In this document: piece after piece, positions 1-43,637 of the stretch
How positions within the stretch are numbered: the first letter of the stretch is position 1
How the letters are laid out: each line of letters starts with the position of its first letter
From: Candidatus Jordarchaeum sp. LHC_1308
GTDB taxonomy: Archaea; Asgardarchaeota; Jordiarchaeia; Jordiarchaeales; Freyrarchaeaceae
Reading direction: 5' to 3'
Assembly: GCA_019057675.1 (NCBI GenBank)
Contig: JAHLWX010000005.1
Coordinates: 1-43,637 of the forward strand
Length of the DNA: 43,637 nt
Made by a program: the position numbers and the translations under genes
The notes under the pieces: model-generated
Database searches by the model: none
Told to the model about the DNA's origin: nothing
Seen by the model: only the letters and a program-made list of their open reading frames with translations

Positions 1-180
1 AGGATCTTCGGACGCATAGAACCACCAGTCTCCGTGAAAAGAAAGAGGAAGAAGACGCCTAATTTGCTTAACTCCATGCAACCATGCGGTTCTGCCACGT
101 CTTTGTTGTCGGCGAAGCCGTTGTTGTGCCAGCAAACCTTATAAGTGTTTACATATGCTTCTTCTTTTAAGCCTTGTCAA

Positions 181-639
181 GTGGTGGTGTGTTTGGACAA
201 GTATCTTAGCCCGCCGAGTAAGTCTGACCTCGAGCTTTTTGAGAAGATGTTGAAGAACGTTGGAGTTGACGAGTTCTTGGACGCCGCAAGGAGCGCGGCT
301 GACTTCGTAAGCGCGAGGCTTAAGGAGGGAGACTTGAAGAGAGCAGCGGAATACGTGTTTGACATGGTTGTCCAGTCGGTCATAGTGAACCAGCTTGAAG
401 CTCCGAGGAAAGTCATAGACTTGCTTAAGAAGAGAGGTGAGAAGTTTAAGGGCCTGCTCGACAGCCCTGTTTTCAAGGTGAGCGACAAGCTATTGGAGTC
501 TTTTGAGAAAGGCGACGCTAAGCTCTTCGCTGACGCTATGATCGGCGTGGAAAACGATGTGCTGGGGAAAACAAGCCTAGACATAAGGTTCTCGATAGTG
601 AAGGACATACACTGCGCCTTCTACAAGTACACTCAGTAG
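181..639 (+). CDS. Hypothetical helical protein
   Basis: I do not recognise this protein (about 152 residues). It is rich in Lys, Glu, Leu and Ala and is predicted by eye to be almost entirely alpha-helical, with no signal peptide, membrane segment or cysteine motif. The open frame reaches upstream to a GTG at 145, but a TATA-like element (CCTTATAAG, about 137-145) overlaps that codon and would place transcription start near 165, so I start at the GTG run 181-189; a TTG at 193 is another option. It is followed by a decayed toxin-antitoxin pair, so it stands alone. The function is unknown; the frame itself looks like genuine coding sequence. Confidence 0.6.
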   Translation: MVVCLDKYLSPPSKSDLELFEKMLKNVGVDEFLDAARSAADFVSARLKEGDLKRAAEYVFDMVVQSVIVNQLEAPRKVIDLLKKRGEKFKGLLDSPVFKVSDKLLESFEKGDAKLFADAMIGVENDVLGKTSLDIRFSIVKDIHCAFYKYTQ

Positions 640-889
640 CTGTATCCGGGAAACGTTTCTCTTCCACTCCTACCGCGCAGCCGCATTATAGCGTTGTCCC
701 CCTCCTTGTTCATTTTCGTACCATGGAAAACTGGTTTTCGTCTCATCGTCTTCCCCCCGTGAAGCTCTTGCACTGGTTTCACGTCTGTTTCGTCCGCGTC
801 TTCGTGTTGGGTTACCGCGTATTTCTGAGTTACTCGTTTTTCCAGAAATTTTTAAACATCTGGGAGTTACGGGGTGTTGTGGTTTGGTA

Positions 890-1153
890 ATGCTAGATGT
901 TAAGGTGAGGGTGAGCAAAAAGAAACACCTTGTACATTCCTAAGCCCATTTGAAGTTCTCGGGACACGTGAAGGCTCTATTCTCAGAATGAGGATTGAGG
1001 AAGGATAGGCTTGTAACCGAGGTTGTTCCCGACCCGTTCTGGCTGGCGTTTAGAGGAGCTAAGTTCGGGTCAACAACGTTCGAAGAGTTTGAGAAAGTCT
1101 GAGGAGGAACTACCACGTGGAAAAGGTGCTCCTTGACTCAACCTATCTCCTTC
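890..1153 (+). pseudogene. Decayed VapB-type (AbrB-fold) antitoxin
   Basis: Reading from the ATG at 890 gives MLDVKVRVSKKKHLV, the usual opening of archaeal SpoVT/AbrB antitoxins, and after two in-frame stops the frame recovers VTEVVPDPFWLAFRGAKFG and TTFEEFEKV, matching the C-terminal signature of that family. A stop at the end of EKV can be bypassed by a one-base shift that restores SEEELPRGK. The normal gene would be about 75-85 codons, so nearly the whole length is still present but cannot be translated. It overlaps the start of the PIN remnant at 1117, the usual VapBC arrangement. Family assignment rests on motif memory, not a search. Confidence 0.72.
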
Positions 1154-1540
1154 CATTGGTTGGAATATCAGTTAAAGACGCTGAAAACCTCTAAGTTGCT
1201 CTGGTAAAGCTTTACAAGTCTACGCGGTCGAAGCGTACTAGGCGCCCCTCAGCCTCCTCGAAATAATAATGGAAGCTAAGCAAGATTGGGTACGACGAGA
1301 AAACGGTTGGCGTTGGGCTCAGCTCCATAACGGAAAACTTCCAACCAGCGGAGACGAAGCCGCAGTCATACCTGAACTCAGCCTCGGATCCAAGGGATTC
1401 AGAGGCCTAATAGACCCTGTGCTGTACGTGACGGTGAAAGACAATGGGCTCAAACTACTCACAAGAGACGAGGAGCTACGGGGTTCGTAGAGGACGCTGA
1501 GAGAGAAACAGAAACAATAATGTTAGAAGGAGACTTCCTA
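1117..1540 (+). pseudogene. Decayed VapC-type PIN-domain toxin
   Basis: The GTG at 1117 opens VEKVLLDSTYLLPLVGISVK, the first acidic motif of archaeal PIN nucleases. The frame stops after ENL, then the protein can be followed by switching frames: a PLSLLEIIMEA segment (second acidic motif), a IGYDEKTVGVGLSSITENF segment, LIDPVLYVTVKDNGLKLLTRDEEL (third and fourth acidic positions) and FVEDAERETETIML. At least three frameshifts and several stops separate these pieces. All four PIN carboxylate regions remain visible, so decay is recent enough to read. The nuclease would have cut RNA; no functional product is expected now. Confidence 0.72.
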
Positions 1541-1610
1541 AACCCACCAGCGCCTGAGTCAAAGAGCTTGAGCAAGGAGCTACAAGCCACGAACGTAGCC
1601 CAACAGCTGT

Positions 1611-1928
1611 TTACGAAGCAGGCTTATCGAACGTTTCAGTCTCCTTTCGTTTCTCGGCCTCCGCTTTCTTCTTCAGCTGACGAAGGGCAACGAGAAAAGC
1701 GTTGTGTAGGAGTATCAGTGTCAGTATTAAACCAACTCCAACCACGTTCTGAATGTTGACTGGGACAGGATACATTTCTGGGGGGATTAGCCTAGCCCAC
1801 CAGTTGGACAGGAAAAGCATGTTAACAGTGACGGCGCTTATCACGACGAAGTACAGTATGTAGCTTATAGCCAGTTGAAGCTTGAGAAGTCTGCTTGCCA
1901 GACTAGCCCGCTTACCCTGAACCAACAT
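1611..1928 (-). CDS. Small two-span membrane protein, unknown
   Basis: About 105 residues with two hydrophobic segments (roughly residues 16-40 and 60-81), a WWARLIPPEMYP loop between them, and a highly charged C-terminal tail rich in Lys and Glu. The open frame extends to a TTG at 1985, but a TATA-like element (reverse complement of 1961-1973) lies inside that extension, and the ATG at 1928 is preceded by a GGGTGTC Shine-Dalgarno-like site, so I use 1928. No family is recognised. It is isolated, lying between the VapBC remnant and the bacterioferritin gene. Confidence 0.5.
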   Translation of the reverse strand: MLVQGKRASLASRLLKLQLAISYILYFVVISAVTVNMLFLSNWWARLIPPEMYPVPVNIQNVVGVGLILTLILLHNAFLVALRQLKKKAEAEKRKETETFDKPAS

Positions 1929-2185
1929 TTGACACCCGAGTATAAAGGGAAAACCAGTGCCTATTAAAAATTGACGTAGCCCCAACTCACAGTAAAGCGT
2001 CTCTCACCTTTGGGTTCTAGATAAAATTTATTTCAGCGTTGACAAGCCCCGACCGTTTTTAATCGATTTCGAGCCCCAAACAACATAACAGCTCCGGCAC
2101 AGTATCTTCCCAAAAGAAACGCGGAAATGATAAAAGACTTAAAGGATAAAAAATAAGTGACAGCGGCCGCGTCTCACGTCTCTTT

Positions 2186-2605
2186 TTAGATTTCCTCTAG
2201 AAGCGTTGTGAAGGTGTCGTGATGCTCTTCTTCATCCTTTAGAATTCCCTCGAACAAGAAGGCTGTTGTTTCGTCCTTTTCTTCACGCGCCTGAGCTATT
2301 ATTTGCTTGTATAGGCTGATGGCGTTCTCCTCGTCTTTCACGTCACGCTGTATCATTTCCTTAAGAGTTTTTCCCACAAATATCTCCGTAGGCTTAGTCG
2401 TGGGGATTCCTCCCAGGTAGTAGAGCCTCTCAGCAATAGCCTCCGCGTGCTTCATCTCCGTTATAGCTATGCTTTTCAGTTCTTCTTTAACGGCAAAGCC
2501 CTTAACTCCGCTCCACTGGACATGCTGCCACATGTACTGAATGGAGACCTGAATCTCTCTCGCTATAGCATCGTTTAACATGTCTAATAGTTTTTTGGAA
2601 ACCAT
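2186..2605 (-). CDS. bfr: Bacterioferritin-type ferritin
   Basis: A 139-residue four-helix-bundle ferritin that would oxidise ferrous iron and store it in a protein shell in the cytoplasm. The diiron ligands line up with bacterioferritin: Glu17, Glu50, His53, Glu93 (or Glu92), Glu126 and His129. Met51 sits in the EMKHAE motif exactly where bacterioferritin has its haem-ligating methionine, so inter-subunit haem binding is possible. It is slightly shorter than the usual 155 residues at the C-terminus. A TATA-like element (reverse strand of 2641-2653) and GGGGAG in front of the ATG support the start. It is monocistronic. The ferritin fold is clear; haem binding is inference. Confidence 0.85.
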   Translation of the reverse strand: MVSKKLLDMLNDAIAREIQVSIQYMWQHVQWSGVKGFAVKEELKSIAITEMKHAEAIAERLYYLGGIPTTKPTEIFVGKTLKEMIQRDVKDEENAISLYKQIIAQAREEKDETTAFLFEGILKDEEEHHDTFTTLLEEI

Positions 2606-2640
2606 CTTTCTCCCCTCATTCTCTAATTCCGCGGATCAAC

Positions 2641-2653
2641 TTAAAAATATTTA
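2641..2653 (-). promoter_or_regulatory. TATA-like promoter of the bacterioferritin gene
   Basis: The reverse strand reads TAAATATTTTTAA about 36-48 bases upstream of the ATG at 2605. That would put transcription start about 10-15 bases before the ATG, just leaving room for the GGGGAG ribosome site. The surrounding sequence is strongly AT-rich compared with the flanking genes. Confidence 0.45.
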
Positions 2654-2794
2654 TGTTAAACATTAGTTTAATGAAAAATTACGTGGACATGACGATATCC
2701 CTTAGGTTTCATTGGTAGAACGTTTTCCCGGGGCCCCAGCGACATTTTCATTATATTGGGGTGTAACTGTCCTCCTCTAGCGGAGGGCGGACAT

Positions 2795-3523
2795 TTATGT
2801 TTCTAAGTGCACGGTGCATATCGGCTGCCTTTCGAGGGTTTCCGAATTTACTCGCTCCGCCACGAGTAGCGCTTTGCTTATCGTTAATATGTTGAATGAC
2901 GGGGGAGTATGGGCTTTCAGGCGGAGGGTGGTGGCTGTCCCTGCGTTGATGATAAACATTTTGTTGAGTCTCCATGTCCATGGGACGTGCTTGTGCCCGC
3001 ATAGAACTAGGTGGACGCCAATCTCTGAAAGGACTTTCAGGAAGTCGCCTGAGTCTGACGGTATGTTTCTCTCCCTACCAGTTCCGGGGACTGGTACGAG
3101 GTGGTGGTGGAGGGCTACGACTCTGACTCCGCTGAACTCTTTAAGCTCGTTCTCAACTATCCGGTAGGCGAGGCGCCCGACGTGCCCGTCGTCTAGGTCG
3201 GGCTCTGTTGAGTCGACTCCAACCACCTTGACGTGTCCTACTTCGACGCTCGGATACCGTGTGCCGAAGAGCTCCTCGAAGAGGACGTAGCCCGCATTGC
3301 GAGAGTCGTGGTTTCCCGGCACGACGACCAAGCGTTCAGCCTTGAACTGGTCGAGGAAGTCCTTTGCCTCCTTGTACTCGTAAGGGTACCCGTTGTCTGT
3401 GATGTCGCCTGTAACCACTAGCAGGTCGGGCCTCAACCTGTTCACTTCGCCCACAACGTTTTCACTTAGCTTTTTCGAGAAGTAATTAGAGGTGACGTGT
3501 ACGTCTGAGATGTGGACTAACAT
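2795..3523 (-). CDS. Calcineurin-like metallophosphoesterase
   Basis: A 242-residue phosphoesterase with the complete dimetal motif series: ISDVH (Asp7, His9), TGDITDNG (Asp40), PGNHDSRN (Asn71, His72), an ALHHHLVP segment and GHKH. Family members hydrolyse phosphomonoesters or phosphodiesters such as cyclic nucleotides; the substrate cannot be read from sequence. A longer frame reaches 3835 but runs antisense-free into the neighbouring gene, so the extension is spurious. The ATG at 3523 has a strong GGAGG six bases upstream (GTGAAGGAGGAAGTTATG) and the protein then starts directly at the first beta strand. It lies just downstream of the flippase-like gene and probably shares its transcript. 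Confidence 0.85.
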   Translation of the reverse strand: MLVHISDVHVTSNYFSKKLSENVVGEVNRLRPDLLVVTGDITDNGYPYEYKEAKDFLDQFKAERLVVVPGNHDSRNAGYVLFEELFGTRYPSVEVGHVKVVGVDSTEPDLDDGHVGRLAYRIVENELKEFSGVRVVALHHHLVPVPGTGRERNIPSDSGDFLKVLSEIGVHLVLCGHKHVPWTWRLNKMFIINAGTATTLRLKAHTPPSFNILTISKALLVAERVNSETLERQPICTVHLET

Positions 3524-3564
3524 AACTTCCTCCTTCACGACAAACACCCACCTACCCGTCATAC

Positions 3565-4737
3565 TTATTTCAGGTGATTTTTGGACGCTTTGTGCACATG
3601 CCCCGACAGGATGAAGCCGACTCCTATCCCGTTGTGGACCAGCGACGGTAGCCCTGTAGCTGAGCAGTAGGCTAGCCGAGCCACGTGGTCCAGTAATGCG
3701 ACCGCTAGCCCTATGTTTAAGGGAAGCCCTGTTATGCTTATGGTCATTGCGACGATGAGCTCGTAGAATCCAAACCCTCCGGGGACAACCGGGAAGAACT
3801 TCGAGGCGAAGCCTAGGAGGGCAGCCATCATGCACACACCAACAGAGACCGACGAGAAAGGTGACAGGTATAGGTTGAGCGTGGCGGCGTCTGTAAGCCA
3901 GACGCCGGGATAAACCCCCGCCAGTACTGCGAGCAGAAGCGTCTGGGAGAGCTCAGGGATGCCGACGGCGTTGATGAATATGTAAATGGAGAGAGCGTCG
4001 GAAACCCATATCGGAGGCGAGAGTAGCGCTGTTATGGCTAGAGCTTTAGGCTTCCTAGAGAGCTTCTGAACTCCGTCCCTCATTCCTACAGCTAACCCGT
4101 AGGTTAAGTTGTGCAGCCTTACCGAAATCATGTGCAGTCTGAGCACGTTGATTATCCTTGGCCCAGCCACGCAGAAGGCTAACGTTAATATTAGGATTAA
4201 TGCGAGTATCGCGAATATCACTAACGCTATGAGCTTTATGTGGAAAGGGATGTATGAGCTGAAGCCGGCGGCGAAGAGCAGCGCTGAAGAGACCAGCGCT
4301 ATGGAGAGGACGTCGAACGCGCGCTCGACAGCTATCGTCGACGTGCTCTCCCCAAAGGACACACCGCCCTGTGACGCTAGGAGTGATATTCTGAGTATGT
4401 CTCCCACTTTTGCCGGCGTCACCTCGTTTACGAACCAGCCTGAGAAGTTTATGGTCACAAGCTTGGAAAAGCCGACGCTACCCCCGCTAGCGGCTTCAGC
4501 AATAACCTTCCACCTAGCGGCCCTCAGGGCGAAGGAGAGTGTGTAGAGGGCGGCAAACAAAGCGACCCAAGCCGGGTGAAGCCTCGACACCAAGCTCAGG
4601 AAGAGGTCAACCCCTATCAGCCATAGGACAACGAATATGAAGGCGACCGAAAGTGAAAGAGCTACAGCCTTAAGCATGGCTCCTCTGTTAACCAACGGCA
4701 ACACCCTTGCTACAAGAAGCAACAGCCCTCTTTTCAA
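3565..4737 (-). CDS. Flippase-like (LPG synthase TM family) membrane protein
   Basis: A 390-residue protein with about eight to nine membrane segments. Motifs NEVTPAKVGDILR (about 106-118), ERAFDVL and PGGFGFYE match the lysylphosphatidylglycerol synthase transmembrane / UPF0104 family, which includes archaeal AglD-like proteins. Members lacking the soluble synthase domain are often found with glycosyltransferases and are thought to act on lipid-linked sugars or polar lipids. Here it is divergent from a GT2 gene only 84 bases away, which fits that role. It has a positively charged N-terminus. Family assignment is good; transport or transfer function is inference. Confidence 0.78.
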   Translation of the reverse strand: MKRGLLLLVARVLPLVNRGAMLKAVALSLSVAFIFVVLWLIGVDLFLSLVSRLHPAWVALFAALYTLSFALRAARWKVIAEAASGGSVGFSKLVTINFSGWFVNEVTPAKVGDILRISLLASQGGVSFGESTSTIAVERAFDVLSIALVSSALLFAAGFSSYIPFHIKLIALVIFAILALILILTLAFCVAGPRIINVLRLHMISVRLHNLTYGLAVGMRDGVQKLSRKPKALAITALLSPPIWVSDALSIYIFINAVGIPELSQTLLLAVLAGVYPGVWLTDAATLNLYLSPFSSVSVGVCMMAALLGFASKFFPVVPGGFGFYELIVAMTISITGLPLNIGLAVALLDHVARLAYCSATGLPSLVHNGIGVGFILSGHVHKASKNHLK

Positions 4738-4821
4738 TTTTTCTTCGTGCAGTCCCTCTTTGTCTGTTTGGAAAAGCTTTTATCTTCCCCAGCCGAGGGC
4801 TTAATGAATTGCCTTTAAAGG

Positions 4822-5535
4822 GTGGAGGTGGCGTTGAGAGGCAAGGTGTCCATAATAATTCCCTGCTTCAACGAGGAGGAAACCATCTCTGACGTTATAG
4901 AGAAAGTTAAGCAGGTAGACCTCGGACTGGAGAAAGAGATAATTGTGGTTGACGACGGGTCGACGGATTCATCATTTGAGAAAGCTAAAAGCCACGACGG
5001 CGTAACGGTCATCAGGCACGAGGAGAACATGGGGAAGGGGGCGGCGGTCAAGACCGGAATAGCGCACTCTACGGGAGACATCATAGTGATACAGGACGCA
5101 GACCTAGAGTACATTCCAGAAGACATACCCGGGCTCCTGGCTCCACTGCTGCGTGGAGATGCTGACGCAGTCTTTGGCTCGCGCTTCGTGGGAAGCATAG
5201 AGGGGATGTCGATGAGTCACAGGCTGGGCAACAAGGTTCTCTCGTGGGCTACACGAGTGCTCTTCGGCTCCAAGATAACTGACATGATGACGGGTTACAA
5301 GGCTTTCAAGAGAGAGGCGGTTGAAGGCTTGGAGCTGAGGGCGAGAAGGTTCGAGTTCGAGCCTGAGGTGACGGCGAAGCTCCTCAAAAGAAAGATGAAG
5401 GTCGTCGAAGTACCGATAACGTACAGTGTGAGAAAGAAGGGAGAAGCAAAGATAAGCTGGAAAGACGGATTAGTCTGCCTGTTGTGGCTACTAAAAGAGA
5501 AGCTCGGAGGAAGAAGAAGTGGAGGGAAAAGCTAG
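4822..5535 (+). CDS. GT2 glycosyltransferase, dolichol-phosphate sugar synthase-like
   Basis: A 237-residue family 2 glycosyltransferase with a GT-A fold. It has [14 protein letters not shown] near the N-terminus, the VDDGSTD nucleotide motif (about 42-48), [12 protein letters not shown], and the metal-binding QDADLEY. It resembles DPM1/DPG-type enzymes, which load mannose or glucose from a nucleotide sugar onto dolichol phosphate at the inner membrane face; no C-terminal membrane segments are present. The start is a GTG at 4822, with GTG 4828 and TTG 4834 also possible because a GGAGGTG lies across them. The stop overlaps the next gene by 17 bases, so the two are co-translated. Confidence 0.88.
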
Positions 5536-7054
5536 AAAGGTTGTGGGGCGAGCGGGCAGCCTGCTGGCGCTAAAAGCCTCACTTCTCTTAAAGGAGTGCC
5601 GCAGGGATTGGGCCGCTGCTTTCACTGTAGCGACGATCCTAGTTAGGGGCTTACTTTCGTTGCTCCCTGTTCCAGTCACGTGGGACGAAGCCGTATACGT
5701 CAACCTTGCAAGAGACTACTACTACTTCGGGTTCCATTTCTACTTCCCCCAGCAGGTCATCCTAGACTTCTCAAGAGCCCCGTTGATCTCCCTCTCGGTC
5801 TACGCCGCGTATCTTTTAACGGGGCCAAACCACACAGTTGCCCAGCTTGTGGCTTACGCCTACTCGGTTGCCTCAATATACATGGTCTACCTGCTGAGCA
5901 GAGATATGTACGGCGAGAGGATCGGGAGGCTCTCAGCCCTAGCCCTTGCCTGCAGCCCGTTCCTCTTCGTTTCTTCCTGGGGAATTCTAAGCGAGCCGCC
6001 GTGCATTTTCTTCTCAACACTCTTCATGCTACTAGTCTACAGGGCGCAGAAGAACCCACGCTACTACGTCCCCGCAGGCGTGGCGCTAACCCTCACAATG
6101 CTTGCAAGATACCCCAGCTTCATCATGCTCATAGTCGGCCTCTTTCTCGTGGTAGCCTCGGGGAACACGAGGAAAGCCTTCAAGTCCCCCTGGCTCTACG
6201 CCGGGCTAGGGGCGGCGCTCGCCACAGCCGCCCCGTGGCTTGCCTTCAGCAAAAGCCTGACAGGATCCTACACCGGATTCCTCCAAGTGTTCTTCGCTTC
6301 AACGCAACAGTGGATGCGCGACCCATACATGATGCTTCTCGGCACTACCCCTCTAGACTACCTCGTCAGTGCATCCTACGACGCCTTAGCAGTAGTAGCT
6401 CTCCCAGGCGCCCTCGTATCCTACTTCGTCTGGGGAGCTAGAGCCGGGAGGGGAAGCGTAGAAGGGAGGACGCTTGTGTTCTGGCTACTCTCCCATGCCG
6501 TGGCATACGGGCTCCTAATGAGGACGGCGCGCCTAATAGACTACTTAAGGTACAACGAGACGTCCTTACCAGCAGTCGCAGTCCTGTCAGCCGTGGGGTT
6601 AGCGGTCATGCTGGGAGAGGGAGATGCAACATTCATGGGCGTCCGGTCAGCTTTAGCTGGAAAGAAAAAGGTCGCCCTGCTCCTTGTAGCAATCAACTTC
6701 GCCGCCGGATTCGCCGGGGCCTACGTGATCAGGAGCGAAGCTGCGACAAGCGAATCGGGAATAGCAGTTCCCTTCCCAGTATACGAGGTGCTGGCAGCTG
6801 CGACGCCTCCCGACGGCTCAATCCTATCAAACATATACCCCATAATAAGTTACTACACGGACAGGGTGTGCATGTGGTTCCCTCAAATAGACTGGCTCAG
6901 GGAATACACGTTCACATACCTCAACGTCAAGTACGTCCTCTTCAACCTCAATCGGTACTGCCCGTTCGACACGGTGATATACGTGGAGTCGCACCCCGAA
7001 ACCTTCGAGAGGATACTGGTGTACGGCGGAATAATCCTCTACAGGGTCAAGTAG
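5519..7054 (+). CDS. GT-C membrane glycosyltransferase (PMT/ArnT/GT39-like)
   Basis: A 511-residue polytopic protein with roughly eleven membrane segments. The first outer loop carries [13 protein letters not shown] (about residues 57-69), the aspartate-glutamate signature of GT-C enzymes that use lipid-phosphate sugars, and LSEPPCIFF further on resembles the second conserved acidic loop. A small C-terminal soluble region (about 430-511) follows. Because it overlaps the dolichol-phosphate sugar synthase-like gene, the likely logic is that one makes the lipid-linked sugar and this enzyme transfers it to protein or lipid outside the membrane. GTG start at 5519. Acceptor is unknown. Confidence 0.8.
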
Positions 7055-7068
7055 CCGCGACGCCTCTC

Positions 7069-7770
7069 TCACTTCCTTTTTCTAGCCTTAACTATGATTA
7101 CGTCGCTCAGCGTCGGCAGTAGGCTTCCAAGTGGGCTTAGGACGAGACGTTTAAGGACCTCTCTCACAAGCGGCTTGGGTGCGGGCAGAAAGTTTCCCGT
7201 CAGCTTCTCGACGTTGAAGCCGTGGTGGACGAGCTGCGACACCAGCACGCTAGCCGTGTAGTAGCGGACGTGTCCTACCCCGTCATTGCTGTACTGCAGG
7301 TAATCAGGGTACCTTCCAAGGAGGAGCTTGAACCTGTTTGTGAGAGAGGCTATATTCGGGGTTGAAAGTATTAGAACTCCGCCCGGCTTCAGCACCCTGT
7401 ACACCTCGCTGAGAAGGAAGTCGGTGTCGAGCACGTGCTCTAGTATTTCTTCAGCCCAGACGGCGTCGAAGAAACAGTCTTCGAAGGGAAGACCCTCCTC
7501 CACGTTGTGGCGCATGCACTTGACCCCGCGCTCCAACGCCACCTTGTATGACTCTGAGAGCTCAACGCCATAGCACTCCCATCCAGCCCTCATCAGCGGG
7601 ATCATGGCACCCCCGGCGAGGCAACCGACGTCGAGAATCTTTCCTGGAGCCTCTCCTTCAAGGAGCTTGTAGGATTTCAGGAGACGGTATTTGTCGCGTT
7701 CCCATGTTAGAAGCTCGACGAGGAGCCAGCCCTCTCCGTAAAAATCAAGTGAACGGTGGTCGCTACCCAC
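7069..7770 (-). CDS. Class I SAM-dependent methyltransferase
   Basis: A 233-residue Rossmann-fold methyltransferase: motif I ILDVGCLAGG (about 45-54), an acidic strand-2 end GVELSE, motif IV-like FDAVWAEEILEHV and YRVLKPGGVL. This Methyltransf_11/23-type pattern is common in glycan and lipid modification genes. It is convergent with the GT-C gene (14 bases apart) and may belong functionally with that cluster, but no substrate can be read. GTG start. Fold is certain, role is not. Confidence 0.85.
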   Translation of the reverse strand: MGSDHRSLDFYGEGWLLVELLTWERDKYRLLKSYKLLEGEAPGKILDVGCLAGGAMIPLMRAGWECYGVELSESYKVALERGVKCMRHNVEEGLPFEDCFFDAVWAEEILEHVLDTDFLLSEVYRVLKPGGVLILSTPNIASLTNRFKLLLGRYPDYLQYSNDGVGHVRYYTASVLVSQLVHHGFNVEKLTGNFLPAPKPLVREVLKRLVLSPLGSLLPTLSDVIIVKARKRK

Positions 7771-7813
7771 CTAAACCACCAAGCTAAATGATCCTCGGAG
7801 AAGCTATAAAAGT

Positions 7814-9691
7814 ATGTCCACCTCGTTAGTTGAGGCGGGGGCTGCACGCCTCGTAGTGGAGAGTGTTATATTGTGGCGTGATTTTTTTGGCAGGCTTGAG
7901 AGGGCTCAGCTGGGCTCGGAGGTAAGGGACAATTTCTTGGGGGGTTTGGCTGTGGCCTCAGCCATTTATGGTGACGCTGAAAAAGCGGTGGGGTTCCTTG
8001 ACAGAGTTAGGAACGCACGCGTTTACGTGGATGCCGCCCTAGGTGTTGCCGCCGAGCTCTGCTTGAAGGGTTTCACAGAGAAGGCGGAGGAGCTGGTCAG
8101 AGAGTGTTTAAGGAGGGAGAGCGAGCTGAGCCCAGGTGAGGTTGGAGCGTTGGCTCCGAGGTTTGCGTATATTAAGACGCTAACCGAGGGGGTCGCCGAG
8201 GGGTTAAGGGTGGCAGAAGGGGAGGGGGGATTGTGGCGTTGCCGCGCAATATTAGCCGTTGCCTCGGCCATAATAGATGGGGGTATGAGTGGCCTTGACG
8301 ATGTTCTTGACGAGTTTAACGCAGGTGTAAGGTGGGTTTTTGATGAGGAGAGGGCGGGTATCCTACTGGAGGCGGGAAGACTACTGCTTGAAGCGGGGAA
8401 AGCTGAGGCGGCCAGAGGAATGCTTAGGAAGGCGGCTGAGGATGCTGTGAACCTCTATGATGACTTCTTGAAGAGGATGATCTTGTCGAGTTTGGTTCCC
8501 GTGATGATTGATGCCGGGATGTTCGGGGACGCCGTGGTTCTCTCCGGTGTCTTAGGCCTAGCAGGGCTAAAGTACCTAGAAAGAATCGGCGAGGCGGCTG
8601 GTGCAAGCGTCGTTGACATGCCATTTTATGCTCTAGACGCTTATGGTAAGGCAGTTCTGGCCCTTAAGGGGGCTGAGGTGAGCCTCAGCAGCGGAGCCAT
8701 TGCTAGGGCAGCCGAGTTCATTGGGGGGCTTTCAGGGCGTTCGTGGTATCCTGAGCTCCTAGCGAGGCTCGCCGCCGTGCAAGCGAAAACAGGAGAGAAA
8801 AGGGAGGGGGAGGTTAACGTCAGGGTAGCCTTGGAGTTGGCGAGGGGGGCACAGCTTGTGAGGGTTGCCGAGGTTGTTGCTGAGGAATACGCTGGCCACG
8901 CTGAAGGGGCGCTTGAGAGGGCGTGCAGGGAAGCTGAGGGGGTGAGAAAAGATGAGAGGGTCTTGGTGTTGATGAGGGCTGCAGCGGCATGGTCAAGAAT
9001 TGGAAGGGAGGAGAAGGCTGCAGAGTGCTTTGAGGAGGCGGCTAAGCTGACGGCTGAGCTTGGCTCGGGAGAACTTTTCGTTGAGCTTTCGAGAAGCTTG
9101 GCTTCGTCTAGAAGCCCAGAAGAAGCGCTTAGGCTTTTAAGGTGGCTGGACGAGGAAAGCAGGCTAGCTCTCTTAGCTCAAACCGCCTCCTTCCTAGTGG
9201 AGGAGGGTAGAGTGGAGGAGGGGGTGAAGCTGGCTGAGGCGGCGCGTCTCATGGCGGAGCGGGGAGCGGCGGCGCTTCCTTCAATGATACAGCTGGCAGC
9301 TGCCTTCTCGAGGAAGGGGATGGTTGGAGAGGCACAAAAAATCGCACCGGTAATAGCTGAGGGAATAGTGAAGACCGCTGCAAGAGGCGGCGTAGAGGCT
9401 CTGAGGCTTCTTAACTTAGCACTGGGACTTGCTCCACGCCTGAGGCTCCTAGCTAGGAGGGAGGAGGGAAAAGTCTCCCTTGTCCTGCTCAACAAGGGAG
9501 GCGGGTGCGTCAACGTCCGCGTTGAGACAGGCGGGCTTACGGCATCATTGGAAGAGCTGGGATCGAAGGGGGTTGCCCGCCTAGAGCTGGCGTGCTCCTC
9601 TATTTCGCCTTTCGACGGAAGGGTTAAAGTAAAGTTTGAGGACGCTTTTGGTGTTGAGGAGTGCGTTTTTAGGCTTAGGGCTTTGACGTAA
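7814..9691 (+). CDS. Large alpha-solenoid (TPR-like) repeat protein
   Basis: A 625-residue protein whose first 540 residues are a run of helical hairpins of about 30-40 residues rich in Ala, Glu, Leu and Arg (for example GREEKAAECFEEAAKLTAELG, AEEALRLLRWLDEES-like units), typical of TPR or related solenoids used for protein binding. The last 80 residues switch to beta-strand character (KVSLVLLNKGGGCVNVRVE and onwards), suggesting a small C-terminal sandwich domain. No signal peptide or membrane segment. A TATAAAA at 7805-7811 lies so close to the ATG at 7814 that the true start may be the GTG at 7856. No specific family recognised. Its stop overlaps the convergent B3/B4 gene. Confidence 0.7.
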   Translation: MSTSLVEAGAARLVVESVILWRDFFGRLERAQLGSEVRDNFLGGLAVASAIYGDAEKAVGFLDRVRNARVYVDAALGVAAELCLKGFTEKAEELVRECLRRESELSPGEVGALAPRFAYIKTLTEGVAEGLRVAEGEGGLWRCRAILAVASAIIDGGMSGLDDVLDEFNAGVRWVFDEERAGILLEAGRLLLEAGKAEAARGMLRKAAEDAVNLYDDFLKRMILSSLVPVMIDAGMFGDAVVLSGVLGLAGLKYLERIGEAAGASVVDMPFYALDAYGKAVLALKGAEVSLSSGAIARAAEFIGGLSGRSWYPELLARLAAVQAKTGEKREGEVNVRVALELARGAQLVRVAEVVAEEYAGHAEGALERACREAEGVRKDERVLVLMRAAAAWSRIGREEKAAECFEEAAKLTAELGSGELFVELSRSLASSRSPEEALRLLRWLDEESRLALLAQTASFLVEEGRVEEGVKLAEAARLMAERGAAALPSMIQLAAAFSRKGMVGEAQKIAPVIAEGIVKTAARGGVEALRLLNLALGLAPRLRLLARREEGKVSLVLLNKGGGCVNVRVETGGLTASLEELGSKGVARLELACSSISPFDGRVKVKFEDAFGVEECVFRLRALT

Positions 9692-10388
9692 AGTAACTTT
9701 CTAGCCTGCCTGCAGATGCGGCCCTCGCAATTCTGTCCGTGACTTTCACTGCTTCCTCAAGGAGGCTCACCGGGACTCCAGGGACGCCGTAGGCAACGAG
9801 TATGGCTTCCCTCGTATCCTCGGTTATCTTCGTCCTTTCAGAGTCCCTGTAGGGGTATATTGATACTATCCCTTCCTCGTCTGATACCACTATTTCGTTA
9901 CCGTTTAAGGGCTTCGGCGACGGCATGCCTATACCCTGAAAGAGCTCTCCCAGCCCAGCGAATCTAACCATGAGGCTTCCCCTGATCCTGTTGATGTCGT
10001 ATGCTCCCAAGGTGACGCCTGTTATAGCTGACGCTAAGTTGTAGGAGTTCACGAACTTGTTGATGCGCCAGATGCTTCCGTCTCCCAGCACTCTTCTTAT
10101 AAGCGCTTCCGAAGCGGGTCTTTGCTTCGTGGGGTCTATTGACAGGCGCCAGTAGAAGTCCCTGTAGGCTCTCACCACCGGGTCATGCTTGAGCGATTCA
10201 AGCGTGTACTTTCCTTTTATTTCCTCGAAGGCCTCAGCCTCCAAGCGCCCAATTTCGTCGAACCGCTTCTCAGCATTAATGCCGGTGAACTTTGCGATGA
10301 CCATCACAAGCTGCGGGTAGGCGGACTTAACTCTAGGATGCCATTCGACCCTGATGAAAGGAGGTGGGGCTGACAACGAAATCACCAT
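9675..10388 (-). CDS. Stand-alone B3/B4 tRNA-editing-like domain protein
   Basis: A 237-residue protein of the B3/B4 domain family, which is otherwise found as the editing module of the beta subunit of phenylalanyl-tRNA synthetase. Typical features are the YRDFYWRLSIDPTKQRPASEALIRR segment (split here: YRDFYWRLSID then PTKQRPASEAL), NSYNLASAITGVTLGAYDINRIRG and a late VSDEEGIVSIYPYRDSE strand pair. Free-standing versions are widespread in archaea and bacteria and may clear mischarged tRNA, but activity is rarely proven. It is divergent from the HDAC-like gene with 59 bases between starts, and overlaps the 3' end of the solenoid gene by 17 bases. Confidence 0.82.
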   Translation of the reverse strand: MVISLSAPPPFIRVEWHPRVKSAYPQLVMVIAKFTGINAEKRFDEIGRLEAEAFEEIKGKYTLESLKHDPVVRAYRDFYWRLSIDPTKQRPASEALIRRVLGDGSIWRINKFVNSYNLASAITGVTLGAYDINRIRGSLMVRFAGLGELFQGIGMPSPKPLNGNEIVVSDEEGIVSIYPYRDSERTKITEDTREAILVAYGVPGVPVSLLEEAVKVTDRIARAASAGRLESYFTSKP

Positions 10389-10447
10389 AAGGCGGTTGGC
10401 AAGGTAAGAGTAATATGCCTTTGGTTTTATAGAAACCCGGTGGAGGG

Positions 10448-11209
10448 GTGAAATTGAAGGTCGTCTACCATGAAAAGTATAGGACTGTCTACTCCGGCGA
10501 CCCGGCTTCAGCTCCGGGGAGGATCGAGGCGATATACGAGGCGTTAAAGGACGAGTTCGAGTTCGTTGAGGCGAGGCCGGCCAGCGAGGATGATGTGAGG
10601 CTAATACATGACCGGCACCACGTGGACTATGTTAAACGAGACAGCGTTCTATTTGAGGTGGCGTTGCTCGCCGTCGGCGGAGCCGTGATGGCATCCGACA
10701 TGGCTATGAGCGGCGAGCCCGCCTTCGGCCTCATAAGGCCACCAGGGCACCATGCAAGTCCCGGGTCAAGCTGGGGGTTCTGCTACTTCAACAACATAGC
10801 GATAGCCGTGGAGAGACTCGTAAGAAGGGGTGAAGTGAAGAGTGCGCTCATAGTTGACTTCGACCTCCACTACGGTGACGGGACGGCTAACGCCTTCTCC
10901 GGGCGAACAGACGTCAAATACATACACCCTGAGGGGGACAGCGGTGAGACTTACATGGAGAACACTAAGATGTCCCTTTCACTACTAAGAGGAGACTTCG
11001 ACTTGTTGGGCGTGTCGGCTGGGTTTGACAGGCATGTGGAAGATTGGGGCGGGCTCCTCACCACAGATGATTATAGAGAGCTGGGCTCCCTTCTGAAGGA
11101 ATTCTCGGAGAAGAAGTGTGGAGGCAGGAGGTTCGCCGTCCTAGAGGGTGGGTACAACCACAATGTTCTGGGAAGAAACGTGAAAGCTTTCCTCGAGGGG
11201 TTCAAATAA
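10448..11209 (+). CDS. Compact histone deacetylase-family amidohydrolase
   Basis: A 253-residue zinc amidohydrolase of the HDAC / acetylpolyamine amidohydrolase superfamily. All catalytic elements are visible: RPPGHHA with the His101-His102 dyad, GFCYFNNIAIA, the zinc ligands Asp139 and His141 in DFDLHYGDGT, Asp194 in SAGFD, and Tyr236 in EGGY. Family enzymes remove acetyl groups from lysines or polyamines. It is shorter than the usual 310-340 residues, with loops trimmed between the motifs. GTG start with GGAGGG directly upstream. Archaeal targets could be chromatin proteins or polyamines; the sequence does not say. Confidence 0.87.
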   Translation: MKLKVVYHEKYRTVYSGDPASAPGRIEAIYEALKDEFEFVEARPASEDDVRLIHDRHHVDYVKRDSVLFEVALLAVGGAVMASDMAMSGEPAFGLIRPPGHHASPGSSWGFCYFNNIAIAVERLVRRGEVKSALIVDFDLHYGDGTANAFSGRTDVKYIHPEGDSGETYMENTKMSLSLLRGDFDLLGVSAGFDRHVEDWGGLLTTDDYRELGSLLKEFSEKKCGGRRFAVLEGGYNHNVLGRNVKAFLEGFK

Positions 11210-11328
11210 GTCACCACAGCATAAAGGCAACTTGCACGTATTCATTAAAGGCGAGGCGCTGAAGAGAAATGTTTAAAAAAATTAATATAGAGGAGTGTGT
11301 AGAGAGCGGGTGCTGATTTGGGGGAGAG

Positions 11329-12450
11329 GTGGTTGTGTCTTTAAGGGAGAAAGTCGTCGGGTTCCTTCGTGATAACATGAAGTTGTCCATGCTTATGAAG
11401 GAAAGCCTGCATGTTTTTTCAAGGTTCACTGAGGAGCCTTACAGGAATTTTATGATGGGGCATTTACATGACCGCTTGATGAGATACTGTGAAATTACTC
11501 GTTCTCTGCTGGGCTTCTTAGAGGAGTATATTTCCCTGTGCTTCACTGCTAAAAGGTTTTTCTTGGACCTGCTTTACGCCATAAGGCTGGAGAGAGTTTA
11601 CCGCAACGTTCTGCAGGAAGATGGTTTTCTCTCTGGAGCTAAGGTAAACGCTGTTGACGCTTCTTTTCTGAGGTTACATGTGAAGTTGACCATAAACGTT
11701 CTCGCCCCCTCCATAGATATGACGCTTAAGGGGTTCCCTTTAGACGAGCTGGAGGGGGAGGCGGAAGAAGTTGAATCCAAGTTTATACTGGAGCTAATCT
11801 CCAAGATCAGGGTGCAGGCTGATTACTGGGATAGATGCGTGGATCACTTAAACATTCTACTGGAAAAAATTGATTTTGGGGGCATCGAGGAGGTCGTTGA
11901 AAAGGTGAAGGATTTACTTGGAGCATTAAGACCGTTCTTGAGAATCGGCGAGGAGGCGCTCAGCCAAATAACTTCTAAGCTGGGCGTCGAGGAAGAAGGT
12001 GAAATACTCGTACTGATGAAGGATTTGTCGGAGATAACAAAGGAGTTCCTAGAAAAGTGGAGGGAGAGTCACGAGGCGACCATGAACTACTTGAGGTTCG
12101 TTTTATTCATGGCTTGGGGCAACGTTAATTATGGATTGGAAAAATGGGGCGAGGTTATTCAAGGAAAAAATATTGAGGAATTGGTTCCTGATTATTTGTC
12201 TCCGAAAGATGTATTCTTCGCCGCTTCACGGGCGATGATAGAGCTAAACGAGGCCACTGACGCGAGCAGGATACAAATCGAGAGGCTGCAGCACTTCTCC
12301 AGAATTGCGGGGATGCTTGAAAGCAGTGTTCTGACGGCGCTAGCTGAGGAGATGAAAAAGAGGTTTGAAATGTTTAAGGAGTTCCAGCAGAACATCTTCA
12401 AGAAACTTGAAGAGATAAGGGTCGTGGCGGAAAAACAAGTCCAACAGTAA
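11329..12450 (+). CDS. Long helical / coiled-coil protein, unknown
   Basis: A 373-residue protein I do not recognise. It is almost wholly helical, with no signal peptide or membrane span. The C-terminal third (about 300-373) has heptad-like spacing (LEEIRVVAEKQVQQ end, KKRFEMFKEFQQNIFKKL) suggesting a coiled coil. A good promoter-like stretch (GTTTAAAAAAATTAATATAG, 11271-11290) and a GGGGGAGAGGTG ribosome site precede the GTG start; GTG 11335 is an alternative. It shares its helical, scaffold-like look with the coiled-coil protein at 40.2 kb but I see no sequence relation. Confidence 0.68.
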   Translation: MVVSLREKVVGFLRDNMKLSMLMKESLHVFSRFTEEPYRNFMMGHLHDRLMRYCEITRSLLGFLEEYISLCFTAKRFFLDLLYAIRLERVYRNVLQEDGFLSGAKVNAVDASFLRLHVKLTINVLAPSIDMTLKGFPLDELEGEAEEVESKFILELISKIRVQADYWDRCVDHLNILLEKIDFGGIEEVVEKVKDLLGALRPFLRIGEEALSQITSKLGVEEEGEILVLMKDLSEITKEFLEKWRESHEATMNYLRFVLFMAWGNVNYGLEKWGEVIQGKNIEELVPDYLSPKDVFFAASRAMIELNEATDASRIQIERLQHFSRIAGMLESSVLTALAEEMKKRFEMFKEFQQNIFKKLEEIRVVAEKQVQQ

Positions 12451-12591
12451 TCTGATTCAGAAAGCAGCGGTGACGGGCATCAAAACTTTGAGGGATACGC
12501 GGATTTTGCGGTTTAACTTCATTTGGAGCTCTTATTTGAGTGGGGGATAATGATGAGTGTGCCCTGATCCTGATCTTTGCCTTGAACTTTT

Positions 12592-13515
12592 TCATAGGCG
12601 TTGCCTGAGATGTTCCGGTTGGAGAAGGCCCCGTCCTAGCTCGGGGTTCGACTCTAGTATGTCTATGTGGATGTCCAAGAAGTTTAGGAGGTCTTCTTTT
12701 TCGTCTGGCAGCTTCCCGTTCACTGGTAGGTAGTTGGAGACGTGGTCGCTCAGGAACCAGCTTGAAACGTTGAGCTCCTCTATGAGGAGTCTCGTCTCCT
12801 TGAGCACTTCGAGGGGAGACGACGCCTTGAACTCCCCGCTGGCAACCTTCTCGTAGAGTGGTGTTCCGGGTATTGGAACTAGTGTTCGAACCCTTATGAA
12901 CGTCGGGTTTATCCTGTTCAGCGCCTTAGCCGTCTCAGAAGCGTGTCTTTTCCACCCATCCTTTCCACCTAAGCCTAGTATAACATACTCCGTGAGCTCG
13001 AATCCTGCCTCTACAGCCTTTCTTCCAGCCTCCACCATTTCGCCCGCCGTAGCACCCTTACACATATACTTCAGAAGCTGGTCGTCACCCGTCTCGAGCC
13101 CAACGTGCAGCCTAGTTAACCCCGCCTCCCTCAGCGCCACAAGGTCATCCAGCGGCTTGTGAAGTATAGTCTTAGCCCTAGCGTAGCTCGTTACCCTCCT
13201 CAGCCCCGGAAACACCTTGCGGGCGAACCTCAGAACCTCGACCAACTCTTCAGTTTTCATAACGAGGGAGTTACTGTCCCCGATGAACATCGTTGGGCGA
13301 GGGCCAAAAATGCTCATGGCAACCATGATGTCTCTCTTAATTTCCTCAACCGGCCTACGGGAGAAACGCATACCCTTGTACATCACGCAGAAAGCACACC
13401 TGTTCCACGGACAACCACGAGTAGCCCTCAAAAGGATGCTCCCAGCTTCAGATGGAGGCCTGAATGGAGGAAAGTCATAGTCTACCCCGGAAACCAAAAA
13501 GACCACCAAAGACAC
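12592..13515 (-). CDS. Radical SAM protein with CX4CX2C cluster motif
   Basis: A 307-residue radical SAM enzyme that would bind a 4Fe-4S cluster and cleave S-adenosylmethionine. The cluster motif GCPWNRCAFC (about 34-43) is CX4CX2C rather than the classic CX3CX2C, a variant seen in COG1032-type proteins. Downstream are FIGDSNSL, the SAM-binding HVGLETGDDQLL and a late VRTLVPIPGTPLYEK strand. There is no B12-binding domain at the N-terminus. It is a single gene convergent with the coiled-coil gene. Substrate unknown; superfamily assignment is firm. Confidence 0.86.
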   Translation of the reverse strand: MSLVVFLVSGVDYDFPPFRPPSEAGSILLRATRGCPWNRCAFCVMYKGMRFSRRPVEEIKRDIMVAMSIFGPRPTMFIGDSNSLVMKTEELVEVLRFARKVFPGLRRVTSYARAKTILHKPLDDLVALREAGLTRLHVGLETGDDQLLKYMCKGATAGEMVEAGRKAVEAGFELTEYVILGLGGKDGWKRHASETAKALNRINPTFIRVRTLVPIPGTPLYEKVASGEFKASSPLEVLKETRLLIEELNVSSWFLSDHVSNYLPVNGKLPDEKEDLLNFLDIHIDILESNPELGRGLLQPEHLRQRL

Positions 13516-13613
13516 ATTAGAAAACCCGACTTTAAAGTATTACCACACCATGCTAACACCAAGGGAAAAAATGAGAGGAGAGCCAGCACCGTTTTCTGGT
13601 TGGTGATGTAACG

Positions 13614-14084
13614 TTACGAGTAAACTAGGTATTTCCTCTTCCTTAGTCCTATGGCTACCTCCACAGCGTATATCAGGGCTGTCGCCGCCACGACGTAAGC
13701 CAAAAGCATTATGGTGCCCTTCACATCCAAGACCGCCGTGATGCCAATTCCCCGCACGAAAAGCTCCATGGGATAAAAGAGGTTAACTAGCAGTATTCCC
13801 GGGAAGGACGAAATCCATAGTGCCGTGATAAGGCTCCTAGCTACACCCGCCATCCCATGCCCTACACATTCTTCTTTAAAAAGCCCCAGCAGGAAGAGCG
13901 TGCCCGCAGCAGTAATTCCAAGAAGCACCACTGGAATCGGGCTAAACGGGTAGAATACACCCCACTTCAAAAGGAGCTGACTAACGAAGTCGAGAATCCA
14001 CAAGGGCACGACCACGTAGCCTAGAATGCCGAAGAACATGAATATAAAACCCTTAACAACAGCTTTAATCGCTCCCACAGTCAC
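13614..14084 (-). CDS. Four-span membrane protein, unknown
   Basis: A 156-residue protein with about four hydrophobic segments (roughly 10-38, 46-68, 82-104, 122-146), a charged KEECVGHG loop and a basic C-terminal tail. It starts six bases after the stop of the upstream sequon-rich membrane protein gene, so the two form an operon and probably a complex. No family recognised. Confidence 0.6.
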   Translation of the reverse strand: MTVGAIKAVVKGFIFMFFGILGYVVVPLWILDFVSQLLLKWGVFYPFSPIPVVLLGITAAGTLFLLGLFKEECVGHGMAGVARSLITALWISSFPGILLVNLFYPMELFVRGIGITAVLDVKGTIMLLAYVVAATALIYAVEVAIGLRKRKYLVYS

Positions 14085-14090
14085 CCCCCA

Positions 14091-14879
14091 CTAAACAGTG
14101 TATTTTACAGGCCAAACGAAGACGAACGGCTTAGTGAAATTGAAGGCCAAGGTATATTCCCCCGGGAGTAGAGACCCTGTTAAGGTGTAGGTCAGGGTGG
14201 TGTTGAAGTCTCCGAGCGGAACAGTTCCAGAGTAAGAGACATCGTTCGTTATTTTGGTGCCATTGGGATTGAGTATGTAGGAAGTGAACTCCAGCTGGTA
14301 TTCCTGAAACTTGTTAGTGAAGGAGAAGGACGCGTTGACCTGGGAAGGTGGAACCATTTCAAGTTTGGTTATGGTGAAGTTGTACATGGGTGAGCCTATT
14401 TCTAGGGGGATTTTGATCGTTCCTGCGAAGCCTACTCTTGAGTTGAGGTATCTGAACATTATGAAGACGTCATACTGGAAGAAGACGCTGCCGCTAATAA
14501 ACTTCGTGACTGCTTCCTCGGTGATGCGTGAAAAGTTGGCGTAGAACGTGATCTTTAGTGGGATGGCGGATTTGGCGGGGATCATCGTCGATATTTGTGG
14601 AACCTCGATCATCGATTCTCCGGCGTCGTTCACCATCCTGAAGTATATTATGATGTTTTCTACAGGAGAGAAGCCCGAGTTAACCACTATTACCGGAAAC
14701 GTTGCGTTGAAAGCGCCTCCGCTTGTATCTATTAATGGAGGCTCAAATGGGGATGGAGCAACAAGGATGTTAGGCGGCAGGAGGAAGAATGCCCCGAGCA
14801 ACGAGTAAATGAACACCGACGAGACGGCGATGAAACCGATGAATTTCAGAAAGCGCATAAGCCAAGCCAAGGCTTTCAC
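14091..14879 (-). CDS. Membrane-anchored extracytoplasmic protein, sequon-rich
   Basis: A 262-residue protein with one N-terminal hydrophobic segment (about 12-36) and an external beta-rich domain. Outside the anchor I count seven N-x-S/T sequons (NAT, NFS, NFT, NAS, NGT, NTT, NFT), as expected for an archaeal surface protein modified by N-glycosylation. The alternating hydrophobic pattern with NSGFSPVENIIIYFRM suggests CARDB-like or immunoglobulin-like strands, but this is not certain. GTG start; an AT-rich TATA region (14912-14926) lies upstream. It is the first gene of a two-gene unit with the four-span protein. Confidence 0.62.
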   Translation of the reverse strand: MKALAWLMRFLKFIGFIAVSSVFIYSLLGAFFLLPPNILVAPSPFEPPLIDTSGGAFNATFPVIVVNSGFSPVENIIIYFRMVNDAGESMIEVPQISTMIPAKSAIPLKITFYANFSRITEEAVTKFISGSVFFQYDVFIMFRYLNSRVGFAGTIKIPLEIGSPMYNFTITKLEMVPPSQVNASFSFTNKFQEYQLEFTSYILNPNGTKITNDVSYSGTVPLGDFNTTLTYTLTGSLLPGEYTLAFNFTKPFVFVWPVKYTV

Positions 14880-14975
14880 TCTTCAACCCGTTTTACGGTA
14901 AAAAAAAACATTTTAAAATAATATAGTCTTTCAGAGATAAAACTTTCGTAATGGAAACTTTATGGTTGAAGGAGA

Positions 14976-14983
14976 GTTTAAAA
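14976..14983 (+). promoter_or_regulatory. TATA-like box of the uracil-DNA glycosylase gene
   Basis: GTTTAAAA lies 39-46 bases before the GTG at 15022. Transcription would start near 15005, just upstream of the AGGAGG ribosome site. Confidence 0.4.
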
Positions 14984-15021
14984 TCTGAGAGATCGAAGAT
15001 GGAACAACAGGAGGAGTTGGC

Positions 15022-15597
15022 GTGGAGGAGGCGGACACTCTAAAGTTGCTGGAGGAGCTCAGGATTAAAGCTGAAAGGTGTACTAAGTGTCCGCTATCCG
15101 CCACCCGGAAAAAGGTCGTCTTCGGGGAGGGCGGAGTTAGGCTACGCGTCATGATGATTGGTGAAGCTCCAGGGAGAGAAGAAGACGCCCAAGGAAAACC
15201 GTTCGTCGGGCGTGCTGGCAAATTACTCGACGAGATACTTCACAACCTTGGAGTCGGTAGGGAGAACATATACATAACTAACGTCGTCAAGTGTAGGCCC
15301 CCCGGAAACAGGCCTCCGAGGAGAAGCGAGGTTGAGGCATGCGAGGAGTACCTCTTAGGGCAATTTAGCGCAATTAAGCCGAGGCTGGTGATGCTCCTAG
15401 GAGGAATTGCACTTAAAGCCATTCTAGGCGAGCACTACTCTATCACTTATATTAGAGGAAGGCATATTGTGAAGGAGGGGGTCGTTTTCCTTCCAACACT
15501 ACACCCAGCCTCAGCCCTTTACAACCCTAAAAACAGGGAGTTAATCGAGGAGGACATAAGAAAGTTCAAGGCATTGCTCGACGAGTTAAACCAGTAA
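15022..15597 (+). CDS. Uracil-DNA glycosylase, family 4 (4Fe-4S)
   Basis: A 191-residue thermophile-type uracil-DNA glycosylase that removes uracil from DNA at the start of base excision repair. The four cluster cysteines are at 20 and 23 (ERCTKCPL), 91 (VKCRPPGNR) and 107 (VEACEEY). The catalytic/water-binding motif GEAPGREED begins at residue 47 and the minor-groove motif HPASALYN at 161. Length is typical. The start is a GTG at 15022 with AGGAGG 7 bases upstream, and a GTTTAAAA box at 14976-14983 gives a plausible promoter. Confidence 0.93.
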
Positions 15598-15937
15598 ATC
15601 AGGAACCCTGGAGGGTTAAGAAGAAGAGAAAGAGAACCACTACAAATTCTGCCACAACGAATTTTATGGTCGACTGTAGCCGTACGCCCAACCATTCCAC
15701 CAGGAAACTTTCCATGACACTCAACAGTTTCTTTGACAGTTACTAGGGGGCTTACTAATGTTCGCTCTTTTTTGTTTCGCTTCATAAACACAAAAACGCA
15801 AACAGATGTAACGAGAGATTGGCTTGTAAAAAACACGTAGAACACCGAAAGGACAAGATAAAAATTCCGCTTTAACTTACTTTAACTTATAAAAGGCAAT
15901 CACCAAATCCTTGAATAAGTGTTATTTACGTTTTTCA
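15598..15937. other. Intergenic stretch without recognised gene
   Basis: This 340-base gap lies between convergent genes. I find no credible coding frame. It has a T-run around 15770-15776 that could end the upstream transcript, and a tandem direct repeat CTTTAACTTA (two adjacent copies, about 15872-15889) followed by TATAAAAGG. The TATA-like motif points to the plus strand, where no gene follows. Confidence 0.4.
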
Positions 15938-16303
15938 TTATATTTTTGGCGAGTATATGGCATAATCTAGAAGAGCATCCCTGTCGCCTCTCTCCACGGC
16001 CCTGATGATATTTAAGATCTCAAAACCGGGGGAATATTTCTTTATTAATTCGCCTATGACGCAGATCATTAAGGCCTTAGCAGTGCTTTTAAACCCTCCG
16101 AGCACCTTAACCAGCCAGTCATACGACTTCCTAGGGTTCTCTATGAGGGCTTTCACTACTTCACTTATTTTCTCCGAGCCAAACTCTTCTACTGCTGCCT
16201 TGTGTATGATATCAAAGTAAAAACTACCCCGACTTAATCCAAGATTTTTTGTGGTTTCGATTAACTTTTCCGCTATTATTTCATAGATATTTGTTAATTC
16301 CAT
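15938..16303 (-). CDS. Small helical protein, unknown
   Basis: A 121-residue, wholly helical soluble protein that I do not recognise. It has amphipathic segments such as KISEVVKALIENPRKSYDWLVKVLGGFKS (read in two pieces) and no motif. Coding is supported by an ATG with GGTGATC upstream, a perfect archaeal Shine-Dalgarno core, and a TATA-like element (reverse strand of 16349-16360). Its AT-rich codon use differs from its GC-richer neighbours, which may mean recent acquisition. Confidence 0.6.
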   Translation of the reverse strand: MELTNIYEIIAEKLIETTKNLGLSRGSFYFDIIHKAAVEEFGSEKISEVVKALIENPRKSYDWLVKVLGGFKSTAKALMICVIGELIKKYSPGFEILNIIRAVERGDRDALLDYAIYSPKI

Positions 16304-16593
16304 AATTGATCACCGTGGGATATGCGACATTCAATAATGTTAAATTTGATTATAAATGTTTTCGTAAAACAATCATTTTGTTTGTAAATGTGAAGTATTC
16401 ATGTGCCAATTAATTAATTTTTTATCATTTAACGAATAAAAATACAAAAAATTATGAAAAATTAAGATTAATGAGAAATTCTTGTCAAGGGAAGATGGCT
16501 TCTCCATGCCTCAAGCGCCGCTTGTTTTCAGGGAAACTTTTTTCTTTTTGCCGTGTGGTTTTAGTGTTGTAGCTTTTTCTGGCGGGTGATGGA
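16304..16593. other. AT-rich divergent promoter region
   Basis: About 290 bases between the divergent small helical protein and the YjbQ gene. It is very AT-rich between 16320 and 16480 and carries the likely TATA element of the minus-strand gene (16349-16360). I see no coding frame and no clear RNA gene. A T-run (about 16540-16556) precedes the YjbQ gene. Confidence 0.4.
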
Positions 16594-17013
16594 GTGACCG
16601 TGGCTTCTAGGCGCGTTAAATTTTCGACGAAGGGGGAGGTTGACATGATTGATGTCACTCGCATGGTTCAGAGGGCTGTTGAGGAGTCCGGCTTGAAGAG
16701 GGGGATTGTGACCGTCTTCGTCCCCGGCTCGACGGGCGCTGTGACGACGATAGAGTATGAGCCTGGGCTCCTGAAAGATTTCCCGAAGGTGCTTGAGAGG
16801 GTGGCTCCGAAGGGAGAAGAATATGAGCACCATTTGAGGTGGCACGACTGGAATGGGCACAGTCACTGTAGAGCTGCCCTGCTGGGTCCAAGCCTCACCG
16901 TCCCCTTTGAGGATGGGAGGCTTCAACTTGGAACATGGCAGCAGATAGTTTTCGTGGAGCTTGACGTCAGGCCTAGGGAGAGGGAGTTGGTGCTCCAAAT
17001 AATCGGCGAGTAG
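16594..17013 (+). CDS. YjbQ / UPF0047 family protein
   Basis: A 139-residue protein of the YjbQ (UPF0047) family, whose members have reported weak thiamine-phosphate synthase activity. Signature motifs are all present: VPGSTGAVTTIEYEPGL, HHLRWHDWNGHSHCRAALLG, LTVPFEDGRLQLGTWQQI and ELDVRPRERELVLQ. Length is standard. GTG start after a GGGTGATGGA ribosome site. The physiological role remains uncertain in the family. It is followed 26 bases later by an unknown gene. Confidence 0.9.
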   Translation: MTVASRRVKFSTKGEVDMIDVTRMVQRAVEESGLKRGIVTVFVPGSTGAVTTIEYEPGLLKDFPKVLERVAPKGEEYEHHLRWHDWNGHSHCRAALLGPSLTVPFEDGRLQLGTWQQIVFVELDVRPRERELVLQIIGE

Positions 17014-17039
17014 CGTTTCGCTGCTTGAGGAGGCTGGTT

Positions 17040-17912
17040 ATGAGAGTAGACAGGAAAGTGCTCAGGCGGCTTTTGGAGGAGCTGGAGTTTGAGAGTCTTA
17101 TTCATTTGATGTCGAGTTGGGGGGTTAGCGTTAGAGGAGTTAAGGGTAGGGAGGAGGCTTTTAGGAGAATTTGGGAGGAGGGTGTGACGCCTGTTAGGCT
17201 CGAGGACATCTTGGCTGTTCTCGACCTAGAGCGGAGTCTTCCATTAACTTTTTGGCGCGTCTACACTTTTCAGCGTCCGGGCGGCGTTGTTAGAGTTGGG
17301 GTTGTGGAGAGGAGGCTTAACAGGGAGCTGAGTAGGAGATCCGGGGAGGATAGGGGTGCAGGCTACTTTAGGGCTTTGAGCATTGGCGGCGGGGTTATCT
17401 ATGTCTTCTACAGGTTTGAGAGGGAGGAGCTGGTTGGGGAGAGGGAGAGGGTTAGGATAATTCGCAGGCTCTGTCATCTGAAAGCCATTGTGGGTGACGG
17501 CTTGCTCTTGGTTGAGGAGGCTGAGTGGCTTGAGTGGGTCTTAGAGCTGCTTTCGAGAGCTTTGGGGGCTGAACTTGACCCTGTGACACTTCCTCCGTTT
17601 CTGCTTAGGGAACTTGCCGAGAGGAGCGTGGTGAGGCGAGCGGTGGTTTTTCTCGACGGGCAGATAACGGGTGCTCCGGGGCTAAGCAGGGTGGTCGTGG
17701 AGGGGGAGAACGTTGTTAAGGGGGCCGAGAAGCTCAGGTCGCGTCAAGAGTTGAACTTTTGGTCTGCCGGACCCCTCATTGAAATAGAAACCGATGGGTT
17801 CATTTTCTCGTCAAGCGGGCGTGTTAAAGTCAAGGAAAAAAGTGGTGTGCTTGGGGTGAAAGAGATGCTGCAGCTCGTCGGGAACGTATTAAAAATCCGA
17901 GATAATACTTAA
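17040..17912 (+). CDS. Hypothetical Arg/Glu-rich protein
   Basis: A 290-residue protein I do not recognise. An N-terminal helical part (about 1-60) contains SWGVSVRGVKGREEAFRRIWEEG, written here in pieces, resembling a small helical DNA- or protein-binding unit; the middle has alternating strands (RVGVVERRL, VIYVFYRFEREEL) and the C-terminus is beta-rich. I start at the ATG 17040 because GAGGAGG lies six bases upstream; the frame opens at TTG 17025. It lies 26 bases after yjbQ and upstream of the KaiC genes. Base use is strongly AGG/GAG-biased. Confidence 0.62.
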   Translation: MRVDRKVLRRLLEELEFESLIHLMSSWGVSVRGVKGREEAFRRIWEEGVTPVRLEDILAVLDLERSLPLTFWRVYTFQRPGGVVRVGVVERRLNRELSRRSGEDRGAGYFRALSIGGGVIYVFYRFEREELVGERERVRIIRRLCHLKAIVGDGLLLVEEAEWLEWVLELLSRALGAELDPVTLPPFLLRELAERSVVRRAVVFLDGQITGAPGLSRVVVEGENVVKGAEKLRSRQELNFWSAGPLIEIETDGFIFSSSGRVKVKEKSGVLGVKEMLQLVGNVLKIRDNT

Positions 17913-18054
17913 TGTCCAATTTGGATCCTAAGGAGCTAGTTTCGTGATGGATCCAGAATAGGAAATGCTTTATGGTTTAATGTTATTCTGGTGTTTCGGA
18001 CAGCTGGTGATTTTTGGAATTGCGAGGTCATTTAACCCAAAAATTTTTTACTGG

Positions 18055-18139
18055 GTATTATGAAATTCAGTATTATGATGAAGCTGGTTGAGATTTCCCT
18101 GCTAAGTCATAATAACTTCATAGTAACTTACTTATTATG
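18055..18139 (+). promoter_or_regulatory. Repeated TATTATG motifs upstream of the KaiC gene
   Basis: GTATTATGA occurs at 18055-18063 and again at 18070-18078, 15 bases apart. A further inverted pair follows: CATAATAA at 18108-18115 and TTATTATG at 18132-18139. The spacing and proximity to the KaiC start suggest a repressor or activator site overlapping the promoter, though the region is AT-rich and chance repeats are possible. Confidence 0.4.
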
Positions 18140-18154
18140 TGGAGGTTTCGTTTT

Positions 18155-18874
18155 ATGGAAAGAGTTAAGACAGGGATTGAAGGGCTTGACAGGATTCTTG
18201 GCGGCGGAGTGCCTAGAGGCTCGAGTGTGCTGGTGACTGGCGGCACGGGCACGGGGAAGACGACGGTTTCAATGCAGTTCCTCATGGAGGGGCTACTGAA
18301 CGGTGAAGGTTGCCTTTTGGTGACGTGTGAGGAAGAGCCACATAGGCTCTACATGGAGATGAAGCAACTCGGATGGGACTTTGAGAAATTTGAGAAAGAG
18401 GGAAAACTTGTCGTGATAGATGCGGCAAGCACTAAGGCTGGCATGCCAACCACTACCACGTACAGGGACTTCCAGCCGAAAAGCGCCAACATAGACATGA
18501 ACCTGGTTGTGCTAATAGGCAGGGCGATAAGGGAGTACAACGTGAAGAGGGTTGTCCTCGACTCGGTGCCAGCCCTAGCCCTAAGAGTTGGGAAGCCAGA
18601 AGCCTTAAGGGAGTTATTGTTCAGGGTTTACTCCATGCTGGAACGGTTTGAGTGTACAAGCTTCGTCGTAACAGAGACACTGGAGGGAGAAGGCTCCCTC
18701 AGCAGGTATGGCGTGGAGGAGTTCCTCTCGAGCGGAGTAATAAAGGTCTCCCTACAGAAAGAGGGGGGCAAATGGATTAGGAAGATGCAAGTAGTAAAGA
18801 TGCGGGGGACAAGGCACGACCTCAACGAACACGTCTTCGAAATAACGGAGGGAGGAATAAAGCTCAAGGATTAA
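18155..18874 (+). CDS. Single-domain KaiC-family RecA-fold ATPase
   Basis: A 239-residue ATPase of the KaiC/RadA-like family. Walker A GGTGTGKTT is at 29-37, the CEEEP motif at 58-62 supplies the KaiC-type catalytic glutamates, and Walker B VVLDS is at 133-137. The GIEGLDRILGGGVPRGS opening is the standard KaiC start. It is half the size of two-domain KaiC and lacks an obvious phosphorylation motif. I start at ATG 18155 because GGAGGT is eight bases upstream; an in-frame ATG at 18137 lies before that site. It is followed 34 bases later by a two-domain homologue, so they are probably one transcript and may form mixed rings. Confidence 0.86.
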   Translation: MERVKTGIEGLDRILGGGVPRGSSVLVTGGTGTGKTTVSMQFLMEGLLNGEGCLLVTCEEEPHRLYMEMKQLGWDFEKFEKEGKLVVIDAASTKAGMPTTTTYRDFQPKSANIDMNLVVLIGRAIREYNVKRVVLDSVPALALRVGKPEALRELLFRVYSMLERFECTSFVVTETLEGEGSLSRYGVEEFLSSGVIKVSLQKEGGKWIRKMQVVKMRGTRHDLNEHVFEITEGGIKLKD

Positions 18875-18908
18875 GGCGAAACCCACCCCGTTTCTCAGGT
18901 GAACATTA

Positions 18909-20309
18909 ATGGAGACACAGGTAGATGCTGAGGAAACATTGAGGGAGAAGGAAGATGTTAAAAGCGGGATTGATGGCTTAGACGATGTCACCGGTGGAGG
19001 ACTTGATCCTGGAAGCGTTGTCCTCCTAATTGGCCCCCCTGGTTCTGGTAAAAGCATAATGTCAGCCCAGTTCATCTATAATGGCGCGGTAAACTACGGC
19101 GAGGCTGGACTATACGTGAACTTCAGTGAAAGTAGAAGTGACTTTCTAAGGAACATGGCGAAGCTGGGAATGGACTTTAAACGTATCGAAGAGGAGGGGC
19201 GTTTCAGGTTCATTGACGCCTACAACGTTTTCAACAGGATGAGCCTAGACCTCATAATGTCCCATATGCTGGACGAGCTCGCGTCTCTCGGAGTCAGAAG
19301 AATGGCGATAGATCACGTAAATGCTATTGCGGCAATAATGAATGACGATGAACTTAGAGGATTCATAGCTGCCACCATACTAAGCGTTTGTAAGGTCAGC
19401 AAGGTTACATGCGTGCTCGTCGGCAACCAGGCCCAAGGACTGGCAGATAACAAGCTAGCCGAGCTGGCTTTCATGTGTGACACGGTAATCAGGCTTGAAG
19501 CCAGAATGATGGGGGATGCTGTTGAAAGGTTTCTTATCATAGAGAAGGCAAGAGGAAGGAAACCTATTACTTCGAGGGCAGAGTACATTATAACTGATAG
19601 AGGGGTGAGGGTTTTCGCCCTTCCAACGAGGCATCCTGCAGAGGGAGGGTGGTTAAATGGGAAAGTTGGCGTAGGGCACCCGGAGTTCGACGAGAAGGTG
19701 TTGATGGGAGGTGTTAAGAGGGGGACTGTGACGCTTATCTGGGGGATGGGGGGAGCAGAGGAAAAGATTTTGCTAGTCGAGTTTGCAACTTCAGGAGTCC
19801 ACGGAGGGGAGAAGGTGCTCTATGTGACTTTTAGGGACCTGAAGAGTGTGAAGGAGTCTTTCAGAAGTCAGGGACACTATGTCGATGAGTTTGAGGGGAG
19901 AAAACTGAAATTTGTCGAGTTTTCACCTATCAAGGTTACCCCTGGAATAGTCTTGCTTGCGTTGAAGGAAGCTCTGGAAGACTTCCAGCCGAGCAGAGTG
20001 GCAGTAGAAGGGATAGCGGCGTTAAGGTGGATCCCAAGGGAGGATTATCATCGGCTGATAAACAAGATGGCGCTCCTCTTTAAGAGTTATGGTGTAACAG
20101 CGATGATGAGCTCTGGGAGTGGTATAAGCGTGAGGGAGACTGATGAGTTTAAGGTGGCTGACAACGTTATTTACATTTGGAGTGAAAGAAAGGAGGGGGG
20201 CAACGTCGTCAGAAAGGTTTCCACCATTAAAATGGATGGGGTTCATGATGAAAATGCGATGGAGCTCGTTTATGAAGAAAGGAGGATTAGGGTTTTTGAT
20301 ATTTACTAG
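18909..20309 (+). CDS. Two-domain KaiC-like ATPase with degenerate second domain
   Basis: A 466-residue tandem RecA-fold protein. Domain 1 (about 15-240) keeps Walker A GPPGSGKS (42-49), one acidic residue of the catalytic pair (FSES, 72-75) and Walker B RRMAID (130-135). Domain 2 (about 248-466) keeps the GHPEFDEKVLMGG opening, but its P-loop reads WGMGGAEEKI (279-287) without the GK[ST] core, the catalytic position reads TFRDL instead of EE, and Walker B ends in Glu not Asp (RVAVEG). Domain 2 is therefore probably a non-hydrolysing structural or regulatory partner. It is followed 19 bases later by the WNLALD-family gene. Confidence 0.85.
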   Translation: METQVDAEETLREKEDVKSGIDGLDDVTGGGLDPGSVVLLIGPPGSGKSIMSAQFIYNGAVNYGEAGLYVNFSESRSDFLRNMAKLGMDFKRIEEEGRFRFIDAYNVFNRMSLDLIMSHMLDELASLGVRRMAIDHVNAIAAIMNDDELRGFIAATILSVCKVSKVTCVLVGNQAQGLADNKLAELAFMCDTVIRLEARMMGDAVERFLIIEKARGRKPITSRAEYIITDRGVRVFALPTRHPAEGGWLNGKVGVGHPEFDEKVLMGGVKRGTVTLIWGMGGAEEKILLVEFATSGVHGGEKVLYVTFRDLKSVKESFRSQGHYVDEFEGRKLKFVEFSPIKVTPGIVLLALKEALEDFQPSRVAVEGIAALRWIPREDYHRLINKMALLFKSYGVTAMMSSGSGISVRETDEFKVADNVIYIWSERKEGGNVVRKVSTIKMDGVHDENAMELVYEERRIRVFDIY

Positions 20310-20395
20310 GTAGATGAGTGCGGGGGGGGTGAAGCTTTGTTTAGAGGGGGGTTGTAGTAGGTTTCGACTACAGGATTGGGCCAGTTGTCGAGGCA

Positions 20396-20953
20396 ATGTT
20401 TCCTGAGGGTGTTGTCCCGAGGGATTCCGTGTGGAACCTAGCTCTGGATGTTTGGATGAGCATATTTTCAAGGGAGATAACAGAGGACTCAAACCAGAAG
20501 GCTTACGGTGACTATGGAAGGCTTGCCGTAATTTCCTTCTGTGAGAATGGCGAAAACTATGCTCTTGTTGCCCTGTTCGATGATGACGATGGAGGGGTGG
20601 TCTGGCAGATCAAGGATGCGTTGAAGGAGGTTATGGATAGAGCGGTGGAAAAGCTTAAGAAGGGAGGTAGGAGCTTCGACGTCGCCCGAAGCGTTTACGA
20701 GGAGATAAATGGACTGGTCGCTGGGCCTAGAAGGTTTCCAGTCGAGGTATACGATGGCTTCAAGAGGATATATGACATGCTGGGGAAGGTCCTGAACGCC
20801 TTGAACGAAGTTAAAGATGAGGAAGTTAAGGGTAGACTGGTCGGCGTGGTCTCGGAGCTAGCGGACAGCATATCGGACCTCGCGCTCAACTTGGCCTTAA
20901 CTTGGGGGGATAGGAACATCATAAGTGCGATCCTCCGTAAGTCAGGGGGATAA
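20396..20953 (+). CDS. WNLALD-family protein A, frameshift in N-terminus
   Basis: The uninterrupted frame gives 185 residues and is clearly paralogous to the gene at 21605: MFPEGVVPRDSVWNLALDVWM here against IFPQGIVHEELLWNLALDMWM there. Homology continues upstream of the ATG at 20396 (VVVGFDYRIGPVVEA against VMLLKFDYALGPLVEK) but no start codon exists in that frame and a TAG lies at 20342. A GTG at 20329 (GTGAAGCTTTGTTTA) would join it if one G were removed from the G6 run at 20346-20351. So the gene is either frameshifted, slips during expression, or begins internally. The predicted fold is strand pair, helix, three strands, helix, then a helical C-terminus, resembling a longin-like layout. 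It follows the KaiC genes. Confidence 0.7.
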   Translation: MFPEGVVPRDSVWNLALDVWMSIFSREITEDSNQKAYGDYGRLAVISFCENGENYALVALFDDDDGGVVWQIKDALKEVMDRAVEKLKKGGRSFDVARSVYEEINGLVAGPRRFPVEVYDGFKRIYDMLGKVLNALNEVKDEEVKGRLVGVVSELADSISDLALNLALTWGDRNIISAILRKSGG

Positions 20954-21013
20954 AGGCTAAAAGGGGGGAGGACGCTGCGCCCATCGGAGCTTCAATGCTT
21001 CCAGAGGAAGGTT

Positions 21014-21490
21014 GTGCTGAGAGATGGTTCAAGGGTTTTGATCAGGGCTTTGACGCCGGCGGACGCGGCCAAGCTGCTGAGGTTCTACAGTTCCTTGTCG
21101 ACTGAGACGAGTTACCTGCGCTTCCTCAACTATAGGCCTTCTTCGAGCTGGGTGCTGGAGGGGCTTGCCAACGTCAACTTCGAGGACAACGTTGCTCTTG
21201 GAGCCTTCACCGAGGAGGAAGAGTTGATAGGTGACGCGAGGTTCTCACTTGACAGGAAGACGGGGAGGGCTGAGATAGGCATAGTGGTTGCGGATGAGTG
21301 GCAGGGGAGAGGGTTAGGGCTGAACATGATCCAAACGCTGGGCTACATAGCTTTGATGATGGGTGTTAAGACGCTCTACGCCACGGTCTCCCCGGTCAAC
21401 TACCTTGTGGCTGCAGCCTTGAAGAGTGCAGGCTTCAGGAGGGTTAGAACCGAGATATTAGAGGAAAGGATATTTGAGGCGGATCTCTAA
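21014..21490 (+). CDS. GNAT-family N-acetyltransferase
   Basis: A 158-residue Gcn5-related acetyltransferase. It has the acetyl-CoA loop VADEWQGRGLGLNMIQTLGYIA (VADEW, then QGRGLG) and a late TLYATVSPVNYLVAAALKSAGFRRV segment. The early LRDGSRVLIRALTPADAAKLLRFYSSLS pattern resembles the GNAT domain of protein-lysine acyltransferases linked to acyl-CoA synthetase. GTG start; the same frame remains open upstream without a start codon. It sits between two paralogous genes of the KaiC region, so it may modify a member of that module, but that is inference. Confidence 0.85.
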   Translation: MLRDGSRVLIRALTPADAAKLLRFYSSLSTETSYLRFLNYRPSSSWVLEGLANVNFEDNVALGAFTEEEELIGDARFSLDRKTGRAEIGIVVADEWQGRGLGLNMIQTLGYIALMMGVKTLYATVSPVNYLVAAALKSAGFRRVRTEILEERIFEADL

Positions 21491-21604
21491 CTGGTCTTGG
21501 ATCTTGCAAAGGCTTGAGTAAGCATTCAAAGAATCGCAATTCAGGAAGAAAAAACATAAGAGTTTAAAGATACAAAATTATCTTAAGTAGAGTGGGGAAC
21601 CCGC

Positions 21605-22249
21605 TTGAGTTCAGGTGTCGAGGTGAGGTTTCAGGTTCAGTGTCGGGGGGTTATGCTCCTCAAGTTCGATTACGCTTTAGGACCACTAGTGGAAAAAATT
21701 TTCCCTCAGGGCATCGTGCATGAGGAGTTACTGTGGAACTTGGCTCTTGACATGTGGATGACCATGGGGTCTAGAAGCATGGAGAGGGGGTACAGCACTA
21801 TAGTTTTCCTCAGAGATATTGGGATGTTCACCTGCCTAGTCTCAGGAGGCCAAAGCGAAGCGCCATACGCGATGGCGGCTTTCTTTGACCCAGAAGGTAT
21901 AAATGGGTTCTGGGGAATTAAAGATAAGGTGATTAACATTCTACTTGAATACATCGAAAAAGTTCAGAGGGGTGAGGACGCCGAAAAAGTGGTTAGGGAA
22001 GTGTATGACTCGATAGTTAAAGTCACTTTGAGCCCGGTGAAGGCGGGAGTTTCTGGCGATTTCCTGTATGAAACGGCGAGTTTCATCGTTAAGCTGGCGT
22101 CCCATGTTCAAATGACAGGTAAATGGAGCGATGAACTGAGGGCTCTCCTGAAAAACTATGTTGAGCGTCTTGCAGAAGAAGCAGGCAGAACGAGTTCAGG
22201 TGAAGCTCTTAAAGAGATCCTCAAGTTAAAGCCTATCCCAGAGGCATAA
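21605..22249 (+). CDS. WNLALD-family protein B
   Basis: A 214-residue paralogue of the gene at 20396. Shared core: FDYxxGPxVExxFPxG, WNLALDxWM, then strands around YSTIVFLRD and YAMAAFFDPEG, a WGIKDK helix start, and a helical C-terminus ending in KEILKLKPIPEA. I do not recognise a named family. The alternation of strands and helices is compatible with a longin/roadblock-type domain followed by a helical tail. Start TTG 21605 is chosen with a GAGTTTAAAG element at about 21563; ATG 21653 after a GGGGGGTT is an alternative. No cysteine, membrane or signal motif. Confidence 0.65.
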   Translation: MSSGVEVRFQVQCRGVMLLKFDYALGPLVEKIFPQGIVHEELLWNLALDMWMTMGSRSMERGYSTIVFLRDIGMFTCLVSGGQSEAPYAMAAFFDPEGINGFWGIKDKVINILLEYIEKVQRGEDAEKVVREVYDSIVKVTLSPVKAGVSGDFLYETASFIVKLASHVQMTGKWSDELRALLKNYVERLAEEAGRTSSGEALKEILKLKPIPEA

Positions 22250-22488
22250 AAACGAGAAAGTAATAATAAAATTTTACAATTTTAGGTTTTTCTCAGCGGA
22301 GCGTTTATGGCATTTCTATGAATTGCTTCATATTTCCATCCTTGTTCAATTTAATTTAACTGATCTGTTTAGAAATTATATTTTTTATTACGATTATTGC
22401 GATATCTTTTACATTGAAATCCTCTTTCCAAAAAACTTATATTGATATGGAATTCATAAAGAATTACAGGAACCGCGCGGGGATTAAG
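22250..22488. other. AT-rich intergenic region before longin-like gene
   Basis: About 240 AT-rich bases with no credible coding frame. A TATA-like AACTTATATTG at 22435-22444 would start transcription near 22465, which supports the ATG at 22489 as the start of the next gene rather than TTG 22414 or ATG 22447. Confidence 0.4.
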
Positions 22489-22977
22489 ATGATACATAAT
22501 GTTTACATTATGAGGAAGAGTGGCGAGTGTTTGATAAGCCGAAAGTACGGCAGTCTCGAGGCGGATGACGACCTCGTCACAGGGTTTCTCAGCGCCATAC
22601 TCAACTTCGGCGAGCAGATCGACGGGGAGCGAGTCGAAAGCATAGTAATGGGTAATAAGAAGTTCGTCTACACTAGTATTGACGACTTAATATTCATAGC
22701 CTATGCGGACAAGGACGACCTAGTTAAGGAAAGCCTAGAGCACATAGGGCAGAGATTCATGGAAAAATACGGCGAAGCGCTCAGAGACTGGAGAGGAGAT
22801 AAAAGCATGTTCGAAGATTTTATGAACGTCATGGATACGATACTGGGCGAAAAAGGCGGAGGCGAAGACCTAAAAGCGGACGATGTAATTGAGAAGCTAA
22901 AGAAAGGCGTGATATCAGCAACAGAGGCGTCACAGCAGCTCGTTGATTTCTTCCTCAAAAAAGTCAAAGGAAAGTAA
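22489..22977 (+). CDS. Longin-like domain protein
   Basis: A 162-residue protein. The N-terminal 100 residues (MIHNVYIMRKSGECLISRKY, then LVTGFLSAILNFGEQI, VMGNKKFVYTSIDDLIFIAYAD and a long helix) follow the longin-domain order of strand-turn-strand, helix, three strands, helix. The opening resembles the small chains and medium-chain N-termini of eukaryotic AP complexes (IYNHKGEVLISRVYR). The C-terminal part is helical and charged, ending in QQLVDFFLKKVKGK. Longin domains act as protein platforms for GTPases in eukaryotes. The TATA position favours this start. Longin identity is by pattern only. Confidence 0.68.
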   Translation: MIHNVYIMRKSGECLISRKYGSLEADDDLVTGFLSAILNFGEQIDGERVESIVMGNKKFVYTSIDDLIFIAYADKDDLVKESLEHIGQRFMEKYGEALRDWRGDKSMFEDFMNVMDTILGEKGGGEDLKADDVIEKLKKGVISATEASQQLVDFFLKKVKGK

Positions 22978-23088
22978 TAAGGAATAAGAAAAACAGGTGG
23001 AGGAATACGAAACTACTCAGGGGTTACTTTAAGAGTTTTTCTTAAACGTTTCGATGTAATATCGGTTATGAATTCATTTAGTTACGTT

Positions 23089-23463
23089 CTAGAGTATCTT
23101 TGAGAGTTTTTCTTTTGTTGTTGTTAATTCTGTTATGATTAATCCCATGTTGGAGTCGGGTCGGGTGACTACGGAGAGGATGTGTTTGTCATCTAACCCC
23201 ATCATTACTATTATTCCTGCTTTGCCGTTCACCATTATGCGTTGAATGTTTCCTAGGGATAGCTCTTTGATTGCTCTGGATCCTATGTTGTAGATGGCGG
23301 CACTCATTGCCGCTATGAGTCCCTCGTCTCCATGCTTTATTGCGGATGCTAGGGCAAGGCCGTCTTTTCTAATGACTGCTGATGCCTCTATATCGGGGTC
23401 GGATGCCTCCATTTCCTCCAATGCTGTTACCAGTTTCTCCTTAAGGGCTTTCATATGCATCAT
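23089..23463 (-). CDS. Roadblock/LC7 domain protein
   Basis: A 124-residue roadblock/LC7 protein. Recognisable elements are the N-terminal helix, IEASAVIRKDGLALASAI, EGLIAAMSAAIYNIGSRAIKEL, the IQRIMVNGKAGIIVMMGLDD hairpin, and the ending NMGLIITELTTTKEKL. Family members regulate small GTPases such as MglA or Ragulator-linked Rags, usually as dimers; here the neighbours are KaiC ATPases and no GTPase is visible. ATGs at 23463, 23460 and 23454 are all possible after AAAGG. A strong TATA-like ATTTAAATAT is at 23501-23510 on this strand. It is convergent with the longin-like gene. Confidence 0.88.
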   Translation of the reverse strand: MMHMKALKEKLVTALEEMEASDPDIEASAVIRKDGLALASAIKHGDEGLIAAMSAAIYNIGSRAIKELSLGNIQRIMVNGKAGIIVMMGLDDKHILSVVTRPDSNMGLIITELTTTKEKLSKIL

Positions 23464-23500
23464 CCTTTTGACTGACGTTTAATGAAACTGGGGCTGTCTT

Positions 23501-23510
23501 ATATTTAAAT
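23501..23510 (-). promoter_or_regulatory. TATA-like box of the roadblock gene
   Basis: ATTTAAATAT on the minus strand, about 38-47 bases upstream of the ATG at 23463. It is one of the clearest archaeal TATA candidates in the window. Confidence 0.45.
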
Positions 23511-23565
23511 TTTTCGTATCATTATGCGACCTTAACAATAATGTTTTTTATTTATTGCGAATTTC

Positions 23566-24345
23566 TTATTTACCTGCCTTCAAGCGCCCAACATATGCTC
23601 TTACCTTCCCCGGAACATCTTCATTCTGAACGCATATCCTCTGAGCCAAGGCTGTGTAGTTGAGCAGGGTTTCCATGTCCACGTCAAAGCTCAGGTTCAG
23701 TATTTTCTTTGAGAGAAGGATGGCGAGGGAGCTGTTCATCGTTATCATCTTAGCCGTAGTAAGAACCTCCTCCTCAAGTTTGTCGAGTGGAACAACCCTG
23801 TTAACCAAGCCTATTTTTTCTGCCTCCCGCGCGTCTATTATTCTGGCGGTCATCACTAGCTCCTTGGCTTTTCCTAAGCCCACTATGCGAGGGAGCCTCT
23901 GGCACCCTGCTAGATCCGGCACTATTCCCACAGCGACCTCTGGGAGCCCAAAGATGGCGTTTTCAGACGCTATCCTCAGGTCGCATACAAGGGCCAACTC
24001 TAAACCGCCTCCCAAGGCTGGCCCGTTAATGGCGGCTATCACAGGCTTCTCCAACGACTCAAGCTGGCTGTATATTCCCTGGGCGAACCTCGTCGCCTCA
24101 TACAGTTCGTTCAAGCCCATTTTTCCGAGTCCCTCAAGGAGGCTGAAGTCCATTCCCGAGGAAAATGCTTTCCCAGCACCAGTTAAGATGACCACCTTCA
24201 CGTCCTCGTCGCGTCCGGCGACCCTGAATGCTTCGGCCAGCTCCATTAGCATCTTTGAATTTATGGCGTTCAACACTTCGGGTCTATTGAGAATTATTCT
24301 TGCTATGCCTTCACTCTTCTCGTAAAGGACCGTTTCAAACTTCAA
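23566..24345 (-). CDS. Enoyl-CoA hydratase/isomerase family (crotonase)
   Basis: A 259-residue crotonase-fold protein that adds water to, or rearranges, acyl-CoA thioesters. Both catalytic glutamates of true hydratases are present: Glu116 in GPALGGGLELALVCD and Glu136 in FGLPEVAVGIVPD; the oxyanion-hole Gly64 lies in AFSSGMDFS. TTG start with GGAGGAATCGAC upstream. It is downstream of HEAT-repeat and ferredoxin genes, and no acyl-CoA dehydrogenase or thiolase is visible, so the pathway is unclear. Confidence 0.88.
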   Translation of the reverse strand: MKFETVLYEKSEGIARIILNRPEVLNAINSKMLMELAEAFRVAGRDEDVKVVILTGAGKAFSSGMDFSLLEGLGKMGLNELYEATRFAQGIYSQLESLEKPVIAAINGPALGGGLELALVCDLRIASENAIFGLPEVAVGIVPDLAGCQRLPRIVGLGKAKELVMTARIIDAREAEKIGLVNRVVPLDKLEEEVLTTAKMITMNSSLAILLSKKILNLSFDVDMETLLNYTALAQRICVQNEDVPGKVRAYVGRLKAGK

Positions 24346-24398
24346 GTCGATTCCTCCAATAACAGCTTAAGTTTTTTCCGTGGGAAGTATAAGGCTTT

Positions 24399-25268
24399 CT
24401 AGTAGAACTCCCTATCTGGAGGGTGAAACAACTTGAAGTATGAGAGGGGCTGCCTTGACAGCTTCACGACTTGGCGGGCAAGCTTCTTGATCGGTTTCTT
24501 GGAGTGGGAGAGGTATGGAAGAATAGAGCGTGTTCCCTTCACCTTAACGATATATGCAAGGGCATTTATCGCGGCAGCTCTCAAGCGGAGGTTGTCTGAG
24601 AAGAGCGCCAGCTTCATGAGGGGTTTAACCGTCGTCTCATTTCCGGTACGGGCCGCTAATCCCAAGTGCTCCAGCGTGAAGTCTCCTTTCTCCAATGCCG
24701 AAGATATTACGTCGTTCACTCTTTCATCTCCGAGATCTACGAGGGCCATTAGTGCTGCTGTGGAAAGTTGCCGGTTTTCTGAAACTCTCTGGAAGAAGCT
24801 CCACACTAAGTTTACCGCCTTCTCGTCTCTCAGCACGCCGAGAACCACACATGCCTGAGCCTTAACGCTATCCGGAAGCTCATCGAAAATGCTTCTAATT
24901 TTCTCGGCTACTGGTAGGCCTTTCTCCAAGCCGAGCTTCCCAAGGGCTACCAGCAGGTCGCCGCTAATCTTCTCGTATGCTGGTTCCTTCATCAATGAGA
25001 GGAGCTTGTCCTGTGCTTCACCGTTCTTAGCGAGCTCTGCGAGCTTGGATACCGCCTCGAGCCTAGCGAGGCCTCCAGCCTCAGGAATCAGGGGGAGGAG
25101 CTCGTCTATGGAAGACGCCTTCGAAATAGATGATATGAGGGATCCCTCACCTCTTTCGGGAGGCTTGAGTGCTAGAGTGGCCTCCAGCTCCGACTTAAAC
25201 CATGGAAGAAGAAGACCCCTTAAAGCCACGTAGGGGCTTATGTATAACAGTGACCCGCCGGCATCCAC
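24399..25268 (-). CDS. HEAT-repeat protein
   Basis: A 289-residue helical-repeat protein. Units of 30-35 residues with ALxxLGDxxxxx-type turns (LVALGKLGLEKG, VVLGVLRDEKAV, MALVDLGDERVND, NALAYIVKVKG) indicate HEAT/PBS-lyase-like repeats, used as a protein-binding scaffold. GTG start. It lies 53 bases before the crotonase gene and about 90 bases after the HTH-ferredoxin gene on the same strand, so the three may be co-transcribed. No partner is evident from sequence. Confidence 0.78.
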   Translation of the reverse strand: MDAGGSLLYISPYVALRGLLLPWFKSELEATLALKPPERGEGSLISSISKASSIDELLPLIPEAGGLARLEAVSKLAELAKNGEAQDKLLSLMKEPAYEKISGDLLVALGKLGLEKGLPVAEKIRSIFDELPDSVKAQACVVLGVLRDEKAVNLVWSFFQRVSENRQLSTAALMALVDLGDERVNDVISSALEKGDFTLEHLGLAARTGNETTVKPLMKLALFSDNLRLRAAAINALAYIVKVKGTRSILPYLSHSKKPIKKLARQVVKLSRQPLSYFKLFHPPDREFY

Positions 25269-25361
25269 TTAGCGTCACCCTTCAGTCCAGCTTTAGGAAT
25301 TCGTATCTTGGATTCTAGTTGTTGCCTATTCTTGAAAAAAGGTTTCCTTTATCTTGGGAAG

Positions 25362-26426
25362 CTACTTGTTCTTCCGCTTCTTTCCTTCAAGCATTGCCAT
25401 GCCAAGTTCTGCCACCCTGTTGAATGGCTCCTCCCACTTTTCTCTCAGCTTTACTGATATAGCGTTGGCAGGACACGTTGTGGCGCATAAGCCACACCCG
25501 AGACATCTCTCCTCGTTAACAACTGCCGTTTCCTCAAGTGTTATCGCTCCGACAGGGCACCTTTCGATGCATGTCCCGCACCCTATGCAGGATTCTTGGT
25601 CAATCACGGACCTGAATATGGTGTTAATGTACTTGTGAACTTCGTAACCTCTCTTCGTTATCCCCTTGAGAGAGGCGCAGCAGCAAGGGCAACAGTTACA
25701 CACGTTTGAAAGGTGCTTCGCGTTCACGGAAGCGTGAACCAGCCCCGCCTCGTCAGCCTCCCTTATTATCTTTACGGCTTCTTCAGGCTTTATCTCCTCC
25801 GCCCACCCGTTCTCAATGTAATACTCGGCTGCAACGCCGAAGCTGAGGCATGTTTCAAGCGGGTAGTCGCACCCCTCACCGTTAAGCCTAGCTTCCTTCC
25901 TGCAGATGCACTCCGTCACGGCGGCTACGCGGGCGTTCCTCACTAATTCCTCCAGTTTGAGGTAGGGGAGAAGCACGGTGTCGGCAACTATCCTTTCCTC
26001 CAATGGAAGAACCTTGAACCCTGGGACGTTGCTTGCCCCCATCTCATCCACATAGGCGGTCTCGTAGTATTCTTTGAATAGACGAGCTAGCTCCTCGTCG
26101 ATCTTCTTCACGGAGTACTCGTAAAGACCTATCATGAATGGGGCTGCGTTGTAGAATACCTTGCCCTCACGCCTGATGCGGAATACCAACCCCTTCCTCG
26201 ACATTGACTCGAGCATCTCTGCAAGGTAATTTTCATCCATGCTGGTGCGCCCGGCTATTTGGGAAACATCCTCGGGGAAGGGGGAGAGAAGAACGAAGAC
26301 GCGCGCCTCCTCCTCACCGAAAAGCCTCCTTAGGATACTCAGCTCCACACCGCTAGGCGTAGCTGGAAAGCCCAAGGGAAACTTGTCTAAGAACTCGCGC
26401 AGCCTCACATAAACATCATCAGACAT
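25362..26426 (-). CDS. HTH plus cysteine-rich 4Fe-4S ferredoxin protein
   Basis: A 354-residue multi-domain protein. Residues about 30-110 form a winged-helix-like region (VSQIAGRTSMDENYLAEMLESMSRKG, read in pieces). A middle segment has ECICRKEARLNGEGC and LETCLSFG, then the dense run CNCCPCCCASL, and the C-terminus has two classic cluster motifs, CIGCGTCIERCP and CLGCGLCATTCP. It should carry two 4Fe-4S clusters plus a further metal or cluster site. Start ATG 26426 is chosen because GGTGATC precedes it; TTG and GTG codons upstream are weaker. Role is electron transfer or redox sensing; the partner is unknown. Confidence 0.8.
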   Translation of the reverse strand: MSDDVYVRLREFLDKFPLGFPATPSGVELSILRRLFGEEEARVFVLLSPFPEDVSQIAGRTSMDENYLAEMLESMSRKGLVFRIRREGKVFYNAAPFMIGLYEYSVKKIDEELARLFKEYYETAYVDEMGASNVPGFKVLPLEERIVADTVLLPYLKLEELVRNARVAAVTECICRKEARLNGEGCDYPLETCLSFGVAAEYYIENGWAEEIKPEEAVKIIREADEAGLVHASVNAKHLSNVCNCCPCCCASLKGITKRGYEVHKYINTIFRSVIDQESCIGCGTCIERCPVGAITLEETAVVNEERCLGCGLCATTCPANAISVKLREKWEEPFNRVAELGMAMLEGKKRKNK

Positions 26427-26866
26427 GACGATCACCAAAAATCCCAGAAAAACATTAGGGGGTATTTAACAGTTCTGAGGGGGAATGATCCATCTAGCAA
26501 CCCGGCTTTGGAGAAAATCTTCCTTCTTATTTACAGGTAGCACCGAAACGAATACGTGCTAATGCAGGGTTACTGCGTTCTCGAATGCTCTCCTCATCCT
26601 TATGTCGACATGCCTCCGTTTCCTCAACGGCCATTAAGCGTCTTCAATTCTTCTATTACAGCCTCTTCGTCGTCATTTATGTCAGGGATTGCGTTCGCTG
26701 ATTATTCCCCCCTCATAGTTCTTCCTGCCTAAGTCGCCACACGTTTAGGGATTAAGATAACGTCTTCTGGTAATTTTCATAGCTCTCCTATTAGGGTATG
26801 CGGGTGCCTCACGCAGCTTCTCACCGGGATTTTCTCGCAGCAGGAGTTTTGTGGTCGGGTGGCTTA
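26427..26866. other. Intergenic stretch, possible coding remnants
   Basis: About 440 bases without an intact gene. On the minus strand fragments such as LPEDVILIPKRVA, PDINDDEEAVIEELKTLNG and RMRRAFENAVTLH can be read in shifting frames with stops between, suggesting a decayed small gene. I cannot name a family. No tRNA-like or repeat structure is seen. Confidence 0.35.
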
Positions 26867-28063
26867 TTAGAGATGGATTTTCGCTGGCTCTCCTGGGGGG
26901 GATATCCATCCCCTTGCGGCTCCTGCTTTGAGTCCTGCACCTAATACTGTTTCTGCCCTGTCCCTGTCTACTAGGGCGATTAGGCTTCCCCCCATTCCCG
27001 CCCCTGATAGCTTTGCCCCGTAAGCGCCAGCTTCGAGGACGGCGCTTCTTATTTTTTCGAGTTTCGGGTGACTCACCTCGTATAGGTCTCTTAGCAGTTC
27101 ATGTTGGTAGTTTACGATTTCTCCTAGCGCCTCCATTCTGGGCAACCTCTCAACTTTATCGAGAAGTTCGTCTTCAGCAGGTGGCAGAGTTTCACCTTTG
27201 AGTAGTTTCACCGCTACGACCGTGGAGAACTGCATTTTTAGAGTAAAGACGATGCGCTTTGCGGCTGTTTCACTTATCCTTTTAAGGTAAGGTTCAAGTT
27301 CGCCTAGTGAAAATTCTTCCCACTTCGGCTCAAAGTACCTGTATCCCATCTTGGCTTTGACCTCTTCTGGGAGGTTCATTTTCATTAGTGCTTCGAGTCC
27401 CTCATCTATTTCTCTCTGTCTTTCAGGGTGTATTGATGCCGTGGAGTGTCTTACGCCTGAGTCAAATACTGCAAAGAGTAATTCATTAGAAGGGAGGCGT
27501 TCAACCCTGAATGGCGGCCTACACTCAAGCAAGATTACTCCTCCGAAGGCTGAGCCGTACTGGTCTAGGCGGCCACATGGGATCCCCAGTTCGTCGTGCT
27601 CCGCAACGTAGGCTAGCTCCGCTACGTCGCGCGTGGAAAGCTTTAGGCTGTAGAGCTCGTTTAGGAGCGTTAGGAATGACACTTCTAGGGCTGCACTGCT
27701 CGACAGCCCTGAGCCTACAGGAACCTCGCTCTCAACCCAGACTTCAGCACCCTCAGCGTCTTCCAGGTACCCTTCCTCGGCTAGAACGTTAACAACCGCG
27801 CGAAAGTAGTCGCCGAACCATCCTCCCCCCAGAAGAGGACCTCCGGCTTGAAAGGAGTCAACGAATTTTCCGCCAGAGTCCTTCATGTTTAAAGATGCAA
27901 CCTTAAACTCCCGGTTGCCGCTCAGCCTGCCAGACGCATATGTTCTAAGTTTAATCGCCACGGGAACGACAGGCAACCCCTTGTAGTCTTGATGCGTGTT
28001 CAGAAAGTCGGCTCTTCCTGGGGCGGACGCCAGAAGCCACCCTTCACCTCGAGGCAACCTCAC
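26867..28063 (-). CDS. galK: Galactokinase
   Basis: A 398-residue GHMP kinase that phosphorylates galactose at C1, the first step of the Leloir pathway. Motifs: APGRADFLNTHQDYKGLPV (galactokinase signature), PVGSGLSSSAALEV (ATP loop, with DELGIPCGRLDQYGSAFGG next) and KLSGAGMGGSLIAL near the C-terminus. The frame opens at TTG 28081, but GGGGGAG just upstream of GTG 28063 makes that the likelier start. It is divergent from galT, sharing a short control region. Confidence 0.92.
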   Translation of the reverse strand: MRLPRGEGWLLASAPGRADFLNTHQDYKGLPVVPVAIKLRTYASGRLSGNREFKVASLNMKDSGGKFVDSFQAGGPLLGGGWFGDYFRAVVNVLAEEGYLEDAEGAEVWVESEVPVGSGLSSSAALEVSFLTLLNELYSLKLSTRDVAELAYVAEHDELGIPCGRLDQYGSAFGGVILLECRPPFRVERLPSNELLFAVFDSGVRHSTASIHPERQREIDEGLEALMKMNLPEEVKAKMGYRYFEPKWEEFSLGELEPYLKRISETAAKRIVFTLKMQFSTVVAVKLLKGETLPPAEDELLDKVERLPRMEALGEIVNYQHELLRDLYEVSHPKLEKIRSAVLEAGAYGAKLSGAGMGGSLIALVDRDRAETVLGAGLKAGAARGWISPPGEPAKIHL

Positions 28064-28092
28064 AGTGCTCCCCCAAATCAAACTCTTAACAA

Positions 28093-28123
28093 GTTATTAT
28101 ATGAACATTCTAAAATGTTATAA
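28093..28123. promoter_or_regulatory. Divergent gal promoters with central palindrome
   Basis: Two TATA-like elements point outward: minus-strand CATATAATAAC (28094-28104) for galK and plus-strand TTATAAGG (28118-28125) for galT. Between and overlapping them is AACATT-CTAA-AATGTT (28104-28119), a perfect 6-base inverted repeat with a 4-base spacer. A regulator bound there could repress both promoters at once. Confidence 0.5.
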
Positions 28124-28178
28124 GGATGTTTTTGGAGATCCTAATGAAGGAGCCCAGCGGTAACATGGCAGCTTCGAG

Positions 28179-29174
28179 GTGTCAACTGTGCAAGAGTTGA
28201 GGTGGAATCCTGTCTTAGACGAGTGGGTCATTGTTGCTTCCCATAGAAAGGAGCGCCCTGTCGACAGCGTTGATAAGGTGAAGCAGTGCCCCTTCTGTCC
28301 TACGAGCCCGGAGGTTGAAGGGGAATGGGAGGTTTTAAGCTTGCCTAACAAGTTCCCGTCACTTGTGCCGAACCCGCCAGAACCGACGAAGCATAGGTTC
28401 TACAGGACTAAGCAGGCTAGAGGCATGTGCGAGGTCATCTTGGAGACGAAGGAGCATGAAGGTGACCTATGCGACCTCACATTGGAAAGGATGAAGAAGG
28501 TTGTTGACCTTTACGCTGAAAGGTACAGCAAGCTTGGAAAGTTAAGGTACGTTAAGTACGTGTTCATATTTAGGAATAAGGGGGAAGTCATAGGTGTAAC
28601 GCTCCACCACCCGCACTCTCAGCTTTATGCGCTTCCCTTCATACCCCCAGTAGTAGCTAGAGAGTTGAAGTCAAGCAAGCGCTACTATAGAAAAAGGGGG
28701 GAGTGTCTATTCTGCAGGATCAGGAGAGTTGAAGAAGAGGACGCAGTGAGAGTTGTCTACGAGAACGTGGACTTCACGTGTTTCCTCCCCTTCTACGCTA
28801 AGTGGCCCTATGAGCTTCACGTATACCCGAAGAGGCACATTCAATCGCTTCCGGAGTTGACGGAGAAGGAGAGGATCTCGCTTGCTGACGCTTTAAGAAC
28901 AGTCACTGCAACTTACAACGCTCTTTTCGGCTTCTCAATGCCCTACATAATGGCGATACACCAAAAACCAACTGACGGAAAAAGCTACGATTACTACCAT
29001 CTCCACGTCGAGTTCTATCCTCCCTACCGTAGCAGAGACAAGCTCAAATACCCGGCAGGAATAGAGAGAGGAGCGGGGACATGGACCTACGACGCGGCGC
29101 CGGAGGAAAAAGCCGAAGAACTGAGAAAGGCTGCACTGATAGCAGTCAAGAAGTCAAGCAGCGCGAGACTATAA
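28179..29174 (+). CDS. galT: Galactose-1-phosphate uridylyltransferase
   Basis: A 331-residue enzyme that swaps UMP between UDP-glucose and galactose 1-phosphate. The active-site LHHPHSQLYALPF carries the nucleophilic histidine; CPFCPTSP and CLFCRIRR are zinc-site cysteine pairs, and a late YYHLHVEFYPPYR matches the second HIT-type histidine cluster. GTG start 28179; GTG 28188 is possible. Divergent from galK, which completes the first two Leloir steps; no epimerase gene is in the window. Confidence 0.93.
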   Translation: MSTVQELRWNPVLDEWVIVASHRKERPVDSVDKVKQCPFCPTSPEVEGEWEVLSLPNKFPSLVPNPPEPTKHRFYRTKQARGMCEVILETKEHEGDLCDLTLERMKKVVDLYAERYSKLGKLRYVKYVFIFRNKGEVIGVTLHHPHSQLYALPFIPPVVARELKSSKRYYRKRGECLFCRIRRVEEEDAVRVVYENVDFTCFLPFYAKWPYELHVYPKRHIQSLPELTEKERISLADALRTVTATYNALFGFSMPYIMAIHQKPTDGKSYDYYHLHVEFYPPYRSRDKLKYPAGIERGAGTWTYDAAPEEKAEELRKAALIAVKKSSSARL

Positions 29175-29197
29175 AATAGTCATTTATTAAGAGAAAA

Positions 29198-29207
29198 TAT
29201 TTAAAAA
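29198..29207 (+). promoter_or_regulatory. TATA box, leaderless-type promoter
   Basis: TATTTAAAAA ends 19 bases before the ATG at 29227. With the usual 22-27 base spacing transcription would begin at or just before the ATG, suggesting a leaderless mRNA. Confidence 0.5.
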
Positions 29208-29226
29208 CATTAAGTGTGGTGCTGGT

Positions 29227-30351
29227 ATGAGTGATGAGGGGGCTAGGGTGAGTTTGCTTGATGGTGTCTGTCTCGCTGTAGCGGATGAGGTGAGGGGGCC
29301 GATTTGCATTCATAGCGTAGGGTTAAGTCCTAAGCTGGCTGATCGAGCTATGATGAAGGCCCTGATAGGGACTATCTCTGTTGGAACCCGAATATCTGAG
29401 GAGGAAATATCTATAGTCCCATTACAGGATGAAGGAAAGAGTATTTTCTCTTATGTTTTCCCTTACGAGGATAGGACAGCTAGAGGTGGCGCAAGGATCC
29501 TCTCGATCGTGCTGGTCACCGACAAGAAGAACACTGCCTTCCTTTACAGGTTCGCGCCAGTATTATACGACAAGGTTAGGAGGATTGCTGATGAGATCAA
29601 GCCGTTCTATAGACCTCCTCTCCACTTCGATGAGGCAGGTCTAAAGAGACTCAACGAGCTAATGGAGATAGACGTGTCCATGGTGACGCCGCTTAAGCTT
29701 AAAGAGTACCTCATACAGTTCTACCTTTCACGCTCCGATGAAAAGAGGAGGGGGCTTCTGGCGAGGACGACGAGCATAGCGAGGGGGGTCACGCTTAGCG
29801 GCGAAAAAGTGGACTTAGCCGGGCTTGGAAAGGACGGTAAGCCCATATGGGTTCTTATAACGACCAACATCATTACGGGAGGACCCGAAAAGCTTGTCGA
29901 GTGCTACAAAACCGTTAAGGAGCTCAGAGAGAGGAATCCATGGGTGGAAGCCTTCTTCCTCCTAGATGAGCTGAGATACTCTGGAGCGTTGGCACTACCC
30001 GACATAGAGCTTGACAAGACGGAGAACATCGGTGTAAGTACAGATAGCGAAGGCAAGGCTAGGCTCATAGGGTTAGGCGAGAGGGGAAAGCTCCTCTGGT
30101 TTTTCATTCCAGTGAAGCTCATCACGAGCCCGAAAGAGCAGGAGGAGGAAAGAAGGAAGATTTACGAGAAAAAAATAGATAACCCCGACATCGAAGCAAT
30201 CTTCACACTGTGCGAGGTCTTCTCAGACACCGAAATAAGTGTACCAGAGGAGGAAACAGAACCCGGAGTAAGAATAGCTCTGGTAAAAAGGAAGATTGGG
30301 CTAAGAGAGAAGTATAAGAAAGTTATAGAGAAGCTTAGGGGCGGAGATTAG
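29227..30351 (+). CDS. Possible longin-like N-domain protein, unknown
   Basis: A 374-residue protein I cannot name. The first 120 residues read as strand (VCLAVADEVRGPICIHSVG), helix (LADRAMMKALIGTIS), strands (IVPLQDEGKSIFSYVFPY, RILSIVLVTDKKNTAFLYR) and a closing helix, the order of a longin-like domain; the GP after the first strand also appears in the WNLALD-family genes at 20-22 kb. The rest has two similar segments (VTLSGEKVDLAGLGKDGKPIW and IGVSTDSEGKARLIGLGERGKLLW), an internal repeat. Ends five bases from the convergent wtpC. Longin call is inference. Confidence 0.58.
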   Translation: MSDEGARVSLLDGVCLAVADEVRGPICIHSVGLSPKLADRAMMKALIGTISVGTRISEEEISIVPLQDEGKSIFSYVFPYEDRTARGGARILSIVLVTDKKNTAFLYRFAPVLYDKVRRIADEIKPFYRPPLHFDEAGLKRLNELMEIDVSMVTPLKLKEYLIQFYLSRSDEKRRGLLARTTSIARGVTLSGEKVDLAGLGKDGKPIWVLITTNIITGGPEKLVECYKTVKELRERNPWVEAFFLLDELRYSGALALPDIELDKTENIGVSTDSEGKARLIGLGERGKLLWFFIPVKLITSPKEQEEERRKIYEKKIDNPDIEAIFTLCEVFSDTEISVPEEETEPGVRIALVKRKIGLREKYKKVIEKLRGGD

Positions 30352-30356
30352 CCTGC

Positions 30357-31475
30357 TCATCCCAAAACCTGGATGGATGAGGTCTTAAAGGCCATGTAAA
30401 CGTCCTCTCCTTCCTTTATATTCATGTATTCGACGGATGCTCTTGTCGCCAGCGCCTCAATGCGCAAGCCTCCGATGGACGCGGAGACTCTCACCAATGG
30501 ACCTTGAAACGACTTCTCGACCACGGTTGCCTTTAAAACGTTGCGTGCGCTCGTCTTAGGCTTAGTCTTAGCTAGGATCACGTCCTCCGGTCTCACCAAG
30601 AAGTTAATTGTTCTTCCTGCTTGTATGTTTGGAGTGTAAGGTATTGAGATCCTGTAGCCTTCAACGTTCACGAGTGTGACGCCGTTCTCACCGTCATGTA
30701 GTTCAACTTGCCCCGAGAAAACGTTTCCGAGGCTCATGAAGGACGCCACAAATGGGCTTCTGGGGTGTTCCATTAGTTCCTTTAAGCTTCCTACTTGTTC
30801 CATTGTTCCTTCTCTCATAATGGCAACCCTGTCAGCTAAGACGCGCGCATCCAATTGGTCATGAGTAACGTAAATCATGGTCACTCCAGTATCCCTATGA
30901 ACTTTGAGTAGTAGCTCCCTTGCCGAGCTCTTGCTCTGAGGGTCGAGGTTGCTTAGGGGCTCATCCAGCAGGAGGACGCGGGGCTCCATCACCAGAGCCC
31001 TAGCAAGTGAAACCCTCTGTTTCTCTCCTCCACTAAGAGAGGACGGCGTTCTGCCTTCAAGTCCCTCAAGGCCAAGTTCCATCACAATTTCGTTCACCTT
31101 TTTTTTGGCTTCGCTGGCTCTTACCCCGCGCATCTTTAAACCGTAAATGATATTCTCGAGCACGGTCATGTGGGGAAAGAGAGCAAGGTCTTGGAAGACC
31201 ATGCTCACGTTTCTCTTTTCTGGCGGAAGATGGTCTATGCATTTCCCGTCAAGAAAAACGTGCCCATTATCTTGCCTCGTTAGCCCAGCGATCACGTTAA
31301 GTAGCGTTGTCTTGCCACACCCCGTAGGCCCGAGCACAACGAAGAACTCGCCTTCGTCAACCCCAAGGCTCACGTCCCTAAGAGCCTGAACAGCTCTCCT
31401 TTCCCCTCTCAGCAACGACGATAAGGGAGTCGGGAGAGGATAAGATTTACATATTGACTCAAGTCTCAGCGACAA
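30357..31475 (-). CDS. wtpC: Tungstate/molybdate ABC transporter ATPase
   Basis: About 372 residues: ABC ATPase of the oxyanion importer. Walker A GPTGCGKTT, Q-loop FQDLALFP, signature LSGGEKQR, Walker B VLLLDEPLSNLD and the H-loop THDQ are all intact, followed by a C-terminal TOBE/MOP-like domain (about 280-372) seen in ModC/WtpC ATPases. The frame opens at TTG 31493, overlapping wtpB; AGGTGA seven bases before TTG 31475 favours the shorter start. Last gene of the operon. Confidence 0.85.
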   Translation of the reverse strand: MSLRLESICKSYPLPTPLSSLLRGERRAVQALRDVSLGVDEGEFFVVLGPTGCGKTTLLNVIAGLTRQDNGHVFLDGKCIDHLPPEKRNVSMVFQDLALFPHMTVLENIIYGLKMRGVRASEAKKKVNEIVMELGLEGLEGRTPSSLSGGEKQRVSLARALVMEPRVLLLDEPLSNLDPQSKSSARELLLKVHRDTGVTMIYVTHDQLDARVLADRVAIMREGTMEQVGSLKELMEHPRSPFVASFMSLGNVFSGQVELHDGENGVTLVNVEGYRISIPYTPNIQAGRTINFLVRPEDVILAKTKPKTSARNVLKATVVEKSFQGPLVRVSASIGGLRIEALATRASVEYMNIKEGEDVYMAFKTSSIQVLG

Positions 31476-31482
31476 CTCTAGC

Positions 31483-32403
31483 TCACCTCTCAACCAAGAA
31501 CCTTACAGTAAGAAGGACGGCGAACGACACCGCAAGGAGCATTATGGCTGCAGCGATGCTCGGGTACACTCCTCCAGCCCAGAACTTCCAGTAAATGGCC
31601 GTCGTCAACGTGTAGCTCTGACCCGGAACGTTGCTCGAAACCATTATGGTAGCACCGAACTCTCCCATGGCCCTAGCCCACATCATAGCCCAACCAGCAA
31701 CCAGCCCCCTAGCTGAAAGAGGAAGCGTAACGGATCGGAAAACCTTGAGGGGAGAAGCCCCCAAAGTCCTTGCAGCAAGCTCAAGGCTCACAGGCACCTC
31801 CTCGAAGGACATTATAGCTGAACGAATAAAAAAGGGGGAGGCAACGAATGTTTGAGCCAGTATTATCCCGCGCCAAGTGAACACGAGCTCCCACCCGACC
31901 TGCTCCAGGAAGGAGCCCAGCGGGGTGTTCGGTCCGAGTAGAAGTATTAGGCTTATTCCAGCCACGACAGGGGGGAGAACCATTGGGAGCTCCACGAGAG
32001 TCTTAAACATGTGCCTACCTGGGAAATCGCAGCGAGCTAGTACGTAAGCTAAGGGGAGACCGAAGCACATACAAATAATGCTTGACGCTCCGGAGGTTAT
32101 GAGGCTAACCCTCAACGCATCCAGCAGAACCTCGTCTTGGAAGGCTGCCGGCATAGGGTTCCCAGCGTACACTTGAAGCTCGGCAAAGAATGCCTCGAAG
32201 TCGCCGGAGGACAGAAAGTCGTATAGTCTCTGGGGCACAGCGGGGTCTGCATATAGGGGATTAAGCGAGGAGTAGATTAGCGTTCCAAGAGGGGCGAGAA
32301 ACATGAAGACGAGGAACGACAGTCCCAATACAGCCATGGAGACAGGGAATAGTGAGAAGTTCCCTCTAAAGTGTTTAACTTCATTTTTTTCTGGCGGCTT
32401 CAA
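31483..32403 (-). CDS. wtpB: Tungstate/molybdate ABC transporter permease
   Basis: About 306 residues with six membrane segments and the permease EAA motif (ELAARTLGASPLKVFRSVTLP, read in pieces), which docks with the ATPase. The large outer loop between spans 1 and 2 is longer than in ModB. The open frame begins at ATG 32421 inside wtpA, but GGAGGG six bases before TTG 32403, two bases after the wtpA stop, looks like the functional start. Substrate class is inferred from WtpA. Confidence 0.85.
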   Translation of the reverse strand: MKPPEKNEVKHFRGNFSLFPVSMAVLGLSFLVFMFLAPLGTLIYSSLNPLYADPAVPQRLYDFLSSGDFEAFFAELQVYAGNPMPAAFQDEVLLDALRVSLITSGASSIICMCFGLPLAYVLARCDFPGRHMFKTLVELPMVLPPVVAGISLILLLGPNTPLGSFLEQVGWELVFTWRGIILAQTFVASPFFIRSAIMSFEEVPVSLELAARTLGASPLKVFRSVTLPLSARGLVAGWAMMWARAMGEFGATIMVSSNVPGQSYTLTTAIYWKFWAGGVYPSIAAAIMLLAVSFAVLLTVRFLVER

Positions 32404-32405
32404 CG

Positions 32406-33452
32406 TTAACCCTCCACGCATACTTCCCTTATCTGAGGAGGTGTAGACGCGGCGTCACCCATGAGTAGTGGGGGAGAAACAGGCGGCTGACCGTTCCTTT
32501 CCATGATGGATGCACCCTTCGTCAGGGTGAAGCGCAGGAAGGCTGTGGCCCAGTACGGGTTCTTGGAGGTAGAAGGGATGGAGGCGGCGTATGATATCGA
32601 TGATCCACGGTAAGTTTTCCCGCTCTCCGTTGTTATGGTGAAGCGCGAGTACCACTCGTTGAACTCGCTGGACGGGGCGCCTAGACTGACGTTTTCAGGT
32701 AACCTTATGTAGGGGAGGCCGAACTCCTCTGCCAAGGAAAGGTACGTCCATCCTGCGTCGAGTTGCCCTGTTTGGAGGGCGACCATCAAGTCGAACTCCT
32801 TCGCCGCCACGAACACGTTTCCGGGATTGGCCAGGTATAAGGTGCTCATGATCCCGATTTCAGGGTACCCTGGGAACTCGTTCTTGCGCTCTAGGTAGTA
32901 AGTGTCACATATGTTGAACACTATGAGCGTCCTATAGCCGCAAGGGTCACTGTCAGGGTTCGCTCTACCCCACTTCTTCACTTGGCTTGGATCGGCAAGC
33001 TTCCAGTACCAGTTTTTCTCGTTGAGCCCAGCCGGGTTTCCAGGCGCGAGCGCTAGCACTATCTCGTTCCTAGCGAAGATGACCCACCAGTCACAGTAAC
33101 TTTTCGTAGATCCGGGAGCATAGCTTCCAGCTAACTCGTCCTTTATTACTTTGTAGTCCGAGACGAGGATCAAGTCGCATTGTGCTCCAGCCTTAACGAG
33201 GCGGGCACACTCTAGGGATCCGTGAGCTGATATGTGTATTTTCACGTATGGGTACTCCATTTCGAAAGCCTCGACGAGCTCACTAACTATCTTGGTTAAG
33301 CTCCCCGCGCAGAGCACGTGAACATCTACACGGCCTGATGAAGCTCCCCGATAGTGCTCCTGCATGTAGAAGCCGTATAGGGAGAGAAACGTCAGGGTTA
33401 TCACTAGGGCTACGAGTGCTATGGTTGGCTTCCGCCAATGTGGAGGCAACAC
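32406..33452 (-). CDS. wtpA: Tungstate/molybdate-binding protein WtpA
   Basis: About 348 residues: periplasmic-type binding protein anchored by one N-terminal hydrophobic segment. It has CAGSLTKIV, HGSLECARLVKAG, DLILVSDYKVI, FARNEIVLALAPGN and NPDSDPCGYR, the pattern of archaeal WtpA/ModA group II proteins, which bind tungstate and molybdate for tungsto- or molybdo-enzymes. The frame reaches 33500, but that ATG lies inside an inverted repeat and lacks a ribosome site; GGAGG four bases before GTG 33452 (or seven before TTG 33449) is better. First gene of wtpABC. Confidence 0.87.
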   Translation of the reverse strand: MLPPHWRKPTIALVALVITLTFLSLYGFYMQEHYRGASSGRVDVHVLCAGSLTKIVSELVEAFEMEYPYVKIHISAHGSLECARLVKAGAQCDLILVSDYKVIKDELAGSYAPGSTKSYCDWWVIFARNEIVLALAPGNPAGLNEKNWYWKLADPSQVKKWGRANPDSDPCGYRTLIVFNICDTYYLERKNEFPGYPEIGIMSTLYLANPGNVFVAAKEFDLMVALQTGQLDAGWTYLSLAEEFGLPYIRLPENVSLGAPSSEFNEWYSRFTITTESGKTYRGSSISYAASIPSTSKNPYWATAFLRFTLTKGASIMERNGQPPVSPPLLMGDAASTPPQIREVCVEG

Positions 33453-33496
33453 GCCACCTCCGTTATGAACAAGCATACATAACGGGAATTGCGCCT

Positions 33497-33513
33497 CCAT
33501 AAAAAACTTATGG
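33497..33513. promoter_or_regulatory. Inverted repeat upstream of wtpABC
   Basis: CCATAA (33497-33502) and TTATGG (33508-33513) form a perfect inverted repeat around AAAAC, about 45-60 bases before the chosen wtpA start. The AT-rich core could double as the TATA box, so a metal- or oxyanion-responsive repressor could bind here. Regulatory role is inference. Confidence 0.4.
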
Positions 33514-33734
33514 TCTCACGAGGCCTTAGCCCCCACGTGATTAATTCTCTCAACAACTCTTCCTTCGATAAGCAGCCTGAAACGATTATTCAGCATTATC
33601 TCAAGACGCTCAGTAGCCCCAAGAACAGGTGAATGGAATTTGAGGAGGTTTTAGAGCAACAGGGTGAAGGCTATTGAAACGACAACTAAAACAAGAGAAA
33701 GCCCATTGTTTGGAAAACACTTTAGGAGGCTCAC

Positions 33735-35621
33735 TTAGAGTTCATGTACCCTCTCTTCTTCGATTTTATTCAGCAACATATGTAGTTCCTCGCTCTCTTT
33801 CCCTCTTAGTCGGCATAGGAAGGTAAGCTCATGGGCTCTGAGTATATCAGACCTAGTTATGATGCCCAACAGCTTAGTCGGGTTGTTTCTGTCAACTACG
33901 GGGATTCTGCCGACGCCGTGCTCGACCATCTTGTCAAGCACTTGCCTGACCGACTCGTCGGGGTAGGCAACCGCCAGATTCCTGCTCATGGCGTCCTTTA
34001 CCCTGTAATCTTCTTTGCCTTCTTCCATCGCCTTGATCACGTCCTTGAATGTTACTACTCCGACCAGTTTACCGTCGCTAGCGACCACGGGGTAACCAGT
34101 ATGCCCTGTCCGTTCTATTATTTCCAGGGCTTGAAACAGGTAAATGTCCGGGTTTAGCGTGACTACACTGGTGCTCATTATTTCCCCAGCCCTAATGTAG
34201 TCGAGGAGGTCTTTTCTCAGCTCGAGGGAAACATCTATTCCCCTCCTGAATAGGCCCATTGTGTATATGCTTTCTTTCATCATGAGGCGACTTATGAAGT
34301 AGCTTGTCACGCATCCAGCCGTCAGTGGAAGGATCATCGTGTAGTCCTTCATCATCTCAGCAGACATCATTATCCCTGTTAGGGGTGCTCGGCAGGCTGC
34401 AGCCAGCATTGCAGCCATTCCGACTACAGCGTAGAGCGTGGACTCTGAAAATATTGAGGGAGCCAATGTGTTCATTATTAGCCCGAATGCTTCGCCGAAC
34501 ATTGCGCCGATGAACATTGACGGTATGAAGACGCCGCCGCTCCCGCCACTTCCCAGCGTCACTCCACAGGTTAGTATCTTGAGTATTCCTATGATGAGGA
34601 GCATCTCAACGGCTATTCTGCCCGAGAGAGCGCTCTTAATGACCCATATGCCTTCTCCTCCAACGTGTGGTAGAAAGTAGATTATGAGTCCTACGAGTGC
34701 TCCGCCCAGTAATGGCTTCACGTATCCTGAGAGATTTATGTGATTAAGTATGTCCTCTATGGTGAAGAAGCCCTTAACCCATAGGACGCTTAACAGGCCT
34801 ATTATGCCGCCTAAGATGAAGCAGAAGAAGACTTCGTGGTAGTGGTATGTGAATGGTGGAGGCTTAAAGAGCGGGTTGTCACCTATTGCTGCGACCGACA
34901 CAGCTGTAGCTACTACCGAAGATAGGAGGATGGGTATGACCGCCGGGAACTCAAATCCCTGATAAACTACTTCGAGCCCGAAGAGGGCGCCGCCTATAGG
35001 AGCGTTGAACATCGCGCTGAGGCCGGCTGCTGCTCCGCAGACGACGAGCAGCTTCTTATGCTCAACGTCGAGCCTGAAAAGCCTTGCAATAGTCGAAGCG
35101 AGGCCAGCTGATATTTGGATTATTGGCCCCTCGGTTCCAGCGCTCCCTCCAGAACTTATAGTGAGGGCTGTCGCAAGGGTTGTCGTTAATGGAACCCTGC
35201 TTCTTATGTCCCCTGATCCTATGGAGACCGCCTTCATTGTTTCAGCTACACCGTCATGTCCCCTCGACTCAAGTGCAAATTTGTATGTTATGAGCCCCGC
35301 CATGAAGCCGCCCATCGCCGGCAGCACCACCACCCAGTATCGGCCAAAGGTCTGAGGTAAAAGCATGAAGATTTCGGTTAAGTAATCAATGGCATAACGC
35401 AGTGCTATGGCTCCGATGCCGCCTAGCACGCCGACTATAACTGACAGCAAGAAAATTTTTAGGCGGAGGCGAAAAACCTCGGAGCGAGCTACTTTCCTTA
35501 GGGAGCAGATGCTGGAGTAAAGTGCGTGAGCCTCACCTTTAATTCTATTGGCAATTATGGCGCGTAGTGAACCCCCAGATGCATCAGCGTCCCCGCCACT
35601 CTGCTCCGCACCACTTTCCAA
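33735..35621 (-). CDS. ClC-type chloride channel/transporter with two CBS domains
   Basis: A 628-residue protein: a long basic N-terminus, about ten ClC helices, then paired CBS domains (about 490-610) that usually bind adenine nucleotides. ClC motifs are GGSAGTEGPIIQ with the gating glutamate, GALFGLEV and GSGGSGGVFIPSMFIGAMFG. The usual GSGIP loop reads GHDGVAE, as in several archaeal and bacterial ClCs, so ion selectivity may differ from chloride. TTG start at 35621 after AAGGAG, with TATA-like AAATTTTTAAAG upstream. Confidence 0.9.
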   Translation of the reverse strand: MESGAEQSGGDADASGGSLRAIIANRIKGEAHALYSSICSLRKVARSEVFRLRLKIFLLSVIVGVLGGIGAIALRYAIDYLTEIFMLLPQTFGRYWVVVLPAMGGFMAGLITYKFALESRGHDGVAETMKAVSIGSGDIRSRVPLTTTLATALTISSGGSAGTEGPIIQISAGLASTIARLFRLDVEHKKLLVVCGAAAGLSAMFNAPIGGALFGLEVVYQGFEFPAVIPILLSSVVATAVSVAAIGDNPLFKPPPFTYHYHEVFFCFILGGIIGLLSVLWVKGFFTIEDILNHINLSGYVKPLLGGALVGLIIYFLPHVGGEGIWVIKSALSGRIAVEMLLIIGILKILTCGVTLGSGGSGGVFIPSMFIGAMFGEAFGLIMNTLAPSIFSESTLYAVVGMAAMLAAACRAPLTGIMMSAEMMKDYTMILPLTAGCVTSYFISRLMMKESIYTMGLFRRGIDVSLELRKDLLDYIRAGEIMSTSVVTLNPDIYLFQALEIIERTGHTGYPVVASDGKLVGVVTFKDVIKAMEEGKEDYRVKDAMSRNLAVAYPDESVRQVLDKMVEHGVGRIPVVDRNNPTKLLGIITRSDILRAHELTFLCRLRGKESEELHMLLNKIEEERVHEL

Positions 35622-35851
35622 GGAAAATCGCTCCTTAACCTCTTTATTAAAAGGAGGAAATCCAGCTCTTTAAAAATTTCTCGTGACTTTAAGAGTTAGA
35701 TTAGCTGGCTCTTTTTTCGTTTCTCATTGACACGCATCTTTCTCGTGGCTCCATGAGAAGGTGTTGGGGTTTTCTTCATACTGCCCATTCGTTGCGGACT
35801 GATGATGTGACCTTTGGATTTTGAGAACGAATTTGGACGAACGAAGAATTA

Positions 35852-35863
35852 AAGTTATAACTT
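35852..35863. promoter_or_regulatory. 12-base palindrome upstream of aminotransferase gene
   Basis: AAGTTATAACTT is a perfect palindrome 41-52 bases before the TTG at 35905 and overlaps a TATA-like element. It may be an operator, but a 12-base AT palindrome can arise by chance. Confidence 0.3.
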
Positions 35864-35904
35864 AAATAGAGAAGGATATACGATTAATTGTGGAGGTTTG
35901 AGTC

Positions 35905-37053
35905 TTGCTGACGTTCACTCCTGGACCCACCGAGGTTCCCTTAAGGGTTCTTGGAGCCATGTTGAGGGAGCCACAGAACCCCGACCTAGATGAGAGCTTC
36001 GCCGAGTTCTATGAAGGGCTCTGTGAAAAACTGAGGAGGATAATGCGCACTAGGGGGGACATTATTGTCCACTCGGGGGAGGCGATCATGGGACTTGAGG
36101 CCGCCGTTCTGAGCCTTGTTGAGCCGGGTGAGAAAGTTTTAACGATGACTTCGGGAGTCTACGGGGATGGCTTCATCGACTTTGTGAAAGCGTATGGCGG
36201 CGTGCCCGTCGAGGTGAGAGTTGATTACGACGACGTAGTTTCTCCGGAGGAGGTTGACAGGGCTCTGGGGCGGGAGGGGGACATTAGAGTTGCGACGCTT
36301 GTGCACTGTGAAACTCCGAGCGGGACTCTTAACCCGCTTAGGGAGATAGGGAAGGTTTGCAGGGAGAATGATGTGGTATTGGTAGTTGATGCTGTCAGTA
36401 GCGTTGGAGGTGTACCCGTTGAAGTTGACGGGTGGGGGGTTGACGTCTGCATAGTTGGCTCCCAGAAGTGTCTAAGCGCGCCGCCCGGGCTTGGAATAAT
36501 GTCCATAAGTAAGAGAGCTTGGGAGAAAATTGAGGAGCGGAGGGGGAATGGGTTCTACCTGAACCTTTTAACTTGGCGGGACTGGTGGTTTGAGAAGGGA
36601 GTTTTCCCCTACACGCACTCTGTTTCCTTGCTTTACGCCCTCGATGAAGCGTGCAGTATGCTCTTGGAGGAGGGGTTGGAAAACGTTTTCAGGAGGCATA
36701 GGTTAGTGGCGAAGGCTGCACGTGAATGGGTTAAGGCGATGGGGTTAAAGCTTTTCCCCAGAAAAGAAGAATACTGCTCCGATACGGTTACAGCCGTCGA
36801 GGCGCCGAAGGGGTTGAACGAGGAGGAGCTGAGGAGGCGTTTGAAGGAAAAGTACGGCGTCATGATAGCTGGAAGCTGGGGTAAGCTGGCAGGCAGAGTC
36901 TTCAGGCTTGGGCACATGGGCTACAACGCGCAACCTGGAAAATTACTGCAAGTACTTCTAGCTCTCTCCCTGTGCTTGTTAGATATGGAATTCCCTTCGA
37001 AAACTTGGGAAGCTATGAGCGCCGCCGAGGACGTTCTTTACAGAAGTGAATAG
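35905..37053 (+). CDS. Class V aminotransferase (alanine/serine-glyoxylate type)
   Basis: A 382-residue PLP enzyme of fold type I, resembling alanine-glyoxylate and serine-pyruvate aminotransferases. It opens with FTPGPTEVPLRVLGAM, has HCETPSGTLNPL, the VVDAVSSVGGVPV aspartate that contacts the PLP ring, and the PLP-lysine motif SQKCLSAPPGLG. The C-terminal domain ends FRLGHMGYNAQ. TTG start with GGAGG eight bases upstream and an in-frame TGA just before it. Exact amino donor cannot be told from sequence. Monocistronic. Confidence 0.88.
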   Translation: MLTFTPGPTEVPLRVLGAMLREPQNPDLDESFAEFYEGLCEKLRRIMRTRGDIIVHSGEAIMGLEAAVLSLVEPGEKVLTMTSGVYGDGFIDFVKAYGGVPVEVRVDYDDVVSPEEVDRALGREGDIRVATLVHCETPSGTLNPLREIGKVCRENDVVLVVDAVSSVGGVPVEVDGWGVDVCIVGSQKCLSAPPGLGIMSISKRAWEKIEERRGNGFYLNLLTWRDWWFEKGVFPYTHSVSLLYALDEACSMLLEEGLENVFRRHRLVAKAAREWVKAMGLKLFPRKEEYCSDTVTAVEAPKGLNEEELRRRLKEKYGVMIAGSWGKLAGRVFRLGHMGYNAQPGKLLQVLLALSLCLLDMEFPSKTWEAMSAAEDVLYRSE

Positions 37054-37070
37054 TGCTATTGTGCTATTCT

Positions 37071-37964
37071 TTATTCGGGCGGTTGAAGCCTCACGTATGT
37101 TACCTTTCGGCTTGGCGATAACTCTGCAAGTTTGCGGAGAAGCATTAGCACGTCCTTTGTTTCGAGCGTTACACCTGCAGCCTTGGCGTGTCCTCCCCCG
37201 CCGAGGGGCTCAGTTATTTTTCTCGCATCAGTACTGCTGCCTTCACCGACCCTTATTGAGATCTTGAGCTTCCTCGGGCTGTCAGGATCACCGTATGCTA
37301 CAGCCACCGTGTCGCAGCCACCAGCCAACAGTTTGTGAGCTATGTCTTTCGCCGCATAGTGGGGGACGGCGCCCTCCTCGTCTACGAACACGAATTCTCC
37401 CTTAAGGTCGCCTAGGAGCTCTACCACCTTGCTGAGCCGCTCATCCAGCTTCTCTATATCCTTCAACTTCGCGTACTGCTCTTTGAACCACCCGTCATCG
37501 ATGAAGTCCGCTCCCTTTTCAGCCAAGATCCTAGCAAGCCTCACTCTGCCCTCATCGTCGTTGTGGAGGAGTTTTATCACCCTGTCAAGCTTCAATGTTT
37601 CCTCGGTATGTTTGCCCGTGTCTGCGGCAACAGCCATTTCAACCAGTTTGTCGGCGACGCCACCCTTAATATCGAAGTACTCGGCGACCAGCTTAGCGGC
37701 AGCTGGAGCGGACGGTGAAACCATGTCTCTCTCCGTGAGGCGCTTCTCCTCACTCAGTCGGCGGTAATTGCTTTCATGATGGTCTATGTTAACCTTACAG
37801 TTCGGGGTTTTTGGCAAGTCAACCACGAGATCCAGCGGCTCATCGATAGAGTAGGCTTCCCGGGGATTATTTATGAAGATAATCTCCGCATCAGGGTACT
37901 TTATGAGGATTAGAGCTGCTGATATTATTCCGTCGCAGTCAGATCCGTGAACTGCAACCCTCAA
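37071..37964 (-). CDS. DHH-family phosphoesterase
   Basis: A 297-residue DHH/DHHA1 phosphoesterase: the N-terminal GSDCDGIISAALI metal motif, a VNIDHHESN motif with the DHH triad, and the C-terminal DHHA1 GGGGHAKAAG substrate motif. Relatives cleave short oligonucleotides, phosphoadenosine phosphate or cyclic dinucleotides, or act as exonucleases. Length fits the NrnA-like or archaeal oligoribonuclease group; the precise substrate is open. TTG start. Convergent with the aminotransferase gene, 17 bases apart. Confidence 0.88.
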   Translation of the reverse strand: MRVAVHGSDCDGIISAALILIKYPDAEIIFINNPREAYSIDEPLDLVVDLPKTPNCKVNIDHHESNYRRLSEEKRLTERDMVSPSAPAAAKLVAEYFDIKGGVADKLVEMAVAADTGKHTEETLKLDRVIKLLHNDDEGRVRLARILAEKGADFIDDGWFKEQYAKLKDIEKLDERLSKVVELLGDLKGEFVFVDEEGAVPHYAAKDIAHKLLAGGCDTVAVAYGDPDSPRKLKISIRVGEGSSTDARKITEPLGGGGHAKAAGVTLETKDVLMLLRKLAELSPSRKVTYVRLQPPE

Positions 37965-38084
37965 TACATCACCCTCTTCCTCAAAAGGTCAATAGGATTT
38001 TAGAAGACGTGCGAGTAAACGAGGATTTAAAAAATGCTTGAAGTTTACGGGCCACATGGTTCTTCTGATGGATTCGTGCGATGT

Positions 38085-38987
38085 TTATTGTAACGCAAGA
38101 AGGATAATTCTTTGAAGTATCATGTATTTCTCGGATGGCTGGGTGAAGAATGGGTAAAAGGGTTTCAGCCCGAAGTATACTCCGCACGCCAAGATTGCTA
38201 CGACAGATCCCAGAAAGAACAGGAGTGAGAATGCGTAAAAGGGATTTGAACGAACTTTTTCTTGGTGCCTTTCAGTGAATCTTATTCTTCCCGTCAACAA
38301 GGAGTATAACATCACTATAAATGATGAGACTGAGAATAGAAGGATTTCGAAGGCTGCTTGTCCCTCCACGGAACTGGCCCCGATTCCTGCTCCGAAGAGA
38401 AGGCCGAGAACACCGTACAAAACGTATTCGGCTTGCTTGAAGTGCCACATGTAGCCGTGGTAGTTCTGGAGAACGGTAACTGATACGATGAAGCCAACCA
38501 CTCCAAGATAGATGAGCTTGTGTCCTAGCACCTCGTCGAAGAAGTAAACTAGAAGGTAGGTATTTGCTTGTGGTGTGACTGGAAGAAGGATGGAAGGCGG
38601 GGATAGGGATATGTAGACGTGGAGCTCGTTCCCAGTATACCTCATTGCCAGCCCGCTCAGGAAGAGGAAGAGGAACATTATGAAGATGATCTCTCCGATG
38701 AGCTTGAATCTTGCCGCGGTCTTCGTTTCCGGCGGCTGGCTGACCACGTCACGGAAAACAAGAAATAGCAGTATTGAGCCTGCACTCCCAGTAAGGAAGA
38801 AGCTCGTAATTCGGCCCCATGAAAGGAACGCATTGTAGCATATGTAGTCCTCAGAGAAGGGGACGGGGACTATCATGTAGATGCTGGCTAAGACTTCGCC
38901 CATTGCTGTGAATGTAAACCAGCTGGCAACGAGGACTACTAAGTATATTAGAAGGCGGTTTCTCCTCACGAAGTTAATGTTTGACAT
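38085..38987 (-). CDS. Multi-span membrane protein, unknown
   Basis: A 300-residue protein with about seven hydrophobic segments, not recognised. Polar residues within spans (MGEVLASIYMIVP near the start, GAGIGASSVEG later) may line a pocket. Divergent from the winged-helix gene at 39195. No metal, haem or nucleotide motif is evident. Confidence 0.6.
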   Translation of the reverse strand: MSNINFVRRNRLLIYLVVLVASWFTFTAMGEVLASIYMIVPVPFSEDYICYNAFLSWGRITSFFLTGSAGSILLFLVFRDVVSQPPETKTAARFKLIGEIIFIMFLFLFLSGLAMRYTGNELHVYISLSPPSILLPVTPQANTYLLVYFFDEVLGHKLIYLGVVGFIVSVTVLQNYHGYMWHFKQAEYVLYGVLGLLFGAGIGASSVEGQAAFEILLFSVSSFIVMLYSLLTGRIRFTERHQEKVRSNPFYAFSLLFFLGSVVAILACGVYFGLKPFYPFFTQPSEKYMILQRIILLALQ

Positions 38988-39072
38988 GGAAAAGCCCTTT
39001 TTTATGCTGTTTTAGAATAATAGATAAACGAGGTTGTTTAAAAAAATTGTTGAGCCAACTTAAGCCACACTA

Positions 39073-39099
39073 GCGTTTTCGCATTTAATGTTAAAACGC
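39073..39099. promoter_or_regulatory. Inverted repeat in divergent intergenic region
   Basis: GCGTTTT (39073-39079) and AAAACGC (39093-39099) form a perfect 7-base inverted repeat with a 13-base spacer, midway between two divergent genes. It could be an operator shared by the membrane-protein and winged-helix genes. Confidence 0.35.
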
Positions 39100-39194
39100 G
39101 CTAAGCCCGTAAACTATATTAGACTTGCAGCGAGAGATGAAGCATGAAGTGTTTCTCATCGCTGGGTTTTCGGAGTTGATTAAGGAGGGATTTA

Positions 39195-40229
39195 TTGAGG
39201 GATCCGAAGGAGCTACTTGTCTATCTTCTTCTTCGCTCGATGAAGGAGACCACTCTGGATGAACTTGCAGAAGCCGCAGGAATCCCGCGTAGGAACGCCG
39301 TCAGGATTCTCAGGTCGTTTGTCCGGAGGGGGGTTGCTAGGGAGGTTGGGGAAAAAGTGCTTTTTACTCCTCGCTGCTCTGAAGGACTGCGTGTCCCCTT
39401 CGGCGGAGAGGTCGTGGAGTTAAGCGTATCCGTGGACAGGGACTTGATGAAAGTTGGGGAGGTCAGAGTTTACAGGGGGGAGGATGTGGTCGCATGTATG
39501 CCCTGCATAGCAAGCGGGGAGGACTTCGTCGTCGACCTGAGTAGCTTCCTCGAGTTTTATGGTGAGGCTGCGAGGGAGAGGGGATCGTCCTTCTCAGTTA
39601 AGAAAGCATATAATGTTTTTAGAAGGCTGATGGAGGGGAAAGGGGAGGTTAAGAGCGCGGGTCAGTGGGAGATAGATGCCGCCCTTAGTGCTATACTTCT
39701 ATGCGGAGCCATAGCGGAAGAGCTTGGGCTAGACTACATAATTACCACAATAGACTCGACAAGCATACCCCGCAGAGTTGAGAGGGAGGAGTTCGAATGC
39801 ATGGGAGAGGAAAGAGGCGTCGAAATAGTTGCTGGATACTCTTTCCCACTAGGAAAAGGAGACGGGTTACTACTTATTGACAGAGCTGGCAGAACATATT
39901 TTTCGAAAAGAGGAGGAAAAAACTTAGTGGAGTTAGAGGTCATTGAGGAAGAAGACATCGTTGAAGTAGATTTCTCAGAATTGGTGAACAATTATGTTAG
40001 GCTTGCCGAGGAAAAGAGGCACTTCTCCGCTGAGAGGGTGGTGGACTGCTTCTTCATGATGCTGGAAAAGGGGGGTAAGATCGAGGACTACTTGAAGTTG
40101 TTAGATTACGATGATGAAAGAGAGCTTTTGGAGGTAATGTATAGGATAAGCATGGTTATCATGAGGCTTAAGGGTAAGGACGTCACGGCGAAAGTAACCT
40201 ACCCGTCTTTTTCCGGGGAGCTAGCTTGA
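39195..40229 (+). CDS. Winged-helix protein with unknown C-terminal domain
   Basis: A 344-residue protein. Residues about 5-60 form a winged helix-turn-helix (TTLDELAEAAGIPRRNAVRIL then a FVRRGVAREVGEKVLFT wing). The rest has mixed strand-helix patterns with CMPCIASGEDF and DYIITTIDST segments and no known domain. TTG start is well supported by AAGGAGGGA four bases upstream. Its 3' end overlaps the convergent roadblock-like coiled-coil gene by nine bases. A role as local transcription regulator is likely but untested. Confidence 0.68.
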   Translation: MRDPKELLVYLLLRSMKETTLDELAEAAGIPRRNAVRILRSFVRRGVAREVGEKVLFTPRCSEGLRVPFGGEVVELSVSVDRDLMKVGEVRVYRGEDVVACMPCIASGEDFVVDLSSFLEFYGEAARERGSSFSVKKAYNVFRRLMEGKGEVKSAGQWEIDAALSAILLCGAIAEELGLDYIITTIDSTSIPRRVEREEFECMGEERGVEIVAGYSFPLGKGDGLLLIDRAGRTYFSKRGGKNLVELEVIEEEDIVEVDFSELVNNYVRLAEEKRHFSAERVVDCFFMMLEKGGKIEDYLKLLDYDDERELLEVMYRISMVIMRLKGKDVTAKVTYPSFSGELA

Positions 40230-41258
40230 AAGAACCCTCTCAACGGATATGAGACGCATTTTCCACCTTTCAATTGAAGCCAGAAACTCGTTCTTGAGGA
40301 CTTCGTAATCTTCAGGAGAGGCCTCTTTGAACAGCCTGTAGTAAGATCTCATCTCGTAGAGTGCAGGGTGAACGTAGCCTATGTTTTCAACCAACCGCTT
40401 GACGGATTCATTGAGTTTCTCCGCGGCTTCGCTGGTGCATGAAGACTGTTCAATGCTAGCCTTTAACTTATTTATTATTTCTTCTACGAAGGAAGGCTTT
40501 ATGGAGGCTCTAGACGAAACAACGGTTTCTCTAACGTTTTCAAGCATATCCAAAAGTTTTTCCGAGTAGTTCTTCATGGAATCTAGTGCGCTTGTAAGGG
40601 AAGAGGTTAGCTCGCTGAGCTTAGATATGTCCCGCGAGTAGCTTCCCAGCTGGTCTAGGATTCGCTTGAAGGAGCTTAAGGTCCCTTCAAGGCGCTGCGT
40701 AGCGGTAGCAAGCGTGTTGAGGTCGCTCAGCAAAGAGCTTCCCTTCAAGCCGGCCTCTATCTTTGAAACAGCGTCCCTGAAAAGTTTCAGCGCCGTTTCA
40801 GCAGTCTCATACGGGTCTCCAGCTCTGCCCGTCAGCAGCATGGTCGGATGCTCTATGGCAGCGGCTTCAACTTGCTCCACGGGCTTACCCTCGATCAAAA
40901 ATTCGACTTTCTGAAGAGTTAACTCTTCTTCTCTTCCCAGCACGGGGGGAGTGGCAGTTCCATCCAAGACGAAAACCGCGTAGACTTCGCTTCCCATCTG
41001 ACGGAAAAAGTAGCTGACGCCGCCCAGGGACATCAACATGTTTACATGGCCATCCTTGAGCTTCAGCTCCGACTTGATCCTGTCAAGAGATATCTTCAAC
41101 CAGTTCGCGACCATGACTGCCTTGTTTATTTCTTCCTTGTCGTCAAAGCTTGTATCGACTAGGAAGCCGCTTTCTCCAACCAGCACGAACCCCTTGAATG
41201 GCTCCTTAATCAGTTTGCTGAGTTCCTCATGGACTTCGAAGATGGGAAAAAACGACAA
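40221..41258 (-). CDS. Roadblock-like N-domain with coiled-coil tail
   Basis: A 345-residue protein. The first 130 residues (FKGFVLVGESGFLVDTSF, then INKAVMVANWLKISLDRIKSEL, LMSLGGVSYFFRQM and VYAVFVLDGTATPP) have the strand-helix-strand order of a roadblock/LC7 domain. From about 160 to 345 it is a long helical coiled coil rich in Ser, Leu and Glu. It may tether a roadblock platform to another partner. ATG start. The roadblock call is pattern-based. Confidence 0.6.
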   Translation of the reverse strand: MSFFPIFEVHEELSKLIKEPFKGFVLVGESGFLVDTSFDDKEEINKAVMVANWLKISLDRIKSELKLKDGHVNMLMSLGGVSYFFRQMGSEVYAVFVLDGTATPPVLGREEELTLQKVEFLIEGKPVEQVEAAAIEHPTMLLTGRAGDPYETAETALKLFRDAVSKIEAGLKGSSLLSDLNTLATATQRLEGTLSSFKRILDQLGSYSRDISKLSELTSSLTSALDSMKNYSEKLLDMLENVRETVVSSRASIKPSFVEEIINKLKASIEQSSCTSEAAEKLNESVKRLVENIGYVHPALYEMRSYYRLFKEASPEDYEVLKNEFLASIERWKMRLISVERVLSS

Positions 41259-41381
41259 CTCAGACCACCATTATAATTTTTTGCAATACAACTATAAAAA
41301 TTATGTCTTATCCCTAAAAACTCATCGCAAAATTCCCGAAGTAAATAAGTATATATGAATATATTTCTAACTTATTTCTTT

Positions 41382-42362
41382 TTACTTCAAGATCCCTGTA
41401 ATCTGGAGGAATACCACTAGGAGTATGAAGACGCCGGCGACCACCTTGAGGGCCAGCAGGAAAATCGTGAGGAGCGCGGCTTCGCCCATGAGAACCACGC
41501 TGCACACAAGGGATGACGCGTAGATGCCAGCTATGATCAGCGTGAAAAGCATTTCAGCCTTGGGCATTGTTCTCTGTGAGAATGCAAGGGTTGCAAGTGC
41601 TAAGGCTAGCAGGAGAAGGGCTGCACCTTCCACCTGTGGATCGCCGCCGAACAAAGAGTACGGGAGAATAAGGTATCCTGCGTTTAGCTCCCGCCATGTA
41701 ATTGATAAAGGTGACGTGAACTCTGAGAAGGCTGCCAGAAATGACGCTATGGCTCCCGTTACGTAGAAGACTTTCCTGTCAATGTTCCACCCCTCCAAGA
41801 AGATCGAAAGAGAGGAAAGGAATCCCAGAAGGAGAAGGAAGAGTGAGGAGACTAGGAGGAGGTTTCCGCTAATGGACGCAAACTGAAATTCAGCTCTCAA
41901 CCCGAGCGACACTCCATAGCCTGAGGGAGGATAAAGCTGGAACATTACGGCTATAATTGCCATGTACGGGCCTGATGGGAGGGCTGACGACATAAGTAAA
42001 ACTTTGATGAGGGTGACGTTTGATGATAGCTCAATCCTCGCTAGTGAAAGGAAAAAGAGGTAGGCTGCTCCGGTCAAGAAGGCGGCTACGAGAACCTTTT
42101 TCGTCAATGCTGATGCCTCAATGTAGCTTGTCACCACGTATAGGATCAGTATACATCCCATTGCTCCTAAGAGAGACATGCTTACAACCGTCATTGGGGA
42201 AGTTAGAGAAGGAATTAGTATAAGAGCGGGCCAACCCATCGTTATGATGTAGTATGTCAGTGTTGAGGAGCCTGAAATAAGTGCAAGTGAGGCTTCGAAA
42301 GCCAGCATAACGCCAACCAAGCTGACGGACAAACGCCAATGCCTACTAATAAACGACATCAT
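41382..42362 (-). CDS. Multi-span membrane protein, unknown
   Basis: A 326-residue protein with about nine to ten hydrophobic segments and no recognisable family motif. It starts 18 bases after the stop of the GH57 gene on the same strand, so the two are probably one operon; it could be a sugar-handling partner, but nothing in the sequence proves this. Confidence 0.6.
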   Translation of the reverse strand: MMSFISRHWRLSVSLVGVMLAFEASLALISGSSTLTYYIITMGWPALILIPSLTSPMTVVSMSLLGAMGCILILYVVTSYIEASALTKKVLVAAFLTGAAYLFFLSLARIELSSNVTLIKVLLMSSALPSGPYMAIIAVMFQLYPPSGYGVSLGLRAEFQFASISGNLLLVSSLFLLLLGFLSSLSIFLEGWNIDRKVFYVTGAIASFLAAFSEFTSPLSITWRELNAGYLILPYSLFGGDPQVEGAALLLLALALATLAFSQRTMPKAEMLFTLIIAGIYASSLVCSVVLMGEAALLTIFLLALKVVAGVFILLVVFLQITGILK

Positions 42363-42380
42363 CCCAATCCCTCCATTAGG

Positions 42381-43529
42381 TTAACCTTTAACGAGACCAG
42401 CTTTCTCTGCAACCTGATTAAGGTGAAGGTCAACGAGAAGTAGTTCCTCGTACACCTTGTGGAGCCATTTATCTTCCCAGAAAAAGTTGCAGCTCGTCTG
42501 GGCCCTGAGGAGATGCTCTTCCGCCACCTGCAACTCCACAGCACAGCTACTTTCACCATTCCCAATTAAAGCTCTAATTTTTTTCAGCCGCAGGCTGGCC
42601 TCCCAAACCCTTGCGAGGGCGCGTCTCTGCTCCTCTAAACCCACCCACTGAGTGAAGAACTCTCCGTCATTAGAAAAAGTCCTCCAAGCCCCTGTCCTAA
42701 CGTTGACGCGATCTTCGGGGGGATTCTCCCGCAGGAAGCTTGAGATGGAGGTTAATGCGATGCCGCCGTCCCCCTCTAGGAGTGAAACATATGACTCGAA
42801 GAAGGAGTCCCAGAAGTTGCCTGACGGCGTCCCTCTGATCCAGTCTCCGTTCTCGCCATCAAACCATGTTGTAACGAGCAGATTTCCCCTGAACCTTGAC
42901 GTCTCAGATTTGAGGGCCTTCACGAATGAGGCTGCATCGATTCCTCCAGCTAATATTCTGCTGAAACGCTCATTACGAGGAATGACGGTGATTTCAGCCC
43001 CGGAATATTCGGCGACGTGAGGCCTATAGGCTCCATCAGGCCCACACCCTTCAATGTATCGTCCATCAACCACGACATACTTAAATTTCATCTCTGAGAG
43101 GACAGGAATCATCGTCATGGTGAAGCCAAGTTCAGGAGGCCAAAAGCCGTTAAACTTGAAGCCAACCCGCTCAGCAAGCCTAACCCATCTTGTGATGTGA
43201 GGCTTCCAGTCATCTTCAGGGATGAGCGGGAACACGGGATGATAAAATCCCGTCGCCAAAACCTCGACGTTCGGAAGGGAAGCGTATTTTTTCAGGACAA
43301 CATGTAGCTCTTCCTCCAAGCCGTCAACGTGGACGCTGAGCAGTTGATTAATGAGCACGCCAGAAATGCTCATGTTAACCGCAGCAGCACGGTTAGACAG
43401 GTGTCTTAGTGGCCTGGTGTAGCAACGAAGAATACTCAGCGCTTCCTCCCGATTAACGGAAAGAAGAAACTTTATGTTTTCGGGTGGCTGATGGAAATGA
43501 ACTCCTAAAGCGTGATGTATCCTCGGCAA
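42381..43529 (-). CDS. Glycoside hydrolase family 57 enzyme
   Basis: A 382-residue GH57 protein. The family motifs are HFHQPP (11-16), GFYHP (94-98), FNGFWPPELGF with probable nucleophile Glu133, and TTWFDGENGDW with probable acid/base Asp224. GH57 includes amylases, 4-alpha-glucanotransferases and alpha-galactosidases; the short length is closer to the galactosidase-type members. TTG start. With galK and galT 14 kb away, a galactoside role is attractive but speculative. First gene of a unit with the membrane protein. Confidence 0.85.
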   Translation of the reverse strand: MPRIHHALGVHFHQPPENIKFLLSVNREEALSILRCYTRPLRHLSNRAAAVNMSISGVLINQLLSVHVDGLEEELHVVLKKYASLPNVEVLATGFYHPVFPLIPEDDWKPHITRWVRLAERVGFKFNGFWPPELGFTMTMIPVLSEMKFKYVVVDGRYIEGCGPDGAYRPHVAEYSGAEITVIPRNERFSRILAGGIDAASFVKALKSETSRFRGNLLVTTWFDGENGDWIRGTPSGNFWDSFFESYVSLLEGDGGIALTSISSFLRENPPEDRVNVRTGAWRTFSNDGEFFTQWVGLEEQRRALARVWEASLRLKKIRALIGNGESSCAVELQVAEEHLLRAQTSCNFFWEDKWLHKVYEELLLVDLHLNQVAEKAGLVKG

Positions 43530-43637
43530 AGAGCAGCCTCCACGCCCTCAAACTAGATTTGATAACTGTAAAGTATTTTAGATATAAATAAGGGTTACTG
43601 ATCCAGCCAGCTAGAGTAGCTTCACCTCAATCAAACC

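Follow-up and report, generated by a model that had tools for sequence, protein, structure and literature searches.

Why does a gene with a well-conserved body lack a usable start in its own reading frame? The question is raised by a longin-domain gene, here called gene A, in the draft genome of Candidatus Jordarchaeum sp. LHC_1308 (GCA_019057675.1; 1.90 Mb in 120 contigs, 84% complete). The window analysed is a stretch of 43,637 nucleotides of contig 5 (JAHLWX010000005.1, forward strand). It was compared with three genomes of the same genus (G001, G002 and G003), and gene A itself with its orthologues in G001 (79% identity) and G003 (66% identity). Gene A lies on the plus strand downstream of two KaiC-family genes, a KaiC-family ATPase at 18137–18874 (plus strand; Pfam KaiC PF06745, E 1.2e-70) and, directly 5' of gene A, a double KaiC-type ATPase at 18909–20309 (plus strand; Pfam KaiC in two stretches, E 8.3e-65); the latter also neighbours the gene A orthologue in G003. 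On its 3' side follow a GNAT acetyltransferase gene (20975–21490, plus strand, from CTG 20975, with GTG 21014 further inside), paralogue B (21605–22249, plus strand), which belongs to the same longin family and has an intact frame in the window, and an open reading frame at 22474–22977.

As written, the body of gene A, in the frame homologous to its relatives and including the stop, occupies 20345–20953 on the plus strand (AGG GGG GTT GTA GTA GGT TTC GAC ...), with an open frame up to the stop at 20951–20953. An in-frame TAG at 20342–20344 stands just before it, and no ATG, GTG or TTG occurs in this frame between that TAG and ATG 20396. Most of what the initial annotation reported here was found again: the run of six Gs (G6) at 20346–20351 is present, a stop precedes the first canonical in-frame start, and homology to the paralogue reaches upstream of that start (FDYRIGPVVEA, compared with FDYALGPLVEK in paralogue B). 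A GTG at 20329 does lie in another frame, which runs for 26 codons to TGA 20404–20406, and removal of one G joins it to gene A. The frame break is truly present in the sequence as given, and its explanation is ordinary. The earlier proposal that an indel at G6 broke the frame is supported in that part; its specific form, a start at GTG 20329 with a surplus G, is not.

The evidence for the start comes from the orthologues, both of which have a single open frame from a TTG through the whole gene. The region reads GTGAAGC TTG TTT AGA GGC GTG ATC GTG GTG AGC TTT GAT in G001, GTG AAC TTG TTT AGA GGA GTG GTT GTT GTG AGC TTT GAC in G003, and GTGAAGCT TTG TTT AGA GGG GGG TT GTA GTA GGT TTC GAC in the window, with TTGTTTAGAGG identical across all three. 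TTG TTT AGA GG(N), which is the reading conserved among them, falls in a third frame, neither that of GTG 20329 nor that of the gene A body. In the window this start region (20337–20357, plus strand) reads TTG TTT AGA GGG GGG TTG TAG, and thus gives MFRG as in the orthologues before the TAG. Ahead of it is a Shine-Dalgarno-like G8TGA (20322–20332, plus strand), which includes GTG 20329 and ends 4 nt before TTG 20337; its counterparts ahead of the TTG are GGGGGGGTGA in G001 and GGAGGAGTGA in G003. The distance from GTG to TTG drifts from 6 nt in G003 to 7 nt in G001 and 8 nt in the window. G8TGA would presumably pair with the anti-Shine-Dalgarno, and the native start of gene A looks to be TTG 20337 behind this G-rich element, with the nearby GTG a part of the element.

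The sign of the indel could be read from this region as well. After TTG 20337 the window is one base shorter than both G001 and G003 in the DNA alignment, and when the proteins of G001 and of G003 were aligned to the window with frameshifts allowed, each alignment set a codon of 2 nt at 20350. In seven of 11 homologues the Phe-Asp codons follow a start codon (TTG, ATG or GTG) at a distance of exactly 27 nt, as against 26 nt for TTG 20337; in the remaining four (three B-type and one divergent) the start is 60 nt before these codons. Taken together, these observations indicate that the window lacks one base 3' of TTG 20337, the site of the break being the G6 run (20346–20351, plus strand), where G001 has GGCGTG and G003 has GGAGTG. 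The idea of one G too many was thus not borne out, and the refuting result proposed with it, reads with five Gs, points the wrong way. Of the ten other family members in the alignment, nine have Val at residue 5 and one has Thr; Gly occurs in none, which speaks for loss of a T rather than of a G. On the simplest reading, an ancestral GGG GTG GTT (Gly-Val-Val) would have lost its T, and the two short G runs of GGGGTGG would have fused into G6.

These comparisons also bear on the GTG 20329 model, which we regard as extremely improbable. A GTG start with one surplus G in the run joins the frames mechanically, and in G003 the GTG lies upstream in the frame of the gene, but the equivalent frame in G001 reads GTG AAG CTT GTT TAG and so meets a TAG after four codons, leaving the proposed N-terminus VKLCLEGVVVGFDYR unsupported. 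The resulting VKLCLEG is unlike the family N-terminus (MFRG or MLKG), GTG 20329 would abut the G run that would serve as its Shine-Dalgarno, leaving no spacer, and the frameshift-aware alignment calls a deletion rather than an insertion.

On its predicted structure, the product of gene A is an Asgard longin-domain protein of roughly 205 residues. The AlphaFold2 model of the G001 orthologue (pLDDT 78.9) contains the elements E4-11, E15-22, H29-44, E54-57, E62-69 and E74-82, then helices, and so shows the longin alpha/beta arrangement of a strand hairpin, a helix, three strands and helices; strands 4-11 and 15-22 form the first hairpin of the modelled domain. The best match to residues 1-130 of the model is the longin domain of PDB 8YQG, a roadblock-longin protein from Lokiarchaeota, with Z 15.1 and an rmsd of 2.2 Å over 125 residues (8YQG_A). 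Foldseek also gives 8YQG as the top match (E 9.4e-4), and further structural matches are to Lst4 (Z 12.2) and then to subunits of the C9orf72, GATOR1 and FLCN complexes. As for differences from 8YQG and the eukaryotic longins (Lst4, GATOR1, FLCN, C9orf72/SMCR8), the gene A protein has no roadblock domain, and it carries an extra helical C-terminal part (residues ~133-207) that the longin matches barely cover. Sequence identity to these longin domains is about 10%; the 185-aa ORF matched no Pfam family at E up to 1, Pfam gave only weak non-longin matches for paralogue B, and a profile search of PDB sequences gave 53 weak matches, none of them named longin. The modelled fold suggests that the gene A protein may help to control small GTPases. 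Distant relatives of the gene A family were seen in two Baldrarchaeota genomes, at loci of roughly 3 kb (L014, G034 C300; L015, G027 C9), with ORFs for Rab-like small GTPases and a TrmB-like regulator nearby, all named by inspection. These two loci are possibly a longin-GTPase neighbourhood.

The model shows what a start at ATG 20396 (20396–20398, plus strand) would cost. This is the first canonical in-frame start and has a short GAGG just 5' of it, and the protein of this species could in principle be an N-terminally trimmed form of 185 aa. ATG 20396 is residue 21, however, and is probably an internal Met codon; the position is Met in G001 and Thr (ACG) in G003. The codons 5' of it encode residues that agree with those of the orthologues, and those for FDYRIGPVVEA (20363–20395, plus strand) encode the hairpin that links strands 1 and 2, and the larger part of strand 2. 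The family alignment has ten invariant columns, with F10, D11, G15, P16 and E19 within 20363–20395 and G4 further upstream, so a product begun at ATG 20396 would lack the whole of strand 1, almost the whole of strand 2 and six of the ten. The lost strands and invariant columns, together with the ACG in G003, make the 185-aa ORF unlikely as a natural protein; the evidence for translation from this codon is poor, and we consider it highly unlikely. The peptide stretch FDYRIGPVVEAMFPEG would not be expected if ATG 20396 were the start.

With the start at TTG 20337, one base would be missing within the first six codons and translation would end at TAG 20355 after six codons, so that the gene as written would have no normal product. 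The cause is very probably an ordinary one-base deletion in the region of the fifth codon, through recent mutation or consensus error. Both causes, the first on the list in the initial annotation, were kept as candidates, and the pattern expected of either was found, namely intact orthologues and a length difference of one base. A recent real deletion in the lineage or population has close to an even chance, and a consensus error in this draft, metagenome-derived genome is a substantial possibility; the two are about equal, and neither needs a programmed mechanism. Purifying selection acts on the body of gene A (dN/dS 0.12 with G001 and 0.11 with G003). Residue changes number 12 specific to the window and nine specific to G001, a balance that by eye is no more lopsided than in four control genes, and no excess damage was found in the gene A body on the window branch. 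Purifying selection without such an excess indicates that the lesion is young or not real.

Surveys for other frame breaks bear on the quality of the assembly. In the window, 39 stretches aligned to G003 proteins (11,063 aa) contained one convincing internal break, that of gene A. A second survey covered four 20-kb stretches (80 kb) of four other contigs, with 80 alignments and 21,997 aa, a figure to which a few rRNA and antisense ORFs contribute. Over both surveys, about 33,000 aligned residues of this genome, gene A has the only convincing frame break. The raw frame changes in the window were four with G003 proteins, four with G001 and one with G002, the gene A break being reported with G003 and with G001 proteins alike. 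Seven other changes in the window were dropped: six lie at the ends of genes or ahead of their starts, and the one at 21880 reflects G001's own break in paralogue B. Eight on the other contigs were also dropped: two in archaeal 23S rRNA, three antisense (opposite the ORF L059:16430-17983) and three at gene starts (one of them in L061). An error-prone assembly as a general state was rejected, as the survey held no convincing second break. One break in about 33,000 residues thus means that the assembly is not obviously error-prone, which weakens the artefact half of the preferred reading, and the lack of further decay in gene A weakens the pseudogene half. A single break in an undecayed gene is also expected of a gene rescued by recoding.

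The break resembles the single-base indels of metagenome-assembled genomes, and small indels occur in this genus, three of them within 24 kb of G001. In contrast to G001 with its several indels, the stretches sampled from the window's genome have only the gene A break. In G001, paralogue B is off-frame twice (L017, G001 contig 4, at about G001:C4:22594 and 22359), through one additional G in the corresponding Arg-Gly-Val site, also a G run (G7 compared with G6), and through an extra base in a CTTTTT stretch. A HEAT-repeat-like gene of G001, named by inspection, has a two-base insertion relative to the window, G002 and G003 (L016, G001:C4, about 19035); in the window this gene lies at 24402–25268 on the minus strand. 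G or C runs of six or more number 32 in the window, and since such runs are frequent, a shared hotspot is the modest reading of the coincidence between gene A and paralogue B of G001.

Recoding would leave the sequence correct and the protein still made, through a -1 ribosomal shift or through addition of a G in G6 by RNA polymerase. In the ribosomal version, translation would start at TTG 20337 and Gly-tRNA would slip on GGG from 20349–51 to 20348–50; P-site GGG can re-pair perfectly one base back, and a -1 shift from the TTG frame would restore the protein. The body of gene A is conserved, and a hairpin begins 9 nt after G6 (-13.7 kcal/mol, z -3.0, with three of 500 dinucleotide shuffles equally good) that is the most stable behind any of the 32 G6+ runs in the window. 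Against this, the orthologues in G001 and G003 need no shift, so the break is not conserved, and the hairpin is absent in G003 and weaker in G001. Among synonymous versions of the same peptide, 697 of 2000 fold as stably, so that the hairpin looks unremarkable for the encoded peptide, and 2.9% of 4,753 coding 39-nt windows are as stable. By inspection, A-GGG-GGG is a poor tandem heptamer with a mismatch, and no Rfam family matches 20200–20700. An archaeal precedent by analogy is the alpha-fucosidase gene fucA of S. solfataricus, which carries a frameshift only in certain strains, where -1 frameshifting rescues it (PMC8211752). As there described, fucA resembles gene A in having the break in some strains with full-length relatives, and in a homopolymer run followed by a stem-loop; it differs in having an A-rich heptamer and experimental proof, whereas the case of gene A is one of sequence, with G6 and a stem-loop unremarkable for its peptide. 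Recoding at this site is on balance very unlikely. There is equally little expectation of its regulatory form, a longin-family regulator made solely via a -1 shift, ribosomal or transcriptional, at codons 4-5 in G6, with recoding setting the amount and with paralogue B perhaps switched likewise or by run-length (phase) variation. A recoded product would contain MFRG-x-VVVGFDYR and FDYRIGPVVEAMFPEGVVPR peptides.

Stop-codon reassignment was also considered and rejected: readthrough of TAG 20342 would give no start codon after TGA 20330, and it would bypass the conserved TTGTTTAGAGG frame. One report gives selenocysteine recoding, and not pyrrolysine, for Jordarchaeia (PMC9723677). A limited literature search (Asgard longin, roadblock and frameshift; archaeal KaiC-longin) did not find the gene A frameshift in print.

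The ordinary one-base deletion is mainly of cautionary value. Gene-calling software would annotate a product of 185 aa without its first two strands, and the key motif F-D..-G-P..E would vanish from the annotation of a eukaryote-like Asgard longin protein. The conserved start here is a TTG behind a G-rich Shine-Dalgarno, and picking the nearest upstream GTG leads to the wrong sign of the indel. If the shift were real and the gene rescued, it would be a rare instance of archaeal frameshifting in a regulator-like gene.

Several further features of the neighbourhood were observed. In the GNAT gene, the window has CTG at 20975 (within 20975–21016) in place of the TTG at which the gene starts in G001 and in G003, 13 codons ahead of GTG 21014, and a Shine-Dalgarno-like G run is retained; either the CTG is used as a start or the start was lost via one transition. 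In the second KaiC domain of 18909–20309, the P-loop at 19737–19770 reads GMGGAEEK, compared with GPGGVGKS in G003, the Walker A Gly-Lys-Ser having gone by substitutions without a frameshift, while the first domain retains GPPGSGKS. The ORF at 22474–22977 has a weak match to the clathrin-adaptor small chain (E 0.017, below the cut-off). Its beginning, YIMRKSGECLISRKYG, is similar to that of a 670-aa open frame in the same genome (L060 12718-14727, minus strand), FYVFKRSGNPVFHKSYG, and this longer frame is perhaps a longin fusion.
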